Source: Nitrospiria bacterium (GTDB taxonomy: Bacteria > Nitrospirota > Nitrospiria > JACQBZ01). From it: DNA of 64,000 bases. Positions 1 through 64,000 of this stretch are shown here, piece after piece. The notes beneath the pieces were generated by a model. The model saw only the letters and a program-made list of their open reading frames with translations, searched no databases and was not told where the DNA came from. A program made the position numbers and the translations under genes. The DNA is taken from the NCBI GenBank assembly GCA_035498035.1, contig DATKAN010000026.1, positions 1 through 64,000 of the forward strand. The letters run 5' to 3'. Within the stretch, counting starts at the first letter, position 1. The number at the start of each line of letters is the position of its first letter.

Positions 1-24
1 ATTGATTCAGTCCGGGTTTTCGGC

Positions 25-53
25 TTGACACGCCCCACCGTTTGTAGTAGCGT
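25..53 (+). promoter_or_regulatory. Putative sigma-70 promoter for the membrane spermidine-synthase-like gene
   Basis: An exact TTGACA box lies at 25-30 and, after 17 nt, a poor TAGCGT at 48-53. It is the only promoter-like pair seen ahead of the gene at 179. The weak -10 and the overlapping palindrome suggest an activated or repressed promoter. Inferred from consensus only. Confidence 0.4.
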
Positions 54-75
54 GAATCGAATTTGTTGATTCACG
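51..75. promoter_or_regulatory. Operator-like inverted repeat
   Basis: CGTGAATC at 51-58 is matched by a perfect inverted copy, GATTCACG, at 68-75, with a 9-nt centre. It overlaps the presumed -10 region and transcription start. That is where a dimeric repressor would bind. No T tract follows on either strand, so a terminator is less likely. A second, smaller hairpin (ATCCGAA/TTCGGAT, 136-155) lies in the presumed leader. Confidence 0.4.
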
Positions 76-178
76 AGGCCCAGTGAAGGCATGACCCCTG
101 ATAGCGGTTTAATTCCCCGCAAGTATTTACTCCCAATCCGAATCCTTCTTCGGATCCCACTTTAATCGACGGTATGGA

Positions 179-3061
179 ATGACCCTTCTCATCTGCGCGA
201 TCTTCTTCATTTCAGGGTCGTCGGCACTCATCTTCGAGACCCTCTGGTTTCATCAGGCGGGGCTGGCGCTCGGCAACAGCGTTTGGGCTTCCAGCCTGGT
301 TCTCTCGGGTTTCATGGGCGGGCTCGCCTTGGGCAATGCGCTGGCCGCGCGATACGGGGATCGCCTCGGTAACCCGGTACGCGTCTATGCCATGGTCGAA
401 TTGGCCATCGCAATATCCGGAATCGGCCTGGTCGTTCTGTTCCCGGTCCTCGGAGCGGAGCTTGCGCCCTGGTTTCGGCCGCTGTTGGAACATCCATGGA
501 TCTTGAACCCCGTTCGGCTCTTCCTGGCATTCATCTTGCTGCTCATTCCCTCCACGGCGATGGGGGTGACGCTGCCCTTGTTGACGAAGGTTCTTACGGC
601 CTATGATCCCAATTTTGGCCGGGTGCTGGGGAGGCTCTATGGATGGAACACTCTCGGCGCGGTGATCGGGGTGGTGGTGGGCGAGACCTACTTCATCGGT
701 GTTTTCGGAGTGCACGGGACCGCGTTGATGGCGGGAATGTTGAACATGGCCGCCGCCGCCGTCGCGGTGGGGATCTCCCAAATGGCCTCCCCGCAGGCGT
801 CGTCCCCTTCGGGGGCGGGCCGACGACCCCTTTACCGGACCGCGGAATGGCGCTGGCTTGCCTCGGCGTTTGTATCGGGATTCTGCCTTCTCGCTTTGGA
901 GGTTGTCTGGTTTCGTTTCCTCTTGCTCTTTGTCATGGGCCATGCGATGGCCTTTGCGCTGATGCTGGCCGTAGTTTTGGCGGGCATTGCGCTGGGCGGT
1001 CTGGCTGCGTCCCTATGGATGCGCATCTTACCGGAGGCCCATCGCTTCGGTTCGCCGCTGGCCTTTTCGGCCGGGCTTTTGTGCGTGGGCTCCTACGCCG
1101 CGTTTCCGCTGGCCCTCCAGCCCTTTGCGGCCTCCCCCTACGTGATCACCGGTCCGGTCGAGATTCTACGGGTCGGAGCGCCCCTCATGTTTCCCGTTTC
1201 ATTTCTTTCCGGTATTTTCTTCACGCTGGTCGGGGCCGCCCTGCGTCACAGCCTGGCCTCCGAAACCGCAACCACCGGCATCCTCACCCTGGCCAATACC
1301 GTGGGGGCCGCGTTGGGTGCGCTGGTCGCCGGGTTCTTTTTTCTCCCGGTCTTGGGAATGGAGAAGTCGCTTTTCTTCATCGCCCTGCTCTATGGGGGAA
1401 TCGGGGCCCTGCTGTGGCCCGGGAGTCCGATCCCGCGGCGGATCGCGTTCGCGGGCGCGGCCGTGTTTCTGGTGGGCGCGGCGCTCTTTCCCTTCGGGTT
1501 GATGGAAAATCGTCTTCTTCAGGTTCCCGTGAAGCGGTATCTTCATGGAGACGCCGCCGGCAAGGTCGCGGGCCTTCGCGAGGGTCTCACCGAAACCATC
1601 ATTTACTTCGAAAAGGAGATGCTGGGAAGACCGCTGTCCTACACGATGCTGACCAACTCATATTCGATGTCCGGGACGGGAATTTCCTCTCGACGCTACA
1701 TGAAGTTGTTTGTCTACTGGCCGATGGCGGTCCACCCGAACCTCAAACGGGCCCTCCTGATCTGCTACGGGGTCGGGAACACGGCCAAGGCGTTGACGGA
1801 CTCGAAAAGCCTGGAGTCCATCGATGTCGTCGACATTTCCAGGGATGTTCTGGAGATGAACGACATCGTCTATCCGAAGCCCGCCGACCGTCCTTTGCAG
1901 GACCCCCGGGTTCGTGTCCACATCGAAGACGGGCGCTACTTTCTGCAAACGACGGACCGGGACTTCGATCTGATCACGGCGGAACCGCCCCCGCCCGGGA
2001 TTGCCGGTGTTGAAAACCTTTACACGCGCGAGTACTTTCAGCTGCTTCACGACCGGCTGTCCGAAGGCGGAATCGTCACGTATTGGCTGCCGCTGCATTC
2101 GCTCACGGATGTGAGCACCAAGGCCATCCTTCGGGCCTTTTGCGACGCCTTCGAGGACTGTTCGCTTTGGAACGCGATGGGGACCAGTTTGATGATGGCG
2201 GGAACCCGCCATGCCCAGGGGCCGGTCTCCGAGGAGCAGTTTACCCGGCAGTGGGACGACCCGGTTGTGGCGCCCGAGATGAGGGCGGTGGGGTTCGAGC
2301 GGCCCGAACAGCTCGGTGCGCTCTATATCGGAGATGCCGAGTTTGTGAAACGCCTCGTCGGGGACTCGCCGCCCCTCGTCGACAATTATCCAAAGCTGAT
2401 CGAGGCTCCCTTAGGGTCCCAAGAGGAGGTCGGGCGGCTCTTTCGGGGCTTCACCGATATGGACGCCGCGAGGGAACGCTTTCGAAACAGCCCCCTCATC
2501 AAACGCCTCTGGCCGGAACAACTGCTGACCGCCTCCCTGCCTTACTTCGGCGTTCAGGATATTATCAACGCCCACTGGTACGGTACGATGCAAAGGGAGC
2601 ATCCCGGGTACGAAGACGCCCATGCCCTCCTGACCCGGTCTTCCCTGAGCACCGCGGTCCTCTGGCGTTTGGGGAGTGATCCGGACATTCAACGCATCGT
2701 GGCCGAGGCCGGGCCGGCGGAACGGGCCGACCCCCTTCTGCAGTACCATCTCGGGATACGCTTCATATCGGAGCGGAATTATTCCGCGGCCGTCGAGCCT
2801 CTCGCACGGGCCGGGCAACTCCCGCAGGTTCGCCAAGAGGCTTTTCGCCTCGCCGTCTATGCCCTCGCGATGTCGGGGCGGATCGACCAGGCTCAGAAAA
2901 TGGCGCAGGAGCGATTTTCCCAGCTCCTGATGACGGCGAAAGGCCCGGCCGTGAAATCCCCGGGCGAAATTCCTCTCCCTCCGTTCTGGCAGTGGATGAA
3001 GGAAACTTTCGGAATCGATCCCCGCGTGACCGCCCCCGTTCCACAGGGGGCCCCGAAATGA
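179..3061 (+). CDS. Polytopic membrane protein fused to a spermidine-synthase-like domain
   Basis: This 960-residue protein has about a dozen hydrophobic helices in roughly residues 1-440. A Rossmann-type methyltransferase/spermidine-synthase-like domain follows at about 480-720, with the nucleotide-binding loop CYGVGNTAK near residue 529, VVDISRDVLEM, and EDGRYFL near 584. A helical tail of about 200 residues completes it. Fusions of a transporter-like membrane half with a SpeE-like half are widespread and mostly of unknown substrate. The position that carries the catalytic Asp in true aminopropyltransferases (D-x-x-D-P) reads TAEPPPP near residue 600, so classical spermidine synthesis is doubtful. 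No clear ribosome-binding site precedes the ATG. The gene stands alone and is followed convergently by the RTX cassette. Confidence 0.85.
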   Translation: MTLLICAIFFISGSSALIFETLWFHQAGLALGNSVWASSLVLSGFMGGLALGNALAARYGDRLGNPVRVYAMVELAIAISGIGLVVLFPVLGAELAPWFRPLLEHPWILNPVRLFLAFILLLIPSTAMGVTLPLLTKVLTAYDPNFGRVLGRLYGWNTLGAVIGVVVGETYFIGVFGVHGTALMAGMLNMAAAAVAVGISQMASPQASSPSGAGRRPLYRTAEWRWLASAFVSGFCLLALEVVWFRFLLLFVMGHAMAFALMLAVVLAGIALGGLAASLWMRILPEAHRFGSPLAFSAGLLCVGSYAAFPLALQPFAASPYVITGPVEILRVGAPLMFPVSFLSGIFFTLVGAALRHSLASETATTGILTLANTVGAALGALVAGFFFLPVLGMEKSLFFIALLYGGIGALLWPGSPIPRRIAFAGAAVFLVGAALFPFGLMENRLLQVPVKRYLHGDAAGKVAGLREGLTETIIYFEKEMLGRPLSYTMLTNSYSMSGTGISSRRYMKLFVYWPMAVHPNLKRALLICYGVGNTAKALTDSKSLESIDVVDISRDVLEMNDIVYPKPADRPLQDPRVRVHIEDGRYFLQTTDRDFDLITAEPPPPGIAGVENLYTREYFQLLHDRLSEGGIVTYWLPLHSLTDVSTKAILRAFCDAFEDCSLWNAMGTSLMMAGTRHAQGPVSEEQFTRQWDDPVVAPEMRAVGFERPEQLGALYIGDAEFVKRLVGDSPPLVDNYPKLIEAPLGSQEEVGRLFRGFTDMDAARERFRNSPLIKRLWPEQLLTASLPYFGVQDIINAHWYGTMQREHPGYEDAHALLTRSSLSTAVLWRLGSDPDIQRIVAEAGPAERADPLLQYHLGIRFISERNYSAAVEPLARAGQLPQVRQEAFRLAVYALAMSGRIDQAQKMAQERFSQLLMTAKGPAVKSPGEIPLPPFWQWMKETFGIDPRVTAPVPQGAPK

Positions 3062-3140
3062 ATTCCCCGGCTTGACCAGGCCCGATAAAGCACCCGGATT
3101 CCACCGCGAGATCGGATATGGGTCGGGGATATGTCGACGC

Positions 3141-3173
3141 AAAAAAAACCGCCCCGCCGGAACGGCGGGGCGG
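3141..3173 (-). terminator. Rho-independent terminator of RTX cassette 1
   Basis: An 11-bp GC stem (CCGCCCCGCCG at 3149-3159 and its complement at 3163-3173, 3-nt loop) is followed on the minus strand by eight U residues. It ends the RTX gene at 3184. The stem is identical to that of the terminator at 5820-5844, so the terminator was copied with the cassette. Confidence 0.9.
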
Positions 3174-3183
3174 CTTCATTCAT

Positions 3184-3873
3184 TTATGGAACATATACGG
3201 CCGCAACGGGAGGTGTGTGGTCATACGTGATCGTCTCGCAGCCATAAATGGCATCACTGGTCACGTGCGTACCCCCATCGCAGGCGTCGATTCCGCCGCC
3301 GCCGAAGAGCTTGTCATCGGCGTCCTGACCGTACAGCGTGTCATTGCCGACACCTCCGAAGAGCGAATCCTTGCCCGCTCCGCCGATCAGAAGATTATCC
3401 CCAGCGCCGGCGAACAGCGAATCGTTGGCGTCGAAACCGATGAGGATGTCGTTTCCGTTCCCGCCATTGAGTGTGTTCTTTCCGGAACCGCCGATCAGAA
3501 TGTCATCGCCGTCTCCGCCGTACAGGTTGTCGGTAACTCCGCCCCCGCACACGATATCATTTCCGCCATTTGCTTGGACTGTGTTGTTTCCAGCCATGCC
3601 GAAGATAACGTCGTCGCCGTCGGTGCCACGAAGCGTCTCGCTTTTATTGCTCCCGACAAGGGTCGCCGGATAGACACCCGGGTGGTTACCCCCGATGACC
3701 CGGGCAAATGGATGTTGCGGATTGGTCGCATTGCATACCACGGCAGTCACGGAACCCCAATAGCCGTCCGTCCAGTCCGCTAAAGCTGGGCTCGCAATCG
3801 ACGCAGTAAACATGGCCGCGGCAATTAAAAATATCGCTAGAATCGGTAAATGAATCTTTGTTTTGTTCTTCAT
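3184..3873 (-). CDS. Sec-exported RTX (hemolysin-type) calcium-binding repeat protein, cassette copy 1
   Basis: The product has 229 residues. A clear Sec signal peptide (basic MKNKTK, long hydrophobic core, cleavage after SPALA near residue 32) is followed by about 45 residues of non-repetitive sequence. Some eight or nine RTX-type nonapeptides (GGxGxDxLx) run from about residue 75 to 195; known RTX repeats bind calcium in a parallel beta-roll. The tail has a Cys pair in CDGGTHVTSDAIYGCE. Classical RTX proteins leave by type I secretion and lack a signal peptide; this one has a signal peptide and no type I exporter nearby. An AGGAGG site precedes the ATG. Second gene of a two-gene unit, 132 nt after the STN/HEAT gene; paralogous to the gene at 5880. 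Function unknown: a surface or matrix calcium-binding protein is an inference. Confidence 0.85.
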   Translation of the reverse strand: MKNKTKIHLPILAIFLIAAAMFTASIASPALADWTDGYWGSVTAVVCNATNPQHPFARVIGGNHPGVYPATLVGSNKSETLRGTDGDDVIFGMAGNNTVQANGGNDIVCGGGVTDNLYGGDGDDILIGGSGKNTLNGGNGNDILIGFDANDSLFAGAGDNLLIGGAGKDSLFGGVGNDTLYGQDADDKLFGGGGIDACDGGTHVTSDAIYGCETITYDHTPPVAAVYVP

Positions 3874-4005
3874 GACCCTTTCCTCCTTGCTTGAGGTTTC
3901 TGTATGCCCGACGTTCGAGCGTGAACCTGTCTGGCCTTGCTAAAGCCCGAACATTAAATTTATAGGCAAACACCCCCTTTCGGCTCGGTCGATTGGCCCT
4001 AAACG

Positions 4006-4890
4006 CTAATCTTCCTTTAATGTCTTCAGCAGCGTCCTTGCCATCTCGCTGACACCCGGATCGGGATCATTTACGGCCTGGTTCAGCGGACCCAGCGCGG
4101 CCTGCCCGTTCCGCTCGGCCAACAGCATCAAGGCATCCATCCGATGTTCGGGGCTCGCGTCCCTCAAAGCCACCTCGGATAATGGCTCAAGCGGGACAGG
4201 CCCGTCTCCATCCTTCAAGACTTCCAAAGCCGCCTCTCGAACCTGTGAATCCTCGTCCGAAAGGCCGGCAATCACCGCTTGAAGGGTCTCCATCCTTTTT
4301 TCTTCAGCCTCCTCCTTTAAAGTGGTTATGGCGGTCATTCGAGCTTGAGGATCAATTGTCGCCGCCGACTCGCGCGCCCGATCCTTTCCAGCGTCGGACG
4401 TTCCAAGGGATCCCTCTCGGCCACGAGAAACAATCATGAAATCGGCGTCCCGCTGGGCCGTGCCCGGTCCCGAATTCTTTGATACCACCCTGATCTCAAC
4501 AACCTTTGGAACGGGCGTACGACCATTTGAAAAAGAAGTTCGAGCGTAGGTTAGGGCATAGCTCTTGCCCTGCAGTATCCGCCGGATTCCTTCCTCCAGC
4601 GGGAGATTGTTGAATTCGGCCGAGACGGTTTCATTTGCAACAGAACGATCCAGAGAGGTCTCGACATTCGTAAGCTGGGCTAGCTTTTCCAGGACGTTTA
4701 TTAAGGATACCGCCACAATCTTTGCGCTCAGATGATTGTCTTTGAGGGTCAGAACAAACGGTGGATCGGAAACGGAGGCGGCGTTTATGTTTTTTTCCCA
4801 CAGAACGAGGAATGGCAGAATGAATGCGCCCGTTAACGCCAAAACCCTGAACTGTGTTCGATGGTCTTTCATGCGGGAGGATCGTTCCAA
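4006..4890 (-). CDS. Secreted STN-like/HEAT-repeat protein, cassette copy 1
   Basis: This is a 294-residue hypothetical protein. Its N-terminal signal sequence has a hydrophobic core LALTGAFILPFLVL, with export likely before about residue 38. A region at about 45-120 (VLEKLAQLTN, NLPLEEGIRRILQGKSYALTY) resembles the STN fold of secretins and TonB receptors. A charged linker leads to two or three HEAT-type helical repeats at about 190-290. The start is placed at a TTG codon because AAGGAG lies 7 nt upstream; the in-frame ATG six codons later has no such site. The protein is clearly paralogous to the one at 6737. It heads the unit that ends with the RTX gene at 3184. STN and HEAT regions usually mediate protein contacts, but no partner is known. 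Confidence 0.75.
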   Translation of the reverse strand: MERSSRMKDHRTQFRVLALTGAFILPFLVLWEKNINAASVSDPPFVLTLKDNHLSAKIVAVSLINVLEKLAQLTNVETSLDRSVANETVSAEFNNLPLEEGIRRILQGKSYALTYARTSFSNGRTPVPKVVEIRVVSKNSGPGTAQRDADFMIVSRGREGSLGTSDAGKDRARESAATIDPQARMTAITTLKEEAEEKRMETLQAVIAGLSDEDSQVREAALEVLKDGDGPVPLEPLSEVALRDASPEHRMDALMLLAERNGQAALGPLNQAVNDPDPGVSEMARTLLKTLKED

Positions 4891-4906
4891 CTTCAGGCTC
4901 CTTCAT

Positions 4907-5017
4907 CCATAAATCTAGATCACCCTTCTATGTGAGTGAGCAATTTTGGTGCCATTATTTATCTCCAAAATACAAGTGCCACCTTGTGATAATGGCAACT
5001 ACGGTGTATCTAGATGG
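4907..5017. repeat. Imperfect palindromic element with terminal inverted repeats
   Basis: The ends are inverted: CCAT-AA-ATCTAGAT-CACC at 4907-4924 against GGTG-T-ATCTAGATGG at 5003-5017. Nested inside are TGCCATTAT (4950-4958) with ATAATGGCA (4989-4997), and ACAAG/CTTGT around a 6-nt loop. The whole 111 bp can fold as one long hairpin. It could be a small non-autonomous element or a folded leader of the STN/HEAT gene that starts 17 nt away. No other copy was noticed in this window. Confidence 0.45.
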
Positions 5018-5032
5018 ATAACCAAGTTATCC
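5016..5032. promoter_or_regulatory. Perfect 7+7 bp palindrome, operator-like
   Basis: GGATAAC and GTTATCC flank a 3-nt spacer about 125 bp upstream of the STN/HEAT start codon. The size and symmetry fit a dimeric regulator site. No matching copy was found ahead of cassette 2. Confidence 0.3.
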
Positions 5033-5290
5033 TAAGAGATACTGTTATCTATCAATCGCTAAGCAGGTGTCTTATTAATTTCATCTCTCTTGACGACAGC
5101 AGAACAGCCATGTTTTCTACAAAGATAATAGAATAAAGGATTGTTTGTTAAGCCTTTCTCAAGAGGTTATTGAAAGAATGTAAATTAAGATGGCTCACTT
5201 TCTGGCCTAATTTGAATCGTGACGCTGTCTTGAATTTCACTATACGCAGTCTATGTCCCTATCTTTCGTGATATCATAGAAAAATGTTGG

Positions 5291-5340
5291 CACGAAAAAC
5301 AAAGAAGCCTTCTCCCGAGCATTCGCTCAGAAGAAGGCTT
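5291..5340 (-). terminator. Intrinsic terminator inside the cassette 1 leader
   Basis: AAGCCTTCT (5305-5313) pairs with AGAAGGCTT (5332-5340), extended by an inner GAGC/GCTC stem around a 4-nt loop. On the minus strand the stem is followed by CTTTGTTTTT. It lies about 170 nt downstream of the transcription start inferred from the promoter at 5520-5550 and 400 nt short of the STN/HEAT start. Confidence 0.65.
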
Positions 5341-5513
5341 ATATTTTGTAACCCGAAAGCCTGACGGCCAAAGAGGGCGCAAGAGCTTCATCCTCATAGA
5401 GAAGCCCTAAGCACCATTATAATCCACAGGAGGCCCTTAGTTCCCTGTGGGAAGTGCCCAGCCTCTAATAAGAAGTAACTTTTAAAGCTTTGGGAAAATT
5501 TTTAAATAAAATA
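5291..5513 (-). ncRNA. Putative structured non-coding RNA or attenuating leader
   Basis: A promoter-like block at 5520-5550 and a terminator at 5291-5340 bracket about 220 nt without an open frame. Inside are a perfect CCACAGG/CCTGTGG stem (5424-5450), GCTTC/GAAGC (5385-5405), GAGGC/GCCTC and GCCTGACGGC pairings, and an internal TATAAT on the minus strand. The length suits a 6S-like RNA, but I could not match the sequence to 6S, SRP, tmRNA or a riboswitch class I know. It could equally be a transcription-attenuating leader of the downstream STN/HEAT gene. Transcription is inferred. Confidence 0.4.
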
Positions 5514-5519
5514 ATAAAG

Positions 5520-5550
5520 AATATAAGCATATATGCGGGCTAAATGTCAA
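5520..5550 (-). promoter_or_regulatory. Promoter block of cassette 1, shared with cassette 2
   Basis: On the minus strand an exact TTGACA (5545-5550) is followed after 19 nt by TATATT (5520-5525). The -35 box and its upstream flank (5542-5561) match 20 consecutive bases of the block ahead of the STN/HEAT gene of cassette 2 (7635-7654). A GGGTTTTTG tail beyond it is also shared. Conservation of a -35 region and upstream flank alone suggests a common activator or upstream element. Confidence 0.55.
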
Positions 5551-5810
5551 CTACACAAAAGTGGGTTTTTGAAGTAACCATGAAAGGGTTATCCTTCTGT
5601 GATGCCTTTATTCCTTTTCCGCCTTATAAAGTCCAAGCCTAGATTTCCTGGTTGATTGCATCGATTGAAGATAAGTGTTCGTATTCCCGAGGGGTCTACG
5701 GAGATGACGTCAACTCCGGTACGAGGATCCGGAGAAGGGGAGTTAAGGGCTTGACAAGACCTGACCTCGATCTCTGATCCGGAAGAACGGTCGGAGATGG
5801 ATGGGAAAAA

Positions 5811-5844
5811 AGAAAAAAACCGCCCCGCCGGTTCGGCGGGGCGG
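5811..5844 (-). terminator. Rho-independent terminator of RTX cassette 2
   Basis: CCGCCCCGCCG (5820-5830) pairs with its complement (5834-5844) across a 3-nt loop, followed on the minus strand by a U run interrupted by one C. The stem is identical to that of the cassette 1 terminator at 3149-3173. Confidence 0.9.
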
Positions 5845-5879
5845 TTTTCCTTGCTCAGGGGAACCTTCCGGTCCCCAAA

Positions 5880-6608
5880 TTAAGGAATGGCCAGCATCTT
5901 ATCGCAGTTCGCGTCGGCGTCATCGGTGCCGGTGCCGCCGTTGCAGGAATCCGCGAGTCCGTCATTTAGTCCCTCGATGTTGTCACCGGTGAGGGAGTCG
6001 TTACCGGTCCCTCCGTACAGGGCATCATTGCCGGGACCTCCGATGACGGTGTCATCGTCTCCGTCCCCATACAGGGCATCATTGCCGGCGTCTCCTTTCA
6101 GAGTATCGTTGCCCGCGCCCCCGATCAGGGTGTCGTTTCCGTCGCCGCCGGACAGGACGTCGTTTCCGTCGCCGCCGGACAGGGTGTCGTTGCCCCCTTC
6201 ACCGAACAGCGTGTCGTCTCCGGCTCCGCCGACCAACGTGTCGGAATCGTTCCCGCCGATCAGAAGATCGTTGCCATTCCCGCCGACCAGGGTGTCGTGG
6301 CCTCCGAATCCGCAGATGATGTCGTCTCCATCGCGACCGCTGATCGTATCCGGACCGGCACTGCCCTTGATCACATCCTGGTCCCCGGTTCCCGCCTTGA
6401 CTCCGCTGGCTGTCATAGTATAGGGTGCCGTGGCTGTTGATCCGTCCTCATAGGTAATGGTGACCTCCTCGTCCCCGCACGTCGCGTTTGCGACATTTAA
6501 GGTGCTGACCTGGGCAAAGGCCTGACCCCCGGTCAAAACCGTGACCACCGCCAGCGCTGATAGAACAATAGACATTGCCGTGAATTTAAATTTTGAGGTG
6601 TGTTTCAT
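5880..6608 (-). CDS. Sec-exported RTX (hemolysin-type) calcium-binding repeat protein, cassette copy 2
   Basis: The product has 242 residues. A Sec signal peptide (core ending TGGQAFAQ near residue 33) is followed by a short unique region. About twelve RTX nonapeptides (GGxGNDTLx, mostly close to consensus) run from about residue 75 to 205. The tail [15 protein letters not shown] matches the Cys-bracketed ending of the paralogue at 3184. Its repeats are longer and closer to consensus than in copy 1, so this copy may be under stronger selection. The AGGAGG site lies 7 nt before the ATG. It is cotranscribed with the STN/HEAT gene 128 nt upstream and ends at a strong terminator. Calcium binding is expected from the repeat family; the biological role is unknown. 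No type I secretion genes occur in the window. Confidence 0.87.
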
Positions 6609-6736
6609 GACGATTCCTCCTCCCTCTTAAAATTATGTGATCCAGTTTGGACCCTTAATCCGGGGCATTTCCACCATTTCCGGAAACGAATGATTCGAAC
6701 TCGCAACCTCCTTTCATTGAAATTTATGAGTGTCCC

Positions 6737-7573
6737 TTAAGGATTTTTCACCTTCAGCTGCTCGAGACGGGTTAGGGCCAAAGCCCGTTGCTCTTCCATC
6801 AGACCTTGAGCCAGCCCCCGAACCTCGGGGTCCGGGTCCTTTAGCGCCTCCCGTACCGGATCCAGCGCGGCGTCGCCTCCTTTCTCCGCCAGTAGCTCCA
6901 AGGCGTCCATCCGGAGAACGGGGTTTTCGTCCGTCCTGGAAATTTCCGCAATGGGGTCGAAAGGAATCGGCCGGTCCGATCGTCCCAAACTTTCCAGCGC
7001 GGCTTCGCGGACCCTTGGATCCTGATCGCGAAGGCCGGAGTCCGTCGCGTCATCGGGGGGCAAGGATGCTTCCGCCGTCTGCGCGGCCACGGAATGGGGG
7101 CGATCTTCCCTCGGGCCTGAACCGGAAAAGGGCGCGGAGGAATCCGATCGTTCGTTTCCTAAAGGGGGGATCGCACCTTTCGGAACAACCCGGATTCCCA
7201 TGAGCTTCGGCAACGTCGTATCGCCTCTTTGAAAGGAAGTTTGGGTGTAAGTAAGTGCGTAGCTCTTTCCCTGCAGAATCTGCCGGATTCCTTCCTCTAA
7301 CGGAAGGTTCTCGAATTCGACCGTGACGGACTCATTTCCAATGGACCCGTCGAGACAGCTTTCGATTTGCGTGAGTTGGCTGAGGCGTTGCAATACTTCC
7401 TTCAAAGAGATCGCCTGAATATTTGCGCTCAGAAGATTGTGTTGGTAGCTCAAAACAAACAAGGGCCCGGCCGCGGATTCGGTTGTGGCGCTCTCTGCCC
7501 CTACCCCGAGGAAGGGGAAAATCAGGATCCCGGTCAACAGCACAATCCTAAGATTTGCTCGACTCCGGTTCAT
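6737..7573 (-). CDS. Secreted STN-like/HEAT-repeat protein, cassette copy 2
   Basis: This 278-residue protein is paralogous to the one at 4006. Both share the block NLPLEEGIR-x-ILQGKSYALTY and a conserved C-terminal MDAL-x-LLAE...DPDP HEAT segment. A signal peptide (core IVLLTGILIFPFLGV) is followed by an STN-like region at about 35-110 and HEAT-type repeats at about 180-270. The ATG at 7573 is chosen over a longer in-frame ATG at 7624, because the latter overlaps the -10 box and would precede the transcription start. The site before 7573 is weak (CTGGAA). The TTG start of copy 1 differs, so only the mature regions align well. It heads the second cassette; the protein probably works in the periplasm or at the cell surface, with unknown partners. 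Confidence 0.77.
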   Translation of the reverse strand: MNRSRANLRIVLLTGILIFPFLGVGAESATTESAAGPLFVLSYQHNLLSANIQAISLKEVLQRLSQLTQIESCLDGSIGNESVTVEFENLPLEEGIRQILQGKSYALTYTQTSFQRGDTTLPKLMGIRVVPKGAIPPLGNERSDSSAPFSGSGPREDRPHSVAAQTAEASLPPDDATDSGLRDQDPRVREAALESLGRSDRPIPFDPIAEISRTDENPVLRMDALELLAEKGGDAALDPVREALKDPDPEVRGLAQGLMEEQRALALTRLEQLKVKNP

Positions 7574-7613
7574 GGGGTTCCAGATAGGGTTGGTTTGGGA
7601 AGTAATGCATCGG

Positions 7614-7643
7614 ACTATACCCATAACTTATGGAAAATGTCAA
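7614..7643 (-). promoter_or_regulatory. Promoter of cassette 2
   Basis: TTGACA (7638-7643) and TATAGT (7614-7619) are separated by 18 nt on the minus strand. The inferred start lies about 34 nt before the ATG at 7573. The sequence from the -35 box upstream is nearly identical to the block at 5542-5570. Confidence 0.65.
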
Positions 7644-7730
7644 CTACACAAAAGAAGGGTTTTTGGGGGATGGAAATGGGCCGTTGGCTCGGAAAGCCTG
7701 CTGGGGCAGTTTAATGATAATTCTTCCGCG

Positions 7731-7759
7731 TTGCCTTTGGTTAACTCTATCCTTATAAT
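7731..7759 (+). promoter_or_regulatory. Sigma-70 promoter of the MFS transporter gene
   Basis: TTGCCT (7731-7736), 17 nt, then an exact TATAAT (7754-7759). The start codon follows 35 nt downstream. It is divergent from the cassette 2 promoter. Confidence 0.65.
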
Positions 7760-7794
7760 AATATGATGCATCGCCAGGGATTAGGGAATATTCC

Positions 7795-9132
7795 GTGAGG
7801 GAAGAGGAGCGCCAAACCAATCCGGGGCCAAAACCCTTTTGGGCCGAGGTGAGCGGATACCAGTGGCTGGTCCTGACCGTCGCCTGGCTGGGATGGGTCT
7901 TCGACTCGATGGATTCCACCCTTTATGCCGTGACGCTTCAACCGGCGCTTCATGAGCTCCTTGGGGCCGAGAATTCGATTCAAGGAATTGAGTGGTACGG
8001 CGGGGTTATCTTCTCGGTTTTTCTGATCGGATGGGCTCTGGGCGGCGTGCTGTTCGGCGTCCTGGCAGATTACATCGGTCGAACCCGGACAATGATCCTG
8101 ACCATACTGATCTATTCGATCTTTACAGGCATGGCCGCGCTCTCACACACATGGTGGGAATTGACGGCATATCGGTTCTTGACGGCTTTGGGCATCGGCG
8201 GCGAATGGGCGGCGGGTGCCGCGCTGGTGGCCGAGACCTGGCCGGAAGCCAAGCGGGCGAAAGCGGCGGGGATTCTTCAATCGGCCTGGGCGGCCGGTTT
8301 CTTTCTCGCCGCGTTGGCCAATCTATGGCTCGGATCCTACGGGTGGCGAATCCTATTTCTTGTCGGGATACTTCCGGCGCTGGTGACCCTCCTGGTTCGT
8401 TTTACGGTGAAGGAGCCGGAGCGCTGGCTCAAGGTGGGCGAGGACCGGAAGCATGCGCTTCAGAAAGTCGCTCCCGCTGCGCGCTCGGAGCGGGAGCGGG
8501 AACTGCTCGAGTTCAGTCTCAAACGGTTGTTCCGTCGAGACCTCCGGAGTCGCACCGCGGTAGGATCCCTCCTGGCCTTTGTCGCCGTCTTCGGCCTGTG
8601 GGGCGCCACGAACTGGACGCCGACCCTGGTCCGTGAAATGCTGGCTCCTCAGAATCTGGACCCGGGCGCCGTCAATCGGTATGTGAGCTATTCGGTGATG
8701 AGCCTCAACATCGGAGCGCTGGCGGGCTATCTGGCCTTTGGACCGATCGCCGATCGCATCGGCCGCCGCGCCACGTTCTTTCTCATGTGTCTGGGCAGTT
8801 TTGTCATGCTGCCCCTCACGTTCTATTCGCCGAAAGATTATACCGTCGTTTTGGGGCTGCTTCCGGTCATGGGTTTTTTCAACAACGGAATCTTCAGCGG
8901 CTTTCCGATCTATCTCCCGGAGCTTTATCCCACCTCGATCCGTGCCACCGGTGTAGGGTTTTGCTTCAACATCGGGAGAGTTCTGGCATCAACCGGGCCC
9001 TTGGTCAAAGGATACCTGGGCACGCTGTTTGAGCCCGGCAAGGCCGCCAGTCTGATCGGAATCGTCTACCTCTTGGGAATCGTCGCACTCCCTTTTGCTC
9101 CGGAAACGAAGGGGAAGCCGCTGCCGGATTAG
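7795..9132 (+). CDS. MFS transporter, sialate/aromatic-acid:proton symporter type
   Basis: This 445-residue inner-membrane protein has twelve predicted helices. The first helix carries the acidic FDSMDSTLY motif, and the loop between helices 2 and 3 has GVLADYIGRTR (MFS motif A). GIGGEWAAGAALVAETWP follows helix 4, and the second half has PELYPTSIRATGVGFCFNIGR. These fit the SHS/AAHS symporter families, which import organic acids with protons; the substrate cannot be read from sequence. The start is a GTG with only a weak AGGGA upstream. The gene is monocistronic and converges on sod with 8 bp between them. Confidence 0.85.
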   Translation: MREEERQTNPGPKPFWAEVSGYQWLVLTVAWLGWVFDSMDSTLYAVTLQPALHELLGAENSIQGIEWYGGVIFSVFLIGWALGGVLFGVLADYIGRTRTMILTILIYSIFTGMAALSHTWWELTAYRFLTALGIGGEWAAGAALVAETWPEAKRAKAAGILQSAWAAGFFLAALANLWLGSYGWRILFLVGILPALVTLLVRFTVKEPERWLKVGEDRKHALQKVAPAARSERERELLEFSLKRLFRRDLRSRTAVGSLLAFVAVFGLWGATNWTPTLVREMLAPQNLDPGAVNRYVSYSVMSLNIGALAGYLAFGPIADRIGRRATFFLMCLGSFVMLPLTFYSPKDYTVVLGLLPVMGFFNNGIFSGFPIYLPELYPTSIRATGVGFCFNIGRVLASTGPLVKGYLGTLFEPGKAASLIGIVYLLGIVALPFAPETKGKPLPD

Positions 9133-9140
9133 GCCTGCGG

Positions 9141-9773
9141 CTAGACCCGATGAATTATCCCTTGTTTCCTTCGTCCCTCATTGGATTGAGCGGCCTGGAA
9201 ACGCCCGTCGACTATGTTCCAGTCGATGGTCCTGAGAAAGACCTCGATATAATCCCCCCGCTTGATCCCATAATCGATGATATAGGCGTGTTCAAACACG
9301 TCCATAATCAGAAGGGGAACGGCTCCGGAGAGTTGGCCCGCATTGTGTTCGTTGATCCAAACGTTGAAAAGTCGCGATTCCATGGAATCGTAGGACAGCA
9401 CCGCCCATCCGATGCCGCGAAGCGCGCCGGTGGCCTCAAAATCTTTCTCCCAACGGTTGAAACCGCCGAAATCGTTCACCAGTTTTTTAAATAACGACGA
9501 GCGTTCGTCTATCGGCGCGGGATCCTTGGTCAAGTTACCGAAATAGTATTCGTGCAGGCGCATGCCGTTAAATTCCCATCCGAATCGGCGTTTCAATTCT
9601 CCGTAATCGGGCGTTTCCGTGTTTCCGTCCTGCAACAGCTGATTCAAACGCTCGACCATTTTATTGGTGTTCGCCACGTAGCCTTGGTATAAGGAAAAAT
9701 GGGTTTTCAACAACCCATCACTCAAGCCTTTTATTCCCAGCAGGTGATTAAAGTTCTTAGGTTCATATTTCAT
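9141..9773 (-). CDS. Superoxide dismutase, Fe/Mn family
   Basis: This 210-residue cytoplasmic enzyme converts superoxide to hydrogen peroxide and oxygen. The four metal ligands of the family are visible: H25 (KTHFSLYQGY), H74 (MRLHEYYF), D158 and H162 (DVFEHAYIIDYG). The length is normal, with no signal peptide. Iron or manganese preference cannot be decided here. An AAGGGGG site precedes the ATG. It is the last gene of the minus-strand run containing the cbb3-type oxidase, 57 nt after the small membrane protein, so it may be coexpressed with a high-affinity oxidase as protection against oxygen by-products. Confidence 0.93.
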   Translation of the reverse strand: MKYEPKNFNHLLGIKGLSDGLLKTHFSLYQGYVANTNKMVERLNQLLQDGNTETPDYGELKRRFGWEFNGMRLHEYYFGNLTKDPAPIDERSSLFKKLVNDFGGFNRWEKDFEATGALRGIGWAVLSYDSMESRLFNVWINEHNAGQLSGAVPLLIMDVFEHAYIIDYGIKRGDYIEVFLRTIDWNIVDGRFQAAQSNEGRRKQGIIHRV

Positions 9774-9830
9774 GTTTTTCCCCCTTTCGAATGCCCATCC
9801 ATGACCCCGGGTAAAAAAATCCGAAGATTC

Positions 9831-10034
9831 CTAGTCCGTACTCCAGTATTGGATCGTATAATAGACCCCCCAGATCAACAGGGCGATCGAGACGAGCGTG
9901 AGCCACAGTGGAATTTTTCCGTGCCGTTCCGCAATTCCCGAGTCCTGGTATCGATAGACCTCGTCCCCGGGGGCTTTGGTCGCTTCCGATCTGTTCAATG
10001 TCTCCGTCCCCTCTGTTTTGGTCATTGGTGTCAT
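9831..10034 (-). CDS. Small single-helix membrane protein coupled to the cbb3 oxidase
   Basis: This 67-residue protein has a polar N-terminus and one helix (LWLTLVSIALLIWGVYYTI) ending in QYWSTD. The size, topology and location suggest an accessory subunit comparable to CcoQ, or the detached membrane anchor of CcoP; family membership is not proven. Its ATG overlaps the stop codon of the oxidase gene in an ATGA junction, the usual sign of translational coupling. The aromatic WGVYYTIQYW stretch at the membrane boundary is typical of CcoP/FixP anchors. Confidence 0.7.
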   Translation of the reverse strand: MTPMTKTEGTETLNRSEATKAPGDEVYRYQDSGIAERHGKIPLWLTLVSIALLIWGVYYTIQYWSTD

Positions 10035-12934
10035 GGCAGACCTCCCGATGTTTCTACCGGAGAGGAGACCCGAGCGATTCGGGCCTTCTCAGGCCGACCC
10101 CGAACCAGGGCCTCATCAATTTCCCCCCGCTGCGCCGCCGGAGAGAGCGAAGCCCAGATGCGCGTGAGGGATACGTCGTGATCCGACTCCTTCAGCCCCG
10201 CCGCGGCCAGCTCGGCCTCATGGGCCCGCACCCGAAGGGACTGGACATAATGAACCACGTCCCAAGCCTCCGAAGGCGAAAGCTTATCCTGAAAGGGCGG
10301 CATCGGCGTTCCGCCCACCCCGGTCAGGATCGTCTTATAAATGTGTGCTCCATCATGACCTAGCTTCACCCCGCCGTGATCGCCCGCCGGTAAGGTGAAG
10401 TTGGCCGGATGTTCCTGATGACCCCAAACGTCCGTCAGCCCTTTGGCCAGCACCCCGTCGCCCTTTCCTCGCGCGCCATGGCACAGGTAACAGATGGCCT
10501 TGCCGTGGAACAGTTTTTCGCCGTTTGCGATCGAGGCCTCGGAGACCGGTGGCTCGGAGGATACAGGGATCGGTTGGCCGAGCGGCTCTTTTTGCCAGCG
10601 ATCCGAGAAGGATTTAATATACTGGATTACGGCCATCCGTTCACGCTCCGAGATCTCCTGCCACGTCGGCATGGCCGTTCCCCACAGCCCGTGGGTGACG
10701 GTGATAAAGAGATCACCGTCGGTCGGGAGGGAATCCTTCCCCGGCGTCGATCGGAATTTGAAAATTCCTCGGGTAAAATCACGGGGCTTGGGATCCAAGA
10801 AAACGGCGGAGGGTCCGTTCCCATCCCCCTTCTCTCCATGGCATCCGACACAACGGCGCAGATAAACCTGTTTCCCCAAGGCCATCAGATCCCCCCGCTC
10901 CATCGGATCGACATTGAACGACGCCCCTGTTGCGAGGCGGGTCGGCGTGAAGACCTCGCGCCAGTCGCCGATGCCGGTTCCCAGTTTCTGGATATAGGAC
11001 ACCAACGCCTTCCCGTCGTCGTTGAGGCGCGGAGGCTCATTTCCCTTCGCCGGATCGAACAGCCAGGGGAACGACGGCATAATCGAGTCCGGTACGACGG
11101 CCCGGGGGTTCCAATGGTGGGCGGCATGCCAATCATCTCCGTATTTTCTTCCAACCCGTGTCAGGTCCGGACCGATGCGGCGAGTTCCGAAGAGATGGGG
11201 AAAATCAAAGGCGTATTCCCCCGCCTGAGACACCGGCCCCCAACGCATGGATTCTCCCGTGACCGGACGGACGTATTGAGAGTGGCAGTACCAGCATCCC
11301 TCCCGGATATAGACTTTCCTCCCCTTCGCTTCAAGCGGGCCGTAGTCGGCCACCTGGATCGTTTTATTCGTGACCGCATCGGTCACCGTGTTGGTTCGGT
11401 CCTCGGGCATCATCCAGGGGATGATGCCCTGGATGAAAACGGCCATAAAGAAAAATCCCAATCCGGCGGCAAGGAAAACCGTGGAGGGGGTCTCGATCCA
11501 ACCCCCCTTGGGCCGGGGTTGTGTTGACGGGGCTTGCTCCCAAAGAGAGCTGTCCGGGACCGCCCGCTCCACCGGTTTTCCTTCACGCGCCGTTTTATAC
11601 AAGTTGATCACCAAAAGAAGAAATCCGATATCCATCGTCAGCCCGGCGAGACTCCGTACCGCCCACCAAGGCTTCAACTCTTTCACGGTATCGACGAAAT
11701 TGGCCTGGTACTCCAGCATTGACCCTTGGACGAACCCCATGGCGGTCAGGACGGCGGCCATCAGGCTGAATCCCGTGATCGTCAGCCAGAGATGCCAGCT
11801 GGCTAACCGGTTGCTCCACAGTTCACGGCCCGCTACCCGCGGCCAGACGTAATACAGACCCGCGATCGTCCAGACCACCATGGCGCCGAAGACCGTGAGA
11901 TGTGAGTGGGAGATGACAAAATCGTTAAAATGGGTCAGCTGCTGGACCCGGCGGAGCGCCTCGGTCGATCCTTGAAAGCAGCCCAGCCAGTAATAAATGG
12001 CCCCGAGAATCAAAAACTTCGCGGCATAATTGTCCCCTCCGCCCCCTCCCAGGATTGTGCCCCAACGCCCTTTCATCGTCCCGAAGAAGTTCACGGTGAC
12101 GGCCCAAACCGGAATAATCAGAAACATACTGGTCGTGATCGCAATCGTCTGATTCATATGGGGGATCGGACTATAAAGGTAATGATGGATTCCGACCATG
12201 GGGTAAAAGATGGCCAGCGACCAGAACCCCAACAACGATAGACGGTGGCTGTAAAGGGGGTTTTTGGAACTGACCGGGAGAAAATAATAAATCGTCGCGA
12301 GTCCGGCCGGGGTCAGCCACAACCCGACGATATAATGGATATACAGGCCGTGCATCGCGGCGCTGTTGACGCCCGAGAAGGCCGGGACGTATTTTAGTAT
12401 GACATCCCCTAATATCAGGTTCAGGACGGTCCAAATGAAGGCGGCAGAGGTGTACCACATCGCCACATAAAAGCGCCTCTCCTTGCGCCGCCAGATCGTT
12501 CCCAGGATCTGGATCGTGACCGCGCCCAAGACGAAAAATCGCAGGATCGCAAAAGGCCATTCGAACTCTCCGGCCTCCAACCCCGCGTTATATCCGAGCA
12601 TGAAGGAAATGGACCCGAAAAAGATAAAGGCATTCCAGATCCACAAAAGCCACCGGCCCCATTCCTCTTTATACATCCGGACCCCGCAGAGGCGGGGGAC
12701 GAAATAGTAGGCGAGGGCGATGAAGGTGGTGGAGAAGGCTCCGAAGATCACGCCGTTGACATGAACCGGCCGCAGCCGTCCGAAGGTCAGCCATGAAATG
12801 CCGCCCAGAAAATCGGGTTCATGAAACTTGATCGAAACAAGCAGGCCGACCAAGGGAAAGACGGTCAGCCAGACCAAAGCCCATGTCAGCCATTGCTTGA
12901 CCAATGACCGGTTCACAAGGACTTCGCCGTCCAT
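10031..12934 (-). CDS. cbb3-type cytochrome c oxidase, CcoN-CcoO-dicytochrome c fusion
   Basis: This 967-residue fusion protein forms the core of a high-affinity oxidase. Residues 1-450 are CcoN: low-spin heme ligand H58, CuB ligands H200, H250 and H251, Y244 six residues before H250 (the cross-linked Tyr position), and heme ligands H343 and H345. Residues about 480-655 are CcoO, with a membrane helix, heme site C547-x-x-C550-H551 and SIMPSFPWL. Two further cytochrome c domains follow (C695/C698/H699 and C815/C818/H819) that stand in for CcoP. Thus subunits usually made from three genes are one chain. CcoN-CcoO fusions are known; the additional di-heme tail is less common. The ccm locus at 34.5-41.7 kb would mature its three c hemes. 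The start ATG (MDGEVLV) follows a GGAGAA site. Confidence 0.93.
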   Translation of the reverse strand: MDGEVLVNRSLVKQWLTWALVWLTVFPLVGLLVSIKFHEPDFLGGISWLTFGRLRPVHVNGVIFGAFSTTFIALAYYFVPRLCGVRMYKEEWGRWLLWIWNAFIFFGSISFMLGYNAGLEAGEFEWPFAILRFFVLGAVTIQILGTIWRRKERRFYVAMWYTSAAFIWTVLNLILGDVILKYVPAFSGVNSAAMHGLYIHYIVGLWLTPAGLATIYYFLPVSSKNPLYSHRLSLLGFWSLAIFYPMVGIHHYLYSPIPHMNQTIAITTSMFLIIPVWAVTVNFFGTMKGRWGTILGGGGGDNYAAKFLILGAIYYWLGCFQGSTEALRRVQQLTHFNDFVISHSHLTVFGAMVVWTIAGLYYVWPRVAGRELWSNRLASWHLWLTITGFSLMAAVLTAMGFVQGSMLEYQANFVDTVKELKPWWAVRSLAGLTMDIGFLLLVINLYKTAREGKPVERAVPDSSLWEQAPSTQPRPKGGWIETPSTVFLAAGLGFFFMAVFIQGIIPWMMPEDRTNTVTDAVTNKTIQVADYGPLEAKGRKVYIREGCWYCHSQYVRPVTGESMRWGPVSQAGEYAFDFPHLFGTRRIGPDLTRVGRKYGDDWHAAHHWNPRAVVPDSIMPSFPWLFDPAKGNEPPRLNDDGKALVSYIQKLGTGIGDWREVFTPTRLATGASFNVDPMERGDLMALGKQVYLRRCVGCHGEKGDGNGPSAVFLDPKPRDFTRGIFKFRSTPGKDSLPTDGDLFITVTHGLWGTAMPTWQEISERERMAVIQYIKSFSDRWQKEPLGQPIPVSSEPPVSEASIANGEKLFHGKAICYLCHGARGKGDGVLAKGLTDVWGHQEHPANFTLPAGDHGGVKLGHDGAHIYKTILTGVGGTPMPPFQDKLSPSEAWDVVHYVQSLRVRAHEAELAAAGLKESDHDVSLTRIWASLSPAAQRGEIDEALVRGRPEKARIARVSSPVETSGGLP

Positions 12935-12987
12935 GGATATTCTCCTTTCCGAAGAGAGAAGAAAGGGTAAACCTTCGGGGATCTACT

Positions 12988-13557
12988 TCAGGTTCCCGCA
13001 GTTAAGGAGACAAAATGGCCCCGCCGGTTTTCCTGATAACACGTCTTGTTGTGTTGGAGGCAGAAGGGCTTGTCCTTTCCATAGCTGATGACCGAGATTC
13101 GAGAACCCTCCACTCCCAGCGTGACCAGATATTGTTTCACCGCCCCCGCCCGATGGTTCCCCAAGACCAGATTGTATTCCTCAGTGCCCCGGTCATCGCA
13201 ATGCCCTTCGATCTGAACTTTCAGATCGGGGTGTTTATTAAGGAACTCGGCATCTTTTTGTAGGCCTGCTTTGGCGTCGTTCCGGATCAGATATTTATCA
13301 AAATCAAAGAAGGCGTCCTGAAAGGATTGACCGGAGAGCCCGACTTCGAGCGGTTTGGAGGCTTCGGTCGATTCCTGTATCGGATTCGTAGGAACAGTCG
13401 GTGAATATGCCGGAGGCGCTGGGGGTTTCGTCGCCTCGGTGTCCGAGGAGACGTCGCTTTTGACGGTGGCCGTCGCCGTTTTCCGATTGCAGGCCGGCAA
13501 AATCACCAAGAGCATCAACATAATAATGATTGCGGAAGCGGATCTGAGTTGCGGCAT
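12988..13557 (-). CDS. pal: OmpA-family peptidoglycan-associated lipoprotein
   Basis: This 189-residue lipoprotein has a signal ending in the lipobox LPAC (Cys 23), a Thr/Pro-rich linker, and a C-terminal OmpA/Pal domain. In that domain, FDFDKYLIRNDAK, IEGHCDDRGTEEYNLVLG and the NHRAGAVKQYL segment are the peptidoglycan-binding signature. It would tether the outer membrane to the cell wall. The start at 13557 is chosen because AGGAGT lies 10 nt upstream; the frame stays open further 5' but without a site. No tol genes lie nearby, so this may be a Pal paralogue rather than the Tol-Pal partner. Confidence 0.88.
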   Translation of the reverse strand: MPQLRSASAIIIMLMLLVILPACNRKTATATVKSDVSSDTEATKPPAPPAYSPTVPTNPIQESTEASKPLEVGLSGQSFQDAFFDFDKYLIRNDAKAGLQKDAEFLNKHPDLKVQIEGHCDDRGTEEYNLVLGNHRAGAVKQYLVTLGVEGSRISVISYGKDKPFCLQHNKTCYQENRRGHFVSLTAGT

Positions 13558-13586
13558 GGGCTTAACTCCTTTCTTCCAAAGAAAGC

Positions 13587-13769
13587 TTAATAATACCGAT
13601 CCCGTCCTGACTGGGTCTTTGGAAACGGGGACGAGGGCCGGTCCCGGTTCGAGATGACGACCGTATCGACCAGATCCCCGCAATGCACACATCGGCACAT
13701 GGGGGTTCCACCATCCCGGGTAAAGATCCGTTCTTCAACCATGATTCCCTGACATCGTCGACATTTCAT
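13587..13769 (-). CDS. Small zinc-ribbon protein
   Basis: This 60-residue protein has two cysteine pairs, C3-x-x-C6 and C27-x-x-C30 (CRRC, CVHC), plus C25, spaced as in a zinc ribbon. The sequence between them (GIMVEERIFTRDGG) is strand-like. Such small ribbons usually bind nucleic acid or act as regulators; nothing specific is recognisable. The start is placed at ATG 13769, preceded by GGAGGGG at 8 nt; longer forms lack a site. It lies 29 nt upstream of pal and 109 nt after the CBS gene, all in one direction. Confidence 0.75.
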   Translation of the reverse strand: MKCRRCQGIMVEERIFTRDGGTPMCRCVHCGDLVDTVVISNRDRPSSPFPKTQSGRDRYY

Positions 13770-13878
13770 TTGAATCCCCTCCATTAATGTCCTGGTTTGT
13801 GGCCTGAAGGCCCCCCGCAGGCCCTGGCCGGGAACACCCTTCAGGCCCGTTGCTTTCTCGAGTCGCCGCAAGGGGGGA

Positions 13879-14289
13879 CTATTCCAGGCCCAGGCCGGCG
13901 TTGACCATCGCTCGGAGAAGGTCGTGGAGACTGACGGTCTTGATCAGGTAGCCGTCCTCCACGACCGGGAGGTTGAGCAGGTGGTTTTTTTCTATATACC
14001 TCAGGGCTGTTTCAATCGGGGTGGTCTGGTTTACGAAATGAAGCTCCCGGCTCATGATGTCCTCCACCTTGGTCGACCGAAGCTCTCTTCCGGATTCAAT
14101 GACCTCAAGCAGTTCGGATTCGCTGACGAGCCCGACGAACCGGCCCCGATCGTCAACGACGGGGGCCTCGGGGGCGTGGGCCGAGAGCAACGTCTGGGCG
14201 ACCATCGTCCCTTCCGTGCCGATCTGGACGCGAACCGTGTTCGTCCCTTTGACATCCTGAATCGTCCGATACAACGTTTGAATGGCCAT
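13879..14289 (-). CDS. Tandem CBS-domain protein
   Basis: This 136-residue cytoplasmic protein consists of two CBS motifs: about 8-65 (TMVAQTLLSAHAPEAPVVDD) and about 75-132 (DIMSRELHFVNQTTPIETAL, NLPVVEDGYLIKTVSLHDLL). CBS pairs bind adenosine nucleotides and sense energy state. Stand-alone versions occur in stress gene clusters, often beside BON proteins as here. AAAGGAGGG precedes the ATG. It probably shares a transcript with the BON gene 92 nt upstream. Confidence 0.88.
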   Translation of the reverse strand: MAIQTLYRTIQDVKGTNTVRVQIGTEGTMVAQTLLSAHAPEAPVVDDRGRFVGLVSESELLEVIESGRELRSTKVEDIMSRELHFVNQTTPIETALRYIEKNHLLNLPVVEDGYLIKTVSLHDLLRAMVNAGLGLE

Positions 14290-14381
14290 AATTCCCTCCT
14301 TTGGGCCAGGATCCGGGAAAACAACCCGATCGTGGCCCTATTGGTGCGGTGCCTTCCATGTCTTTGGATTCACAATCGTCC

Positions 14382-14918
14382 TCAGACCTGTTGAAAGGTT
14401 TCCATTTTGTCGACGACTTTAGACACATCCGGAAGCATTGAAACGAGTCGATCCGCGAAGTGTCTCTCACGGGACCGATCGACGATGCCGCGCAGGGTCA
14501 CAATGCCGTTGACCACGCGTACCCGTAGTTGCCTGATATCGATCAGCGGGTTTTCGATCAGAGTCGACCGGGCCTTTTTTTCTATCGCGATGTCCTGATC
14601 CAGAGGCGGTATTACCAGGATGTTGTTCTGGACCCCTCGTACCCCGGGGATCTGCATCGCGATCAGTTCGGCCAGGCCTTTTTCCTCCCCGGTCAAAACA
14701 GTTCCTTCCAGTTTAACAATCCCGTGATGGGACGACACCCCGATGCGGTTCAGGTTCAAATGACCGTCTTTTTCCATGGTGGACTCTGTGGCTGTTTTGA
14801 TCCAGAGATCCCCTTTCTCCATCGGCGTCGCAGGGGAGGCCGGCCCCGGGATCAGGATCACCAAAAAGACGGCGGCGACTACCAATGTCCACGCTCCGAT
14901 GTTCATCAGTTTATTCAC
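14382..14918 (-). CDS. Exported BON-domain protein
   Basis: This 178-residue protein has an N-terminal signal sequence (WTLVVAAVFLVILIPGPASPA) and two BON modules, at about 45-105 (GVSSHHGIVKLEGTVLTGEEK) and about 115-175 (IDIRQLRVRVVNGIVTLRGI). BON domains are thought to bind phospholipid, and OsmY-type proteins protect the envelope under stress. A GTG at 14918 is chosen as start, since GGGAGGTGA lies just ahead of it; a longer reading from an upstream GTG would bury that site. It heads the stress-like run BON-CBS-ribbon-Pal that leads into the oxidase gene. Confidence 0.85.
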   Translation of the reverse strand: MNKLMNIGAWTLVVAAVFLVILIPGPASPATPMEKGDLWIKTATESTMEKDGHLNLNRIGVSSHHGIVKLEGTVLTGEEKGLAELIAMQIPGVRGVQNNILVIPPLDQDIAIEKKARSTLIENPLIDIRQLRVRVVNGIVTLRGIVDRSRERHFADRLVSMLPDVSKVVDKMETFQQV

Positions 14919-15026
14919 AATAATCACCTCCCGAAACACGATTTTCCCATCCGTATTTCCTTATATTTTATCAATAAATTTCAGGTCCCTCTTTCCGTTT
15001 TGGCCGGCCGACCTTGGGTTCCGGAT

Positions 15027-16025
15027 TCAGGCCGTCCTAACTACCGGATGGTTTGGGGGGCCGATTTGCTCCAAGTCGCTCAGACAACCCAATCGCCTTA
15101 AATCATTCAATACACGATGCTCCGATCCCCAGTCGCTCCACGAAACGCCGTCGATGTTCAAAACCGCCAAGTGGGACTGATACCGCCGGGCGAGATTTTC
15201 CAGGATCTCCTTTGAAAAATTCATCGGCGTCATTTGAGTGTAGACCGATTCGACCACGTCGTATTCGGCGGGAGTATCAACGGCCTCCCCGATGCGTTTG
15301 TAGGCAAGAAAAACATCCGGGACGCATAAGGCCATTAGATCCAGCATGGTTTTAAGCCGGAACACCATCACCAATGAATTCCACAAGCCTCCTCTTTGTA
15401 TAAGGGTGTGGGCCGCGTGTGACCCGGGTTTTTCGATGAATTTCAAGACGGTTCGGATTTCCTCCGAGCGGTTATCTTCGACGGGGGGGCCCGGAAGGAT
15501 ATAGCCGTATTCGGATTCGGGTTCCCGCGGCTTGATCCCCAACAGGACCAATCGCGAAGGATTGCGTTCAACATACCGAAAGGCGCGTGCCACGTAATCC
15601 ATGAAGGAGTCTTCTTCCACAATGAAATGGTCCGAAGGAAAGACGGCTACGACGGAGGCCGGATGTCGTTTGGATAGGTAAATCAACGGCAAAAAGAGTC
15701 CGGGCCCGGTGTCCTTGTTTTCCGGTTGTACAATAATCGTCTTCTCCCCACGTCTCGCGATTTGGCGTTGGACATCGAGATAGCGTAGGTGGCTCTTGTT
15801 GATGATGGTATAGAGATACTCCGGGGGGATGAGTTTTTCAACCCGGTAAAAGGTCTGTTCAAGCATCGATCGTGTTCCGTAGAGATTTACAAACTGCTTG
15901 GGCAGGGCATTCCCTCGAAGCCGTTGGACCAATGATCGCAGGCGCCTGCCGTCGCCCGCCGCCAGCACGATCCCGCAACGATGAAAGCCGTATGACGATT
16001 CCCGTGTTTTCTCTTCCATCATCAT
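15027..16025 (-). CDS. Mannose-1-phosphate guanylyltransferase-like nucleotidyltransferase
   Basis: The product has about 332 residues. It has the sugar-phosphate nucleotidyltransferase signature CGIVLAAGDGRRL, the ALPKQF lysine motif, QPENKDTGPGLFLPL, FPSDHFI, EYGYILPG and FIEKPG. These match the GDP-mannose pyrophosphorylase group, which makes GDP-mannose for glycans or exopolysaccharide. The C-terminal phosphomannose isomerase domain of bifunctional ManC/AlgA proteins is absent. The start is uncertain among an ATG cluster at about 16025; a GGGGGAG site favours it over GTG 16052. It is divergent from the kinase/regulator pair and has its own sigma-54-like promoter. No other sugar-nucleotide genes lie nearby. 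Confidence 0.82.
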   Translation of the reverse strand: MMMEEKTRESSYGFHRCGIVLAAGDGRRLRSLVQRLRGNALPKQFVNLYGTRSMLEQTFYRVEKLIPPEYLYTIINKSHLRYLDVQRQIARRGEKTIIVQPENKDTGPGLFLPLIYLSKRHPASVVAVFPSDHFIVEEDSFMDYVARAFRYVERNPSRLVLLGIKPREPESEYGYILPGPPVEDNRSEEIRTVLKFIEKPGSHAAHTLIQRGGLWNSLVMVFRLKTMLDLMALCVPDVFLAYKRIGEAVDTPAEYDVVESVYTQMTPMNFSKEILENLARRYQSHLAVLNIDGVSWSDWGSEHRVLNDLRRLGCLSDLEQIGPPNHPVVRTA

Positions 16026-16087
16026 GAATTTCATCTCCCCCGAACGAATCACGGGTTTGGGTCGTGATTGGTTTACTGAGCGAACAT

Positions 16088-16103
16088 TGCAAGGACGATA
16101 CCA
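16088..16103 (-). promoter_or_regulatory. Sigma-54-type promoter for the nucleotidyltransferase gene
   Basis: On the minus strand TGGTATCGTCCTTGCA has the invariant GG (16101-16102) and GC (16089-16090) separated by 10 nt, with a perfect TTGCA -12 element. Transcription would start near 16077, 50 nt ahead of the gene. A sigma-54 activator is encoded 1.8 kb away. Confidence 0.55.
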
Positions 16104-16257
16104 AATCGAAAAGTTACATTTAATTGGGTCGTCAGCAAGAAGAGAATCGGGAAATGGGAGCGGTTATCAGGTTTCAACACCCGATTTTCGGTAAATCGAT
16201 CCTGATAGATGAGGATGCTGAACCCGCTTAAACGGGGAATGAGTCCGCTGTGATGCA

Positions 16258-16273
16258 TGGTCCGGAATTTGCT
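16258..16273 (+). promoter_or_regulatory. Sigma-54-type promoter for the kinase/regulator pair
   Basis: TGGTCCGGAATTTGCT has GG (16259-16260) and GC (16271-16272) at the required 10-nt spacing. It fits the -24/-12 consensus at TGG, CG and TTGCT. The start would fall near 16284, 25 nt before the GTG at 16310. Inverted repeats in 16104-16257 (AATCGGG/CCCGATT, ATCAGG/CCTGAT, CCCG/CGGG) could be activator sites between the divergent promoters. Confidence 0.5.
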
Positions 16274-16309
16274 TTAGGAAGTCTGCAGAAAGTGACTGTG
16301 ACTTGAGAC

Positions 16310-17857
16310 GTGAGCCCTTCGTATGATAGCATGAACGATATGTATTCCATCTGGTCGTTTAGGTCGCGCCTTACGTGGATGATGCTTCTGATCCTGTTGA
16401 CCACGACGGGGTTGCTGTTTGTCCTGAATTATCAAATGGAAAAACAAGTGTTGACCGATCAAATCCGCCAGCGCGCCTTGCTGATGGGAAAAACTCTTCA
16501 GTTGAACCTATCCCGCTTGCTCTTAAGGACGGACCATCAGGTTCTCGCCAACCTTTCGGAGGACGACCGACAACAAATCCGAGACTTCATCCAGCATTTC
16601 AGCGATGAGGAAGCCCGCTTCGACATTTTTAGCGTCAATGAAGGAATCAACGACCTCTATTTCATGGACGACCAAAATAAGGTGGTGATCGACAATCCGG
16701 CGCAAAGGGAAGGACGAACCCTTCCGCCGGACGAGCAAATCGGCCCGGAGACGATGGCCTATTTGAAGAAGAACAAGATCGACACGCGGATCCAGAACCG
16801 GGGAGATCACACCTATATGTTCATGACCTTTCCCGTATTCCAGAAGAATCGACTTTTGGGCCTTGGTAGAATCGAAATGTCGATGGATTCTGCGGTGGCG
16901 CAGTTGGACCGCATCAAATTGTGGGGCTTGTTCACGACCGCGGGGCTTTTTATGATTGCACTGCTTTTTGCTTCCTATTTTGCCAAAAGCGTGACCCGGC
17001 CGATCGGCGAATTGGTCCGGGCGGCGGTCCGGATCGGTCAAGGTGACTTTGACCAACGACTGGATGAATCCCGCAGGGATGAAATCGGCGTCTTGATGGC
17101 CACCTTTAACCGCATGACCGAGGGAATCGTCAAACTGGAAGAAACGCAAAAACGGGTGGAAAAGCTCGAGATTGCCAGCCAGTTGGCCGCCCGGGTCGCC
17201 CACGAAATTAAAAACCCGCTGAACAGCATCGGTCTCATCATCGATCATATGCGGGACCGGTTTGCCCCGGCGAGTCAACCGGAACGCGAGAAATTCCTGG
17301 ATTTGTCCAGCAACATCCAGCGGGAGGTGGATCGGCTGAATAAAATCGTCGAAGGTTTCCTTCGCTCCGCAAAGCCAATCTCTCTATCTCGGCAGCCGAC
17401 GGATCTGAACGGTTTGATCGACGAAACGTTGGCCTCCATCATTCCCGAGGCGGACCAGCAGAAGGTCACTATTCATCGTCATTATCAGGGGAACCTGCCC
17501 CGGCTGTCCGTGGATTATCACCAGTTGCGCCAGGCGCTTCTCAACCTGTTGATCAATGCGTTGCAGGCGATGCCGACCGGAGGCGAACTGTCCCTGACCA
17601 CCTCGGCTTTAAACCATGGGACGGAAGCGGTGGCGGTTTCGATCGCCGACACCGGTTGCGGGATACCCCCCGAAAACCTGCCGCGGCTTTTCGGTACCTA
17701 TTTCACCACGAAGGAACGCGGCTTTGGATTGGGGCTTTCGATCGTAGAGCGGATCGTTCAGGAGCACGGCGGAAGGATCAAAGTAGAAAGTCGGGTCGGG
17801 AGGGGCTCGGTGTTTACGCTCCTGTTCCCGATTCAAGGGGAAACGAACCATGCCTAG
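16310..17857 (+). CDS. Membrane sensor histidine kinase
   Basis: This 515-residue kinase would autophosphorylate and pass phosphate to the regulator at 17850. Helix 1 is at about 22-42, a periplasmic sensor region at about 43-210, and helix 2 at about 212-232. HAMP follows at about 233-285 and a HisKA domain with phospho-acceptor H298 (VAHEIKNPLNSIG). The HATPase domain has the N box (LLINALQAMP), DTGCGIPPENL and the glycine-rich GFGLGLSIV. The sensor has no recognised ligand domain. Start codons at 16310 (GTG), 16331 and 16340 (ATG) all lack a clear ribosome site, so the first 10 residues are uncertain. The last 8 bp overlap the regulator gene. Confidence 0.92.
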   Translation: MSPSYDSMNDMYSIWSFRSRLTWMMLLILLTTTGLLFVLNYQMEKQVLTDQIRQRALLMGKTLQLNLSRLLLRTDHQVLANLSEDDRQQIRDFIQHFSDEEARFDIFSVNEGINDLYFMDDQNKVVIDNPAQREGRTLPPDEQIGPETMAYLKKNKIDTRIQNRGDHTYMFMTFPVFQKNRLLGLGRIEMSMDSAVAQLDRIKLWGLFTTAGLFMIALLFASYFAKSVTRPIGELVRAAVRIGQGDFDQRLDESRRDEIGVLMATFNRMTEGIVKLEETQKRVEKLEIASQLAARVAHEIKNPLNSIGLIIDHMRDRFAPASQPEREKFLDLSSNIQREVDRLNKIVEGFLRSAKPISLSRQPTDLNGLIDETLASIIPEADQQKVTIHRHYQGNLPRLSVDYHQLRQALLNLLINALQAMPTGGELSLTTSALNHGTEAVAVSIADTGCGIPPENLPRLFGTYFTTKERGFGLGLSIVERIVQEHGGRIKVESRVGRGSVFTLLFPIQGETNHA

Positions 17858-19253
17858 TGTACTAATTGTCGATGATGAAAAAGTGCAGACCAGCATCTTG
17901 GGTGACATCCTGACTCATGAGGGGTATGATGTCACCACGGAGAATAACCCGGAACAGGCCCTCGCCCTGGCCCAAAATCAATCCTTTGATCTGGTGATCT
18001 GCGATATGAAAATGCCCCAGATGGACGGGATCGAATCGCTCAAACGCCTCCGGAAAATCAATCCGGACCTCAACGTAATCATCATGACCGCCTTCGGAAC
18101 AATCGAAACCGCCGTGAAAGCCATGCGGGAAGGGGCGTTTGATTATGTCATGAAGCCGTTCTCGAAGGAGGAACTCTTGATCACCATTCAACGCGCCATC
18201 AAGAATCAAGAACTGGTGCGGGAAAATGTTTATCTCCGGGAGGAGCTGGGTCTCCTTGAAGATTCCGTCCGATTGATCGGGGAGAGTGAGGCGATCCAGA
18301 ATATTCACCGGATGATCGCCAAGGTGGCCCAAGATGACAAGGCCACGGTCTTGCTCCAGGGAGAAACGGGAACGGGAAAGGACCTCATCTCAAGGGCCAT
18401 TCATCAGAGGAGCCCCCGGCAAAAGGCCGCGTTTATCGTCGTCAACTGCGCCGCGGTCCCGGAGGGACTGATGGAAAGCGAATTTTTCGGGCATGAAAAG
18501 GGGGCATTTACCGGCGCCGTGACGGCCAAACCGGGACGGTTTGAACTGGCGGATCGGGGGACCCTTTTTTTGGATGAGGTGGCCGAACTGGATGCCAACG
18601 TCCAGGGCAAACTGCTCCGGGTGCTTCAGACCAAGGAGTTTGAACGCGTCGGCGGAACCCGTACGCACCGGGTCAATGTCCGGGTCATTGCCGCCACCAA
18701 TAAAAACCTTCAGGAAGGGGTGCGCTCGGGACGATTTCGAGAAGACCTTTTCTACAGACTCAACGTCGTGCCCATTACGATTCCCCCCCTTCGAGAACGG
18801 AAGGAAGACATTCCCCTACTGACTGAATACTTTCTGAAAAAATTTCAGGCGGAGGGCAAACGAAAGGTCCAGATCTCTCCGGATGCCATGGAGGCACTGA
18901 TGAAGTATAATTATCCCGGAAATGTCCGAGAGCTTGAAAATCTCCTCGAACGGGCGATCATCCTCTCCGATGGAAAGGTCGTCACCTCCCGAGAGGTCCA
19001 TCTCTATCCCCTCGATCCCCCCTCTCCGTCCAATGTTCCGGTCGCACCGGAAGACGGGACCAAGACAAACTCCCTTCGCGATGTCAGCCGCCATGCCGCG
19101 GAAGAGGCGGAGAGAGTCCTAATCATGGAAACCCTTCTGAAAACAAATTGGAACAGGGTCAAGGCGGCGAGGGCGCTCGGAATCGATTACAAAACGCTTC
19201 GCCTCAAGATCCGCCAGTTCGGACTCGCGCCCGGCAAAAGCCTGATGCCCTAG
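17850..19253 (+). CDS. NtrC-family sigma-54-dependent response regulator
   Basis: This 467-residue regulator has an N-terminal receiver with phospho-acceptor D52 ([13 protein letters not shown]) and the switch KPF. A sigma-54 AAA+ domain spans about 140-370, with Walker A GETGTGKD, the sigma-54 contact loop GAFTGA and Walker [10 protein letters not shown] Fis-type HTH lies at the C-terminus ([20 protein letters not shown]). It would activate sigma-54 promoters when phosphorylated by the adjacent kinase, whose gene it overlaps by 8 bp. The promoters at 16088 and 16258 are natural candidate targets, giving autoregulation plus control of sugar-nucleotide synthesis. That link is inference. Confidence 0.95.
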
Positions 19254-19287
19254 CCACTCCAAAAGGATCCGGCGCTCACCATCCCGT

Positions 19288-20025
19288 TTACTTCTTTGGT
19301 GTTTTCGTTTTTTCCTGAGTTGGCGTTTTCGCCTTTTCCTGAATGGAGAGCAGTTCCACCTCGAAAACGAGCGTGGAATTGGGCCCGATCATTTGACCGG
19401 CTCCCCGGGGCCCGTAGGCGAGGCTCGACGGGATGAAGAGCTGCCATTTTGAGCCGACCGGCATCAACTGCAGCGCCTCGGTCCAACCGGAGATCACGCC
19501 CGACACCGGAAAAGTGGCCGGCTGTCCGCGCTTGTATGAACTGTCGAATTCAGTACCGTCGATCAGGGTGCCCCGGTATTGGGTGGTGACCGTATCGGTG
19601 GCCTTGGGTTTTTTCCCGGTGCCGGCCGTAATGACTTTATACTGGAGACCGCTCGGAAGGGTGACGACCCCCTCCTTTTTCTTATTCTCGGCTAAATAAG
19701 CCTCGCCTTCCTTCATGTTTTTGTCCCCGAGTTCTTTGTTGTGCGCGATGGCCTTGGCCTTCAACTCCTGTTCAAAGGCGGTCATCACGGATTGGATTTC
19801 TTCTTCCGTGAGCAAAGGTTTCGCATCCGACATCGCGTCTTTGATCCCTCGCGCCAACAGATCCGGATCAACCTCGATGGCCCGTTGTTTGAAATCGGAT
19901 CCGATGTTCAGCCCGATGCTGTAGCTGACCTTGTCCTTTTGGGTCTTCAGGACCGTGGAGTCCGCTCCGCGAGCCGAACCGGCCAGCAGCATAATTCCGA
20001 GAACCGCCACCAATCGAAATAACAT
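19288..20025 (-). CDS. Exported FKBP-type peptidyl-prolyl isomerase
   Basis: This 245-residue periplasmic folding catalyst has a signal peptide (core LVAVLGIMLLAGSARGA). The FKBP N-terminal dimerisation domain spans about 25-120 (VSYSIGLNIGSDFKQ) and the catalytic FKBP domain about 135-230 (YRGTLIDGTEFDSSY, GVISGWTEALQLMPVGSK, IPSSLAYGPRGAG). This is the FkpA/Mip layout. A Lys/Thr/Pro-rich tail ends the protein. ATG 20025 is chosen because GGAGATTTT precedes it; the frame is open upstream without a better site. The gene converges on the NtrC-type regulator gene. Confidence 0.92.
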   Translation of the reverse strand: MLFRLVAVLGIMLLAGSARGADSTVLKTQKDKVSYSIGLNIGSDFKQRAIEVDPDLLARGIKDAMSDAKPLLTEEEIQSVMTAFEQELKAKAIAHNKELGDKNMKEGEAYLAENKKKEGVVTLPSGLQYKVITAGTGKKPKATDTVTTQYRGTLIDGTEFDSSYKRGQPATFPVSGVISGWTEALQLMPVGSKWQLFIPSSLAYGPRGAGQMIGPNSTLVFEVELLSIQEKAKTPTQEKTKTPKK

Positions 20026-20226
20026 AAAATCTCCTTTCCTCGATGAATGCCCCAGTTCTGCACCGGCCATTTCCCGCGCGAACATCACAGAAACAGCGGA
20101 CTTCAAGTGGGGCTTTTGTTATTTGTGACACTCTTGTATAATCAATTTCTCCGGATGAGTCAATCATTATGTTGTAAGAACTTGATCATGAGGGGAAAGT
20201 GTGATTTGGCGCATGAAAGAATCTTG

Positions 20227-21285
20227 ATGAAGATCTTACGGCGGAAATGGGTCTGGCTACCGGTGCTCTTGGGGGTCGTCCTTCTCGTCGTCTTCCTGAC
20301 GGTCCATGGAAAAAAGACGGGTCCGTCCCGGTCCGAAAGGCCGTTGATCCATGCGGAACTGATCAAACTCCGATCGGAAGAAATCCCTGTTTACCGGGAG
20401 GTCACGGGAACCGTCGCCTCCGCCTCGGCCGCGACCCTGGCCAGCAAAGTACTCGGGCAGGTGGAGGAGATCCGAGTGAAGGAGGGAAATCGGGTAAAAA
20501 CGGGTGACGTTTTAATCACCCTGGACAGCCGTGCGCTCTTGGCCCAACGGGAGCGGGCGGAGGCCGAACTTGAAAACGCGAAGATCCATTATCAGAGGAT
20601 CAAAACACTGTTCAAGGAACGATCCGCCACCCAGCAAGAATTGGATAATGCCGAACGGACCTATAAAGTGGCGGAGGCGACGTGGAAATCCATCGAGGCC
20701 GATTTGGCGTACACCACAATCAAAGCCCCTTTTGACGGGGTGATAACGGAAAAATTGATCGAGGTGGGGGAACTCGCCTCGCCGGGGCGGTCCCTCTTGC
20801 GAATCGAGGATGAGGGGCATCTACGTCTCGAAGTCCCGGTGGCCGAGACGGACGCGGCCGGCCTGCGCATCGGGCAAACCGTCGTGGTTCGCCTGGATGC
20901 CCTGGATGGTCTTGCCCTCGATGGCCGTGTCGCCCAGATCCTGCCGGCCGCAGATCCGTCAACGCACTCGTTTTGGGTAAAGGCGGACCTTCCGTCGGTT
21001 CCCCGGATCAGGAGCGGTCTGTTTGGGAGGATGGTGTTTCCCATCGGACGACGAAGCGCCTTGATGATCCCTCAAGCGGCCGTTCAGGTTGAGGGCGAAC
21101 TATCTCGGGTGTACGTAGCTGACGAATCCGCGATCGTTCAGTCGAGACTGATCCGGCCGGGACCGGTACGGGAGGGACGGGTCGAAGTGCTCTCCGGCCT
21201 CGTGGACGGCGAGCGGATCCTCGCCCGTGCTTCGGACGGTCGGGAGGGAGCCATCGTCCGGATTCCGGAGGGAAGCCGGCCATGA
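20227..21285 (+). CDS. RND efflux periplasmic adaptor (membrane fusion protein)
   Basis: This 352-residue adaptor would link the RND pump at 21347 to an outer-membrane channel. It has an N-terminal helix (WLPVLLGVVLLVVFLTV) and a lipoyl half-motif (VLGQVEEIRVKEGNRVKTGDVLITLDS). A coiled-coil hairpin follows at about 100-160 (RERAEAELENAKIHYQRIKTLF), then a second lipoyl half (TTIKAPFDGVITEKLIEVGE) and beta-barrel and membrane-proximal domains. The ATG at 20227 is the likely start; upstream TTG and ATG codons are in frame and the site is weak. No TolC-like gene is present, so the channel must be encoded elsewhere. Confidence 0.9.
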   Translation: MKILRRKWVWLPVLLGVVLLVVFLTVHGKKTGPSRSERPLIHAELIKLRSEEIPVYREVTGTVASASAATLASKVLGQVEEIRVKEGNRVKTGDVLITLDSRALLAQRERAEAELENAKIHYQRIKTLFKERSATQQELDNAERTYKVAEATWKSIEADLAYTTIKAPFDGVITEKLIEVGELASPGRSLLRIEDEGHLRLEVPVAETDAAGLRIGQTVVVRLDALDGLALDGRVAQILPAADPSTHSFWVKADLPSVPRIRSGLFGRMVFPIGRRSALMIPQAAVQVEGELSRVYVADESAIVQSRLIRPGPVREGRVEVLSGLVDGERILARASDGREGAIVRIPEGSRP

Positions 21286-21305
21286 ATCCGAGTAGTGAGC
21301 GCCAT

Positions 21306-21325
21306 CCCCGCCTGGAAGGGCGGGG
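21306..21325. repeat. Short hairpin repeat in the adaptor/pump gap
   Basis: CCCCGCC-TGGAA-G-GGCGGGG forms a 7-bp stem with a 6-nt loop between the adaptor stop and the pump start. It lacks a T run, so it is not an obvious terminator. A sister copy with the same TGGAA loop centre lies 70 bp downstream. Confidence 0.6.
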
Positions 21326-21346
21326 TTAGCGAGCGATTTAAAAAAG

Positions 21347-24300
21347 ATGGAAATTTTGTCCCCTCGGAACGGAGAATCCCCGGCTGGAAGGCCGGGTTTC
21401 TTCAATCGGCTGGGTCTCAGCGGCCGGATTGCTCAGGTTTTCATCCGCTCCAAACTCACCCCCCTTATGATCGTCGCCGCGCTCCTGCTCGGGGGTCTCG
21501 CCATCCTAGCCACGCCCCGGGAAGAAGAGCCCCAGATCCTCGTCCCGATGGCCGATGTCTTTATTCCTTTTCCCGGGGCCTCGCCCAAAGAAGTGGAGGA
21601 GTTGGTGGTCCGACCCCTCGAGCGGAAGCTGTCCGAAATACGTCGGGTCGAATATGTTTACTCCACCTCGCGGCCGGGCCTGGCGCTTTTCATCGTCCGC
21701 TTCTATGTCGGAGAAGATCTGGAGAAGAGTTTGGTTGATCTGTACGATAAGCTGATGTCGAATCGCGATCTGTTGCCGCCCGGCGCCTCGGACTTTATGG
21801 TGAAGCCCAGGGACATCAACGATGTGCCGATCGTGACCCTGACCCTTTGGAGTTCCCGCTATGATGATTATCAGCTGCGACGTATTGCGGATCACCTGCT
21901 GGAAGAGGTAAAGAAAATTCCAAAGACCTCCGGGGGATTCATCGTGGGCGGGAGACAGCGGCGCCTGCGGGTAATGCCCGATCCGGGGCGGATGAAATCC
22001 TACGGTGTGACCCCGCTGGAACTGGTCTCCGCGATCCAGAAGACCAATCGGAAGCTTCCCTCCGGCCGTTTTGAGCGAGACAACCGGGAATTTCCGGTCG
22101 AGACCGGAGAGTTTATCCGGGACCCGGAAGATCTGGAGCGCGTCGTGATCGGAATCCACGGGGGGAGGCCGGTCTTTTTAAGGGACGTAGCGAAGGTGTC
22201 GGATGGCCCGGAGGAAGCGGTTCATTATGTGTGGTTCGGTCCCGGTCCGGGAAATCAGGCGGCCGGGGACTATCCCGCCGTCACTCTTGCCGTGGCCAAG
22301 CAATCCGGAACAAACGCGGTCCAGGTGTCCCGTGCCGTCCTGCAAAAGGTAAAAGAACTGCAGGGCTCGGTGATTCCTCCCGATGTTCGGGTAACGGTGA
22401 CCCGGGATTACGGCCAGACGGCCGATGAGAAAGCCAATGAGCTTTTGAAACATCTTCTGTACGCCACCCTGTCCGTGGTGGTTTTTTTAGGGCTGGGCTT
22501 GGGCGTTCGCGAGGCCGCGGTCGTATCCCTGGCCATCCCCCTGACCTTGGCCCTGACCCTTTTTGTCTCATGGTTGATCGGCTACACGATCAACCGGGTC
22601 ACGCTGTTTGCTCTGATCTTCTCGATCGGCATTCTGGTGGATGATGCGATCGTGGTCGTGGAAAACATTTATCGTCACCTTCGGATGGGACCTAAGGATC
22701 AACGCGATGGCGGGATCCTGGCCGCGATTTTGGCGGTGGATGAGGTGGGCAATCCGACTATCCTGGCCACGTTGACGGTCATAGCGGCCTTGCTTCCGAT
22801 GGCGTTTATTTCGGGTCTCATGGGGCCTTATATGCGGCCGATTCCCGTCAACGCCTCGTTGGCCATGGTTTTCTCGCTCATGGTCGCCTTTGTGATCGTG
22901 CCCTGGTTCTGCCGGATCTGTTACTCGAAATTGTCCGGCGGAGGTCATCCCTCCGGTCCCGAAGCCTCTTCGAGGGATTCCGGCCTCGTTCGCTTCTACC
23001 GATGGCTGCTGACTCCGCTGATGCGCAGCGTCCGGAATCGGGTCCTTCTCTTGGGCGGGGTCGGCCTCCTGTTGCTGGGGTCTCTCTCTTTGTTCTATTT
23101 CAGGCTGACCGTGATGAAGATGCTTCCCTTCGACAACAAAAGCGAGCTGCAGGTGGTGATCGACATGCCGCGGGGAACCCCGCTGGAGGAAACGGCCCGG
23201 GTGACACAGTCCCTAACGGCCTATCTGAAAACCGTTCCCGAAGTGGAAAATTACCAGGCCTATGTCGGAACCGCCTCGCCCTTTAATTTTAACGGTTTGG
23301 TCCGACACTACTTCTTGAGGGAAGCCGGCTCCATGGCCGACATCCAGATCAACCTGGTCGAAAAAGAGAATCGAAAGGCGCAGAGTCATGAAATCGCGAA
23401 CCGAATCCGGTCGGATATCCACGCCGTGGCGCTACGATTCGGTGCCAACGTTAAGGTGGTCGAGGTCCCGCCCGGTCCGCCGGTTCAGTCGGTGTTGGTC
23501 GCGGAGGTGTACGGATCCGATGATGAAAAGCGCACGGAACTGGCCCGACGCGTCCGCAAGGTGTTCGAGCAGACGGCCGGCATCGTGGACGTTGACGACT
23601 CGATCGAAGCCGATCAGGTACAATACCGATTTGGAGTCGATACGGTGAAGGCCGCCCTGGATGGCGTCTCTTCCGATGAGATCGTCCAAACGCTTGAACT
23701 GGCCTTGAAGGGGAGTGCCGCCGGTCTGGCGCACATTCCGAAGGAGAAGAATCCGGTGGCGATCGAGGTCCGGCTACCTCGGGCCCTTCGTTCAGGAACC
23801 GAGGGTTTGGAACAAATCCACCTGCGCAACCTTTCCGGTCGCATGACCCCCCTCTCGGAACTGGTGCGGGCCCGGGAGGAGCCGATGGAAAGGGGGATCG
23901 ACCATAAAAATCTGAAATCCGTGACCTATGTTGTGGGAAATGTCGCGGGAAGGGAGGAAAGCCCCGTTTATGGCATTCTGAATATCGGCCAGGGACTGGA
24001 GGCGTTACGCCTTCCGGATGGAGACTCTATACGGGAATATTATGCGGAGTCGCCTCCGTCGGAGAAAAAACCCGCCATAAAATGGGACGGAGAATGGCAA
24101 ATCACGTACGAGACTTTCCGGGATATGGGTCTCGCCTTCGGGGCGGCCCTACTTTTAATTTATCTTCTCATCGTGGCTCAGTTTCAATCCTTTGTCATTC
24201 CTCTTGTGATTATGGCCCCCATTCCTCTGACCTTGGTGGGAATTGTCCCGGGCCATTGGATGACCGGTTCTTACTTCACGGCCACGTCGATGATCGGCTT

Positions 24301-24610
24301 TATTGCCCTGGCCGGAATTATCGTGCGGAACTCCATCTTGCTCGTGGATTTCATTTTGACCGAGCAACAGGACGGCCAGGAGTTATCCGATGCGGTGATT
24401 CGGGCCGGCGCGGTGCGCACACGACCCATTCTCCTGACCGCCGCGGCATTAATGGTCGGGGCATTTGTCATCCTCTTCGATCCCATCTTTCAGGGGTTGG
24501 CCATCTCGCTGTTGTTTGGAGTCTTTGCCTCCACCCTGTTAACGTTGATTGTAATTCCAGTGATCTATGTGAGTTGGCGGGAGTGGGAGGGAAGGAGAAC
24601 GAAGACTTAG
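21347..24610 (+). CDS. RND efflux permease
   Basis: This 1087-residue inner-membrane pump belongs to the AcrB/hydrophobe-amphiphile side of the RND superfamily. There is one helix near residue 40, a large porter domain at about 60-350, helices 2-6 with GILVDDAIVVVENIYRHL (proton-relay Asp pair), a second porter domain at about 590-880, and helices 8-12. The heavy-metal-type signature of CzcA/CusA is not seen, so organic or lipid-like substrates are more likely. Residues about 9-18 are encoded by a TGGAA-loop hairpin repeat (21378-21396), so the annotated N-terminus may be longer than the functional one. ATG 21347 has no good ribosome site. Cotranscribed with the adaptor gene 61 bp upstream. 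Confidence 0.92.
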   Translation: MEILSPRNGESPAGRPGFFNRLGLSGRIAQVFIRSKLTPLMIVAALLLGGLAILATPREEEPQILVPMADVFIPFPGASPKEVEELVVRPLERKLSEIRRVEYVYSTSRPGLALFIVRFYVGEDLEKSLVDLYDKLMSNRDLLPPGASDFMVKPRDINDVPIVTLTLWSSRYDDYQLRRIADHLLEEVKKIPKTSGGFIVGGRQRRLRVMPDPGRMKSYGVTPLELVSAIQKTNRKLPSGRFERDNREFPVETGEFIRDPEDLERVVIGIHGGRPVFLRDVAKVSDGPEEAVHYVWFGPGPGNQAAGDYPAVTLAVAKQSGTNAVQVSRAVLQKVKELQGSVIPPDVRVTVTRDYGQTADEKANELLKHLLYATLSVVVFLGLGLGVREAAVVSLAIPLTLALTLFVSWLIGYTINRVTLFALIFSIGILVDDAIVVVENIYRHLRMGPKDQRDGGILAAILAVDEVGNPTILATLTVIAALLPMAFISGLMGPYMRPIPVNASLAMVFSLMVAFVIVPWFCRICYSKLSGGGHPSGPEASSRDSGLVRFYRWLLTPLMRSVRNRVLLLGGVGLLLLGSLSLFYFRLTVMKMLPFDNKSELQVVIDMPRGTPLEETARVTQSLTAYLKTVPEVENYQAYVGTASPFNFNGLVRHYFLREAGSMADIQINLVEKENRKAQSHEIANRIRSDIHAVALRFGANVKVVEVPPGPPVQSVLVAEVYGSDDEKRTELARRVRKVFEQTAGIVDVDDSIEADQVQYRFGVDTVKAALDGVSSDEIVQTLELALKGSAAGLAHIPKEKNPVAIEVRLPRALRSGTEGLEQIHLRNLSGRMTPLSELVRAREEPMERGIDHKNLKSVTYVVGNVAGREESPVYGILNIGQGLEALRLPDGDSIREYYAESPPSEKKPAIKWDGEWQITYETFRDMGLAFGAALLLIYLLIVAQFQSFVIPLVIMAPIPLTLVGIVPGHWMTGSYFTATSMIGFIALAGIIVRNSILLVDFILTEQQDGQELSDAVIRAGAVRTRPILLTAAALMVGAFVILFDPIFQGLAISLLFGVFASTLLTLIVIPVIYVSWREWEGRRTKT
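21378..21396. repeat. Second TGGAA hairpin repeat, inside the pump N-terminal codons
   Basis: CCCGGC (21379-21384) pairs with GCCGGG (21391-21396) around TGGAAG. It resembles the copy at 21306-21325 and falls within codons 11-17 of the predicted pump, where it could reduce translation initiation or mark a misplaced start. Confidence 0.5.
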
Positions 24611-24705
24611 CGGATGGTCTATAATCGACCCTTCATGGATGTGTGGCGGGCGCCTGGCGGAGATCGGAAGACATCCGAGGGGAAGGACCGGAATGCGTTC
24701 CATGA

Positions 24706-24734
24706 TTGACATAAAGAAATGACTGTGTTACAAG
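24706..24734 (+). promoter_or_regulatory. Promoter of tRNA-Val
   Basis: Exact TTGACA (24706-24711), 17 nt, then TACAAG (24729-24734). The mature tRNA starts 13 nt later, a typical spacing for a stable-RNA promoter. Confidence 0.65.
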
Positions 24735-24747
24735 GATGTTTCGTCGG

Positions 24748-24822
24748 GGGCGATTAGCTCAGTGGTAGAGCGCTTGCTTCACACGCAAGAGGTCGTTGGT
24801 TCGATACCAACATCGCCCACCA
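24748..24822 (+). tRNA. tRNA-Val (CAC anticodon)
   Basis: Complete cloverleaf. The acceptor stem GGGCGAT pairs with ATCGCCC. The D arm reads GCTCAGTGGTAGAGC, the anticodon stem CTTGC/GCAAG encloses loop TTCACAC, and the T arm is GTTGG-TTCGATA-CCAAC. The anticodon CAC decodes GUG. The 3' CCA is encoded. The convergent DksA-like gene ends 5 nt further on. Confidence 0.97.
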
Positions 24823-24826
24823 TGCC

Positions 24827-25231
24827 TCAGGATTCGCGGATCTTCTCGTCCGCCTCTTGCCGTGTTTTGCAATCGATGCACAAGGTTGTGACGGGCCGGG
24901 CCTCCAATCGTTTCAGGGAGATTTCTTCGCCGCAGCTCTCGCAGATGCCGAACGTTCCGTTGTTGATGCGTTCCAACGCTTCATCGATTTTCTTCAGCAA
25001 TTTCTGTTCTCGTTCACGGAGACGTAGTATAAAATTCTGATCCGTTTCAGCCGAGGCTTGATCGGTCATGTCCGGAAAGTTTTCTGTGCCCGGGTTTAGA
25101 CCGCCCGAAATAATTTCTCCGGATTCGGCCAATAGAACGGCTTTCTGGCGTTCCAGATCTTTCTTTATTCCTTCGTATTTTCCTTCTTTTATATCACGTT
25201 CTTTCTTGACTTTGCGATCTTTTCCGACCAT
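24827..25231 (-). CDS. DksA/TraR-family zinc-finger protein
   Basis: This 134-residue protein has a basic N-terminus, an N-terminal coiled-coil arm (EGIKKDLERQKAVLL ... ILRLREREQKLLKKIDEAL) and a C4 zinc finger, CESC...CIDC, at about 97-121. DMTDQA at about 55 matches the DxxDxA tip motif that lets DksA reach the RNA polymerase secondary channel. It probably modulates transcription initiation, as DksA does with ppGpp. The ATG has no strong AGGAGG but ATAGG-like purines. It is convergent with tRNA-Val and divergent from the yqeY-dnaG-rpoD operon. Confidence 0.9.
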   Translation of the reverse strand: MVGKDRKVKKERDIKEGKYEGIKKDLERQKAVLLAESGEIISGGLNPGTENFPDMTDQASAETDQNFILRLREREQKLLKKIDEALERINNGTFGICESCGEEISLKRLEARPVTTLCIDCKTRQEADEKIRES

Positions 25232-25342
25232 AGCATGCCCCTTGTCGTATTGGTCAATTTGATCTTTGATTGCACCAGCAAATGCAAAACTATATCAGAA
25301 AGATGGTTTTGAGTCAATCAAAAACAGGTTGGAAACCCTTCC

Positions 25343-25371
25343 TTGACACTGGGAGTTTTCCCTGTTATAAT
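25343..25371 (+). promoter_or_regulatory. Consensus sigma-70 promoter of the yqeY-dnaG-rpoD operon
   Basis: TTGACA (25343-25348), 17 nt, TATAAT (25366-25371): both boxes are perfect matches at ideal spacing. The leader of about 40 nt to yqeY is T-rich and has no AGGAGG. Confidence 0.85.
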
Positions 25372-25418
25372 TTTGTTTTACTTATATAATTTTAATTTTC
25401 AAACAGTTTAAACCCGCC

Positions 25419-25877
25419 ATGCCATTACAACAACGCCTCCTGGAAGACATGAAAACGGCCATGCGTGACGGGAATGCCTTAAAAGTCTCCGTCATCCGGT
25501 TGCTCCGGGCCTCGATCAAGAATAAGGAGATTTCAAAGGGGAAGCAAAATCCGTTGACGGAGCAGGATATATTGGAAACGATTATATCCGCCACGAAACA
25601 GCGCAAGGATTCCATCGAGCAATTCACTAAAGGGGGACGAATGGACCTGGTCGCCAAGGAACAAAGCGAGCTCGAAATCCTGCAAACCTATCTTCCCCAA
25701 TCCCTTTCTGTGGAAGAGCTCAAGTCCAAGGCCCGGGTCCTGATAAAGGAGATCGGAGCCAACGGGCAGAAGGATATGGGAAAGGTCATGAAGGTCTTGA
25801 TGCCCCAGGTGGTCGGGAAAATTGACGGCTCGGTTGTCGGGCAGGTGGTGAAGGACCTTTTATCTCAGTCATCCTAG
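25419..25877 (+). CDS. yqeY: YqeY/GatB-like domain protein
   Basis: This 152-residue cytoplasmic protein aligns along its length with YqeY: LQQRLLEDMKTAMR at the start, RLLRASIKNKEI, EQFTKGGRMDLVAKEQSEL, ILQTYLPQSLS, and MGKVMKVLMPQVVGKIDGS in the C-terminal tRNA-binding-like part. The fold is shared with the tail of the GatB amidotransferase subunit; its cellular role is not settled. It is the first gene of the operon that contains primase and the main sigma factor, where many bacteria have rpsU; rpsU is not present here. No clear ribosome site is seen before the ATG. Confidence 0.93.
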   Translation: MPLQQRLLEDMKTAMRDGNALKVSVIRLLRASIKNKEISKGKQNPLTEQDILETIISATKQRKDSIEQFTKGGRMDLVAKEQSELEILQTYLPQSLSVEELKSKARVLIKEIGANGQKDMGKVMKVLMPQVVGKIDGSVVGQVVKDLLSQSS

Positions 25878-25890
25878 GCGAGTCCAAGAC

Positions 25891-25930
25891 GGGCGGATCG
25901 TTTAACCTAAAAAGAGACGGCCGCCCTTTT
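25891..25930 (+). terminator. Possible weak attenuator between yqeY and dnaG
   Basis: GGGCGG (25891-25896) can pair with CCGCCC (25921-25926), followed by TTTT. The loop is long (24 nt), so termination would be partial at best. Internal terminators are known in the macromolecular synthesis operon of other bacteria. Confidence 0.3.
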
Positions 25931-25973
25931 CTCATCTTCACCTTCTACCTTGAAAAAAGTTAAGGATCATTCC

Positions 25974-27770
25974 ATGGAACGGGGATATTTCTCAGAAGAT
26001 CTGGTCCCGAGGATAAAGCAAGAGAGTGATATCCTGGAATGGGTTTCAAGGTATGTCTCGCTCAAGAAGACAGGGCAAAACTGGGTTGGGCTCTGCCCGT
26101 TCCATTCCGAAAAGACCCCCTCTTTTACCGTCAGCCCCGGCAAGCAGGTTTACCATTGTTTCGGGTGCGGGGTTGGGGGTGATGTAATCAGTTTTTTGAT
26201 GAAAATGGACGGATCGACCTTTCCGGAGACGATCAAAGTACTGGCCGAGAGGCTCGGCATTTCGATCCATCAGCAGCGGGGAGCGGAAGCCGATCGGGCC
26301 GAAAAACTCCGCGAGGAACTCTTTCAGATCCACCGCGACGCCGCCGATTATTATCATGCGGCGCTGTTGAGCCACCCGGAAGCCCAGCAAGCCCGGGACT
26401 ACCTTCGTGGGCGGGGAATATTGAAAGAGACCATCGACGCGTTTTCTTTGGGTTTTGCTCCTCCCGGATGGAACGGACTTCAACAGTTCCTTACCAAAAA
26501 GGGATGGTCTCCCGAGCCGATTGAAAAAGCCGGTCTGATTATCGCGAAGACTCAACCGGCCTCATCTCGGAAGCATTACTACGACCGTTTTCGCGAGCGG
26601 GTCATTTTCCCGATCTTTGATCTTCAAAACCGGGTGACCGGTTTTGGCGGGAGGGTCCTGGACGGCAGTTTGCCCAAATATCTAAACTCGCCGGAGACGC
26701 CGATTTTCAGCAAAGGCCGTCAACTGTATGCCATGGACAAAGCCAGGGAAGCGGCCGGCAAATTTGGCCATCTGGTCGTGGTGGAGGGTTATTTTGACGC
26801 CATTGCGGCTCATCAGGCCGGGATTCATTCGGTTGTTGCGACACTGGGCACCGCCCTGACCGCCGATCACTTGGAGCGGATACACCGATTTGTACAGACG
26901 GTCAAGTTGATTTTTGACCCGGATGAAGCCGGGATCCGTGCCGCACTACGGACCGTGGACCTGATTATTCCAAGTTCCGTGGCCGGGGAGGTGGTCTTGT
27001 TGCCCAACGGAGAAGATCCCGACAGCTTCATTAAGAACCAGGGCGCCGCGGCCTTTAATCGCTTGATGAGTCAGTCCATGAAGCTTTTGGATTTTGCGAT
27101 CCGGCAGGGCTTGGCGGATCCCGCGGCGAGAACGATCGAAGGAAAATTGAGGATTGTGGATCGGATCCTGCCTGCCATACGAAAAGTCAAAAGGGCGGTC
27201 GAGCGCAGTTACTATGTCAAACATCTGGCGGAAAGTCTCGGGTTGGATGAGCGGGAGCTGACAAGGGAAGTGGCCCAACTTGGACCAATCAATATCCCTG
27301 GGGCGCTCTCTTCTTCTGCAAGCTCCCTTCCGCTGTTGCCGCAAGAAGAACAAATTCTGATCCATCTTTTGGTGCACAACCGGGTCACGGCCCCGATGTT
27401 GCTTCAACAGATCGATCAGGACCATTTTACCGATGGCCGCCTTCGACAGATATTCAATCAATGTGTTGAATCCTCGCGGTCCAGAGGGGAAGCCGTTCGT
27501 TTGGACACGCCGATCCGCTCCGAAAGGGCCGATCCGCAATTGGATTCGATTCTGTCGGCGCTGATGGTGAAGGAACCCGATTATGACGATTCACACCAGA
27601 CTCTCAAGGATTGTATCCGGACGCTCCGGGTGAAGAAGATCCGCACGGCCATGAAGAGCCTGGAGAGCGAAATACGCGACGCGGAGCGATCCGGAGATAA
27701 TCCCCAAGTCAAATCGTTGCTGGATAAATTGGTGGGGCTTAAAAAAATAAGTTTGGACGTTAATGGGTAG
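25974..27770 (+). CDS. dnaG: DNA primase
   Basis: This 598-residue enzyme makes RNA primers at the replication fork. It has a zinc-binding domain with CPFH ... CFGCG (C-H-C-C, about 40-65) and a TOPRIM core with VVEGYFDAIAAHQAG near residue 270 and DPDEAG near 310. A C-terminal helicase-interacting domain follows at about 440-598. ATG 25974 is chosen over the in-frame TTG at 25950 because AAGGA lies 7 nt ahead and MERGYFSED matches the usual N-terminus. Length is normal. Second gene of the operon. Confidence 0.97.
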   Translation: MERGYFSEDLVPRIKQESDILEWVSRYVSLKKTGQNWVGLCPFHSEKTPSFTVSPGKQVYHCFGCGVGGDVISFLMKMDGSTFPETIKVLAERLGISIHQQRGAEADRAEKLREELFQIHRDAADYYHAALLSHPEAQQARDYLRGRGILKETIDAFSLGFAPPGWNGLQQFLTKKGWSPEPIEKAGLIIAKTQPASSRKHYYDRFRERVIFPIFDLQNRVTGFGGRVLDGSLPKYLNSPETPIFSKGRQLYAMDKAREAAGKFGHLVVVEGYFDAIAAHQAGIHSVVATLGTALTADHLERIHRFVQTVKLIFDPDEAGIRAALRTVDLIIPSSVAGEVVLLPNGEDPDSFIKNQGAAAFNRLMSQSMKLLDFAIRQGLADPAARTIEGKLRIVDRILPAIRKVKRAVERSYYVKHLAESLGLDERELTREVAQLGPINIPGALSSSASSLPLLPQEEQILIHLLVHNRVTAPMLLQQIDQDHFTDGRLRQIFNQCVESSRSRGEAVRLDTPIRSERADPQLDSILSALMVKEPDYDDSHQTLKDCIRTLRVKKIRTAMKSLESEIRDAERSGDNPQVKSLLDKLVGLKKISLDVNG

Positions 27771-27876
27771 AAGGATGTCGACGATCCCGGCGGGTGCGAC
27801 CCAATTAAGATGGGAATCGACATTCTCGAAGAAGGTTCGATAATCGTCGAAGGTGTTCCGTTCCGGAGGAGGTTTC

Positions 27877-29700
27877 ATGTCCAAAGATGAGAAGGTGGAT
27901 GAGGTCAAGCAGCTAATATCGCTTGGCAAAGAAAAGGGGTATCTGACGTACGATGAGCTGAATAACGCTCTTCCGGCGGACATGGTTTCCTCTGAACAGA
28001 TCGATAACCTGATGATGATGTTCGGGGAGATGGATATTGAGATTATCGACACCCCGGAAGAAGAACGCTACCAGAAAATGATGGCGGAGCCCGAAGAGGA
28101 ACGCGGGGGATTTAAAGGTTTGGAGGAAGGCGAAGAGGAGGCCGAAGAAGAAGAGAAGGTCAAGGAAATCGATCTCACACCCGGAGCCCTCAGCCGGACG
28201 GCCGATCCGGTTCGCTTGTATTTGAAGGAAATGGGCAGCGTCCCGTTGCTCTCTCGGGAAGGCGAAATCGAGATCGCCAAGAAGATCGAGGAGGGGGAAA
28301 AAGAGGTGGCCACGGTGGTCTTCGGGACTCCGATGATCGTCAAAGACCTTTTGTCGCTGATCGAAAAACTTAGGCATGGGAAAGTCAGCATCCGGGAAAT
28401 CGTCTCGGCCTTTGATGAAGAGTTTGACGAAGAAGGCGTGGTGCAGGAGCAGGATGATGCCGAGCTGACGAGCCGAACGGTCGAAGCCATTTCGAAAATG
28501 CGAGCCCCGTACCGGGACCTGATGAAGGCCTATCAACGTTTAAAACGGGCCAGCTCCGACCCCGTCAAGCGTCGGAAGATCAAGACCGAGCTTCGCGAGA
28601 TCAAAACCCAGATCGCAGAGAGGATCGAGCAAGTCAACTTGCATCCCACATTGGTCGAAAAAATGACCGGCCAGGTCAAGGCCCTGGCCATGGACATCCT
28701 GCATGCCGAACGCGAGATTACCAACTGCAAGCGCCGAATGGGGGTTTCGGGTGAGGAGGGCCTCCTTCTCCTCAAGAAAATAGGAAGGGGTCCGGCCGGG
28801 ATGAAATCCGTTCGAAGAAAAACCAACCTCTCCGCCGAGACGCTTCACGAAATCGACAAGGTTTACCGGGAGGCTCGGAAAAAGGTCCGGGCGGCGGAGA
28901 GCCAGGCGATGGTCACGGCCGAGGAAATCAAAGAGGCCGTCAAACTTCTCGAACAAGGGGAGAACAAGATCAAATCCGGCAAGACCGACTTGGTCGAGGC
29001 CAATCTCCGCTTGGTGGTCAGCATAGCGAAAAAATATACCAACCGAGGGCTCCAATTTCTTGACCTCATTCAGGAGGGGAACATCGGTTTGATGAAGGCC
29101 GTGGACAAGTTCGAATATAAACGGGGATACAAATTCAGCACCTACGCGACCTGGTGGATCCGACAGGCGATCACGCGCGCCATCGCGGATCAGGCTCGAA
29201 CGATTCGTATTCCGGTTCATATGATCGAGACCATCAATAAATTGATCCGGACCTCCCGGCACCTGGTTCAGGAACTCGGCCGCGAGCCCGTGCCGGAAGA
29301 GATCGGTGAGAAGATGGATCTGCCCATCGAAAAGGTTCGAAAGATCCTAAAAATCGCCAAGGAGCCGATTTCGCTGGAGACTCCGATCGGAGAGGAAGAG
29401 GACAGTCATCTCGGCGATTTTATCGAGGACAAGAAGGCGGTCTCCCCGATCGAGGCCGCGATCCGTTACGACCTCCAGCGTCAGATCACTAACATTCTTC
29501 AGACGCTGACCCCGCGGGAAGAAAGGGTTTTAAGAAAACGCTTCGGAATCGGGGAGAACACCGACCACACCCTGGAAGAGGTTGGACAGGATTTCGAAGT
29601 CACCCGGGAGCGGATTCGTCAGATTGAGGCCAAGGCGCTTCGAAAACTGCGCCACCCCAGTCGGAGCAAGAAACTAAAGAGTTTCGTGGAGAGTCTGTAA
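27877..29700 (+). CDS. rpoD: Housekeeping sigma factor RpoD (sigma-70)
   Basis: This 607-residue group 1 sigma factor has region 1.1 at about 1-75, an acidic linker, and region 1.2 ([18 protein letters not shown]). A non-conserved insert spans about 130-330. Region 2 reads [25 protein letters not shown] with [15 protein letters not shown] (the -10 recognition helix). Region 3 follows, then region 4 ending in the [28 protein letters not shown] 27877 follows GGAGGAGG at 6 nt; an upstream GTG would read through that site. Third gene of the operon after yqeY and dnaG. The TTGACA/TATAAT promoters called in this window fit its recognition regions. Confidence 0.98.
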
Positions 29701-29734
29701 TTCCACGCCGATTCGTTTATCGCAGAGTGGTTTT

Positions 29735-29807
29735 GGGCCCATAGCTCATTTGGCAGAGCAGACCCCTTATAAGGGTCAGGTACCTGGTTCGATCCCAGGT
29801 GGGCCCA
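29735..29807 (+). tRNA. tRNA with UAU anticodon (isoleucine, AUA codon)
   Basis: Complete cloverleaf of 73 nt. The acceptor stem GGGCCCA pairs with TGGGCCC, discriminator A. The D arm is GCTC/GAGC, the anticodon stem GACCC/GGGTC encloses loop CTTATAA, and the T arm is CCTGG-TTCGATC-CCAGG. The anticodon read directly is UAU, which pairs with AUA. Most bacteria read AUA with a CAU tRNA modified to lysidine, so an unmodified UAU tRNA-Ile is unusual. CCA is not encoded. The next gene starts 12 nt after the tRNA. Confidence 0.93.
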
Positions 29808-29818
29808 GAGGAGAACCG

Positions 29819-30604
29819 GTGTCCGAAGAAACGCATGTGAAAGATCAGCTGGAGCATCTCGTACGGCTTCAGGAGATCGACAACCGCCTGAATATTATTA
29901 AAAGCGAGACGGTCCGTATTCCCCAGCGCCTCGAGGCCGTCCGGACGAATCTGGCCGATGCCCAGAAACAGTTGGCTCAGAGCCACGCCGATTGGGAAGC
30001 CTGTAACCAGCGGAAACGCGGAAAAGAGCGGGACCTCGAGACCTGTGAGGAGCGGCTCTCAAAAGCCCGTAATCGTCAAAGCGAAATCAAGACCAACAAA
30101 GAGTACCAGGTTCATCTTCAGGAGATCGAAACCCTCAAAGCGGAAAAAGGCCAGATCGAGGAAGAGTTGCTGACCTTGATGGATCAGGTCGATGTTTACA
30201 AACGGAAAGAGAATGAACTGGCGCAGAGGGTCAAGGCCGCTGAGCAAAATTTCGAATCGGAGCGATACCAACTGGAAAGACAGACCGAGACATTGACAGC
30301 GGATCGGGACGCGGTCGAGAAAGAACGGGAGGCGGTCGTCCCGCTCGTCGATCCGAAGCTGTTGAAGATGTATCAGCAGCTAAAAAATCTTCACCGGGAT
30401 TTGGCCGTGGTTCCCATTCAACACGGGACCTGCGGCGGCTGCCACATGAACATCCCGCCCCAGAGAATCGCCGAGGTGAAAGCCCGGCAACAAATCCTGA
30501 CCTGTTCTCAATGTCAGAGGATTCTCTATTGGGCCGTTTCGATCGAAGCGGCGGCGGTTTCTAACGAGGCGAGCACTCCTGAAGCACCTGCTGCGTCGTC
30601 CTGA
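29819..30604 (+). CDS. Coiled-coil protein with C-terminal C4 zinc ribbon (CT398/DUF164 type)
   Basis: This 261-residue protein is mostly a long coiled coil (about 5-195, heptad-rich, with many Glu/Lys/Arg/Gln). It ends in a zinc ribbon CGGCHMNIPPQRIAEVKARQ...CSQCQRILYW at about 205-245. Family members are small cytoplasmic or secretion-linked proteins with unsettled roles. The start is a GTG at 29819 with GAGGAG 6 nt upstream; reading further upstream would enter the tRNA. Its 3' end overlaps the convergent rnhC by 44 bp. It likely shares the tRNA transcript. Confidence 0.88.
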   Translation: MSEETHVKDQLEHLVRLQEIDNRLNIIKSETVRIPQRLEAVRTNLADAQKQLAQSHADWEACNQRKRGKERDLETCEERLSKARNRQSEIKTNKEYQVHLQEIETLKAEKGQIEEELLTLMDQVDVYKRKENELAQRVKAAEQNFESERYQLERQTETLTADRDAVEKEREAVVPLVDPKLLKMYQQLKNLHRDLAVVPIQHGTCGGCHMNIPPQRIAEVKARQQILTCSQCQRILYWAVSIEAAAVSNEASTPEAPAASS

Positions 30605-31223
30605 AATGCCATTTCGCCACTTTCTTTAGGACCTCCGCCGACGTCCGCTTGACCAAAGTCACCGCCGCGGCTCGGACCTGATCCGATGCCCCTTTGGGTA
30701 AGTCCATCCCGTGTTCTTCCGACAACTGTTTGAGGCGTTTCAAAAATTCCGCTCGCGCGACTATGGAGGCCGCGGCCACGGCCGGATCTTCTTCCGCGCG
30801 CGGACGCTGCTCCAGCACGATCTGCCGTCCCTTTTCCATCAGCGCATTCTTGATGAACCGCTCGTCTCCGAACTGATCGGCGATGGCCCGGGGGGACTCG
30901 GTTTCCGACAGCAGGTTCTCAAGGGTCCGGGCATGCGCCCAAGCCAGCAACTTGTTCAAGTTCCGCATCTTCTCATATAAGATATTATATCGTTCCGGCC
31001 CGATCGCCACGACCGCGTGCCGACAGGCCTCTCGGATCCTCGGCTCCAGTTCCAGGACGCGTTTGTCCGTCAACCGCTTGCTGTCCTTGACGCCCCAGGC
31101 CACGAGCCGGGCCGAGAGCTCCGGGTCGACCTGAACGCCAGCCACCACCAGCGGGCCGAAATAGTCTCCCTTTCCGGATTCATCCATACCGATCCATGAA
31201 TGTTGAGTCGACACCGGTTTCAC
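30561..31223 (-). CDS. rnhC: Ribonuclease HIII
   Basis: This 220-residue enzyme would cleave the RNA of RNA-DNA hybrids. The catalytic core starts almost at once with GMDESGKGDYFGPLVVAG (acidic D-E-G motif of RNase HIII rather than HII). It continues with DSKRLTDKRV, YNILYEKMRNLNKLLAW, AAASIVARAEFL and a C-terminal HFRTTQQVL. The N-terminal TBP-like substrate-binding domain of about 80 residues seen in classical RNase HIII is missing, so this is a core-only form. The start is a GTG overlapping the stop of lgt (TAGTG). The 3' end overlaps the convergent zinc-ribbon gene by 44 bp. Confidence 0.88.
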   Translation of the reverse strand: MKPVSTQHSWIGMDESGKGDYFGPLVVAGVQVDPELSARLVAWGVKDSKRLTDKRVLELEPRIREACRHAVVAIGPERYNILYEKMRNLNKLLAWAHARTLENLLSETESPRAIADQFGDERFIKNALMEKGRQIVLEQRPRAEEDPAVAAASIVARAEFLKRLKQLSEEHGMDLPKGASDQVRAAAVTLVKRTSAEVLKKVAKWHFRTTQQVLQECSPR

Positions 31224-32011
31224 TATCGGATGGATACCGGCGCGGGCGAGGCGCGTCCGGAGACTGACTGTCGCCAGAAATAAACCGCAAGGGCCACGAT
31301 GAATAAAACGACGCTGAAGACCTGAGGGACAGGGAAAACCCCGCCGAACAGCAAGGAATCGCCGCGAAAGAATTCCAGAACGAACCGGGCGATGGCATAG
31401 ACGATCGCGTACATCAGAAACAGCTGGCCGTCAAACCGGGTTTTCTTCCGGAAGTTCCACAGGATCGCAAAGATGAGAAGATCCGTGGTCATTTCGTAGA
31501 ACTGGGTCGGATGGAGCGGGATATTGTGCGGGGCTTGGGCCGCCGGATTGGTGAAGGTGACGGCCCAGGGGAGCCTGGTCGGTTTTCCGTAACTGCAGCC
31601 GTTCAAGGTGCAGGCTCCTCGACCGACGGCCTGACCCAGCATGATGGAGGGGGTCAGGAGATCGGCGAAGCTCCAGAAGGCCAGCTGCCGTTTCTTACAG
31701 AACCAAATCCCGGCCAGCAATCCTCCCACCAATCCGCCGTGCAAGGCCAACCCGCCTCGCCAGATCGCCACGATATCCAAGGGATGGTAAAGGAAATAAA
31801 CCGGGTTGGAAACCAGGACGTAGTAAAGACGGGCCCCGACGACGCCGGCGATCATGACATAGAATAGGAGATCATAGATCAACTCCGGATTGTACCCCTT
31901 TCGACGAGCCTCGCGGACGCCGAGGAAGGTCCCGGCCAGGAAGGCCAGGGCGATCATTACGCCGTACCAGCGGATTTCCACGTTTCCGAACTGGAGCAGA
32001 ATAGGATGCAT
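31223..32011 (-). CDS. lgt: Prolipoprotein diacylglyceryl transferase
   Basis: This 262-residue inner-membrane enzyme adds diacylglycerol to the lipobox cysteine of lipoproteins, such as Pal and the other lipoproteins predicted in this window. About seven helices are seen. Signature parts include IRWYGVMIALAF, GARLYYVLVSNP, RGGLALHGGLVGG (essential H in the HGGL motif) and QAVGRGACTLNGCSYGKP, a variant of the usual GRxxNFxNxExYG loop that keeps the Arg and Asn. The C-terminal helix has ARFVLEFFRGDS. The start codon abuts the stop of the htrA-like gene. Confidence 0.95.
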   Translation of the reverse strand: MHPILLQFGNVEIRWYGVMIALAFLAGTFLGVREARRKGYNPELIYDLLFYVMIAGVVGARLYYVLVSNPVYFLYHPLDIVAIWRGGLALHGGLVGGLLAGIWFCKKRQLAFWSFADLLTPSIMLGQAVGRGACTLNGCSYGKPTRLPWAVTFTNPAAQAPHNIPLHPTQFYEMTTDLLIFAILWNFRKKTRFDGQLFLMYAIVYAIARFVLEFFRGDSLLFGGVFPVPQVFSVVLFIVALAVYFWRQSVSGRASPAPVSIR

Positions 32012-33115
32012 CTACTTTTTTCCTTCCTTCTCTTCCATCGGTCCGATCCGGACCGTAAAGGTCCGTTCCTTGCCGTCCCGAACGGTCTTGAGTTTGACCT
32101 CTTTCCCGATCGGTGTCTCCGCAACGATCAAGGGCAATGTTCGCATCTGGGTAATCCTTTTACCGTCAAATTCGACGATGACATCCCCGCGTTGAAGTCC
32201 GGCCTTGAACGCGGGGCTGTTTTCAAAAACATCCGAGATCAGCGCTCCGTTTTTGTTTTTTAATTTGAAGGAGCGGGCGAGGTCTTCGTTCAATTCCTGA
32301 ATCATGACGCCCAGCCAGCCCCGTGTGATTTTGCCGTACGTTTCCAGCTGGTCAAGGACTTTCTTGACTTGATTGATCGGAATGGCAAAACCGATTCCCT
32401 GGCCGGAAGGATTGATCGCCGTGTTGATCCCGATCACTTCGCCCTTGATATTGAAAAGCGGGCCGCCGCTGTTTCCGGGATTAATCGAGGCGTCGGTCTG
32501 GATATAATCATCAAACGGCCCGTCTCCGATATTGCGCCCTTTGGCACTGACGATCCCCACCGTCACGGTTTGCTCCAGACCGAAGGGGTTGCCGATGGCC
32601 ACGACCCATTCTCCGACATCGAGTTGGTCTGAATCGCCCAATCGTGCGGTCGGAAGGTTTTGGTGATCCGAAATCTTGATCAAGGCCAGGTCGGTCTTTT
32701 CGTCGCGACCGACCACCTTGGCCTCAAATTCGCGTTCATCGGATAGGCGTACGATGATCTTGTCCGCTTTTTCAATGACATGGTTATTGGTGAGAATCAA
32801 GCCGTTCTTCTTGATGATGAATCCCGATCCCAGGCTCTGTCCATTGAATTCCTTCGGAAGGATGTTGCCAAAAAAATCCCCGAGCGGCGGGTGGTCCTCC
32901 GGCAATCCGCCTTCTCCGACCGCGGTCTTTTGTGTCGTGCTGATGTTGACCACGGCCGGTTTTTCATTCCGGACGATATCGGCAAAGGAGAAGAGTTTGG
33001 GTTCCGACGGAGCCGGGACCTTTTTTCCGGAGTCCGCGAGGACTGAACCGGAACCCGGCGCCAGCAGCGCGAGGGTCAGACCGATGCAGTGACCGAGTCG
33101 AATCTTCATGGCCAT
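32012..33115 (-). CDS. Periplasmic HtrA/Deg-family serine protease with one PDZ domain
   Basis: This 367-residue envelope protease and chaperone has a signal peptide (about 1-28). The trypsin-like domain has H112 (TNNHVIEKAD), D142 (KTDLALIK) and S216 (NPGNSGGPL). One PDZ domain lies at about 250-355 (GWLGVMIQELN, GLQRGDVIVEFDG). With a single PDZ it is closer to DegS/HhoB-type than to DegP. FDDYIQTDASINPG is intact, so the protease should be active. The gene lies between ccdA and lgt with 0-3 bp gaps, so it is probably expressed with envelope biogenesis genes. Confidence 0.93.
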   Translation of the reverse strand: MAMKIRLGHCIGLTLALLAPGSGSVLADSGKKVPAPSEPKLFSFADIVRNEKPAVVNISTTQKTAVGEGGLPEDHPPLGDFFGNILPKEFNGQSLGSGFIIKKNGLILTNNHVIEKADKIIVRLSDEREFEAKVVGRDEKTDLALIKISDHQNLPTARLGDSDQLDVGEWVVAIGNPFGLEQTVTVGIVSAKGRNIGDGPFDDYIQTDASINPGNSGGPLFNIKGEVIGINTAINPSGQGIGFAIPINQVKKVLDQLETYGKITRGWLGVMIQELNEDLARSFKLKNKNGALISDVFENSPAFKAGLQRGDVIVEFDGKRITQMRTLPLIVAETPIGKEVKLKTVRDGKERTFTVRIGPMEEKEGKK

Positions 33116-33862
33116 TTATTGTCCGATGGACCAGCCGATCCCGTATTGGGTCAGCCAGCCGTTCAGGATTCTTAGGGAATTGGTGAATACCAGCACCCCG
33201 ATCAGAATCAAGAAGAGGCCGCTGGCCAGCGAGACGATCCACATATAGTCTTTCATTTTCCGGTACGAGGACAGGAAGGTGTTCACGCTCATCGCGGTGA
33301 TCAGGAGGGGGAGCCCTAGTCCGATCGAGTAAACCGCAAGAAGCCGCACCCCGTCCACCACCGATTGAGACGTGCTCGCGAGCATGTAGACCGAACCCAG
33401 GATGGGACCGACGCAGGGGGTCCAGGCCGCGGCGAATGTGATCCCAATGAGTACGGAGCCGACCGCGCCGGCCGGACGGCTCTGGAAGTGGTATTGTTTG
33501 TAGACCATCAAAAACGGGATCTTGACGGCACCGATCAAATAAAGTCCGAAGAGGATGATCAACAATCCGCCGGCCTTCCGAATCCAGTCTTGGTATAGAA
33601 GAAGGGTCTGGCCGATGGCGGTGGCGGACGCTCCAAAGGCGATGAAGACGATCGAGAAGCCCAATATAAACAGAAGAGAGTTGGTTAAGGTGACCCGCCG
33701 GACCCGTTTGGTACCGGCGGTGTTCGTCAACTCCTCCAAGGAGAGTCCCGTGATGTAAGAGATATAAGCCGGAACCAACGGCAGGACGCACGGGGATACG
33801 AAGGATAAAAAACCCGCCGTGAAGGCGATCATGTAGGAAACGGTTTGAGGGGCTTCCGGCAT
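33116..33862 (-). CDS. ccdA: Cytochrome c biogenesis protein CcdA
   Basis: This 248-residue membrane protein has six helices and carries reducing equivalents from cytoplasmic thioredoxin to periplasmic thiol proteins. The two redox cysteines are in SPCVLPLVPAY (C25, helix 1) and TPCVGPILG (C150, helix 4), both followed by the conserved Pro. It sits 2 bp after the TlpA-like gene, its likely electron acceptor, and downstream of ccmI, so it serves to keep apocytochrome CxxCH thiols reduced. Confidence 0.95.
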   Translation of the reverse strand: MPEAPQTVSYMIAFTAGFLSFVSPCVLPLVPAYISYITGLSLEELTNTAGTKRVRRVTLTNSLLFILGFSIVFIAFGASATAIGQTLLLYQDWIRKAGGLLIILFGLYLIGAVKIPFLMVYKQYHFQSRPAGAVGSVLIGITFAAAWTPCVGPILGSVYMLASTSQSVVDGVRLLAVYSIGLGLPLLITAMSVNTFLSSYRKMKDYMWIVSLASGLFLILIGVLVFTNSLRILNGWLTQYGIGWSIGQ

Positions 33863-33864
33863 CG

Positions 33865-34413
33865 TTATTTGGTCTTTAGTAGTTTTGCAATCAGATCCCG
33901 CGATTCCGGATTGCTCCAGTTGCGGGCCCCCACAAAGCGGTGGGTGATGACCCCGTTCTTATCGACCAAAACGGTCGTCGGAACGGACTGAATCAAATAT
34001 TTATCGTCCACACGGAAATCCGGATCCAACAGGACCGGGTAGGATAGGCCGAGCTTTCTGATAAACGGTTGAACGGCCGGTGCCCCGTCCATATCGCTCG
34101 AAACCGCCAGGATTTCGAGTCCCTGGCCTTTGAATTCGTGATACAGGGCTTCCATGGACGGCATTTCGGCACGGCAAGGGCCGCACCAGGTGGCCCAGAA
34201 GTTAATAAATACCACCTTGCCTTCCAGGCTGGCCATGCTGACCTCTTGACCCTGAAGATTGGTCAGTCGAAAATTCGGCGCGAGGTAGCCGATTTTCGGG
34301 GCCTCTTCGTTGGCGATCGCGGTGGCCACCGATGGGGCAGAGGCCTTTTGACAGCCCGAAAGAAACAGTGCGAACGCGGCTGAAACGACGACTGCAGAAA
34401 CGGAGAGTCTCAT
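33865..34413 (-). CDS. TlpA/ResA-like thioredoxin lipoprotein
   Basis: This 182-residue lipoprotein has a lipobox LSGC (Cys 21) and, after a short linker, a thioredoxin fold with WATWCGPCRAEMPSM (C77/C80) and a cis-Pro segment near SVPTTVLVDKNG. It belongs to the AhpC/TSA-Redoxin group that includes ResA and TlpA, which reduce disulfides in apocytochromes or CuA sites. Together with CcdA and CcmG it gives two periplasmic thioredoxins in one locus. ATG start, 154 nt after ccmI. Confidence 0.92.
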   Translation of the reverse strand: MRLSVSAVVVSAAFALFLSGCQKASAPSVATAIANEEAPKIGYLAPNFRLTNLQGQEVSMASLEGKVVFINFWATWCGPCRAEMPSMEALYHEFKGQGLEILAVSSDMDGAPAVQPFIRKLGLSYPVLLDPDFRVDDKYLIQSVPTTVLVDKNGVITHRFVGARNWSNPESRDLIAKLLKTK

Positions 34414-34567
34414 GAGTTTTGGGCCGAATCCCTACAGGGTTTTTGAGTCACGGGGCGATTGAACAAGGCCGATTACCAGAGGGTCTTAAACCATTTTGTG
34501 GCGATTACAAGCCTTTTTATTATACAACAGATCCAGATTCAGGACAAGCCGGTCGAACGGATCGGCG

Positions 34568-35512
34568 TCAAAGCGCCGGGGGATTTCCGGCTCGAAGGCT
34601 ATCGAGCGCTTTCTTGACGAACTCGGCGTCTTCCGTTCCGGGTGCGAGATTGTGGAAGGCATCGGTCCAGCTTCGGTCGGCTAAGGCGTATTGTTTGAGA
34701 CGCAGGAGAGCCACACCCTTATACCAAAGCAGCGCCGGATCCCTCGGCATCTTGACCAGGGCCGTTTCGAAGTGATCGAGGGCTTCCTGCGAACTTTTCC
34801 GATCGTCCGGAGACGACGTCTGGAGTTGGATGACCCCCAGAAAAAAATGCCCTTCGAAGTTGCCTTGGTCGAGCTCGACCACCTTGCTCCAGGCCTTCCT
34901 GGCGTCGTCAATTCGCTGCAAGGTCATGTAGGATCGCCCGGCCATGATCTGACCCTGAAGATCATTCGGGTTGTCCTTCAAGTGTTGCTCAAGCTTCGCA
35001 ACCATCTCGGCCGGATTCGGCATTCCCGAAGGGTTGGCTGGGCCTTCGGTTTCCGCAAACCTTCGCTGGGCCTCGAGGCCGATCCTGGACGTTATATATT
35101 CGTAAATCACCGTGGCACTTCCCACGACGATAAGAGTCAGCGCAATCGATCCGGCCCATTTCATCGGTCCGGAGGTTCGAGGGCCCGGTTTTAAATCCGG
35201 ACTTTTTGGCACGGGACGCTGTTTGGAAAACGAATCGAGTTTGTTTAGGATTTGGCCGAGCCGGTTTTCGTCGATCGCTTTGAGCCGTTGATGATCGGGA
35301 GAGTTCAGCCGGCCTTGGGCCAGATCGAGATCCAACTCGGCCAGCGAATTCAGGAGGGTCTGTTTCTCAATTTCAAGATCGATTCGTTCCTGGTCGAGGG
35401 ATGCCTCGAGACCCATGGGAATCGGGGCGCCGTTCTTATTCCATAAAGGATAGGCCAGGACGACGATGACTGCGAAGAGGATGAGGCCCGCTGTGAGGGT
35501 GAATAAAAGCAT
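34568..35512 (-). CDS. ccmI: Cytochrome c biogenesis factor CcmI, TPR type
   Basis: This 314-residue protein has an N-terminal helix (LLFTLTAGLILFAVIVVLAYPLW), a cytoplasmic leucine-zipper-like segment (DLEIEKQTLLNSLAELDLDLAQGRL) and a second helix near 118-138. A periplasmic TPR region follows at about 165-300 (PNDLQGQIMAGRSYMTL, AWSKVVELDQGNFEGHFFLGVI). This is the CcmI layout: the TPRs hold apocytochrome c and deliver it to CcmF/CcmH. It follows ccmH by 15 nt. Confidence 0.9.
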   Translation of the reverse strand: MLLFTLTAGLILFAVIVVLAYPLWNKNGAPIPMGLEASLDQERIDLEIEKQTLLNSLAELDLDLAQGRLNSPDHQRLKAIDENRLGQILNKLDSFSKQRPVPKSPDLKPGPRTSGPMKWAGSIALTLIVVGSATVIYEYITSRIGLEAQRRFAETEGPANPSGMPNPAEMVAKLEQHLKDNPNDLQGQIMAGRSYMTLQRIDDARKAWSKVVELDQGNFEGHFFLGVIQLQTSSPDDRKSSQEALDHFETALVKMPRDPALLWYKGVALLRLKQYALADRSWTDAFHNLAPGTEDAEFVKKALDSLRAGNPPAL

Positions 35513-35527
35513 GGGTGGGATTCCGGG

Positions 35528-36013
35528 TCAGTCTTCCCGGCTATGCAACTCCTTTTCGATGCGTTGGCGGAGGCGCTCATCGAGGGGAGGCGGGTCTTCG
35601 TGTTTTGCCGCGGCCGTCTGGGCGACCCAGCGGGACACGGTTCGGTAGAGAAGAATCCCGCCGGTGCCCAACAGGACAAAGGGGCCGGCCCACAGGACCC
35701 AGTTCAGTCCTCTTTTCCGCGGCGTCAGGAGGATATAGTCCCCGTAGCGGCTCAGGAAATAGGCCCGGACCTGATCGGGGGATTCTCCTTTGAGCAGTCT
35801 TTCCTTGATGAGATCGCGCATCTGTTGCGCCAGTTCGGCTTGGGATTCCCAGACGGATTCGTTTTGGCAGATCGTGCAGCGCAGGGTTTTAGCGATCTCG
35901 CGCACTTGAAGGTCGATCTGTTGTTCTTCGACCGTCTCCCCCCAGGCGGGAAGGGCAAGGCTCGAGACCATGAGAATCAAAGGGAGGACGGCGATGATCG
36001 GGGCTTTCTTCAT
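35528..36013 (-). CDS. ccmH: Cytochrome c maturation protein CcmH
   Basis: This 161-residue periplasmic thiol oxidoreductase is anchored by one C-terminal helix. It has a signal peptide (about 1-25) and the family motif LRCTICQNESVWES (C46/C49), DLIKERLLKGESPDQVRAYFLSRYGDYILL, then a helix at about 107-130 and a charged tail. It reduces apocytochrome cysteines before heme attachment. It overlaps ccmG by 4 bp in an ATGA junction. Confidence 0.96.
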   Translation of the reverse strand: MKKAPIIAVLPLILMVSSLALPAWGETVEEQQIDLQVREIAKTLRCTICQNESVWESQAELAQQMRDLIKERLLKGESPDQVRAYFLSRYGDYILLTPRKRGLNWVLWAGPFVLLGTGGILLYRTVSRWVAQTAAAKHEDPPPLDERLRQRIEKELHSRED

Positions 36014-36564
36014 GAACGGGAGATGGATCTTCCCTCCAGAAGAGGCTGAAGGATGTCGTCCGTCAAATGGGTATAGCCCGGACCCACCAGCGGGCCGACG
36101 TATTTATAGCGAATGACGCCCTGCCGGTCGATCACAAAGGTTTCCGGAACCCCGTAGACGCCGTAGTCGATCGAGATCGTTCCCTTCAGGTCCCGGACAT
36201 GGTCGAAGTTGCTGCCGTATTCCTGCAGGTATTTCTGGGCGTCTTCCAGGCGATCCTGATAATCGATGCCCAGCATCACGAAATCCGGATTCGGGCTGAA
36301 TCGCCGGTTGAGGGCCAGCAGATTTTCATGCTCCGTGCGGCATTCCAAACACCAGGAGGCCCAGAAGTTGATCAGGAGGACCTTGCCCTGGAAGCGGTTC
36401 GTGGACACGATTTCTCCCGTGCGGACTTCCGGGCCGGAAAACGTCACCGCCGGGGTGCCGATCAGGACGGTCGGGATGGACCGCGGGTCGCCCCAAAGTC
36501 CTTTATAGAAAAGGGCCAGGAGTCCCAGCACCGCCATCACCAGAATAAAATGCCAGATTTTCAT
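36010..36564 (-). CDS. ccmG: Thiol:disulfide interchange protein CcmG/DsbE
   Basis: This 184-residue protein has an N-terminal anchor (FILVMAVLGLLALFYKGLW) and a thioredoxin domain with FQGKVLLINFWASWCLEC (C72/C75), GIDYQDRLEDAQKYL and GVYGVPETFVIDRQG (cis-Pro). Its active site CLEC differs from the usual CxPC of the family, which may shift its redox potential. The start at 36564 overlaps the ccmF stop in an ATGA junction. The frame runs on upstream but inside ccmF, so the longer form is rejected. It passes electrons from CcdA to CcmH or apocytochrome. Confidence 0.94.
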   Translation of the reverse strand: MKIWHFILVMAVLGLLALFYKGLWGDPRSIPTVLIGTPAVTFSGPEVRTGEIVSTNRFQGKVLLINFWASWCLECRTEHENLLALNRRFSPNPDFVMLGIDYQDRLEDAQKYLQEYGSNFDHVRDLKGTISIDYGVYGVPETFVIDRQGVIRYKYVGPLVGPGYTHLTDDILQPLLEGRSISRS

Positions 36565-38513
36565 GCGGACGCCTTTGTCCTCGGTCTGAAAATATTCAAG
36601 ACGACGCCCAGGCCCATGATCCCTCCGCCGATCCAGACGAGGAGCACGAGCGGGTTGATGAGCGCCCGGACCGTCACGCTGTTGTCCGACGCCACCTCGG
36701 GCATCGTCAGAAAAATATGCCCCAAATGGATGGTGTAGAGAGCGGCCTCCGTTGTCGGGGTCTCGGATACGGGATAGAGTCGCTTCTGTGGTTTGAGGAC
36801 ACTCAGCAGTCGGTCTCCCTTCGACACCTCGAAGAGACCTTCCTGGGCGGTCCAATTGGCCCCGGAGACCTCATGCAGTCCGACCATCTTGATGGAGTAG
36901 TTTTCTAACTGGATGACGTCGCCGATCCGCATCGAAACCACCTTCTCAACCTGGTAAACGGTGGAGGCGATGATCCCGACCACCATGATCAGTACCCCCA
37001 GATGGGTGACGAGTCCGGCGGAGCGTCTTTGATTATTCGTGAAACCCCGATAAAAACCGATCAGGTAATTGGTCTCATGACGCCGGGCCCAGAGGGCCGA
37101 GACCTTCCCAAAATCCACGAAAATCGTCGTGGCGACAAACGTGACGACCAAGGCGCCCGCCATGCCGAAAACCGTTCGGATCCCGATCAGCCATGCGAGG
37201 ACGGCCGCTGCGACGGCGAGGAGTGCGGCGGGCATAAAATTCCTTTTCAGATTGTCCAACGAGGCCTTTCGCCACGCGATGGTGGGGCCGATCCCCATCA
37301 TCAGCAGGAGACCGAGGGCCACCGGCATAAAGACGGCGTTGTAATAGGGGGGGCCGACGCTGACCTTGGCCGTCTTGAGGGTCTCGACCAGGAGCGGGTA
37401 GAGGGTTCCCAAGAAAACCGTCGCCGCGGCGACCAGAAAGAAAAGGTTGTTAAAAAGGAAGACGGACTCTTTGGAAACAATCGAGTCCATTTCGATCTGG
37501 CTCCGGAGCTTCCCCGAACGGACGATGAGGGTTCCGAACCCCAACGCGAGCATCAAGGCCAGGAACACCAGGATGTACAGCCCTCGTCCCGGATCGGTCG
37601 CGAAGGTATGAACCGAAGAGAGGACGCCGCTCCGGACCAGAAAGGTTCCGATCAGCGAGAGCGAAAAGGTTACAATGATCAGAAAGAGGTTCCAGACCTT
37701 GAACATCTTTCTTTTCTCCTGGACCATCACGGAATGGAGAAATGCGGTGCCGACCAGCCAGGGCATGAAGGAGGCGTTCTCCACCGGGTCCCAGCCCCAA
37801 TACCCGCCCCACCCCAACTCGTAATACGCCCAATACCCGCCCATGAGGATGCCCGTCGTCAGTGAAATCCAGGCAAAGAGCGTCCACCGTTGCGTGACCT
37901 TGATCCATTCCTCGCCCAGCCGCCCGGAGAAAAGGGCCGACATGGCAAAGGCAAAGGGGATCGAAAAGCCGACGTAGCCGAGGTACAGCATCGGCGGGTG
38001 AACGACCATCGCCGGATCCTGAAGGAGCGGGTTGAGGTCCCGGCCGTCCGGAGGGACGGGGTATAGACGTTCAAAAGGGTTCGACAGAAAAACGATCATG
38101 GCCAGGAACCCGAACATGATCAAGGATTGGATCGATAAAAGATAGGGCATGACGACGGGTTGGGTTCTCCAGTGCAGCCAGACCACGAGGGTACTGTAGG
38201 CCGTCAGGATCCAGACCCAGAGCATCAGGGAGCCTTCGTGACCCCCCCAAAGTCCGGCCACTTTGTAGAAAACCGGGAGCTTGCTGTTGGAAGTTTCCAT
38301 CACGTATTTCACGGAATAGTCATTCGTCAGAAAGGAATAGATCAAGGCCGCCATGCCGATGGAGACCAGGAAAAAATTCAGGGTCACGGCCTGACGGGCG
38401 ACCCGAACCAGTTCGGGACGGGCGGTTTTCAATCCCACGATCGGACTGACCATGGCGAGGACCGAAAGAACCAAGGCCAGAACGACGCAGAAATGTCCGA
38501 TTTCAATAAACAT
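36561..38513 (-). CDS. ccmF: Cytochrome c heme lyase subunit CcmF
   Basis: This 650-residue polytopic membrane protein of about 15 helices is the heme-attaching synthetase of System I. It has LWGGHEGSLMLWVWIL, PPMLYLGYVGFSIPFA, the WWD domain WGGYWGWDPVENASFMPWL near residue 240, LHSVMVQEKR and FLVRSGVLSSVHTFATDP with conserved histidines. A soluble C-terminal region lies at about 555-610. The length is typical. It follows ccmE by 24 nt and overlaps ccmG by 4 bp. Confidence 0.97.
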   Translation of the reverse strand: MFIEIGHFCVVLALVLSVLAMVSPIVGLKTARPELVRVARQAVTLNFFLVSIGMAALIYSFLTNDYSVKYVMETSNSKLPVFYKVAGLWGGHEGSLMLWVWILTAYSTLVVWLHWRTQPVVMPYLLSIQSLIMFGFLAMIVFLSNPFERLYPVPPDGRDLNPLLQDPAMVVHPPMLYLGYVGFSIPFAFAMSALFSGRLGEEWIKVTQRWTLFAWISLTTGILMGGYWAYYELGWGGYWGWDPVENASFMPWLVGTAFLHSVMVQEKRKMFKVWNLFLIIVTFSLSLIGTFLVRSGVLSSVHTFATDPGRGLYILVFLALMLALGFGTLIVRSGKLRSQIEMDSIVSKESVFLFNNLFFLVAAATVFLGTLYPLLVETLKTAKVSVGPPYYNAVFMPVALGLLLMMGIGPTIAWRKASLDNLKRNFMPAALLAVAAAVLAWLIGIRTVFGMAGALVVTFVATTIFVDFGKVSALWARRHETNYLIGFYRGFTNNQRRSAGLVTHLGVLIMVVGIIASTVYQVEKVVSMRIGDVIQLENYSIKMVGLHEVSGANWTAQEGLFEVSKGDRLLSVLKPQKRLYPVSETPTTEAALYTIHLGHIFLTMPEVASDNSVTVRALINPLVLLVWIGGGIMGLGVVLNIFRPRTKASA

Positions 38514-38537
38514 CCAAATTTCTTTCCGGCGGATTTT

Positions 38538-38996
38538 TTATTGTTGTAGGGTTTTCAGAAGATCCTTCTTGGGAAGCTGCACGCCGGCGCGTTTCATCTC
38601 AATGGGCATGTAATCCTCGGAGTGTTTGGCCATGATCAGATTGGAGTGAAACTGTTTTTGGGAATCCCAGTATCCTTCGACGACCGCCCCCTTGCCTTCC
38701 TTGAAGAGATCGGGCGGTATTCCCTCGAACACGACCGGGATGGTGGCCGCACCGTCCGTTAATGTGAAACTCAGCTTCAGCGTATTGGGAACGACCTGGA
38801 GACTTCCTTTTACGACCATCCCTCCCACCCGGATCTTCTTGCCGTAGTAGGCCGGCGAAAAGGAAACCACTTCGGACGGAGTGAAAAAGTAGACTAAGTT
38901 TTGCCCGAACTGGCCCAATCCCAGATACATCAACCCTCCCGCGATCACGATCAGGCTGAAGATTAAACCGACTTTTTTGCCCTTACTCAAATTCAC
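38538..38996 (-). CDS. ccmE: Heme chaperone CcmE
   Basis: This 152-residue protein has an N-terminal anchor (KKVGLIFSLIVIAGGLMYLGL) and an OB-fold domain at about 40-120 (KIRVGGMVVKGSLQV, DGAATIPVVFEGIPPDLFKEGKGAVVEGYW). The heme-binding motif is IMAKHSEDYMP, with the covalent His near residue 125 and the following Tyr. It carries heme from CcmC to CcmF. The first 14 bp overlap the upstream OB-fold/CcmD-like gene. Confidence 0.95.
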   Translation of the reverse strand: MNLSKGKKVGLIFSLIVIAGGLMYLGLGQFGQNLVYFFTPSEVVSFSPAYYGKKIRVGGMVVKGSLQVVPNTLKLSFTLTDGAATIPVVFEGIPPDLFKEGKGAVVEGYWDSQKQFHSNLIMAKHSEDYMPIEMKRAGVQLPKKDLLKTLQQ

Positions 38997-39480
38997 CGAC
39001 CTCGGGTTCGTAAAGCTTGGACCGCTTGATTTCAGTATACAACAACCGAACTCGTCGTTCCATCATAAAAAGAAACAGGGCCAGCGGGATCATGACGAGA
39101 TACGCCGCGATAATAAATCCGTAGTTCGGGATGAGGGCCAGGTCCTGCGCCAGAAAGCTTTGCGAGGCGGCATCCCAGCCGCCGATCACGACAAGCGTCT
39201 TGAGTTCCCGAAGACTGTCCGTGTCTTTTCCTTGGTAGACGACCGGAATCCGCTGTCCGTCTTCGACGAGGGAAAACAGCATTTGGGAGGTGAGGGGATC
39301 CTTCCGAAGGCTTCCGGCTTCCACCATGCCCAGCATGCGAACCGGGCCGGCCAAATGATTTTTCAGGACCTGCTCCGGGCTCAGGGGCCGCACGTCGCGG
39401 TTATAGCGGTGTGCGCCGATGGCGGCAATCCAAAACCCGACCAGAATCAATACTCCCCAGCGGATATAAAATCCTTTCAT
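38983..39480 (-). CDS. CcmE-like OB-fold protein without heme His, joined to a CcmD-like C-terminus
   Basis: This is a 165-residue protein with an N-terminal helix (WGVLILVGFWIAAIGAH). A domain at about 35-115 parallels CcmE (GPVRMLGMVEAGSLRKD, LFSLVEDGQRIPVVYQGK). A C-terminal helix with basic tail (NYGFIIAAYLVMIPLALFLF, RRVRLLYTEIKR) looks like CcmD. At the place of the CcmE heme motif it reads LALIPNYG, so the covalent His is absent. No separate ccmD gene is seen between ccmC and ccmE. I infer that it fuses CcmD function to a heme-free CcmE-like domain that docks onto CcmC or CcmE. It follows ccmC by 10 nt and overlaps ccmE by 14 bp. Confidence 0.75.
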   Translation of the reverse strand: MKGFYIRWGVLILVGFWIAAIGAHRYNRDVRPLSPEQVLKNHLAGPVRMLGMVEAGSLRKDPLTSQMLFSLVEDGQRIPVVYQGKDTDSLRELKTLVVIGGWDAASQSFLAQDLALIPNYGFIIAAYLVMIPLALFLFMMERRVRLLYTEIKRSKLYEPEVGEFE

Positions 39481-39490
39481 CGTCCCGAGC

Positions 39491-40189
39491 TCATAGACGA
39501 ACCTCTCCCAACAGGCGCCCCTTTTTGGCTTCCAGGAGCTGCTTGAGGTAGAGCATCTGGGTGCGGACTCCCACCATGTAGGTGAACAGCAGGTAAAAGC
39601 CCACCGACATGAAGATCAGCGGATAGAGCATAACGCCGGCGATCGCGATTCCGCGCTGGGAGATCGAAAGCGGCTGGTGCAGGGTGCGCCACCACTCCAC
39701 CGAGAAATGAACAATCGGGAGATCAACGGCGCCAACAATCGCCAGGATGGCGGCGTAGCGCGCCTCCCGTTCCTTGTCCTCGATGAACGTTCGAAGCATG
39801 AGATAACCGATCAGGATCAACAATAAAATGGTGAATGAAACCAGGCGCGCATCCCAGGTCCACCAGGTGTTCCAAGTCGGTTTGCCCCAAACCGATCCGG
39901 TAAAGAGGGCCCCGGACGTAAAAAAGACGCCGATGCCCGCAGTGGCATGCGCCAGGTTGTCGATCAGCGGATCCCGTTTCCAGAGATACCACAAACTGGC
40001 CGCCGTCAGGACGGCATAGGCCGTCATGGACGTGCTGGCGAAAGGAACATGGACGTACATGATCCGGACGACCTCGCCCTGATAGGAATCGGGAGGGGAG
40101 GCCACCAGGCCAAAATAAAGCCCGATCGCGATGCAGATTCCTCCTGCGGTTCCTATCCAGCCTTCAAACCTTCGGATCCATCGAATCAT
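39491..40189 (-). CDS. ccmC: Heme handling protein CcmC
   Basis: This 232-residue membrane protein of six helices has the WWD signature WGKPTWNTWWTWDARL at about 102-117. The flanking histidines are in MYVHVPFAS and VDLPIVHFSVEWWRTLHQ. It transfers heme to CcmE with CcmD. The ATG lies directly against the dispersed repeat at 40195-40303 and has no AGGAGG, so the repeat forms most of its upstream region. Confidence 0.96.
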   Translation of the reverse strand: MIRWIRRFEGWIGTAGGICIAIGLYFGLVASPPDSYQGEVVRIMYVHVPFASTSMTAYAVLTAASLWYLWKRDPLIDNLAHATAGIGVFFTSGALFTGSVWGKPTWNTWWTWDARLVSFTILLLILIGYLMLRTFIEDKEREARYAAILAIVGAVDLPIVHFSVEWWRTLHQPLSISQRGIAIAGVMLYPLIFMSVGFYLLFTYMVGVRTQMLYLKQLLEAKKGRLLGEVRL

Positions 40190-40194
40190 TTTTA

Positions 40195-40303
40195 TAGGGG
40201 CTCGCGTCGCCCCCTCCCTTGGCGGAGCCAGAGGGAGCGATTCGACTGAACTCGTCGAAGCTCTCCCCCTCTCGCTCGCGTTGCTCGCTGAATGTTAAAC
40301 GAC
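40195..40303 (-). repeat. Dispersed intergenic repeat, copy A (ccmB/ccmC gap)
   Basis: The minus strand reads from GCGAGCAACGCGAGCGAGAG and a GGGGGAG core to GGCGACGCGAGCCCCTATA. The same ends recur at 50154-50276 and 54842-54910. The inner part is variable and contains a GGCTCCGCC segment. It fills the space between the ccmB stop and the ccmC start. No open frame or T run is present. Confidence 0.75.
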
Positions 40304-40317
40304 GCAGTCCGATCGGA

Positions 40318-40995
40318 TTAATGATCCAAGATAAATTCAAACACCCAGAAGGAAACGATCGTAAAAATGACGTCAAAGATGATCAACAACTCGATCCATG
40401 GACGGTAGAACATGACCGGTTGTCCCTGCAGGACGCCCCCCGTGGCCTCCACCGCCCCGATGATGACCGGGACGATCAACGGCAGAAGCAGGATCGGGAG
40501 CATCACTTCCCGGGCTCGGATCTGGACCGTCATCGCCGAAAAAAGCGTGCCGACCGCCGAGACCCCCAAGGTCCCGGCCACTAATATTAACATAATGAGC
40601 GGAATCTTTTCAAAGATATCCAGGTTGAAAAAGATCACGAACAACGGAAATAATATCGCCTCGACCACCAGCATGAACAGCAGATTGCTCACCAGCTTCC
40701 CCAGGTAGATGGCCCCCCGCGGGATCGGGTTCATCTGGAGGTTCTCGAGGCAGTCGTTCTGCAGCTCCGCCGTGAAGGATTTTCCGAGGCCGATGATCCC
40801 CGTGAAGATAAAGGCCACCCACATGATTCCCGGCATCAATTCCTGGGCGGTTTTCTGGTCCATGGAGAAGCTGAAACTGAAGATGAGAATGACGATGAGC
40901 GCGAAGAAGAACATCGAGGAGATGTTCTCCCGGCTTCGCATCTCGCTGAGCAGATCTTTCCAGGCGAGCCATCGGATCACGTTAAAAAAGTTCAT
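40318..40995 (-). CDS. ccmB: Heme exporter membrane subunit CcmB
   Basis: This 225-residue protein of six helices is the permease of the CcmAB ABC transporter, which uses ATP to release holo-CcmE from CcmCD. It starts with RWLAWKDLLSEMRSRENISSMFFFALIVILIF, has the FTAELQNDCLENLQMNPIPRGAIYLGKL cytoplasmic segment typical of CcmB, and ends in hydrophobic helices. The first 14 bp overlap ccmA. Confidence 0.95.
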   Translation of the reverse strand: MNFFNVIRWLAWKDLLSEMRSRENISSMFFFALIVILIFSFSFSMDQKTAQELMPGIMWVAFIFTGIIGLGKSFTAELQNDCLENLQMNPIPRGAIYLGKLVSNLLFMLVVEAILFPLFVIFFNLDIFEKIPLIMLILVAGTLGVSAVGTLFSAMTVQIRAREVMLPILLLPLIVPVIIGAVEATGGVLQGQPVMFYRPWIELLIIFDVIFTIVSFWVFEFILDH

Positions 40996-41659
40996 GAGCG
41001 GCGACCAGATCCTTCACGGCGATTTCGCGCAGCACTCCCTGATGCAGCACACCGGCTTTCCCGGCCACCTCGGCCGAGTGGACGCGGTTGTGGGAGGTCA
41101 TGAGGACTGCCGCCCCCTGCTCGAGATTCTCCCGAATGAAGTGGTTCATCATCGTGATGCCCCGCTCATCCAGGGAAGAATAAGGCTCGTCCATCAGAAG
41201 CACTTTGGGACGGATCAGCATCGCCTTGGCGATCGAGAGCCGCTTTTTCATTCCTTCGGAAAAGTAGCGGATCTTGAAATCCGCGAAGGCTCCGATCCCG
41301 ACACGATCCAACGCCACCTTGATTTCGCGGGCGGTAGGGGACAGGCCGCGAAGACCCACGGCGAAGCGGATGTTTTCCACGGCGTCCAGCTCGTTGTACA
41401 GATACGATCCGTGCGCGATCATCAACAGAATCGCACGGACCTTATTTCGGTCCCGGATACCGTCAAAGCCCAGCAGCTCAAAGCGGCCCGAGGAAGGTTT
41501 CTGGAGCGTGGCCAGAACCTTTAACAGAGTGGTCTTGCCGGCACCGTTCGGGCCGAACAACGCGTAGCATTCCCCCGAAGCCACTTCAAAGGAAACGTCC
41601 TTCAAGACCTGGTAATGACGGTACGATTGGCTTAGCTGTAATCCTCGGATGGCAGACAT
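40982..41659 (-). CDS. ccmA: Heme exporter ATP-binding subunit CcmA
   Basis: This 225-residue ABC ATPase has Walker A GPNGAGKTTLLKVLATL, a Q loop, the signature FSEGMKKRLSIAKAML, Walker B VLLMDEPYSSLD and the switch His in MTSHNR. The serine-poor signature (SEGMKKR) is usual for CcmA. It heads the ccm operon, about 30 nt after a promoter at 41696-41725. Confidence 0.94.
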   Translation of the reverse strand: MSAIRGLQLSQSYRHYQVLKDVSFEVASGECYALFGPNGAGKTTLLKVLATLQKPSSGRFELLGFDGIRDRNKVRAILLMIAHGSYLYNELDAVENIRFAVGLRGLSPTAREIKVALDRVGIGAFADFKIRYFSEGMKKRLSIAKAMLIRPKVLLMDEPYSSLDERGITMMNHFIRENLEQGAAVLMTSHNRVHSAEVAGKAGVLHQGVLREIAVKDLVAAHELF

Positions 41660-41695
41660 GCCTGGTTTATCTCATCGGCGGAAATCGAAACTACA

Positions 41696-41725
41696 AAAAT
41701 ACTTCAATTGCGGAGGGTTTGTCAA
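41696..41725 (-). promoter_or_regulatory. Promoter of the ccm operon
   Basis: On the minus strand TTGACA (41720-41725) and TATTTT (41696-41701) are 18 nt apart, about 37 nt ahead of the ccmA ATG. The perfect -35 box follows the stop codon of the AsmA-like gene at once. Confidence 0.6.
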
Positions 41726-41729
41726 CCCT

Positions 41730-44087
41730 TCAGGACTTTTTCTTGGCGCCCGGGACGATCGGTTCGATCAGCTTAATGGGAGCCTGGAGGGTCCTCTTCA
41801 TCATTCCGACCAGGCCTTCCGCCACCGCCTCGGGCGGGACGGTCTCCACCTCCAGCTTCTCAAAAGGACCTTTGACCCGGACCGGGATGCTTATGAGCGA
41901 ACCCCCCAGGATGTCTTTGATCAGAGGAATTTTCTTGATCACGGCATCGGTCGTGGTAAAAGGGGCTACCAGAAATGTAAGGTTCAAATTCCGGTCGGGC
42001 AGATTGACGGAACCGTTGCCGACGATGTTCACCAGAGGGCTTACGAAAATCATTTCTTTAAATTTCAAAAGACCGTTTTTCACATTTCCCCGAAGGGTCA
42101 CGGAATCGTAAGGTACGCCTTTTCGTTCCGGATCGGGGAAGCTTCCCCGGAGCAGGTCGCTGACATTAAGGAACTGCAGGACTCTAACAATCACCCCGCC
42201 TCGATAGATTTTCCCCTTCTTCGCCGTAAAGGTCACCGTTCCTTGAAGATGACTCACCAGGTCCGTCCCGGGACCATGGGCGGAGAAGCTTCCGGAAAGG
42301 TCAAAGGTTCCGGTGGATCGGAGGTCCTCGCCGGTAAGGCAGGGCAGACTTGATTCCACATCCTGATGGGTCGCGGAGGGTTTAAAATCCAGATCGAGAT
42401 TTCCCGGTGTAATGGTCGCTTCGCCTTGAAGATTTACTCCGCATACGACGGCCTCCTTCATCGAGATTCGGATCCGGTCGGGCTCGAGCGAGATCTCCGC
42501 TCGGGCGGGGCGCGCCGTCCATCGTCCCGCGGAAAAATATTCGGTCGATATCCGAAGAGTTCCGCGAACGGGGACGAACGGATTTTGGGGCGGGGGTGGT
42601 TCTCCCCCCGCCTTCTCGGTCGCATCCGGAAGGATTAATGCCTGAAGTCCTTCCCACTCCAACCCGTCAGAATCCAGGTCCAGAAGCCATCCGTTCTCCA
42701 TCGCCTTAAGATCACCCCTCACCGTATGGTGAAAGGACCCGTAGGCCAGCACGATCGGATTCAGTGTGAGGGTGTGATTCGCGGCGTTCAGGGAGATCCG
42801 GTCGATGGTCACCGGGGTCTTCTTTCGAAGGGGGAGCACCAGTCGCTCCCCCGTCAGGGTTCCCTTGGCGCTGGATTCTGTTGGACGGTCCAAAACAATT
42901 CGGGCCTTGAAGTCTCCTTTCAGCCATCCGAACTCAAATTGTTCATGCTCGAAGAAGCCGTTGAGCGTCGATGGCACAAGGTTTCCCGCGAACGACAGGT
43001 CCAGAATCCTATTTTCGAAATTCATGGTTAGCGTCGCCCGGGATTCTTTGTCTTCGATGCGGAGCTCCCTCACGGCCAGGCGATCGGTTCCCTGGGCCAC
43101 ATCGTATGAAACGGAGGGGCCGTGCCCGACGACGGCGGTCCCCGCCATCCGCATCATTTTGTCTCTCTCCCATTGGAAATGGGTCCGGGACAGAACGAGC
43201 GGGGTTTGAACGGTCATTTCAGGCGGCAGGGAGGCTTTGGCGACGATCCAGTGCATCGTGTCCGGACCGAGGGTCCCGTTCAGGTTCAAATCCACTTTCC
43301 GATCCAGGGTGAGGTAAGCCTCTATCCGGCCCGATAAGTTGAAGGAGGCGTCCAGAAATCGCATTCGGGTTTCTGTCAACGAGATCATCTGGGGATTGAT
43401 TTCAAACTGTTCGACAGTGAAGCGAACGGGTCCGGGCAGTGATTCATCCGTGAGGGCACCGCGGAAATTACCCACGATCCGGAAGGATTGTTCCGGCGAA
43501 ACGCCGTCGCTTCCACCCGTTGTCGAGGGGGGTGCAAAGGCCATCCGGGTGTCGACATCCCGGAGGGATATGAGTTTCTGTCCGTCCTCGGTTATGGTCA
43601 GCCCGCCTTCTTTGATTTGGATCGAAAGGTTCGGCATCCCGGCGGCGGCCGCCGCCAGAATGGCCATCGGATTCCCTTTGGGCGATTTTTCAATGGCGGT
43701 GGCCGCTTGAGTTCCGGTCTTCCCCGGCAGCGATAAAGTGAATTCGGGATGGTCCAGCATGACAGTGGCGATTTGAATTTTCCCGGTGAGCAGGGGGAGC
43801 CACTCCAGATAGGTATCGAATGATGCCAAGGTTCCCGTCACACGGCCGGGGATCGAAAGGTTCGGCCCCCGGAGTCGGATGCCCGGACGGGGAAAGAGGG
43901 AATAATCCAGGCGGGCATAGGTCAATTTTCCGCCGAGCCCTTTCGAGACGATGGTCTCGATGTTGTTCTTCACCGATTCTCGATTGATGATTCGGGGTGC
44001 CAGCCATTGAGCCGCGGCCAGCAGGACCAACATAACGGTGAACGCGGCCGCGATCCCCCAAAGCCATTTATTCCCCATGCGGATCAT
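41730..44087 (-). CDS. AsmA-family envelope protein
   Basis: This 785-residue protein has one N-terminal helix (WLWGIAAAFTVMLVLLAAAQW) followed by a long beta-rich periplasmic region. It carries the AsmA start SVKNNIETIVSKGLGGKLTYARLDYSLFPRPGIRL and a C-terminal AsmA-like segment at about 590-760 (GTFDLSGSFSAHGPG, LQGTVTFTAKKGKIYRGGVI, GNGSVNLPDRNLNLTFLVAP). AsmA-like proteins are thought to form bridges for phospholipid transport between the membranes, which would match the Mla-type genes downstream at 44.7-47.8 kb. Start at residue 1 or 4; neither is decisive. It lies 12 nt after the HIT gene. Confidence 0.87.
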   Translation of the reverse strand: MIRMGNKWLWGIAAAFTVMLVLLAAAQWLAPRIINRESVKNNIETIVSKGLGGKLTYARLDYSLFPRPGIRLRGPNLSIPGRVTGTLASFDTYLEWLPLLTGKIQIATVMLDHPEFTLSLPGKTGTQAATAIEKSPKGNPMAILAAAAAGMPNLSIQIKEGGLTITEDGQKLISLRDVDTRMAFAPPSTTGGSDGVSPEQSFRIVGNFRGALTDESLPGPVRFTVEQFEINPQMISLTETRMRFLDASFNLSGRIEAYLTLDRKVDLNLNGTLGPDTMHWIVAKASLPPEMTVQTPLVLSRTHFQWERDKMMRMAGTAVVGHGPSVSYDVAQGTDRLAVRELRIEDKESRATLTMNFENRILDLSFAGNLVPSTLNGFFEHEQFEFGWLKGDFKARIVLDRPTESSAKGTLTGERLVLPLRKKTPVTIDRISLNAANHTLTLNPIVLAYGSFHHTVRGDLKAMENGWLLDLDSDGLEWEGLQALILPDATEKAGGEPPPPQNPFVPVRGTLRISTEYFSAGRWTARPARAEISLEPDRIRISMKEAVVCGVNLQGEATITPGNLDLDFKPSATHQDVESSLPCLTGEDLRSTGTFDLSGSFSAHGPGTDLVSHLQGTVTFTAKKGKIYRGGVIVRVLQFLNVSDLLRGSFPDPERKGVPYDSVTLRGNVKNGLLKFKEMIFVSPLVNIVGNGSVNLPDRNLNLTFLVAPFTTTDAVIKKIPLIKDILGGSLISIPVRVKGPFEKLEVETVPPEAVAEGLVGMMKRTLQAPIKLIEPIVPGAKKKS

Positions 44088-44099
44088 CCGGTAGCCTGA

Positions 44100-44582
44100 T
44101 CAGGATCGGTGAATTTCGGTTTCGGCCGAGATCCTCTTGATTGTGGATTGAATCGAATCCCGTGCTTCCACGATGGATGACCGATCCTTGTAAGGACTGC
44201 GCCTCCAGACGAGGATTTTGGAGAACAGTCCGTCATTTCTCCAGCGGGGGGCGATGTGGACATGCAAGTGGGGAATGCTTTGGCTGACGCGGGTGTTGAT
44301 GGCCACAAAGGAACCCTCGGCGTTCAGGGCTTTCTCGACGGCGCGAGCCAGCAACTGCACGTTTTTGAAAAAGGGGCCGATGCGGTCATTGGGGAGATCC
44401 TCCAGCCGCTCGTAATGCTCTTTGGGAATGAGGAGGCAATGCCCGCGCAGCAGGGGGCGGTGATCCAGGAAGGCGAGGGACAGACCGTCTTCAAACACCC
44501 GATGACAGGTGGTTTCGCCCCGGATGATCCTGCAGAATGCGCATTTCTCGTCGGGCGGATCGGGCCGCCTGAGTGGTTCCAT
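44100..44582 (-). CDS. HIT-family nucleotide hydrolase/transferase
   Basis: This 160-residue cytoplasmic protein has the histidine triad HLHVHIAP at H105/H107/H109, where the middle His is the nucleophile. A Cys pair (CAFC, C14/C17) with GHCLLIPKEHYE suggests the zinc-bound Hint/HinT-like or Ap4A hydrolase branch. The C-terminal third is longer than in HinT. Substrates are nucleotide phosphoramidates or dinucleoside polyphosphates by family. AGGGAGG lies 8 nt before the ATG. Confidence 0.9.
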   Translation of the reverse strand: MEPLRRPDPPDEKCAFCRIIRGETTCHRVFEDGLSLAFLDHRPLLRGHCLLIPKEHYERLEDLPNDRIGPFFKNVQLLARAVEKALNAEGSFVAINTRVSQSIPHLHVHIAPRWRNDGLFSKILVWRRSPYKDRSSIVEARDSIQSTIKRISAETEIHRS

Positions 44583-44635
44583 CGAAGGGTCCTCCCTACG
44601 GCACAGGGTCGCTTTACTTTATCATAACGGAGGCT

Positions 44636-44675
44636 TCAAAACAAAACGACCCCCTGTTTCAGAGCCCGAAGGGGG
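44636..44675 (-). terminator. Probable terminator of the mla-type operon
   Basis: CCCCCT (44650-44655) pairs with AGGGGG (44670-44675), with an inner TTC/GAA. On the minus strand the stem is followed by TCGTTTTGTTTTG. It lies 37 nt after the MlaD-like stop. Confidence 0.55.
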
Positions 44676-44711
44676 GCCGGCGGAACCCTTTGGAACCATC
44701 GTGCCGCCCGG

Positions 44712-46157
44712 CTATCGGACCGGCAGCGTGGCGCTGCCGATGAGGTATTTAAGGTCGTCGTCATCCAGACGGAGGCCGCCGCCGACAAAACCGGTGTCGA
44801 TTTTCTTGTTGAGGAAATTGTCGTAGCCGCCTTGCACGAAGAGATATCTGAAGAAGGTGTAACGGGCGGTGGCCTTGAGGTGAGGATGCTTTTCCTGCGG
44901 GTCGTTGCTGTTGAAATCCCAGGCATCGGCGCTGAATCTCAGGGCGTCGTTAAAGAGGTAAAAATCGGCCCCCCCTCCGAGACTGTTTTCGACCAGCCCC
45001 ATCCGAAGGGCCAGGTCCGAAAACCGTCGTCCGAACTCCGCGCTGAACTTTAACTGGGTCTTGGTCTTGATGGTCGTCACCGGTGGATTATTGCCGGTCT
45101 GGGTGGTGGTCTTTGTAAAATTACCCCGAGGATCATTCACCAGCTGGAGAAGATAAAATTTGTCCTCCCGGGGTTGGAGTTGGACGGTGAAATAACCCTT
45201 GGTATCATGGGAGTCGAATTGATACTCGCTGCTGCCCTCGACGATGGTCCTAAACCGTTCGATGCGGGACACGGCGTTGCCCACGCCTTCGAGGGTCGTT
45301 GTGAGTTGATCGTACGCTTTCTCGTCGGTGAAGAGTTTCCCGATCGTGCCCTCTCCTTTTTCGACCTTCAGCGTGATATCGTTCAACCCTTGGAGCGTCG
45401 AATCCAGCTTGTTGTATATCCCATCGTCCTGAATGAGTTTGCCCAGCGTCCCTTCGCCTTTCTCAACCTTGGTTGCGATCGCCTCCAGTTTTTCGGAGGT
45501 GCGATTGAGACTATCCATCAGCTTGGGCAGATCCGTTTTGAGGGATGAACTGACGTCTTGGATATTGGCGACGGCCTTGGTGAAATTCTCGCGGTTGTCT
45601 TTCACCGTGCCGTTGAGGTTGTGGCTGAGCTCGCGAATGTTGGCCACGATCTCCTTCAAGGAGGTCTCGCCCTCCTTGGTCCCGAGCGCTTCGCGGAGGG
45701 AGGCGCTGACCGTTTTGATGTCGGATGCGATGCTGCTGAACTGGTTGATCAGGCGGTCCAAATCGGCCACCTGTTCGCTCTGGGTGATGGTGTCGCCGTC
45801 CTTCAGGTAGCCCTCTTCTTTTCCCGGTACGAGCTCGAGGTACTTATCTCCCAGGAGTCCGGTGGCGCGGACGGCGGCCTCGGTTCCTCGGTGAAGTTTG
45901 ACGTCCGGATTGATCCGCAATGTGACCTTGGCCTGACCGTCCAGAAGCGTGATGGTTTCCACCTGGCCGACCTCCACGCCGGCGACCCGGATCTTGGATT
46001 TGGTATCCAGTCCCGCCACGGTGTCGAAAAGCGCGATAATACGATAGCCGGCTTGGGTGCCGAAAGTGTATCCGCCTATCTTAAAGGTCATATAGGTCAA
46101 GATCAGAACCCCGAGCAGAACTACCAATCCAACCCGGGCTTCGGTGCTCAATCGCAT
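44712..46157 (-). CDS. MlaD-like MCE-domain lipid-binding protein
   Basis: This 481-residue protein has an N-terminal anchor (ARVGLVVLLGVLILTYMTFKI) and an MCE domain at about 38-115 (GYRIIALFDTVAGLDTKSKIRVAGVEVGQVETI, LLGDKYLELVPG). A long helical region at about 130-290 carries two copies of VEKGEGTLGKLIQDD / VEKGEGTIGKLFTDE. A beta-rich C-terminus follows at about 300-480 ending in GGLRLDDDDLKYL, which looks like a porin or surface domain. MlaD in E. coli is only about 180 residues, so the extension could span the periplasm and dock to the outer membrane by itself. Partner of the MlaF/MlaE-like proteins upstream. Confidence 0.9.
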   Translation of the reverse strand: MRLSTEARVGLVVLLGVLILTYMTFKIGGYTFGTQAGYRIIALFDTVAGLDTKSKIRVAGVEVGQVETITLLDGQAKVTLRINPDVKLHRGTEAAVRATGLLGDKYLELVPGKEEGYLKDGDTITQSEQVADLDRLINQFSSIASDIKTVSASLREALGTKEGETSLKEIVANIRELSHNLNGTVKDNRENFTKAVANIQDVSSSLKTDLPKLMDSLNRTSEKLEAIATKVEKGEGTLGKLIQDDGIYNKLDSTLQGLNDITLKVEKGEGTIGKLFTDEKAYDQLTTTLEGVGNAVSRIERFRTIVEGSSEYQFDSHDTKGYFTVQLQPREDKFYLLQLVNDPRGNFTKTTTQTGNNPPVTTIKTKTQLKFSAEFGRRFSDLALRMGLVENSLGGGADFYLFNDALRFSADAWDFNSNDPQEKHPHLKATARYTFFRYLFVQGGYDNFLNKKIDTGFVGGGLRLDDDDLKYLIGSATLPVR

Positions 46158-46200
46158 GGAAGGGACGATGTCCTTTCTGTTTTGCTGTCCGATTCGCCGT

Positions 46201-46224
46201 AGGGGCGGTTCGCGAACCGCCCCT
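46201..46224. repeat. Perfect 24-bp palindrome in the mlaF/mlaD gap
   Basis: Each half is AGGGGCGGTTCG, giving a fully self-complementary 24-mer in the 82-bp gap. Such GGGGCGGTTCGCGAACCGCCCC palindromes are known as dispersed intergenic elements in some genomes. Only this copy was noticed here. No T run, so not a standard terminator. Confidence 0.75.
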
Positions 46225-46239
46225 CCATGATCCCGTTGC

Positions 46240-46998
46240 CTACACCGTCATAATCGGCCCGACCGAGCTCCCTGTGACAAACTGACGGACGATCGGATTG
46301 TCGCTGTTCCTGATCTCCTCCGGCGTTCCCACGGCTTGGATTTTCCCCTGGTACAGCATCGCGATACGGTCCGCGATCTTGTACGCGCTGGTCATGTCGT
46401 GGGTAATCGCCACCCCCGTGACCTGGAGGCGGCGCTTCATCTCGAGGATCAATTCGTTGATCGCGTCCGCCATGATCGGGTCCAGTCCGGTCGTGGGCTC
46501 ATCATACAATAAAATTTCAGGTTCCATCGCCAGCGCGCGTGCGAGACCGACCCGCTTTTTCATTCCGCCGGAGAGATCGGCCGGCATGCGGTCTTCGACC
46601 CCTCGGAGGCCGACCATGGCCAGCTTTTCGGTCGCGACCCGCCGGATCTCGGCGTCCTTCATTTGGGTTTTCTGGCGGAGGGAAAAGCCGACATTCTCCC
46701 ATACCGACAGAGAATCGAAAAGCGCCGCGTACTGGAAAAGCATCCCGAACTTCTTCCGCAGCTCGTCCAACGCCCGCTCCCTCAGGGAGGAGAGGTCCTG
46801 TCCGGCGACGATCACCATTCCGCGGTCCGGTTTCATCAGCCCGATGATGTGCTTGAGGATGACGCTCTTGCCGCTTCCGCTTCCGCCGATGATCACCATC
46901 GTCTCGCCGCGTTCGATCGTGAGCGTGGTTCCTTGGAGAACGCGATTGTCCCCAAAGGATTTGTAGACATCCAAAAGCTGAATGACCGGTTCGCCCAC
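46240..46998 (-). CDS. MlaF-like ABC ATPase
   Basis: This 252-residue ATPase has Walker A GGSGSGKSVILKHI, the signature LSGGMKKRVGLARA, Walker B ILLYDEPTTGLDP and the switch His in VAITHDMTSAYKIAD. These are the hallmarks of the Mla/Mkl group, which powers phospholipid or hydrophobic-compound movement across the envelope. It begins 13 bp after the permease gene and precedes the MCE gene. An MlaC or MlaB homologue is not seen, so the system may be the reduced EFD form. Confidence 0.94.
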   Translation of the reverse strand: MGEPVIQLLDVYKSFGDNRVLQGTTLTIERGETMVIIGGSGSGKSVILKHIIGLMKPDRGMVIVAGQDLSSLRERALDELRKKFGMLFQYAALFDSLSVWENVGFSLRQKTQMKDAEIRRVATEKLAMVGLRGVEDRMPADLSGGMKKRVGLARALAMEPEILLYDEPTTGLDPIMADAINELILEMKRRLQVTGVAITHDMTSAYKIADRIAMLYQGKIQAVGTPEEIRNSDNPIVRQFVTGSSVGPIMTV

Positions 46999-47011
46999 GT
47001 CGTTGCCCCTG

Positions 47012-47779
47012 TCAGAACAGCATCGAGGTCAGAAAATAGTCCGAGATCAGGATCAGCATGGAGGAAATGACGACCGCGCCGGTCGTGGCCTTGCCCACGC
47101 CCTCCGCCCCCCCCTGTGTATTAAATCCTTGGTAACAACTGATCGTCGCGATGATCATGCCGAATACGAAGGCCTTGAGCAAGCCGCCGAAGATGTCGTC
47201 GTATTCCAGATAATCGGTCGTGCGCCGCATATAGACAACCGGGTTGACGTCCAACATCTGCACCGCCACGAAATAACCGCCCGCGATTCCGATGGCGTCC
47301 GCGAAGATGGTCAGGATCGGCAGCATCACCATTCCGGCCAGGAGCCTCGGCACGATCAGGTATTTGACCGGGTTCGTGGCCATTGTGCTGAGGGCGTCGA
47401 TCTGCTCGGTGACCCGCATCGTCCCGAGCTCGGCGGCCATGGCCGCGCCGGCGCGGCCGGCCACGATCAAGGCCGTGAGGACCGGTCCTAGCTCCCGGGT
47501 CATGGACAGCGCCACGACGGTTCCGACCAGGCTCTCCGCGTTGAACCGCTTGAAGCCGGTGTGGCTTTGGAGGGCCAGCACCATGCCGGTCGAGACGGCC
47601 GTGATCAGGACGACCGGAACCGAACGGACGCCGACCTCCTCCATTTGCTTCAGGATGTTCCGAAATCCGACCGGGGGACGCAGGGCCCATTTAACCGTTC
47701 TCAGAAAAAGCACGGCCACATTCCCGATTTCTTCGATGAATTTCGTCGTCCTGAAACCGATGACCTCAAGCCATTTCAT
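47012..47779 (-). CDS. MlaE-like permease
   Basis: This 255-residue inner-membrane protein has about five or six helices and the MlaE signature VPVVLITAVSTGMVLALQS, RELGPVLTALIVAGRAGAAMAAELGTMRVTEQIDAL and a C-terminal TTGAVVISSMLILISDYFLT. It is the permease of the Mla-type lipid ABC transporter with the two downstream genes. Its ATG overlaps the end of the alanine racemase gene (ATGA). Confidence 0.95.
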   Translation of the reverse strand: MKWLEVIGFRTTKFIEEIGNVAVLFLRTVKWALRPPVGFRNILKQMEEVGVRSVPVVLITAVSTGMVLALQSHTGFKRFNAESLVGTVVALSMTRELGPVLTALIVAGRAGAAMAAELGTMRVTEQIDALSTMATNPVKYLIVPRLLAGMVMLPILTIFADAIGIAGGYFVAVQMLDVNPVVYMRRTTDYLEYDDIFGGLLKAFVFGMIIATISCYQGFNTQGGAEGVGKATTGAVVISSMLILISDYFLTSMLF

Positions 47780-48948
47780 GAGGCATCGACTCCGCCGCGA
47801 TAAAGACGGGGCACCCGTTGGCTGACGGCGCAGAGGATCTCGTACGGGATGGTTCCAAGCTTCCGGGCCAGCGTGTCGGCCCCGAGCGCCTCGGATCCCT
47901 GCGCACCCATCAGAACCGCTTCTGCCCCGGTTTGTACGGTCGGCAGGTCCGTAACATCCACCATGGTCATGTCCATACAGACCCGCCCGACGACCGGGAA
48001 GCGTCGTCCCCCGATCAATACCTGGCCCCGGTTTGACCAGGCCCGACTGTAGCCGTCGGCATAGCCGATCGGCAGGACCGCGATCAGACTCTCCCGGCGC
48101 GTGGTGTAGGTTCGGCCGTAGCTGATCGACGTTCCGGCCGGGACCCGTTTCAAATGAATGATCCGTGTTTTGAGGGTCATGACCGGTTTGATCGGAATCG
48201 ATCCCGGGGCCGAAAATGCGGGCGCATACCCGTATAACACGATTCCGGGTCTCACGAGGTTGAACCAGCCGCGTTCAAGACTCACGATCGCCGCGCTGTT
48301 GGACATGTGGAGCCGGGGAATTTTTATGCCGAGGGACTCGATCATGCGATGCGCTTCTTCGAAACGATCGATCTGATCCTCGGCCGTCCGGCAATCGGTC
48401 AGTTCGTCATCGGCGAAATGAGACATCAATCCCTGGATCTCGATTTTTTTGATGGCGCGGGCCCTTTCAACGAAGGCTCCGAGCTCCCCCTCCATCAACC
48501 CCAACCGGCCCATCCCGGTATCGATTTTAAGATGGACGCCGAACGGACGGGCGGTCTTTTGCGCCAGTCGTTTTAACACGTCCAGTTGATCCGGATTGGA
48601 AACCACCGGCGTGAGACGGTGTTTTAGGCATCCTTCGGCTTCTTCCGGGAGAAAACCGGCCATCACCAGAATCGGCTTCGTGATTCCGGCCCGGCGAAGT
48701 TGGACGCCTTCTTCGACGAACGCGACGCCCAGCCCCTGGATATCCTCGGACGAGGCGGCCTTCGAGATGGAGACGATCCCATGACCGTAGGCATTGGCCT
48801 TGACCACGGCGAGGAGCCCGCGCCGGGGGCCGATACGGTTTCGGACCCATCGGAGATTATGGCGAAAGGCGTTCAGGTCGATTTCTGCGACGGTGGGATG
48901 GACCGGTCGGATCGCGAGGGTCTTTTTAAGCATCTTGGTGAGCGTCAC
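47776..48948 (-). CDS. alr: Alanine racemase
   Basis: This 390-residue PLP enzyme makes D-alanine for peptidoglycan. The PLP lysine is K50 in AVVKANAYGHG and the catalytic Tyr lies in GTSISYGRTY near residue 280. LKIDTGMGRLG, HMSNSAAI and the C-terminal CMDMTMVDVTDLP are all present. The start is a GTG overlapping the stop of the TPR lipoprotein gene (GTGA). The gene is embedded between envelope genes in the long operon. Confidence 0.95.
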   Translation of the reverse strand: MTLTKMLKKTLAIRPVHPTVAEIDLNAFRHNLRWVRNRIGPRRGLLAVVKANAYGHGIVSISKAASSEDIQGLGVAFVEEGVQLRRAGITKPILVMAGFLPEEAEGCLKHRLTPVVSNPDQLDVLKRLAQKTARPFGVHLKIDTGMGRLGLMEGELGAFVERARAIKKIEIQGLMSHFADDELTDCRTAEDQIDRFEEAHRMIESLGIKIPRLHMSNSAAIVSLERGWFNLVRPGIVLYGYAPAFSAPGSIPIKPVMTLKTRIIHLKRVPAGTSISYGRTYTTRRESLIAVLPIGYADGYSRAWSNRGQVLIGGRRFPVVGRVCMDMTMVDVTDLPTVQTGAEAVLMGAQGSEALGADTLARKLGTIPYEILCAVSQRVPRLYRGGVDAS

Positions 48949-49562
48949 GGAGCCTCCGTTGTATTTGAACCCCGTGTGGATAGGGCCGCGTCGATTTTTG
49001 ATCGGGTTGCGTCATGCTGCTCTGCGAAACCCGGCAACTCCGACCCGGCCGCCGTCTCGGCCTGAAGCGACGCGGCCCGGGCCCGGGCCGGTTGTCCGAG
49101 GCTTAGGAAAAGAAGGGCGCGGGTGTCCTCATAAAAAGCGCGGTGCCCGGGGTCCGCAGCCAAGGCGCGGTCGATCCGTTCTCCGGCCTCCGCCAAATGA
49201 ATTCCCTGTAGGATATAGATCCAGGCGAGATTGTTGTTGGCCATGGGTTGGTTCGGATCGCGCTGCAGCGCCCGGCGGTACATCTTTTCGGCGGAGGCGT
49301 ACTGTTCCTGCTGGGCATACACATTGCCCAAATTGGCCAGCGCAGGCAGGTAGTCCGGGTCTTGAGCGAGAGCGGCCTGATATTGCTTTTCGGCCGAGCC
49401 CCAGTCTTTCTGCGACTCATAACTCACGCCGAGTTGTACGTGTTCCCGGGGAGTGAGCGGGTCGTGCAAAACCACGATCCGCGGCAGGGATCCGCAACCC
49501 CCGACCGCGAGAAGGAGTCCCATTCCGATCAGCCATCGGACTTTTTGAGTTTCAGGTTTTAT
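48945..49562 (-). CDS. TPR lipoprotein, probable AUA start, partner of the C39 peptidase
   Basis: This protein of about 205 residues has four TPR-like helical pairs at about 40-160 (VQLGVSYESQKDWGSAEKQYQAAL, ALANLGNVYAQQEQYASAEKMY). I place the start at an ATA codon at 49560-49562. GGAGGTGA lies exactly in range, and the ATA overlaps the upstream stop (ATAA). The extra 13 residues (KPETQKVRWLIG) supply the basic region of a lipoprotein signal ending VGGC (Cys 23). The first ATG, at 49523, has no ribosome site and would give a signal without positive charge. In PA2778-type proteins the TPR part is commonly fused to the peptidase; here they are separate genes. Confidence 0.7.
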   Translation of the reverse strand: MKPETQKVRWLIGMGLLLAVGGCGSLPRIVVLHDPLTPREHVQLGVSYESQKDWGSAEKQYQAALAQDPDYLPALANLGNVYAQQEQYASAEKMYRRALQRDPNQPMANNNLAWIYILQGIHLAEAGERIDRALAADPGHRAFYEDTRALLFLSLGQPARARAASLQAETAAGSELPGFAEQHDATRSKIDAALSTRGSNTTEAP

Positions 49563-50149
49563 GAAGTCACCTCCGGAGGGAGAATCAGCAGGCTCCAGTA
49601 GCCTGTTTTGGACCAGGCGTTCAAGAAAGTATCAACCGGCATTCTTTCATAGGCCCGGTCTCCGGAATGGACGATAACCACCGAGTGAATCCCGTCATAG
49701 CCTGTGACGACCACGAAATGGCCCTGCGGAAACAGGCGCCATCTTAGATTGAGAAAGACGATCACGGGCTGGTTCTTTCCTAGATGAAGGCGAAGATCAT
49801 CCATACTGCCGGGGTAAGAAGAGACGGCGAGACCATGCGTTTGCGCGGACCGTTCCAGATCGATGGGCAAACTGCCTTTTAGTTTTTCGAGATAAACCTC
49901 CCGGGTGATTTCTTCCAGGGAAACGGGGCGTCCCCAGTAGGCTAAAAGGCTGGCCACCGCCGCGGGCCCGCATCCAAGTTCTTCCTGAGGATAGAAAGGA
50001 ACGCCGTCGATGAGAGATTCTTCGGAGGGCGGGGGTTCCGAGAAGGCTGTGCGGCCATCCGCAAAGAATAACAACGTTGCGATTCCGAGGAGCAGGTACC
50101 CTTTTGGTGTTGGATGGTAGCGCAACCGATACCCCGCAGGGCTGTTCAT
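49559..50149 (-). CDS. Exported C39-like cysteine peptidase (PA2778-like)
   Basis: This 196-residue protein has an N-terminal signal or anchor (GYLLLGIATLLFFADG) and a papain-like C39 domain: C60 in LGCGPAAVASLLAYWG, H144 in GHFVVVTGYD, and an Asp in the following IVHSGDRAY strand. C39 peptidases often cleave double-glycine leaders, but this one has no ABC transporter part and faces the periplasm. Neighbour 50280 matches the PA2779-like family that accompanies such peptidases. Its substrate is unknown. The ATG abuts the dispersed repeat. Confidence 0.85.
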   Translation of the reverse strand: MNSPAGYRLRYHPTPKGYLLLGIATLLFFADGRTAFSEPPPSEESLIDGVPFYPQEELGCGPAAVASLLAYWGRPVSLEEITREVYLEKLKGSLPIDLERSAQTHGLAVSSYPGSMDDLRLHLGKNQPVIVFLNLRWRLFPQGHFVVVTGYDGIHSVVIVHSGDRAYERMPVDTFLNAWSKTGYWSLLILPPEVTS

Positions 50150-50153
50150 TATT

Positions 50154-50276
50154 GTAGAGGCTTGCGTCGCCCCCTCCGCCGGCGGAGCCTGATGGAGCGA
50201 CCCGCCTGAGGGCCCCGGACTGAGGTCGCCGCAATCTCGTCGATGTCCTGCCCCTCTCGCTCGCCTTGCAGCCGGG
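50154..50276 (-). repeat. Dispersed intergenic repeat, copy B (PA2779-like/C39 gap)
   Basis: The minus strand runs from CCCGGCTGCAAGGCGAGCGA through GAGGGGCAGG to GGCGACGCAAGCCTCTACAA. It shares both ends with copies at 40195 and 54842, with a longer variable centre (GGTCGCC, GGGCCC and GGCTCCGCC palindromic bits). It fills the whole gap between a stop codon and the next start codon. Confidence 0.75.
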
Positions 50277-50279
50277 TAT

Positions 50280-50696
50280 CTACTTCGTGATAATGATCTT
50301 GTGGCCCGTCAACTGCAAAAGGACGACCACCAGGATGGCAATGACCAGCAAAACGACGACCGTTCCCAGGACATCTCCTCCCGGTTGCTGAGCATCCAAT
50401 TGGGTTGCGATCTCGTGAACTTGCTGGTCTGAAAGTTGACTCAGGCGCGACAGGATTTCGGCTTGGTTCAGTCCGAAATCGGCCAGGCGCTGAACGAGGA
50501 GTTTGGATTCCAGAACGGCCTGGATTTTTTTCAGCGAAGTTTCACGATCCGGCCCGCCGGTTTCCGAGGCTACCACCGTTGCGGAGGGGAGGAAGGCGGC
50601 CGAGGCTTCCCGGTCTTCGAAGGCAAGGCTGAGGGTCGTGACCACCAGACAAAAAACGATCAGGGGACGAAATCGAGATTGGAACGACACCGACAT
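50280..50696 (-). CDS. PA2779-like small exported membrane protein
   Basis: This 138-residue protein has a signal peptide (core RPLIVFCLVVTTLSLAF), a helical region with DRETSLKKIQAVLESKLLVQRLADFGL and LSRLSQLSDQQVHEIATQLD, and a C-terminal helix (VLGTVVVLLVIAILVVVLLQL) with a short tail. This matches the PA2779 family, which is found next to PA2778-type C39 peptidases and whose role is unknown. The peptidase gene follows after the repeat, so the pair is preserved. It lies 18 nt after frr; AGGTATG precedes the ATG. Confidence 0.8.
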   Translation of the reverse strand: MSVSFQSRFRPLIVFCLVVTTLSLAFEDREASAAFLPSATVVASETGGPDRETSLKKIQAVLESKLLVQRLADFGLNQAEILSRLSQLSDQQVHEIATQLDAQQPGGDVLGTVVVLLVIAILVVVLLQLTGHKIIITK

Positions 50697-50714
50697 GAAA
50701 CATACCTCCGCTGT

Positions 50715-51275
50715 CTAGTTTTTTTCCAGGATTTCGTTTTCCTTGCTTTTAATGACTTCGTCGATTTTTTTGATGAATTCGTCGGTCAATTTCTGGATCT
50801 CCTCTTGAGATTTTCGGAGGACATCCTCGCTCAAGACCCCCGACTTCTGCTGACCCTTGAGCTCCTCATTCGCATCCCGACGGAGATTCCGAACAACGAC
50901 CTTGGAATCCTCCCCCAATTTCTTACAATGCTTGCTCAGATCTTTTCTTCGTTCCTCGGTCAAAAGGGGGATGCTGATACGGACGATCTTGCCGTCGTTT
51001 CCGGGGGTGAGGCCCAGATCGGAAGACAGAATGGCCTTTTCGATTTCGGCGATGAGGTTCGGTTCCCAAGGCTGAATGGCGATCTGGCGGCTTTCGGGAA
51101 TGGAGAGGGCGGCCACCTGGCGTAACGGGGTCGGCGTGCCGTAATAGTCCACCTTTACAGAGTCCAAAAGCGCCAGCGAAGCCCTGCCGGTGCGGACACC
51201 GGCCAGCTCTTTACGAAGATGGTCGACAGCGCCCTCCATCTTGTCCTTCACCGCTTTTTTGATGTCCGGTGCCAT
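50715..51275 (-). CDS. frr: Ribosome recycling factor
   Basis: This 186-residue factor splits post-termination ribosomes with EF-G. It has MEGAVDHLRKELAGVRTGRASLALLD, VDYYGTPTPLRQVA, the conserved ALSIPESRQIAIQPW segment and the three-helix bundle ending in KKIDEVIKSKENEIL. Length is standard. The gene order rpsB-tsf-pyrH-frr is conserved in many bacteria. Confidence 0.98.
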   Translation of the reverse strand: MAPDIKKAVKDKMEGAVDHLRKELAGVRTGRASLALLDSVKVDYYGTPTPLRQVAALSIPESRQIAIQPWEPNLIAEIEKAILSSDLGLTPGNDGKIVRISIPLLTEERRKDLSKHCKKLGEDSKVVVRNLRRDANEELKGQQKSGVLSEDVLRKSQEEIQKLTDEFIKKIDEVIKSKENEILEKN

Positions 51276-51299
51276 TGAGGAGCGCTTCCTCCCGATCGG

Positions 51300-52022
51300 T
51301 CAAAGAGTTTTACGGACAATGGTGCCGATTTTTTGTCCGAGGATGATCCGTTTGATGTTTCCGATTTCCTTCAGATTAAATACGATCAGCGGGAGGCTAT
51401 GATCCATGCAAAGAGTGACGGCCGTTGCGTCCATGACGCGGAGATCTTTTTCGATGACCTGAAAGAAGGTCAGTTCGTCATAGCGTTTCGCTTTGGGATG
51501 CTTCATCGGATCGGCATCGTAGATGCCGTCCACCTTCGTGCCTTTGAGGATGACCTGCGCGCCAATTTCCATGGCGCGGAGGGCGGCTGCGGTATCGGTT
51601 GAAAAATACGGGTTGCCGGTTCCCCCCGCAAAAATAACGACCCGTTTCTTTTCCAGATGACGGATGGCCCTTCGGCGGATGTAGCTCTCAGCCAGTTGCC
51701 GCATCTCGATCGCCGATTGGACACGGGTAAAGACGCCTTTGCGTTCGAGGGCGTTCTGGAGCGCCAGGGCGTTGAGAACCGTCGCCAGCATACCCATGTA
51801 ATCGGCGGAAGAACGTTCCATCCCCCCGGCGCTGGCGGCCAGACCCCGGAAGATGTTTCCTCCGCCGATCACGACGGCCACCTCGACCCCAAGGTCGTGA
51901 ATGTCCTTGATCTCGGTGGAGACGGCGTCGATGACCTTCGGATCAATTCCGTAGCCTTGGTCCCCGGCCAGAACCTCGCCGCTGATCTTCAGCAACACCC
52001 GCTGATATTTCGGCGCATTCAT
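51300..52022 (-). CDS. pyrH: Uridylate kinase
   Basis: This 240-residue enzyme phosphorylates UMP to UDP. It belongs to the amino-acid-kinase fold with [67 protein letters not shown] and VDGIYDADP. Length is standard. Its start overlaps the tsf stop (ATGA). Confidence 0.98.
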
Positions 52023-52624
52023 TCCCCGATCATCTCACCCAGTCGAAACCGTGTAAACCGGCGAACGGAGATATTCTCACCGAGCTTGGCGATTCTCTGA
52101 CCGAGCAAATCTTTAATCGTGATCCCGGGGTCCTTGACGAAGGGCTGCTCCAACAGACAGAGCTCGGCATAGAATTTTTCCAATCGCCCCGCGACGATTT
52201 TATCCAAAACCGCCTCCGGCTTGCCGCTCTCTTTGGCCTGAGCCCGGAAGATTTCTTTCTCTTTTTCCAGAACGGCCGGGGGGACATCCTCCCGCTGAAG
52301 GTATCGGGGGTCGGCCGCGGCGATATGCATGGCCAGGTCCCGGCCGAGTTCTTGAAAGTCGTCCGTTTTGGCGACGAAATCGGTTTCGCAATTGACCTCG
52401 AGGAGAACCCCGAGTTTGCTCCCGGCATGAATATAGGAGACGATCAGACCGTCGTTGGTGGTCCGCCCCGCCTTCTTTTGGGCCAAGGCCAGACCTTTCT
52501 GCCTCAAGAAGTCGATCGCTTTGGCGATATCTCCGCCCGATTGGGTCAGGGCTTTTTGACAATCCAGCACCCCGGCGCCGGTTTTCTCGCGGAGGTCCTT
52601 TACCAATGTCGCGTCAATGGGCAT
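52019..52624 (-). CDS. tsf: Elongation factor Ts, short form
   Basis: This 201-residue factor exchanges nucleotide on EF-Tu. It has an N-terminal UBA-like segment ([21 protein letters not shown]), [31 protein letters not shown], and the coiled/dimer region [18 protein letters not shown]. It lacks the second half of the E. coli core (E. coli EF-Ts is 283 residues), a short version common in several phyla. The start overlaps the rpsB end by 11 bp. Confidence 0.96.
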
Positions 52625-53429
52625 TGTCCGCCTCCACGATGCCTTCGACCGGATCGCCCACGGGGGCTGCGGTCGGCATCACCGATAAGCCCGCCTCGGG
52701 AAACGGGGCCGCAGCCATGGTTTCGGCCTGAGGCTGCTTTCGGGCGCGAAGCTGCAATCCTTCGATGGCAGCGTCCGCGATACGTGTGGTGATGAGTTTG
52801 ATCGCTCGGAGGGCGTCGTCGTTTCCCGGGATGATCAGATCGGCATCTTCCGGATCGCAGTTGGTATCCAGGATCGCGATGATGGGAATTTCCAGGCGCT
52901 TGGCTTCCTGAACCGCGATATGCTCCTTCTTGGTGTCCACAATATACACCGCGCCCGGAAGCGTCGTCATTTCCTTGATCCCGTTAAGGTACTTTTCCAG
53001 TTTCATCCGATCCTTTTCGAGATCCGCGACTTCCTTCTTTGTGAGGCGGTCATGGGTGCCGTCCGTCCGTGCGGCTTCCAGTTTCTTAAGGCGCTCGATG
53101 TTTTTGCGGATCGTCTGGAAATTGGTCAACATTCCTCCCAGCCACCGCTGGTTGACATAGAACATCTGGCTTCGCTTGGCCTCGGTCTCGACCACCTCCT
53201 GGGCCTGGCGTTTCGTGCCGACAAAGAGAATGGACCGTCCGTCCGCCACGGTCTGTCTGACAAAATCATGGGCGGCCTGAAAACGCTTCACCGTTTTCTG
53301 CAGATCGATGATGTAAATCCCATTACGTTCCCCGAAGATGTATTTTTTCATCTTGGGGTTCCAACGCTTCGTTTGGTGGCCGAAGTGAACCCCGGCCTCC
53401 AAAAGTTCTTTCATGGAAATCACGGACAT
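52614..53429 (-). CDS. rpsB: 30S ribosomal protein S2
   Basis: This 271-residue protein has [88 protein letters not shown] and [19 protein letters not shown]-terminal tail of about 40 residues rich in Ala/Pro is beyond the core. The start at 53429 follows AAGGAGG; longer frames lack a site. First gene of the operon. Confidence 0.98.
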
Positions 53430-53577
53430 GTAAACCTCCTTTGTGGTTGATCCTCCGCCTGTCTGTCCGTTCGAATCGTAGGCCCGTGCGCGGGCCTGCA
53501 CCACGTCGAACGCCGATCCCTCTACCTCGAGTGGGAAACGGTCAGGCGTGTGAATTGAGTTCCATCAAACCCTTGGA

Positions 53578-53606
53578 AAAATAACATATTAAAGAATGAT
53601 TTGCAA
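53578..53606 (-). promoter_or_regulatory. Promoter of the rpsB-tsf-pyrH-frr operon
   Basis: On the minus strand TTGCAA (53601-53606), 17 nt, TATTTT (53578-53583). The leader to rpsB is about 140 nt, long enough for S2-type autoregulatory structure, though I could not define one. Confidence 0.55.
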
Positions 53607-53621
53607 GCGAAAAGATGGAGA

Positions 53622-54827
53622 TTAGGAGCGGTAAGCCGTGTTGATCCGTATGTATTCCTCGGTCAGGTCGCAGGTCCAGGCCGTGGCGGTATGCCTTCCG
53701 GTCCGAAGATCGAGGGTCACCGTAAAGTATTTATTCCCAAGCACCCGGGCGGCTTTTCTCTCAGCGGCCGGGCCGAGGCCCACTCCATTTTGTACCACTG
53801 CCACATTGTCAAAAAAAATACTCACCCTGGCGGGATCAAACTCCACCCCGGCGGAACCCGCCGCCGCGGCGATGCGGCCCCAGTTGGCGTCTTCTCCCAG
53901 AAAGGCGGTCTTGACCAATGGTGATTGAGAGATCCGTCGGGCAATGCTTCGAGCCGCATCCTCGTTTTTGGCCCCGACCACTCGGATCTCCGCCAATTTC
54001 GTGGCGCCTTCACCGTCCCGGGCAATCATTTTTGCCAGTTCGGTGCAGACGGCGTCAAGGGATTCTTGAAAAGCCCTTCGCGCGGCCGGTGATCTTTCAA
54101 TGGATTCGTTTTCAGCCGCTCCGTTGGCCAGACAGACCACCATGTCATTTGTGCTGGTTTCCCCGTCGACCGAAACCATGTTAAAGGATCGATCCACGGC
54201 CGCTGTCAGCATTTTTTGAAGACGTGCGGACGGGATTCGGGCGTCCGTGGTCAAGAAGGCAAGCATGGTCGCCATATTGGGGTGAATCATCCCGGCTCCC
54301 TTCGCAATGCCTCCGATCGTGACGGTTTTTCCAAGAATCCTCACTCGAACGGCCGCTTCTTTCGTGAAGGTGTCGGTCGTCAAGATAGCCTCGGCCGCTT
54401 TTCGGCTTCCTTTGTGGCTTAAGGACGAGATGGCCCGTGGAATTCCACTCTGGAGCGCCTTGAGCGACGGGGGCGCACCGATTTTTCCGGTGGAGGCCAC
54501 CGCGATCCGGCGGGGTGAGATCCCGAGCATTTTACCGGTTATCGTCGCCATCTGTTCCGCAATGGCCAATCCCTCGGCGCCCGTGCAAGCGTTGGCCGAT
54601 CCCGAATTGGCCACGATCGCTTGAAGATTTCCATTTCGGGAATGGTTTCGGGTGAGGACAACCGGGGCGGCTGCGGCCCGGTTCAAAGTAAACACCGCGG
54701 CGGAGGAACAGCGATGATCGGCCGCGATCAGGGCGAGGTCGGGGCTTCGTCCGGATTTGATTCCGCAATGAAGGCCGGCGGCGCGGAAGCCTTGCACGGC
54801 TGTTATTCCCCCCTGGATTTTCTTCAT
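53622..54827 (-). CDS. argJ: Glutamate N-acetyltransferase / amino-acid acetyltransferase
   Basis: This 401-residue enzyme of the cyclic arginine pathway transfers the acetyl group from N-acetylornithine to glutamate. The autocleavage site KGAGMIHPNMATMLAF gives the nucleophile T187. Other marks are the oxyanion region ASTGKIG, VSVDGETSTNDM and GEDANWGRI. ATG 54827 is chosen with AAGGATC upstream; the extra 12 residues of a longer frame run into the repeat. It follows argC, separated by the dispersed repeat. Confidence 0.96.
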   Translation of the reverse strand: MKKIQGGITAVQGFRAAGLHCGIKSGRSPDLALIAADHRCSSAAVFTLNRAAAAPVVLTRNHSRNGNLQAIVANSGSANACTGAEGLAIAEQMATITGKMLGISPRRIAVASTGKIGAPPSLKALQSGIPRAISSLSHKGSRKAAEAILTTDTFTKEAAVRVRILGKTVTIGGIAKGAGMIHPNMATMLAFLTTDARIPSARLQKMLTAAVDRSFNMVSVDGETSTNDMVVCLANGAAENESIERSPAARRAFQESLDAVCTELAKMIARDGEGATKLAEIRVVGAKNEDAARSIARRISQSPLVKTAFLGEDANWGRIAAAAGSAGVEFDPARVSIFFDNVAVVQNGVGLGPAAERKAARVLGNKYFTVTLDLRTGRHTATAWTCDLTEEYIRINTAYRS

Positions 54828-54841
54828 CGGTTGATCCTTTT

Positions 54842-54910
54842 TTAGGGGCTCGCGCCGGCACAACGGGTCGGAGCCTCCCCCTCTCGCTCGCCGTGCTCGC
54901 CGGGCATCTT
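54842..54910 (-). repeat. Dispersed intergenic repeat, copy C (argC/argJ gap)
   Basis: The minus strand reads from GATGCCCGGCGAGCACGGCG through AGCGAGAGGGGGAGGCTCCG to CCGGCGCGAGCCCCTAAA. This shortest copy (about 70 bp) shares both ends with copies A and B. As in those, it lies just before a start codon and in the direction of transcription. Confidence 0.75.
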
Positions 54911-54912
54911 AC

Positions 54913-55965
54913 CTATGGAAACAGTCCCGGGGCCGTAAGTCCGAGGGATTCTTCGTAACCCATCATCAGGTTCATGTTCTGAATGGCCTGGCCGGCCGCT
55001 CCTTTGACCAGATTATCAATGGCCGTGACCACGACGAGGGTCGCCGCCCCGGGATCCGAGTGTCCGTCGACCACCAAACCAATGTGACAGTCGTTTGAGC
55101 CCTGCACGTTTCGGGTGTTGGGCAAGTCACCGGATGACAGGACCCGGACGAACGGTTTCCCTTTGTAAAAGGCCTGGTACCGTTTCAGAACCTCGTCGGT
55201 CTCGATCGTCCTGGTGAGCGGGATGTAGATGGTGGAAAGAATTCCCCGGTTGATCGGCACAAGGTGAGGTGTGAAAGTCACCGCGATCTTTTTTTTAACC
55301 AGGATGGACAGCTCCTGCTCGATCTCGGGCCGGTGACGATGTCGGCCGATGCTATAGGCCGACACGGCCTCGTGGGCCTCCGGAAAATGGTAGGGTTGGC
55401 CCGGGCTCCGTCCGGCGCCGGAAATTCCGGATTTCGCATCGATGATGATCTGACCGGAATCCACCCGCGGTTTTTGGAACAACGGAAGAAGCCCCAGAAG
55501 CGCGCCGGTCGGATAACATCCCGGATTGGCCACGAGTCGGGCCGATTTGATCGCGTTGCGGTGAAGTTCGGGCAGGCCGTAACAAGTCTGTCCCAGCAGC
55601 CCGGGATAAAGATGGGGGGTCTTGTACCACCGCTCATAGATCTTGGGGTCTTTTATCCGGAAATCCGCGCTGAGGTCGATCACGCGTTTCTTCCTCTCAA
55701 GCAGCCGGGCCGCGACCGGCATCGCGGTTGTGTGCGGCAAGGCCAGAAAAAACAGGTCCGCCCTGCCCGGGAGGCGGTTCAGATCTAGGGGCTCCAAGGT
55801 CATCGACAGCCGCCCCTTGAGATTTGGGAAGACCGTGTCGATCGCTTGGCCGGCCGATTTTCCGGAAAAGGCCGCGGTCAGCTTGATCCGGGGATGCAGG
55901 AAGAGCAGCCGAAGTAACTCCCCGCCGGTATAGCCGCTCGCGCCGACTACAGCGACTTTCACCAT
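54913..55965 (-). CDS. argC: N-acetyl-gamma-glutamyl-phosphate reductase
   Basis: This 350-residue NADPH enzyme is the third step of arginine synthesis. It has VAVVGASGYTGGELLRLL (dinucleotide site), FFLALPHTTAM, the catalytic C150 in VANPGCYPTGALL, SGISGAGRSPG and the active-site His in FTPHLVPINRGIL. Length is standard. First gene of argC-argJ; it starts about 80 nt after the rpsI terminator. Confidence 0.97.
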   Translation of the reverse strand: MVKVAVVGASGYTGGELLRLLFLHPRIKLTAAFSGKSAGQAIDTVFPNLKGRLSMTLEPLDLNRLPGRADLFFLALPHTTAMPVAARLLERKKRVIDLSADFRIKDPKIYERWYKTPHLYPGLLGQTCYGLPELHRNAIKSARLVANPGCYPTGALLGLLPLFQKPRVDSGQIIIDAKSGISGAGRSPGQPYHFPEAHEAVSAYSIGRHRHRPEIEQELSILVKKKIAVTFTPHLVPINRGILSTIYIPLTRTIETDEVLKRYQAFYKGKPFVRVLSSGDLPNTRNVQGSNDCHIGLVVDGHSDPGAATLVVVTAIDNLVKGAAGQAIQNMNLMMGYEESLGLTAPGLFP

Positions 55966-56006
55966 GAATTCTGCCTCCTGTTACTCGCTCTCGAAAAATG
56001 GGACAT

Positions 56007-56030
56007 AAAAAAAGGGGCCCTGCGGCCCCT
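56007..56030 (-). terminator. Rho-independent terminator of rplM-rpsI
   Basis: GGGGCC (56014-56019) and GGCCCC (56024-56029), 4-nt loop, with a run of seven U on the minus strand. Confidence 0.85.
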
Positions 56031-56049
56031 TCTTCATTCCATTTCGCTC

Positions 56050-56445
56050 TTAACGTTTGGAATACTGGAACCGCCGGCGCGCGCCTTTCTGGCCGTATTT
56101 TTTCCGTTCCTTCACGCGGGAATCGCGGGTCAAAAGGCCCTCTTTCTTCAACGGCTCGCGAAGGGCGGCGTTGGTTTGCAGCAAGGCCTTGGCGATTCCG
56201 TGGCGTACCGCGCCGGCTTGACCCATCTCGCCTCCCCCCTGCACGTTGACGGCCGCGTTGAACTTGCCGGTCGTGCTGGTGACCTGAAAAGGCTGAAGGA
56301 TCTGGATTCGGTGGATCTCCCGCGGGAAATAATTCTCGAGCGTCCGATCGTTGATGAGGATCTGCCCTGTTCCCGGTTTCAGTTGGACGCGGGCGACGGC
56401 GTTCTTTCTTTTTCCGGTTGCGGCAATCAGGCCAGCGGTGCTCAT
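56050..56445 (-). CDS. rpsI: 30S ribosomal protein S9
   Basis: This 131-residue protein has [53 protein letters not shown], and the basic C-terminal tail [19 protein letters not shown] that reaches the P-site tRNA. Its start overlaps the rplM stop by 4 bp. Confidence 0.98.
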
Positions 56446-56891
56446 TCGGTTCTCCTCGTTCCGGGCGACTCCATCGGTTTTAGCTGCTGAGCTTTATGGG
56501 GATGATCGGGCCCGGCGTACACCCTTAGCTTCTTGATCATGGCCCGGCCTAATTTGGTCTTGGGGAGCATGCCCTGAATCGCCCAACGGACCATCCGATC
56601 AGGGCGCTCATTTAACAGGGTTCCGGCCGTGATCGATTTGAATCCGCCGGGGTAATCCGAATGGCGAGCATAAAACTTACTGACCCGTTTATCCCCCGTG
56701 AGATGGATTCCCGCTGCATTGACCACCACGACGTGATCGCCGCAGTCCACGTGGGGGGTGAAGGTCGGTTTGTGCTTTCCCCGGAGGATCGAAGCCACCT
56801 CGGATGCAAGGCGCCCCAAGATCTTGTCCTGGGCATCGACCAGGTACCAGGTTCGATTAAAATCTTTTTTCTTGGCTGAAACCGTTTTCAT
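56442..56891 (-). CDS. rplM: 50S ribosomal protein L13
   Basis: This 149-residue protein has [83 protein letters not shown] and [18 protein letters not shown] 56891 is preferred over an in-frame GTG three codons upstream, which would be too close to the AGGATGG site. The pair rplM-rpsI is conserved across bacteria. Confidence 0.97.
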
Positions 56892-56922
56892 ATCGCGCAC
56901 CCATCCTCTTAAAGTCTAAAAG

Positions 56923-56950
56923 AATACAATAAAATTATTGTCCCTGTCAA
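56923..56950 (-). promoter_or_regulatory. Promoter of rplM-rpsI
   Basis: TTGACA (56945-56950) and TGTATT (56923-56928), 16 nt apart on the minus strand, about 30 nt ahead of rplM. Confidence 0.55.
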
Positions 56951-56961
56951 GCAGAATGTGG

Positions 56962-57300
56962 TCATAATCCCCTTCTGAACAGCCCGATATTGACACCGAT
57001 GAAGCCGCCGATGGCGCCGCCAGAGCCCGCGCCGATGATCAAGGCAGAAGGTCCGCCCAGCCAAAGGGCCAGCACGGCACCGATAAATGTTCCCACCAGG
57101 ACGCTGATGAAAAAGCGCCGGGCGCTCAACATCGAGATGAATCCGCCGAGAACGATTCCAAGCAAGGTCGCCGTGGTCGTGAGAAGGGGACCGCCGATGT
57201 TCAACCCGATCACGGCCCCGGTTGTCCCCATGATGATCATCCCCATGACCAGGTCGATCGTAATCCTGAAGGTTTTTATCTGATCTATTAAATCGGGCAT
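56962..57300 (-). CDS. Small glycine-rich membrane protein
   Basis: This 112-residue protein of unknown function has about four hydrophobic segments with closely spaced glycines (IIMGTTGAVIGLNIGGPLL, LLGIVLGGFISML, FFISVLVGTFIGAVLALWLGG, GAGSGGAIGGFIGVNIGLF). The N-terminus is short and charged. The glycine spacing suggests tightly packed helices or membrane insertion. No named family is recognised. It runs in the same direction as rplM, just upstream of that gene's promoter. It is called real because the hydrophobic pattern is regular and the space is otherwise empty; no AGGAGG is visible. Confidence 0.6.
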   Translation of the reverse strand: MPDLIDQIKTFRITIDLVMGMIIMGTTGAVIGLNIGGPLLTTTATLLGIVLGGFISMLSARRFFISVLVGTFIGAVLALWLGGPSALIIGAGSGGAIGGFIGVNIGLFRRGL

Positions 57301-57615
57301 GTATGCTTTTTCCCGTTTACACTCCGAAAGAAAACACCTTCATCCTCCTCATCCTCCTCGCCTTCCTACCCGTTGGAGAGGGGATCGGGCACGGTCAAAA
57401 ATCGTCCAACCCCGGGGTCTTTCCTATCAACATGTCCAGATTGTTCATCCGCATTTCAATCCCTGCGGGATGCGGGTCAATAATGGCCGAAGTTGCGTTC
57501 AGAAAGCGCCTGTATGATAACAGCCCCAAGAGTTTTAATCAATGAACGGAAGGGCAACGCGATTTCTGGCCCGGTGGTTGCGCCCTTGAGGGCTGTGTGT
57601 TAGACTCAAGAGCAC
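57301..57615. other. Intergenic region without a convincing gene
   Basis: About 315 bp between the small membrane protein and mpl. A plus-strand frame (57303-57545) encodes 80 residues with one hydrophobic stretch, but its ATG lies 3 bp from a divergent start and has no ribosome site. A short GCCCTTGAGGGC palindrome lies about 35 bp before mpl. No good promoter was found. Confidence 0.6.
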
Positions 57616-59028
57616 ATGGGGCCTACCTTTCGGAATATTCATCTTATTGCGATCTGCGGAACCGGGATGGCCGCGTTGGCCCGGATGCTCAAAGCGGCCG
57701 GCTACCGGGTGACGGGGTCGGACGCCAATGTCTATCCACCGATGAGCACCCTGTTGGAACGGGAGGGCATCCCTTGCCGCGTTGGATTTCGTCCCGAGAA
57801 TATCGAACCCGATACCAACCTGGTGATTATCGGCAACGCCGTATCCAAAACCAATCCGGAGGTCCAGTCTGTTCTGGATCGAGGCGTCCCGTACCGATCA
57901 TTTCCGCAGGCGTTGGCCGAGTTCTTCCTTACGGACCGCACCCCGATTGTGATCGCCGGGACGCACGGCAAAACCACGACCGCCGCGCTCATGGCCTGGG
58001 TCCTGGAAAGCGCCGGGCTGGACCCCGGCTTTTTAATCGGGGGGTGGGTGATCAACTTTGGGGCGAACAGCCGCCCCGGCACGGGGCGCTATTTCGTTGT
58101 AGAAGGGGACGAGTACGACACGGCATTTTTCGACAAGGGACCTAAATTCCTCCATTACCGTCCCCATGCGGCCATCTTGACCAGCATCGAATTCGATCAC
58201 GGAGATATTTACAATGACTTGGACGAGATTAAATCGGCGTTTCGCAAATTCGTCCGGTTGATTCCATCGGACGGTATCCTCTTCGCAGTGGATGGAGATC
58301 CGAATGTCCGGGCGGTCATCCGGGATGCTTCCTGCCCGCGATCGACCTATGGCCTGAATCCAACGGCCGGATGGTGTGCCGAGGACGTGAGGTTCGACTC
58401 CGACGGGGTTTCCTTCCGTGTTAAAAACGGGAGGCGGGACCTTGGCCCGTTTCGGAGCCCGATGGTGGGTCGGCACAATCTGGTCAATGCGCTGGCCGTG
58501 ATCGGACTGGCCTCGACGCTGGGCTTGTCTTCCGAGAGCATTCAAAAGGGGATCGAGAGCTTTCAAGGCGTCAAACGACGGCAAGAGGTCTTGGGCGAGG
58601 TGGCCGGTGTGATCGTGATGGACGATTTTGCCCATCATCCCACAGCCATTCGGGAGACCCTGGCCGGACTCCGGTTGCGTTATCCGCGGCGTCGGATCTG
58701 GGCCGTCTTTGAACCGCGATCGGCGACCAGCCGGAGGAATGTGTTTCAGAAGGAGTTCCCCCCGTCGTTTGATCCGGCCGACCTGATCGTGATTGCGGAT
58801 ATTTTCGCATCGGAAAAACTCCCGGCGGGGCTTCGGCTGGATCCCAAGCAGGTGGCCGAGGACCTGCGAGGTTTGGGCAAGGAGGCCGAGTTCATTCCGA
58901 CGACGGAGGAGATCGTCCGTACGATCTCGCCCCGTTTGAAGTCCGGCGACCTGGTTTGCCTGATGTCGAGCGGGGGATTTGACGGGATCCATGGGAAACT
59001 TCTCAAGGCGCTGGAACAGCGGCGCTGA
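57616..59028 (+). CDS. mpl: UDP-N-acetylmuramate:L-alanyl-gamma-D-glutamyl-meso-DAP ligase
   Basis: This 470-residue Mur-ligase-family enzyme reattaches the recycled murein tripeptide to UDP-MurNAc. It has the dinucleotide-like start IHLIAICGTGMAALARML, a P-loop GTHGKTTT (K119), VEGDEYDTAFFDKGPKFLHY and HYRPHAAILTSIEFDHGDIY, which distinguish Mpl from MurC. Later come GRHNLVNALAVI and MDDFAHHPTAIRETL. It is followed by a serine hydrolase and an LD-carboxypeptidase, a sensible peptidoglycan recycling trio: the carboxypeptidase would trim tetrapeptide to the tripeptide that Mpl uses. Confidence 0.95.
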   Translation: MGPTFRNIHLIAICGTGMAALARMLKAAGYRVTGSDANVYPPMSTLLEREGIPCRVGFRPENIEPDTNLVIIGNAVSKTNPEVQSVLDRGVPYRSFPQALAEFFLTDRTPIVIAGTHGKTTTAALMAWVLESAGLDPGFLIGGWVINFGANSRPGTGRYFVVEGDEYDTAFFDKGPKFLHYRPHAAILTSIEFDHGDIYNDLDEIKSAFRKFVRLIPSDGILFAVDGDPNVRAVIRDASCPRSTYGLNPTAGWCAEDVRFDSDGVSFRVKNGRRDLGPFRSPMVGRHNLVNALAVIGLASTLGLSSESIQKGIESFQGVKRRQEVLGEVAGVIVMDDFAHHPTAIRETLAGLRLRYPRRRIWAVFEPRSATSRRNVFQKEFPPSFDPADLIVIADIFASEKLPAGLRLDPKQVAEDLRGLGKEAEFIPTTEEIVRTISPRLKSGDLVCLMSSGGFDGIHGKLLKALEQRR

Positions 59029-59040
59029 CCCTGATCCATC

Positions 59041-60171
59041 TTGATGACAAACGCTTTCCCTGCCATTCTAAAGGCTTTAAACAATGCCGTGGACGAGGGC
59101 GTCTTTCCAGGGGCCGTGTTGCTGGCCGCCTGGAGGGGCGAGGTCCGGGTCCATGAAGCGGTCGGTTTTGCGGCGCTCAAGCCCCGCAAGATATCCATGA
59201 CCCGCTTCACGATCTTTGATTTGGCCTCATTGACAAAACCGATCGCAACCACAACGGCCGTGATGCGGCTGGTGGATCGCGGAGCCTTGGACATCGACGA
59301 CCCGGTGAGGCGCTGGATACCGGAATTCTCGGGCGGTGAGAAAGACCGGATCAGGGTTCGAGACCTTCTGAACCATTGCTCCGGCCTTCGGGCTTGGGAG
59401 CCTCTCTACAAAGAGGTGATCAAAACGGCGAAAAGGCGAAACGGCTATGTGGGAAGTCCGGATGCGAAACAACAGGTGTTGAATCGTATCCATCATGGCC
59501 GCTTGGTCTATCCGCCCGGGGCCATGAGCCTGTATAGCGATCTTGGATTTGTCCTTTTGGGCGAGATTATCGAACGCGTAAGCGGGCTGGGCCTGGACCG
59601 GTTTTGTCGTGACCAGGTGTTTCGTCCCCTCGGCCTCAAGCGGTCCTTCTTTATTCGGACCGGAAAACCCCACGCCGGGAGGTTTGCGGCGACCGAACGC
59701 AGTGATTGGAGGAGGGGGATCGTGGTCGGCCAGGTGCACGATGACAACGCTTATGCGATGGGAGGAATCGCCGGGCACGCGGGTCTGTTCGCAACGGCGG
59801 CCGACCTGAATCGGTTTTCTCAGACGATCTTGGATGCCTTGCGTGGTCGTAACCCCTTCGTTTCCCAAAAGATCGTCGAAAGTTTTGTGACGCGCCAAAC
59901 GACACCGGGTTCGAGCTGGGGCTTGGGCTGGGATACCCCATCGGGGTCTTCCGGGGCGCCCTCTTCCTCCGGCCGCTTGCTTTCCGCGCGCTCCTTCGGT
60001 CATCTCGGATTCACGGGCACCTCGCTCTGGATCGATCCGGAAAAAGACTTGACCATTATATTGCTGACGAACCGGGTTCATCCGACCAGTCGGAACATAA
60101 AGATCCGGAAGTTTCGACCGGCCCTTCATGACCTCGTCGTTCAGGAATTCATCCCGGGTATCCGATCATGA
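59041..60171 (+). CDS. Beta-lactamase-fold serine hydrolase
   Basis: This 376-residue protein has the penicillin-binding/class C fold: S63-L-T-K66 (DLASLTKPIAT), Y165-S-D (MSLYSDLGFVLLGEI) and a third-motif HLGFTGTSLWIDP. No signal peptide is visible at the annotated start, so it may act in the cytoplasm. By context between mpl and ldcA a role in peptidoglycan turnover (amidase, peptidase or esterase) is likely, but the family has many substrates. The start ATG follows mpl by 12 bp; the end overlaps ldcA by 4 bp (ATGA). Confidence 0.88.
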   Translation: MMTNAFPAILKALNNAVDEGVFPGAVLLAAWRGEVRVHEAVGFAALKPRKISMTRFTIFDLASLTKPIATTTAVMRLVDRGALDIDDPVRRWIPEFSGGEKDRIRVRDLLNHCSGLRAWEPLYKEVIKTAKRRNGYVGSPDAKQQVLNRIHHGRLVYPPGAMSLYSDLGFVLLGEIIERVSGLGLDRFCRDQVFRPLGLKRSFFIRTGKPHAGRFAATERSDWRRGIVVGQVHDDNAYAMGGIAGHAGLFATAADLNRFSQTILDALRGRNPFVSQKIVESFVTRQTTPGSSWGLGWDTPSGSSGAPSSSGRLLSARSFGHLGFTGTSLWIDPEKDLTIILLTNRVHPTSRNIKIRKFRPALHDLVVQEFIPGIRS

Positions 60172-61085
60172 TCAAACCAAAGAGACTAACGGCGGGGGAT
60201 ACCATCGGCGTTGTCGCACCGGCCGGCTCGGTGGATCTTTCGGAGTTGGCTCAGGGCGTGGACCGTCTGAAGGACATGGGGTTTGGTGTGGAGTTGGGAG
60301 AAGCGGTTACGAAGCGGTCCCGGTATTTGGCCGGGACGGACCGCGAGCGTGCGGACGATCTGAACCGGATGTTTTCTAACCCCGAAATCGCGGCGATTGT
60401 CTGCGCCCGCGGCGGGTATGGGACGGCGCGCATCATTCCCCATCTTGACGAGGGGGTGATCGCCGGGCACCCCAAGATTCTGGTCGGAAGCAGCGATATC
60501 ACCCTTCTGCTCAATTATATTCGCCAGCGGTTCGAATGGGTCACATTCCACGGTCCGATGGTGGCGCCGAGCTTCGGCAAGCAGCCTTCCTTGCTGACCG
60601 ATACCTGGTTTCGGAAAATTCTGGTGGAGGCCCAGGGCCAAGGTCCGATTCCGGTGGCGAACGTGAAGGGTTTAAGGGGCGGACAGGCCCAGGGTCCGCT
60701 GGTGGGCGGTTGTTTGACGATGCTCTGTAATACCCTTGGGACGCCCTACGAGATTCAGACCGACGGATGCATCCTCCTGCTGGAGGACATCGACGAAGCC
60801 CCTTATCGGATTGACCGGATGTTGACCCAGCTGAAGGCCGCGTCCAAATTCCAAAATGTCAAAGGGGTAATTTTCGGGAAAATGCCGGGATGTCAGCCCC
60901 CGGCTCATTCCACCTATGTCCTGGAGGATGTGATTCAGGATCGGCTGGCGGACCAGGCGTTTCCCATTTTGTATGGATTTCCGACCGGCCACGGCGGGGA
61001 GCAGGTGACGCTTCCAATCGGTATTCCGTTTCGGATGGACGGAGACACAGCCACGGTCACGCTCTTGGAGCCGGCGGTCCAATAA
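60168..61085 (+). CDS. ldcA: LD-carboxypeptidase (peptidase family S66)
   Basis: This 305-residue cytoplasmic enzyme removes the terminal D-Ala from murein tetrapeptide. It has LTAGDTIGVVAPAG, the nucleophile Ser in LVGSSDITLLLN (S109, GxSD motif), RGGYGTARI, a Glu in LEDIDEAPYRIDRML, and a His in GFPTGHGGEQVTLPIG completing the Ser-Glu-His triad. The start overlaps the serine hydrolase stop. It supplies the substrate for Mpl, encoded 2.5 kb upstream. Confidence 0.94.
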   Translation: MIKPKRLTAGDTIGVVAPAGSVDLSELAQGVDRLKDMGFGVELGEAVTKRSRYLAGTDRERADDLNRMFSNPEIAAIVCARGGYGTARIIPHLDEGVIAGHPKILVGSSDITLLLNYIRQRFEWVTFHGPMVAPSFGKQPSLLTDTWFRKILVEAQGQGPIPVANVKGLRGGQAQGPLVGGCLTMLCNTLGTPYEIQTDGCILLLEDIDEAPYRIDRMLTQLKAASKFQNVKGVIFGKMPGCQPPAHSTYVLEDVIQDRLADQAFPILYGFPTGHGGEQVTLPIGIPFRMDGDTATVTLLEPAVQ

Positions 61086-61131
61086 AATCATTCCAGGGCC
61101 ATGCGAAAATCATGACGGGAAGGGGGGAATC

Positions 61132-62148
61132 ATGCTCACATCCAGAAGCGGATGGGTTCAATCGGCCCAGCGGATCGGACTGCTCATCGCGCCCCTGATT
61201 CTCATGGGCTGCGCCGGTACGGGCGAGAGCATTCAGGCCGCTGCTCCCGCGACGGCCTTCATGGAACAGTTAAACGGGGTCTACTTCATCACCGCCAGCG
61301 AGGGTTGGATCGTCGGGAATAACGGGACCCTCCTCCACACCCGGGATGGGGGGGCGACGTGGTTCTCGGAGTCGAGCGGAACGACGCAGGGTCTGAGGGC
61401 CGTCGAGTTTGCGAGCTCGAGTACGGGCTGGGCGGTCGGGGACGGCGGGATCATTCTTCAGACGAGCAACTCCGGAATGAATTGGGTTCGTCAGACCAGC
61501 GGCAGTTCAAACCCCTTGAACAGCGTTTTCTTCCAGAAGGGGAATACCAGCGTCGGTTGGGTGGTGGGGGATAACGGGACGATTCTTCATACCGACAACG
61601 GCGGTTTTTCATGGATGACCCAGGTCGGAGCCGGAAGCAACCATCTTCGCGACGTCTTATTCCGGGACCCTAATAACGGATGGATTGTAGGAGACGAGGG
61701 TTTGATTCTCCACACCGCTACCGGGACAAGCGGGGCGCTCTGGGCCTCACAACTCAGCGGCACGACCCGAAGCCTGAACGCCATTTACGGGAGCGGAAAC
61801 GCCCTATGGGTCGTGGGGGATGGCGGAGTCCTTCTCCAGACCACGAACGACGGCCTCACATGGCTGCGCGGTCCCCAAACCTCCGCGACCGGCACCTTGA
61901 CTGATATCCTGTTTTGGGGTTCGACGGCCGGTTGGGTTTCCGGAGAGGCCGGGACCCTGCTCCAGTCCACGAGCAGCACGGCATCCAATGTCGGCCTAAT
62001 ATGGATTCCCCGATCCCCCGGAACGGATGCGACTCTGCGGGCGCTTTTTTTCATAAATGACAAGACCGGGTGGGCCGTGGGGGACAACGGAACCATTCTG
62101 TATACTGTCGACGGCGGGATCTTCTGGGTCAAACAATTTAAGCGGTAG
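61132..62148 (+). CDS. Ycf48/BNR-repeat lipoprotein
   Basis: This 338-residue protein has a lipobox LMGC (Cys 27) and a beta-propeller of six or seven blades, each with GWxVGDxGTILHTxDGGxxW (for example GWAVGDGGIILQTSNSGMNW, GWVVGDNGTILHTDNGGFSW). The pattern is the photosystem II stability factor Ycf48 / sialidase-like BNR type. In non-phototrophs such proteins are envelope-bound, of unknown function. GGAAGGGGGG precedes the ATG. It is 46 bp after ldcA. Confidence 0.88.
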   Translation: MLTSRSGWVQSAQRIGLLIAPLILMGCAGTGESIQAAAPATAFMEQLNGVYFITASEGWIVGNNGTLLHTRDGGATWFSESSGTTQGLRAVEFASSSTGWAVGDGGIILQTSNSGMNWVRQTSGSSNPLNSVFFQKGNTSVGWVVGDNGTILHTDNGGFSWMTQVGAGSNHLRDVLFRDPNNGWIVGDEGLILHTATGTSGALWASQLSGTTRSLNAIYGSGNALWVVGDGGVLLQTTNDGLTWLRGPQTSATGTLTDILFWGSTAGWVSGEAGTLLQSTSSTASNVGLIWIPRSPGTDATLRALFFINDKTGWAVGDNGTILYTVDGGIFWVKQFKR

Positions 62149-62221
62149 GGGATGGCCGGAGGAACCCGCCTGCTTTTCCCGGTTGCCGAGGGCGCGCCCC
62201 CTCCTTTCAACCATAGATACC

Positions 62222-64000
62222 TTACAAATCTTCCGAAGGGGCATCCGGGGCCTTTGGTCCGCTTGCCCGTTCCTGAGCTTCATCGAGAATTTGTGCGATA
62301 TGCTTAATCGGAAGGCTGTCATGCATTCCGGTTTTCAACTGGATCATGCAGGCGGGGCAACTCGTCGCAATCACATCCGCTCCGGACTCGACCACGGCCC
62401 GCCGCTTGCGCTCGAAAATCCGTCTGGACTGCTCATAATTTTTTACGATAAAGGTTCCGGCTCCTCCGGCGCACCGGTCGGCATCCCGCATCTCGACAAA
62501 GCGCAGGCCGGAAATTCGGCGAAGCAACTCCCGGGGTTCCTTTGTAACTCCGGCCGCGCGCAGGTGGCAGGAGGAATGATATGCCACGGTTTGTTGCGGT
62601 GTTCCCGGGGCCGAATTTGAAGAGCGGGTCCCCGTCTCGACCAGGAATTCCGTGATATGTTTCACCCGTCGGGCCAGCTCGGCCGCCTGCGCCCGCTCCT
62701 TTTCGTCCGAGCAAAACCGGGCGTAATCCTTCAGCATGAAGGTGCACGAGGCGCACCCCGTCACGACCGTCTCAAAACGTCGCAAGGACTCCATATTGAA
62801 ACGGGCATGTTTCCGGGCCAACTCCCGATGGCCGTAGGTCTCGATCGGTGTTCCCGAGCAATGTTGCCGGGGTAGCACCGGTCGGATTCCTTGCCGTTGT
62901 AGAAGGCGGATCACGGCCTCCCCCACTCCATCCCTGAAATAATTGGCGGCGCAACCGTGGAAATAGGCCACCGTTCCTTTTCCCCCCGCTTCCTCCGTAA
63001 ACGACGCAAAGCGATGGCGCAGCGTTTGCGTGGCCAACCGCGGAAGTACGATGTCGCGTGAAAGGCGCGCAGACGGAGACAGGGCCTTTAAGACCGGAAG
63101 AGTAAGGTATTCCAGAGCCGCTCGACCGGGGGAAGTATTCCAGAGCGGTTGTGTCCATCCGGCCCATTTCAGCAACGATTCGAACAGCCAGGGCCGCGCC
63201 TGAAGACCGAAAATCAGACCGGCCAAGCGATTCGGGCGCTCCGCGCGTTTTTCAAGCACGTATTTTGAAACGTCAATGCCGGCGGGACAGACGGCATAGC
63301 AGGATTTGCAGTTGACGCAGGCCTCGACGACACGGGAGGCCTTTTCATGCGAAAAATCGGTCGCGGTGAGGATGTGAAACCAGCCGCGGGCTCCGTTCGA
63401 TTCCTCTTGCGTGATGTCGTAAACCGGGCACACGGTGTTGCATTTTCCACATGTAGCGCAGGGTTTCGCGAGCCGTTCGGTGTCCAGATGGGTTGTGAAT
63501 GGCACGTGGGTGAGTTTGACGCCCGGATTTAGGATCTGATCCGGATCGAAGAGTCGCTTGATCTGCATGAACAGGCCATAGACTTCTTCCCCGTAAAGTT
63601 CGCGCAGAAACTCCCCCCGGACCCGGCCGTCTCCGTGCTCGCCACAAATGGATCCGCCGAATCGATGGATGACGGTGGAATGGATCTCGTTCGAGATGGC
63701 CGCCATGTGTGCGACGTCTTCCGGGCTTTTCATGTCCATGAGCGGATTGATATGAGCGTTTCCATCGCCGATATGGCCATAGATGGCCACGGGTATGTCC
63801 ATTCCCTTGAAATACCGGACCAGGTAATCAATGAGCTCGGGAAGACGGGTGGCCGGGACCACGACGTCGTCCACAAAGTTGATTGGCTTTTTCTTGGCGT
63901 CGTACCGGTATAGAGTCGGATAAATGGCCTTCCGCACCCTCCACAGCGCCTCTTGTTGTTCCTGTCCGTGAGGTCGGTCGCTTCGGGCTACGTCGATGGG
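62222..64000 (-). CDS. FAD-linked oxidase/iron-sulfur/CCG fusion (GlcD-GlcF type), N-terminus outside the window
   Basis: The frame is open to the window edge; the visible 592 residues are the C-terminal part. At 64000-63937 it still reads plausible coding (QEALWRVRKAIYP), so the GTG at 63937 is not a true start. Visible domains are the FAD-linked oxidase C-terminal domain (IYGHIGDGNAHINP, GGSICGEHGDGRVRG, RLFDPDQILNPG), two 4Fe-4S motifs (CATCGKCNTVCPVYD, CVNCKSCYAVCPAGID), and two CCG domains (YFHGCAANYF, CSGTPIE, GCASCTFMLKDY; CHLRA, CAGGAG, CPACMIQ). The layout is that of glycolate or D-lactate dehydrogenase with both flavin and iron-sulfur units on one chain, passing electrons to the quinone pool. 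The substrate is not determinable. Confidence 0.92.
   Translation of the reverse strand, partial: PIDVARSDRPHGQEQQEALWRVRKAIYPTLYRYDAKKKPINFVDDVVVPATRLPELIDYLVRYFKGMDIPVAIYGHIGDGNAHINPLMDMKSPEDVAHMAAISNEIHSTVIHRFGGSICGEHGDGRVRGEFLRELYGEEVYGLFMQIKRLFDPDQILNPGVKLTHVPFTTHLDTERLAKPCATCGKCNTVCPVYDITQEESNGARGWFHILTATDFSHEKASRVVEACVNCKSCYAVCPAGIDVSKYVLEKRAERPNRLAGLIFGLQARPWLFESLLKWAGWTQPLWNTSPGRAALEYLTLPVLKALSPSARLSRDIVLPRLATQTLRHRFASFTEEAGGKGTVAYFHGCAANYFRDGVGEAVIRLLQRQGIRPVLPRQHCSGTPIETYGHRELARKHARFNMESLRRFETVVTGCASCTFMLKDYARFCSDEKERAQAAELARRVKHITEFLVETGTRSSNSAPGTPQQTVAYHSSCHLRAAGVTKEPRELLRRISGLRFVEMRDADRCAGGAGTFIVKNYEQSRRIFERKRRAVVESGADVIATSCPACMIQLKTGMHDSLPIKHIAQILDEAQERASGPKAPDAPSEDL

Follow-up and report, generated by a model that had tools for sequence, protein, structure and literature searches.

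Attenuators normally serve a single operon of a single pathway. Attenuation of pyrBI in Escherichia coli works by ribosome proximity (PMC5021804), and in the same organism termination fell from approximately 90% to less than 10% when a stop codon was shifted to 5 bp ahead of a terminator, with no effect beyond approximately 27 nt (PMC4824070). A terminator that lies less than 100 bp into a coding region can evade ribosomes when there is no pause site (PMC4824070). Here we describe, from an uncultured Nitrospirota genus, one promoter, leader and terminator that instead recur ahead of the genes for many exported, adhesin-like proteins of unrelated kinds. The leader is new, genus-restricted and attenuator-like, and its general kind is already known.

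The stretch of DNA that we analysed (64,000 nt, hereafter the window) contains two cassettes with a common promoter. An earlier note on this sequence placed this promoter 34 nt ahead of the gene in cassette 2 as against about 620 nt in cassette 1, and re-measurement proved these distances right (about 34 nt from the start site to ATG 7573; about 620–640 nt to TTG 4890 or ATG 4872). The stretch in between was suggested to be either a captured small RNA of about 220 nt or an attenuator or riboswitch. Our own reading, that the minus-strand block 5562–5296 belongs to a set of dispersed promoter-attenuator units specific to the genus, has in our judgment even prospects of being correct.

Results

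Along the minus strand, the box promoter is followed by the leader, the terminator, about 430 nt of AT-rich DNA and an exported STN/HEAT gene (Table 1). The terminator stem consists of 16 pairs (8 G-C) closed by a loop of 4 and followed by CTTTGTTTTT. Its sequence, AAGCCUUCUUCUGAGC, is nearly invariant across copies, with some one-sided changes that keep the pairing. The RNA from 5513 to 5291 (223 nt) folds better than 200 of 200 dinucleotide shuffles (z = -5.2), a value to which the terminator itself contributes much. The earlier description of a structured stretch ending in an intrinsic terminator (5291–5340) stands. Outside the terminator the fold appears weakly conserved: helices P1 and P2 have few compensatory changes, mostly from copy C45; two-sided changes occur in 4 of 37 pairs, and a permutation test of helices drawn by hand gives P = 0.07; the minimum-energy structures predicted for individual copies do not agree with one another; and the AGGGCCU loop of P2 is lost in the copies of genome G002. 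A switch between P1 and a hairpin involving the Shine-Dalgarno sequence, which had seemed appealing on visual inspection, was dropped because the computed accessibility of this sequence, with and without the 5' strand of P1, gave no consistent direction. Elsewhere in the window, at 5813–5851, the RTX gene of cassette 2 is followed by a very strong terminator hairpin, which is flanked on each side by T runs and is probably bidirectional.

Table 1. Features of the window and genes that follow the nine leader copies examined.
Feature	Position	Strand	Remarks
Cassette 1 promoter box	5562–5545	minus	ACTTTTGTGTAGTTGACA
Cassette 1 box region	5545–5562	minus	ACTTTTGTGTAG + -35 TTGACA
Cassette 1 -10 element	~5526–5520	minus	TTATAT/TATATT; predicted start site ~5513
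Conserved leader block	5386–5471	minus	UUAGAGGC..GGGCAC / hairpin CACAGG-(..AGGGCCU)-CCUGUG / GGCUUCUCUAU-GAGGAU
Hairpin P2	5424–5451	minus	CACAGG:CCUGUG, conserved loop AGGGCCU
Candidate Shine-Dalgarno of leader ORF	5390–5395	minus	GAGGAU
Candidate leader ORF	5251–5382	minus	LRPLWPSGFRVTKYKPSSERMLGRRLLCFSCQHFSMISRKIGT; TTG start, 43 codons, open through terminator
Intrinsic terminator	5296–5340	minus	stem 5340–5305 + U-rich tail
Cassette 1 gene	4006–4872	minus	exported STN (weak)/HEAT protein; ATG 4872, alternative TTG 4890
Cassette 2 box	7638–7655	minus	same box without leader, upstream of STN/HEAT paralogue 7573–6737
Cassette 2 -10 element	7619–7614	minus	TATAGT
Leader copy C26 (window)			next gene STN/HEAT
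Leader copy C65:4892			next gene 413-aa exported protein, without Pfam match
Leader copy C2			next gene NHL
Leader copy C45			after tandem leaders, NHL/InlB-B-repeat protein
Leader copy C49			next gene CARDB/PKD
Leader copy C65:34333			next gene CARDB/FG-GAP lipoprotein
Leader copy G002:C10			next gene Laminin_G/Big_2/PKD, 1511 aa
Leader copy G002:C37			next gene TPR
Leader copy G001:C66			sole copy without exported gene; rimP-like gene ~250 nt on

The comparison covered three genomes of one groundwater Nitrospirota genus: that of the window (G000), G001 and G002 (contig JACQBZ010000096 of a groundwater Nitrospirae MAG). Searching the window's genome with the minus strand of 5600–4880 returned two more copies of leader plus terminator, C65 and C2, at 72–74% identity and, apart from these leader matches, six further copies of the box. 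Additional leaders were collected from the sequence downstream of each box and by DNA search of the relatives. With a covariance model, eight copies across three species of the genus score strongly (E values of 5e-24 to 2e-31), the model having been built from those same eight copies after seeding by plain DNA search. Five are in the window's genome (C26, which is the window copy, C65, C2, C49 and C45), C66 is in G001, and C10 and C37 are in G002. Three weak matches stand outside the model (the second leader at C45, C65:34333 and G001:C37; E ~2e-5). The box precedes the leader copies and is degenerate at C2 and G002:C37; at C45 two leaders lie in tandem, each with its own promoter. The homologous loci envisaged in the earlier note exist and retain the terminator; the structure beyond the terminator is weakly conserved in them.

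Neither 270 genomes of the class nor a sample of 396 genomes of the phylum contained a match to the covariance model outside the genus, and viral contigs contained neither the promoter pattern nor the terminator pattern. The Rfam family that the earlier note had proposed to look for did not emerge: searches of the window and the copies in gathering and E-value modes returned only two tRNAs and chance matches. tRNA/tmRNA and 6S RNA were considered, without a match. We also observed another type of leader, different from the first but with the same box, a related terminator and a strong fold (z = -3.0), which follows the first type in tandem at G000:C45 35841–36136 (L030 7842–8140) and stands alone behind purF at G001:C37 143–466 (L072).

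The box, which may also be written ACTTTYGTGTAGTTGACA, occurs 11 times in the window's genome at up to 3 mismatches, and the reversed pattern does not occur there; at least nine genome sites have the box besides cassettes 1 and 2. Hexamers resembling a -10 element lie at a spacing of 17/18, with a mean of 3.95 of 6 matches (20 sites, three genomes), compared with 1.82 at random positions. Boxes without a leader are found upstream of cassette 2, a PilZ protein, an NHL lipoprotein and an exported protein of 146 aa, and in G002 upstream of two tandem Thr-rich exported proteins. Since these leaderless genes also have the box, the box marks a mostly surface-protein regulon, of which the leader is an optional part.

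Several box loci deserve mention in their own right. The PilZ-domain gene (G000:C4 7089–6723, minus strand; L032) hints at a tie of the regulon to c-di-GMP and surface life. The Thr-rich pair (G002:C1, L070 3760–5261) encodes near-identical proteins with long Thr-rich repeats, each with a box before it. Adjoining the C65 leader is a small divergent helix-turn-helix gene with a weak HTH_3 match (G000:C65, L028 4315–4764, minus strand), the product of which is a possible candidate for a regulator of the box. The spermidine-synthase-like gene at window 1–179 has only a degenerate TTGACA; the corresponding gene in the sister genome G001 has the box (G001:C39, L073 5728). At G000:C4 13815 (L032), a box is followed by a leader of about 800 nt with repeated TCTTCTGGGGGTAGAAGATG-like words, without a covariance-model match, before an exported protein.

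The next gene is co-directional with the leader in all nine copies examined (Table 1). In eight of them it encodes an exported protein with a signal peptide or lipobox, both judged by eye, and these proteins belong to unrelated families. The distance from stem to gene start is only 15 nt at G002:C37 and 33 nt at C65:34333, and 88–131 nt in four more copies. At C2, the gene frame is continuous with the leader, and the ATG of the leader ORF is the only usable start seen for the exported gene. Three loci (G002:C37, C65:34333 and C2) thus leave no space for a second promoter. With gaps this short or absent, all these genes should need read-through for their expression, barring a concealed promoter in the gap. 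Least clear-cut is the window copy, in which 432 nt separate the terminator from the gene; this stretch holds a weak promoter-like site (5151–5122), and the gene may have its own promoter. Close orthologues of both STN/HEAT cassettes were sought in the sister genomes, and none was found.

Between P2 and the terminator, the most conserved words are GAGGAU and, 7–9 nt later, CCATGCGCCCT. The nine copies have a start codon at this position (TTG, ATG, ATG, ATG, GTG, ATG, ATG, ATG and TTG), and seven of the nine have a Shine-Dalgarno sequence of the GAGG/AGGA type, of ordinary strength. Judged by these motifs, GAGGAU and the following ATG/GTG/TTG resemble the ribosome-binding site and start codon of a short leader ORF. 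The predicted N-terminal peptides include MRPAWRAGNR, MRPPWKSGYR, LRPLWPSGFR, MRRPSRFGHR, VYAPWRVGNR and MPPTWRLSIT, in which Gly and Arg codons differ synonymously. Compared with column shuffles, the MRPxWRxGxR block gives P = 0.007 (5 copies) or 0.015 (6 copies) for a frame picked post hoc and for related copies, the statistics of which overstate independence; a peptide signal at P of about 0.01 is no more than suggestive. The G002 peptides, MPSEAIDTGG and LSSKAINTRG, are unlike MRPxW, and this pair has no differences (0/9) at the second codon position. In all nine copies the ORF either stops short of the stem by 7 or 3 nt, ends within the 5' arm or continues through the stem. We set aside the length of the open frame as proof of coding because the +1 frame of the leader is open to much the same degree. 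The compared leader peptides contain no common run of codons for one amino acid.

Discussion

Taken on its own, the assignment of the unit as an attenuator is probable. It is favored over a captured small RNA because the leader recurs before exported-protein genes and because three loci have no room for another promoter. Transcription would start at the box-containing promoter and give a leader of about 215 nt, at the intrinsic terminator of which RNA polymerase would stop by default, and the exported-protein gene downstream would be expressed only upon read-through. Read-through would most likely be set by translation of the short leader ORF, which starts about 40 nt before the stem: a ribosome close behind RNA polymerase would cover the 5' arm of the terminator, as in E. 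coli pyrBI. We propose such translation-coupled attenuation because the ORFs end at or in the terminator and because E. coli ribosomes suppress nearby terminators. This leader-ORF mechanism is a serious possibility, to which we give slightly less than even weight; three parts of the proposal are inferred, namely that control is exerted at read-through, that the ORF is translated and which signal is sensed.

The small-RNA half of the earlier suggestion, generalized to a family of independent RNAs (~215 nt) that act in trans, have their promoter in common with the exported-protein regulon and lie before genes incidentally, would account for the promoter and strong terminator of each copy, for the multiple copies, which known sRNA families can also have, for the orphan copy G001:C66 and for the 432-nt gap in the window. 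Position before mostly surface-protein genes is however a pattern that fits a cis-acting attenuator and is unexpected for an independent sRNA, and the uniform orientation of all nine copies, the eight exported-protein genes and the three loci without promoter space make such a family unlikely. An sRNA is a possible alternative in the case of the window copy, given the roughly 430 nt between its terminator and the gene. Less probable again is a metabolite riboswitch, in which P1/P2 would form the aptamer and the terminator would act as expression platform. The conserved hairpin P2 with its AGGGCCU loop, a possible long-range P1, the conserved terminator and the z-score of the window copy would suit it, but the targets are surface proteins of unrelated families with no pathway, the leader is confined to one genus, covariation is weak and the loop is gone from the G002 copies. 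The riboswitch part of the earlier suggestion is thus not supported, since no ligand-binding core was recognized, Rfam was negative and the fold outside the terminator is weakly conserved; translation of an ORF in the leader is the more promising lead.

The short conserved motifs in and beside the hairpins could also be read as binding sites: a CsrA-like protein or a dedicated antiterminator acting on AGGGCCU/GAGGAU would control the terminator or leader translation, and the PilZ gene with the common promoter hints at a sessile-lifestyle regulon. Ribosome binding is yet the simpler account of GAGGAU, and we rate protein-dependent antitermination, if anything, below a riboswitch. Least credible of all is an inert relic or recombination by-product, in which the leader plays no part in regulation and the promoter-leader block was dispersed as a repeat. 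Such a relic would explain why the G002 copies are more alike than they are to sister-genome counterparts and why cassette 2 can do without the leader, but stem, tail and start codon with Shine-Dalgarno sequence are retained in otherwise diverged copies.

Returning to the attenuator reading, the relations between copies bear on how the unit may have spread. The C10 and C37 leaders of G002 are more alike than C10 is to G001:C66, which occupies the corresponding position (both lie upstream of rimP). C10 and C49 have the signal peptide and downstream flank in common, but their leaders differ. The pattern suggests that leaders evolve in concert or were copied from one locus to another. It is a tentative and rather doubtful extension that a dispersed unit, copied between loci and evolving in concert, puts unrelated surface and exported proteins under one translation-coupled termination gate, the regulon being set by a portable leader instead of a pathway or ligand. 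The recurrence of one unit before so many unrelated genes would show how a bacterium wires surface proteins into one regulon via leader copying, and would allow the control of terminators by nearby ribosomes to be tested beyond model organisms.

Comparison with known systems

Riboswitch leaders in Rfam likewise combine a structured 5' leader with an intrinsic terminator; in contrast, the leader described here has no Rfam match and no recognized ligand core and occurs in one genus. Attenuators of the trp, his and ilv type resemble it in having a leader peptide (a candidate here), a terminator and a co-directional target. They differ in that our copies have no common one-amino-acid codon run, no consistent antiterminator and targets unrelated to amino acids, and in that the ORF ends at the terminator, whereas theirs ends more than 20 bp before it (PMC4824070). 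The tandem attenuators of Salmonella mgtCBR (PMC3641672) involve a long leader with short ORFs that control transcription of the coding region, of which the C45 tandem is reminiscent; there, a single operon is controlled, whereas here the copies are dispersed and no such sensing is indicated. The pyrBI (pyrL) attenuator of E. coli is alike in geometry, in that an intrinsic terminator lies in or directly behind a short leader ORF (a candidate here), such that a trailing ribosome would suppress termination (PMC4824070, PMC5021804), and here, too, the terminator separates the promoter from a target gene of the same orientation. UTP-sensitive pausing is a feature of pyrBI, and its target is a biosynthetic operon; the present unit, by contrast, precedes exported proteins, recurs in several dispersed copies with one promoter type, and has an ORF that reaches the stem after only about 40 nt.

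Follow-up and report, generated by a model that had tools for sequence, protein, structure and literature searches.

A close described counterpart of the locus analysed here is the System I CcmABCD/E complex of E. coli (8ce8; PMC10457321). In that complex the transmembrane helix of CcmE binds CcmB and an AlphaFold model sets the CcmE OB domain over the WWD loop of CcmC, and CcmD is described with a periplasmic helix first, a membrane crossing from residue 18 and an inner end that touches CcmC (PMC10457321). Dissociation of CcmE after heme transfer is reported to need CcmD (PMC10457321). CcmD is likewise reported as necessary for release of holo-CcmE (PMC6204919, PMC9084895, PMC10457321) and seen as a stabiliser of the complex required for that release (PMC11868835). 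Its role has been called enigmatic (PMC6204919), and one report finds no heme ligand in CcmD (PMC13141917). According to a 2022 paper, ccmD is universal among bacteria whose genomes encode Ccm (PMC9084895), and a 2025 survey devoted to CcmC and CcmD, in which the class Nitrospira is covered, gives example CcmD sizes of 37 and 100 amino acids (PMC12077264). Ccm systems that lack CcmD and have a CcmE of the CxxxY type are described in archaea (PMC9084895).

The window, the whole stretch of 64,000 nucleotides analysed here, carries a System I operon whose genes all lie on the minus strand, arranged as ccmA, ccmB, ccmC, X, ccmE, ccmF, ccmG, ccmH, ccmI. The gene ccmA (40982-41659) codes for the ABC ATPase, assigned from Pfam ABC_tran and its position, and is followed by ccmB (40318-40995; Pfam CcmB, 134.2 bits) and ccmC (39491-40189; NCBIfam ccmC, 196.5 bits, over its cut-off). 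Downstream of X lie ccmE (38538-38996; Pfam CcmE, 110.7 bits), which has a standard AKHSEDY heme motif, and ccmF (36561-38513; Pfam CcmF_C and Cytochrom_C_asm). The thioredoxin-like ccmG occupies ORF 36010-36855, with Pfam AhpC-TSA matching from residue 132 and NCBIfam dsbE at 113.6 bits, below its cut-off; the true start of the gene is probably inside this ORF. The operon continues with ccmH (35528-36013; Pfam CcmH, 118.6 bits) and ccmI (34568-35512; TPR models and a weak cytochro_ccmI match), and after it come a TlpA-like gene with thioredoxin-type Pfam matches and a CcdA-like gene assigned by eye. Membership of System I is given by family matches for ccmA, B, C, E, F, G and H, that of ccmG being under the NCBIfam cut-off. 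The locus thus encodes CcmA, CcmB, CcmC and CcmE as the E. coli complex does, and differs from it by having X for CcmD. It shares with the archaeal systems a departure from System I at CcmD, but its CcmE is of the HxxxY type, CcmG, CcmH and CcmI are there, and in place of a missing CcmD it has X.

Gene X is an ORF spanning exactly 38983-39480 on the minus strand and codes for 165 residues; it lies between ccmC and ccmE, where the original prediction, which gave no strand, had placed it. It starts 10 nt 3' of ccmC, and its last 14 nt overlap ccmE, which begins with GTG. The genome assembly to which the window belongs (2.67 Mb, 67 contigs, 98.96% complete) has two sites with a CcmE domain, both at the ccm locus. 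A separate ccmD, whose occurrence elsewhere would have spoken against the earlier interpretation, was searched for throughout the genome and no match to Pfam CcmD (PF04995) or CcmD_alt (PF20077) was obtained, in a search that could overlook a divergent ccmD of very small size. ResB was also not found in the genome, and System II was rejected as the true pathway on this ground. Since ResB is missing and CXXCH-pattern sites are in excess (195 versus 90 for the reversed pattern), System I is likely the maker of the c-type cytochromes encoded in this genome.

An AlphaFold2 model of X has a helix at residues 2-30, five OB-fold strands at 47-115 and a long helix at 120-155. It was run without templates and reached a mean pLDDT of 78.2 and a pTM of 0.57 with an alignment of 24 rows, and 82.5 and 0.60 with 55 rows. 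Residues 2-30 (39391-39477) form the N-terminal membrane helix, residues 31-115 (39136-39390) the CcmE-like OB domain, presumed periplasmic, and residues 118-160 (39001-39129) a CcmD-like helix with a basic tail (PNYGF..AY..ME+R..LY..IK). The CcmE-like OB fold foreseen from the sequence was borne out by Pfam CcmE, which matches residues 34-114 with 39.3 bits (E 8.4e-10; cut-off 24.6), and by the predicted structure, whose top Foldseek match in the PDB is E. coli CcmE 8ce8_E (E 2.0e-6 and 2.3e-6 for the two models). VIA-align gives OB folds of PolD, tRNA synthetases and RPA values equal to those of CcmE, with Z between 9.4 and 11.3 over all 50 rows, so that structure alone cannot name CcmE; sequence does. 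X is 31% identical to the adjoining CcmE over 101 columns, and a HMMER profile of 24 X sequences matches 8ce8_E with an E value of 4e-8. The family was defined from 55 distinct X proteins pooled from the collected loci, leaving out identical copies and matched ranges shorter than 140 residues. Pfam CcmE matches all 55 at E up to 1, the best at 3.2e-13, and R48, G51, G84 and G100 of X are common to CcmE in a joint alignment. X does not reach the cut-offs of the NCBIfam CcmE equivalogs (best 28.7 bits versus 126). On the strength of these profile matches, the OB domain of X is homologous to CcmE.

X therefore resembles CcmE (PF03100; E. coli 8ce8_E, 1sr3) in its N-terminal transmembrane helix followed by an OB domain, in a Pfam score over the cut-off, in its top fold match and in the acids and the arginine kept in the docking loop. 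It differs from CcmE in lacking the H/CxxxY motif and the free C-terminal tail, in having a second transmembrane helix, in a loop that reads LRELK instead of FKEGQG and in forming a separate clade. This separation has support of 100/98 in a tree of 28 X and 36 CcmE rows over 86 columns with long branches. X standing as one clade apart from the CcmEs rules out that it is a decayed copy of ccmE. A chance or artefactual ORF is ruled out as well, the frame being open and conserved in 55 distinct sequences and, in the three examined for it, subject to purifying selection.

The heme site of CcmE is replaced in X, as had been noticed at first reading. When X is aligned jointly with 118 CcmEs, of which 112 have H and six have C in the heme motif, AKHSEDY of CcmE stands opposite LIPNYGF of X. 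Position 118, opposite the heme-binding His, is P in 46 homologues, T in seven, S in one and N in one (locus L132); His or Cys was found there in none of the 55. The free C-terminal tail of CcmE is also absent, the chain continuing into a transmembrane helix. The CcmE-derived module of X, judged by its missing motif, should be unable to hold heme covalently, and X is a CcmE by domain but probably not by function.

The assignment of the last helix to CcmD, also part of the original prediction, is supported through relatives of X and not by Pfam on the protein of the window, in which the CcmD model finds no match. Among the X homologues Pfam CcmD is the commonest family after CcmE, with 14 of the 55 at E up to 1 and a best value of 0.0051, none over the Pfam cut-off. 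NdhL also matches the C-terminal helix (E 0.0064; seven of 55 members) and was judged a chance helix match because CcmD matches twice as many members with a best value similarly strong. A comparison by hhalign of the X helix with canonical CcmDs of this phylum gave 0.2%, that is, no match. The link comes from family f20. Its CcmC shares about 50% identity with that of the window, and its ccmC-ccmE slot holds a short ORF, starting SNYEFIAAAYGATAVIL, that reads as a stand-alone CcmD of about 50 residues. These ORFs lie at 4879-5015 in locus L118, 5547-5683 in L119 and 612-754 in L147. For two of the three, Pfam CcmD gives E values of 1.8e-4 and 3.5e-3, under the curated cut-off in either case; on the same two ORFs LapA_dom, another helix model, scores E 5.3e-4 and 2.4e-3. 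Aligned with the C-terminal profile of X by hhalign, the f20 slot ORFs give 90.8% (E 1.2e-6; 42% identity over 36 columns), against 0.4% for a control with the N-terminal helix of X. When 8,819 non-X ORFs of at least 30 residues from the collected loci were searched with an HMM of the X helix, the three f20 slot ORFs came first to third (E 0.0064, 0.012 and 0.026; next 0.43). We read the last helix of X as CcmD, by a kinship that is partly transitive, via f20.

A tyrosine at the start of this helix is found throughout, as PNY120 in X, SNY in f20, MGGY in family f2 and MGGY17 in E. coli CcmD. Y120 is Tyr in 52 of the 55 homologues and matches by position E. coli Y17, of which a Y17C variant is reported to cross-link heme (PMC12077264). 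Y120, atop the CcmD helix, could be seen as the point through which X relays heme non-covalently from the WWD site of CcmC to CcmE. We hold this to be very improbable: X has no conserved His or Cys, and CcmDs without an OB domain also have this Tyr, so that it leaves the added domain unexplained.

The distribution of X and ccmD argues for the reading of X as CcmD. Searching at the protein level gave matches for 38 of 58 related genomes, part of them with CcmE alone. In profile searches of 295 genomes from the phylum, full-length X was present in 35, Pfam CcmD in 50 and a CcmE of at least 70 bits in 99. X and CcmD occur together in none of the 295, and all 35 genomes with X and all 50 with CcmD have a CcmE of at least 70 bits. 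Since X and CcmD exclude each other in genomes and the f20 CcmD of the same slot resembles the X helix, X is, as far as these comparisons go, the CcmD of this Nitrospirota lineage, extended by a heme-less CcmE module. It is like CcmD (PF04995) or CcmD_alt (PF20077) in its place in the ccmC-ccmE slot, its exclusivity with ccmD, its kinship to f20 CcmD and a helix with Tyr at the outer end and a basic tail. It is unlike them in its length of 165 residues, a complete CcmE-like domain and a further transmembrane helix preceding the CcmD-like one, and direct profile comparison with the canonical CcmDs tested yields no match.

In 14 genomes a CcmE was found without X or CcmD, three of them from f20 and 11 from families f26, f32, f33 and f35. 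Ten of these 11 were read at the locus and have a CcmE with a CxxxY motif (KCPSKY), which means that the phylum has at least three types of Ccm system. The CxxxY CcmEs of these four families lie in rearranged ccm loci (L120-L125, L143-L146). At about 7230-7370 in L123 a short ORF after ccmC, MDNLIYLFGAYTVAWFGMLVYTYRSTRK..., looks by eye like an alternative CcmD; Pfam gives no CcmD match for it.

Among the sampled genomes of the phylum, X is found in several families of the class of the window and in a single family outside it (f22). The large family f2, which we take to be Nitrospiraceae in the GTDB sense, has no X, and many of its genomes carry a canonical ccmD. Some f2 genomes encode secreted OB proteins of 128-148 residues with weak Pfam CcmE matches and no heme motif (L138, 2417-2860; L139, 2416-2862; L141, 2773-3159; L142, 2659-3096); at L140, a fifth f2 locus with a weak CcmE match, no protein was made out. 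A scan of 84,980 species with two peptide patterns, which a divergent X outside Nitrospirota would escape, matched 64 stretches and led to 32 X loci. The records of these 32 loci are all titled Nitrospirota, Nitrospirae, Nitrospira, Nitrospiria, Nitrospirales or Manganitrophaceae, and several records with X bear the title 'Nitrospira sp.' (L061, L073, L076, L078, L079 and L081).

The order ccmC-X-ccmE, whose comparison across related operons had been suggested together with the prediction, is found at 55 of 55 loci, with X beginning 4-95 nt past the matched end of ccmC. More than 90 nt separate X from ccmE at nine of these loci, up to 1,808 nt in L075, which is on the same contig as L051. The gap is loosened always after X, and X is thus tied more strictly to ccmC than to ccmE. 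At 8290-10096 of L051 the gap between X and ccmE holds a transposase-like ORF of 375 residues and a 134-residue ORF that appears endonuclease-like by eye; the frames of the X homologue and of ccmE both stay open. The stretches fetched for L039 (upstream of 7494) and L132 (upstream of 4808) show no ccmA or ccmB ahead of ccmC.

In a CcmC tree that includes CcmD-type rows and has long branches, the X-type CcmCs fall on one side of a branch with support of 99/92. Together with the single clade formed by the X OB domains, this fits one joining event behind X, within what the long branches allow.

R48, G51, G84, R91, K94 and G100 are invariant in the 55 homologues. Three pairs among three near relatives give a dN/dS of about 0.2 for X overall, a value by which the gene is under purifying selection. 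In the same three pairs the ratio is 0.03-0.08 for the CcmD part and 0.26-0.38 for the OB part, and the mean information is 2.45 bits in the OB part versus 3.16 bits in the helix. This faster change would suit an OB domain that is left over from a duplication of CcmE and serves only as a spacer or stabiliser for the CcmD helix, with contacts of no importance. We consider such a relic quite unlikely in view of a domain kept in 55 of 55 homologues, with its invariant residues and a dN/dS well below 1.

Residues 88-94 of X (39199-39219) form the loop that matches D101, R104 and E105 of CcmE, and include the invariant R91 and K94. In E. coli, the contact between the two proteins involves R73, D101 and E105 of CcmE with D47, Q50 and R55 of CcmC, and the pairing of CcmE R104 with CcmC Q49 is important when holo-CcmE is released, as reported in PMC6204919. 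There, R104A alone was without effect (PMC6204919), which warns against leaning on a single residue. According to a HMMER alignment to 8ce8_E, the equivalent of D101 (residue 88) is D in 36 and E in 18 of the 55 homologues, that of R104 (residue 91) is R in all 55 and that of E105 (residue 92) is E in 42 and D in 12. R73 corresponds to residue 60, which is K in 16 of 55 and so is not kept. The loop departs from CcmE elsewhere, PDLFKEGQG of CcmE standing against D.LRELKT of X, and at K94 the agreement with CcmE is partial (K in 50 of 112). On the side of the partner, D34, Q37 and R42 in the CcmC of the window align with D47, Q50 and R55 of E. coli CcmC, and equivalents of these residues are present in 55 of 55 CcmCs from X loci. 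From these alignments, X is a protein that keeps three of the four CcmC-facing residues of CcmE, without the heme-binding His. The idea that X may be a docking version of CcmE gains support from the retained loop. Fusion, replacement of ccmD, loss of the heme motif and retention of docking residues are supported by sequence.

The nature of the loop also bears on the main rival reading, in which X is a receptor whose OB domain pairs with that of apo-CcmE as an OB-OB heterodimer and holds CcmE beside the WWD site of CcmC, in line with the docking idea of the original prediction. A relative of CcmE anchored at the CcmC-CcmD site would be suitably placed for this, and CcmC, CcmD and CcmE form a stable complex in E. 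coli according to PMC6204919. We find a receptor of this kind unlikely, since the loop retained in X matches the CcmC-facing loop of E. coli CcmE and not a CcmE-CcmE face, and OB-OB pairing of CcmE was not found in the portions of the literature examined.

The explanation that we find somewhat more probable than otherwise is that X is an enlarged CcmD whose tethered OB domain stands in for CcmE, competing for or capping the site on CcmC and displacing holo-CcmE. We infer the topology of X, its place on CcmC, the competition and the release by analogy with the E. coli proteins. The C-terminal helix (118-160) would be seated on CcmC like CcmD, N-terminus outside and tail inside, and the OB domain would replace the short periplasmic helix of CcmD and overhang the periplasmic face of CcmC. 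As this domain stands where the first helix of CcmD stands, it would lie over CcmC, and with X in place of CcmD an OB domain would be permanently attached to each CcmC. Between cycles the OB domain would fill the docking site of CcmE on CcmC. After heme attachment, the real holo-CcmE would be displaced and depart for CcmF, a step that needs CcmD in E. coli. The faster evolution of the OB part relative to the helix stands against this reading, and the acidic and Arg residues of the loop could be kept for folding instead.

A more specific and rather doubtful form of this proposal is that the release factor of these Nitrospirota is a CcmE decoy joined to CcmD, acting as an intramolecular competitor for the CcmC site after each transfer. 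If that were true, the way in which CcmD frees holo-CcmE would be competition for the site.

In the portions of the open-licence literature covered by our search, no description of a CcmE-CcmD fusion or of a protein like X was found, and we present X as a previously undescribed variant of System I. The slot of CcmD can house a large protein that is missed by searches with models of small CcmDs. In X, CcmD is welded to a mimic of CcmE that has lost its heme site and kept the loop facing CcmC, which ties the job of CcmD to the docking site of CcmE. The natural fusion found in these Nitrospirota makes this link testable.
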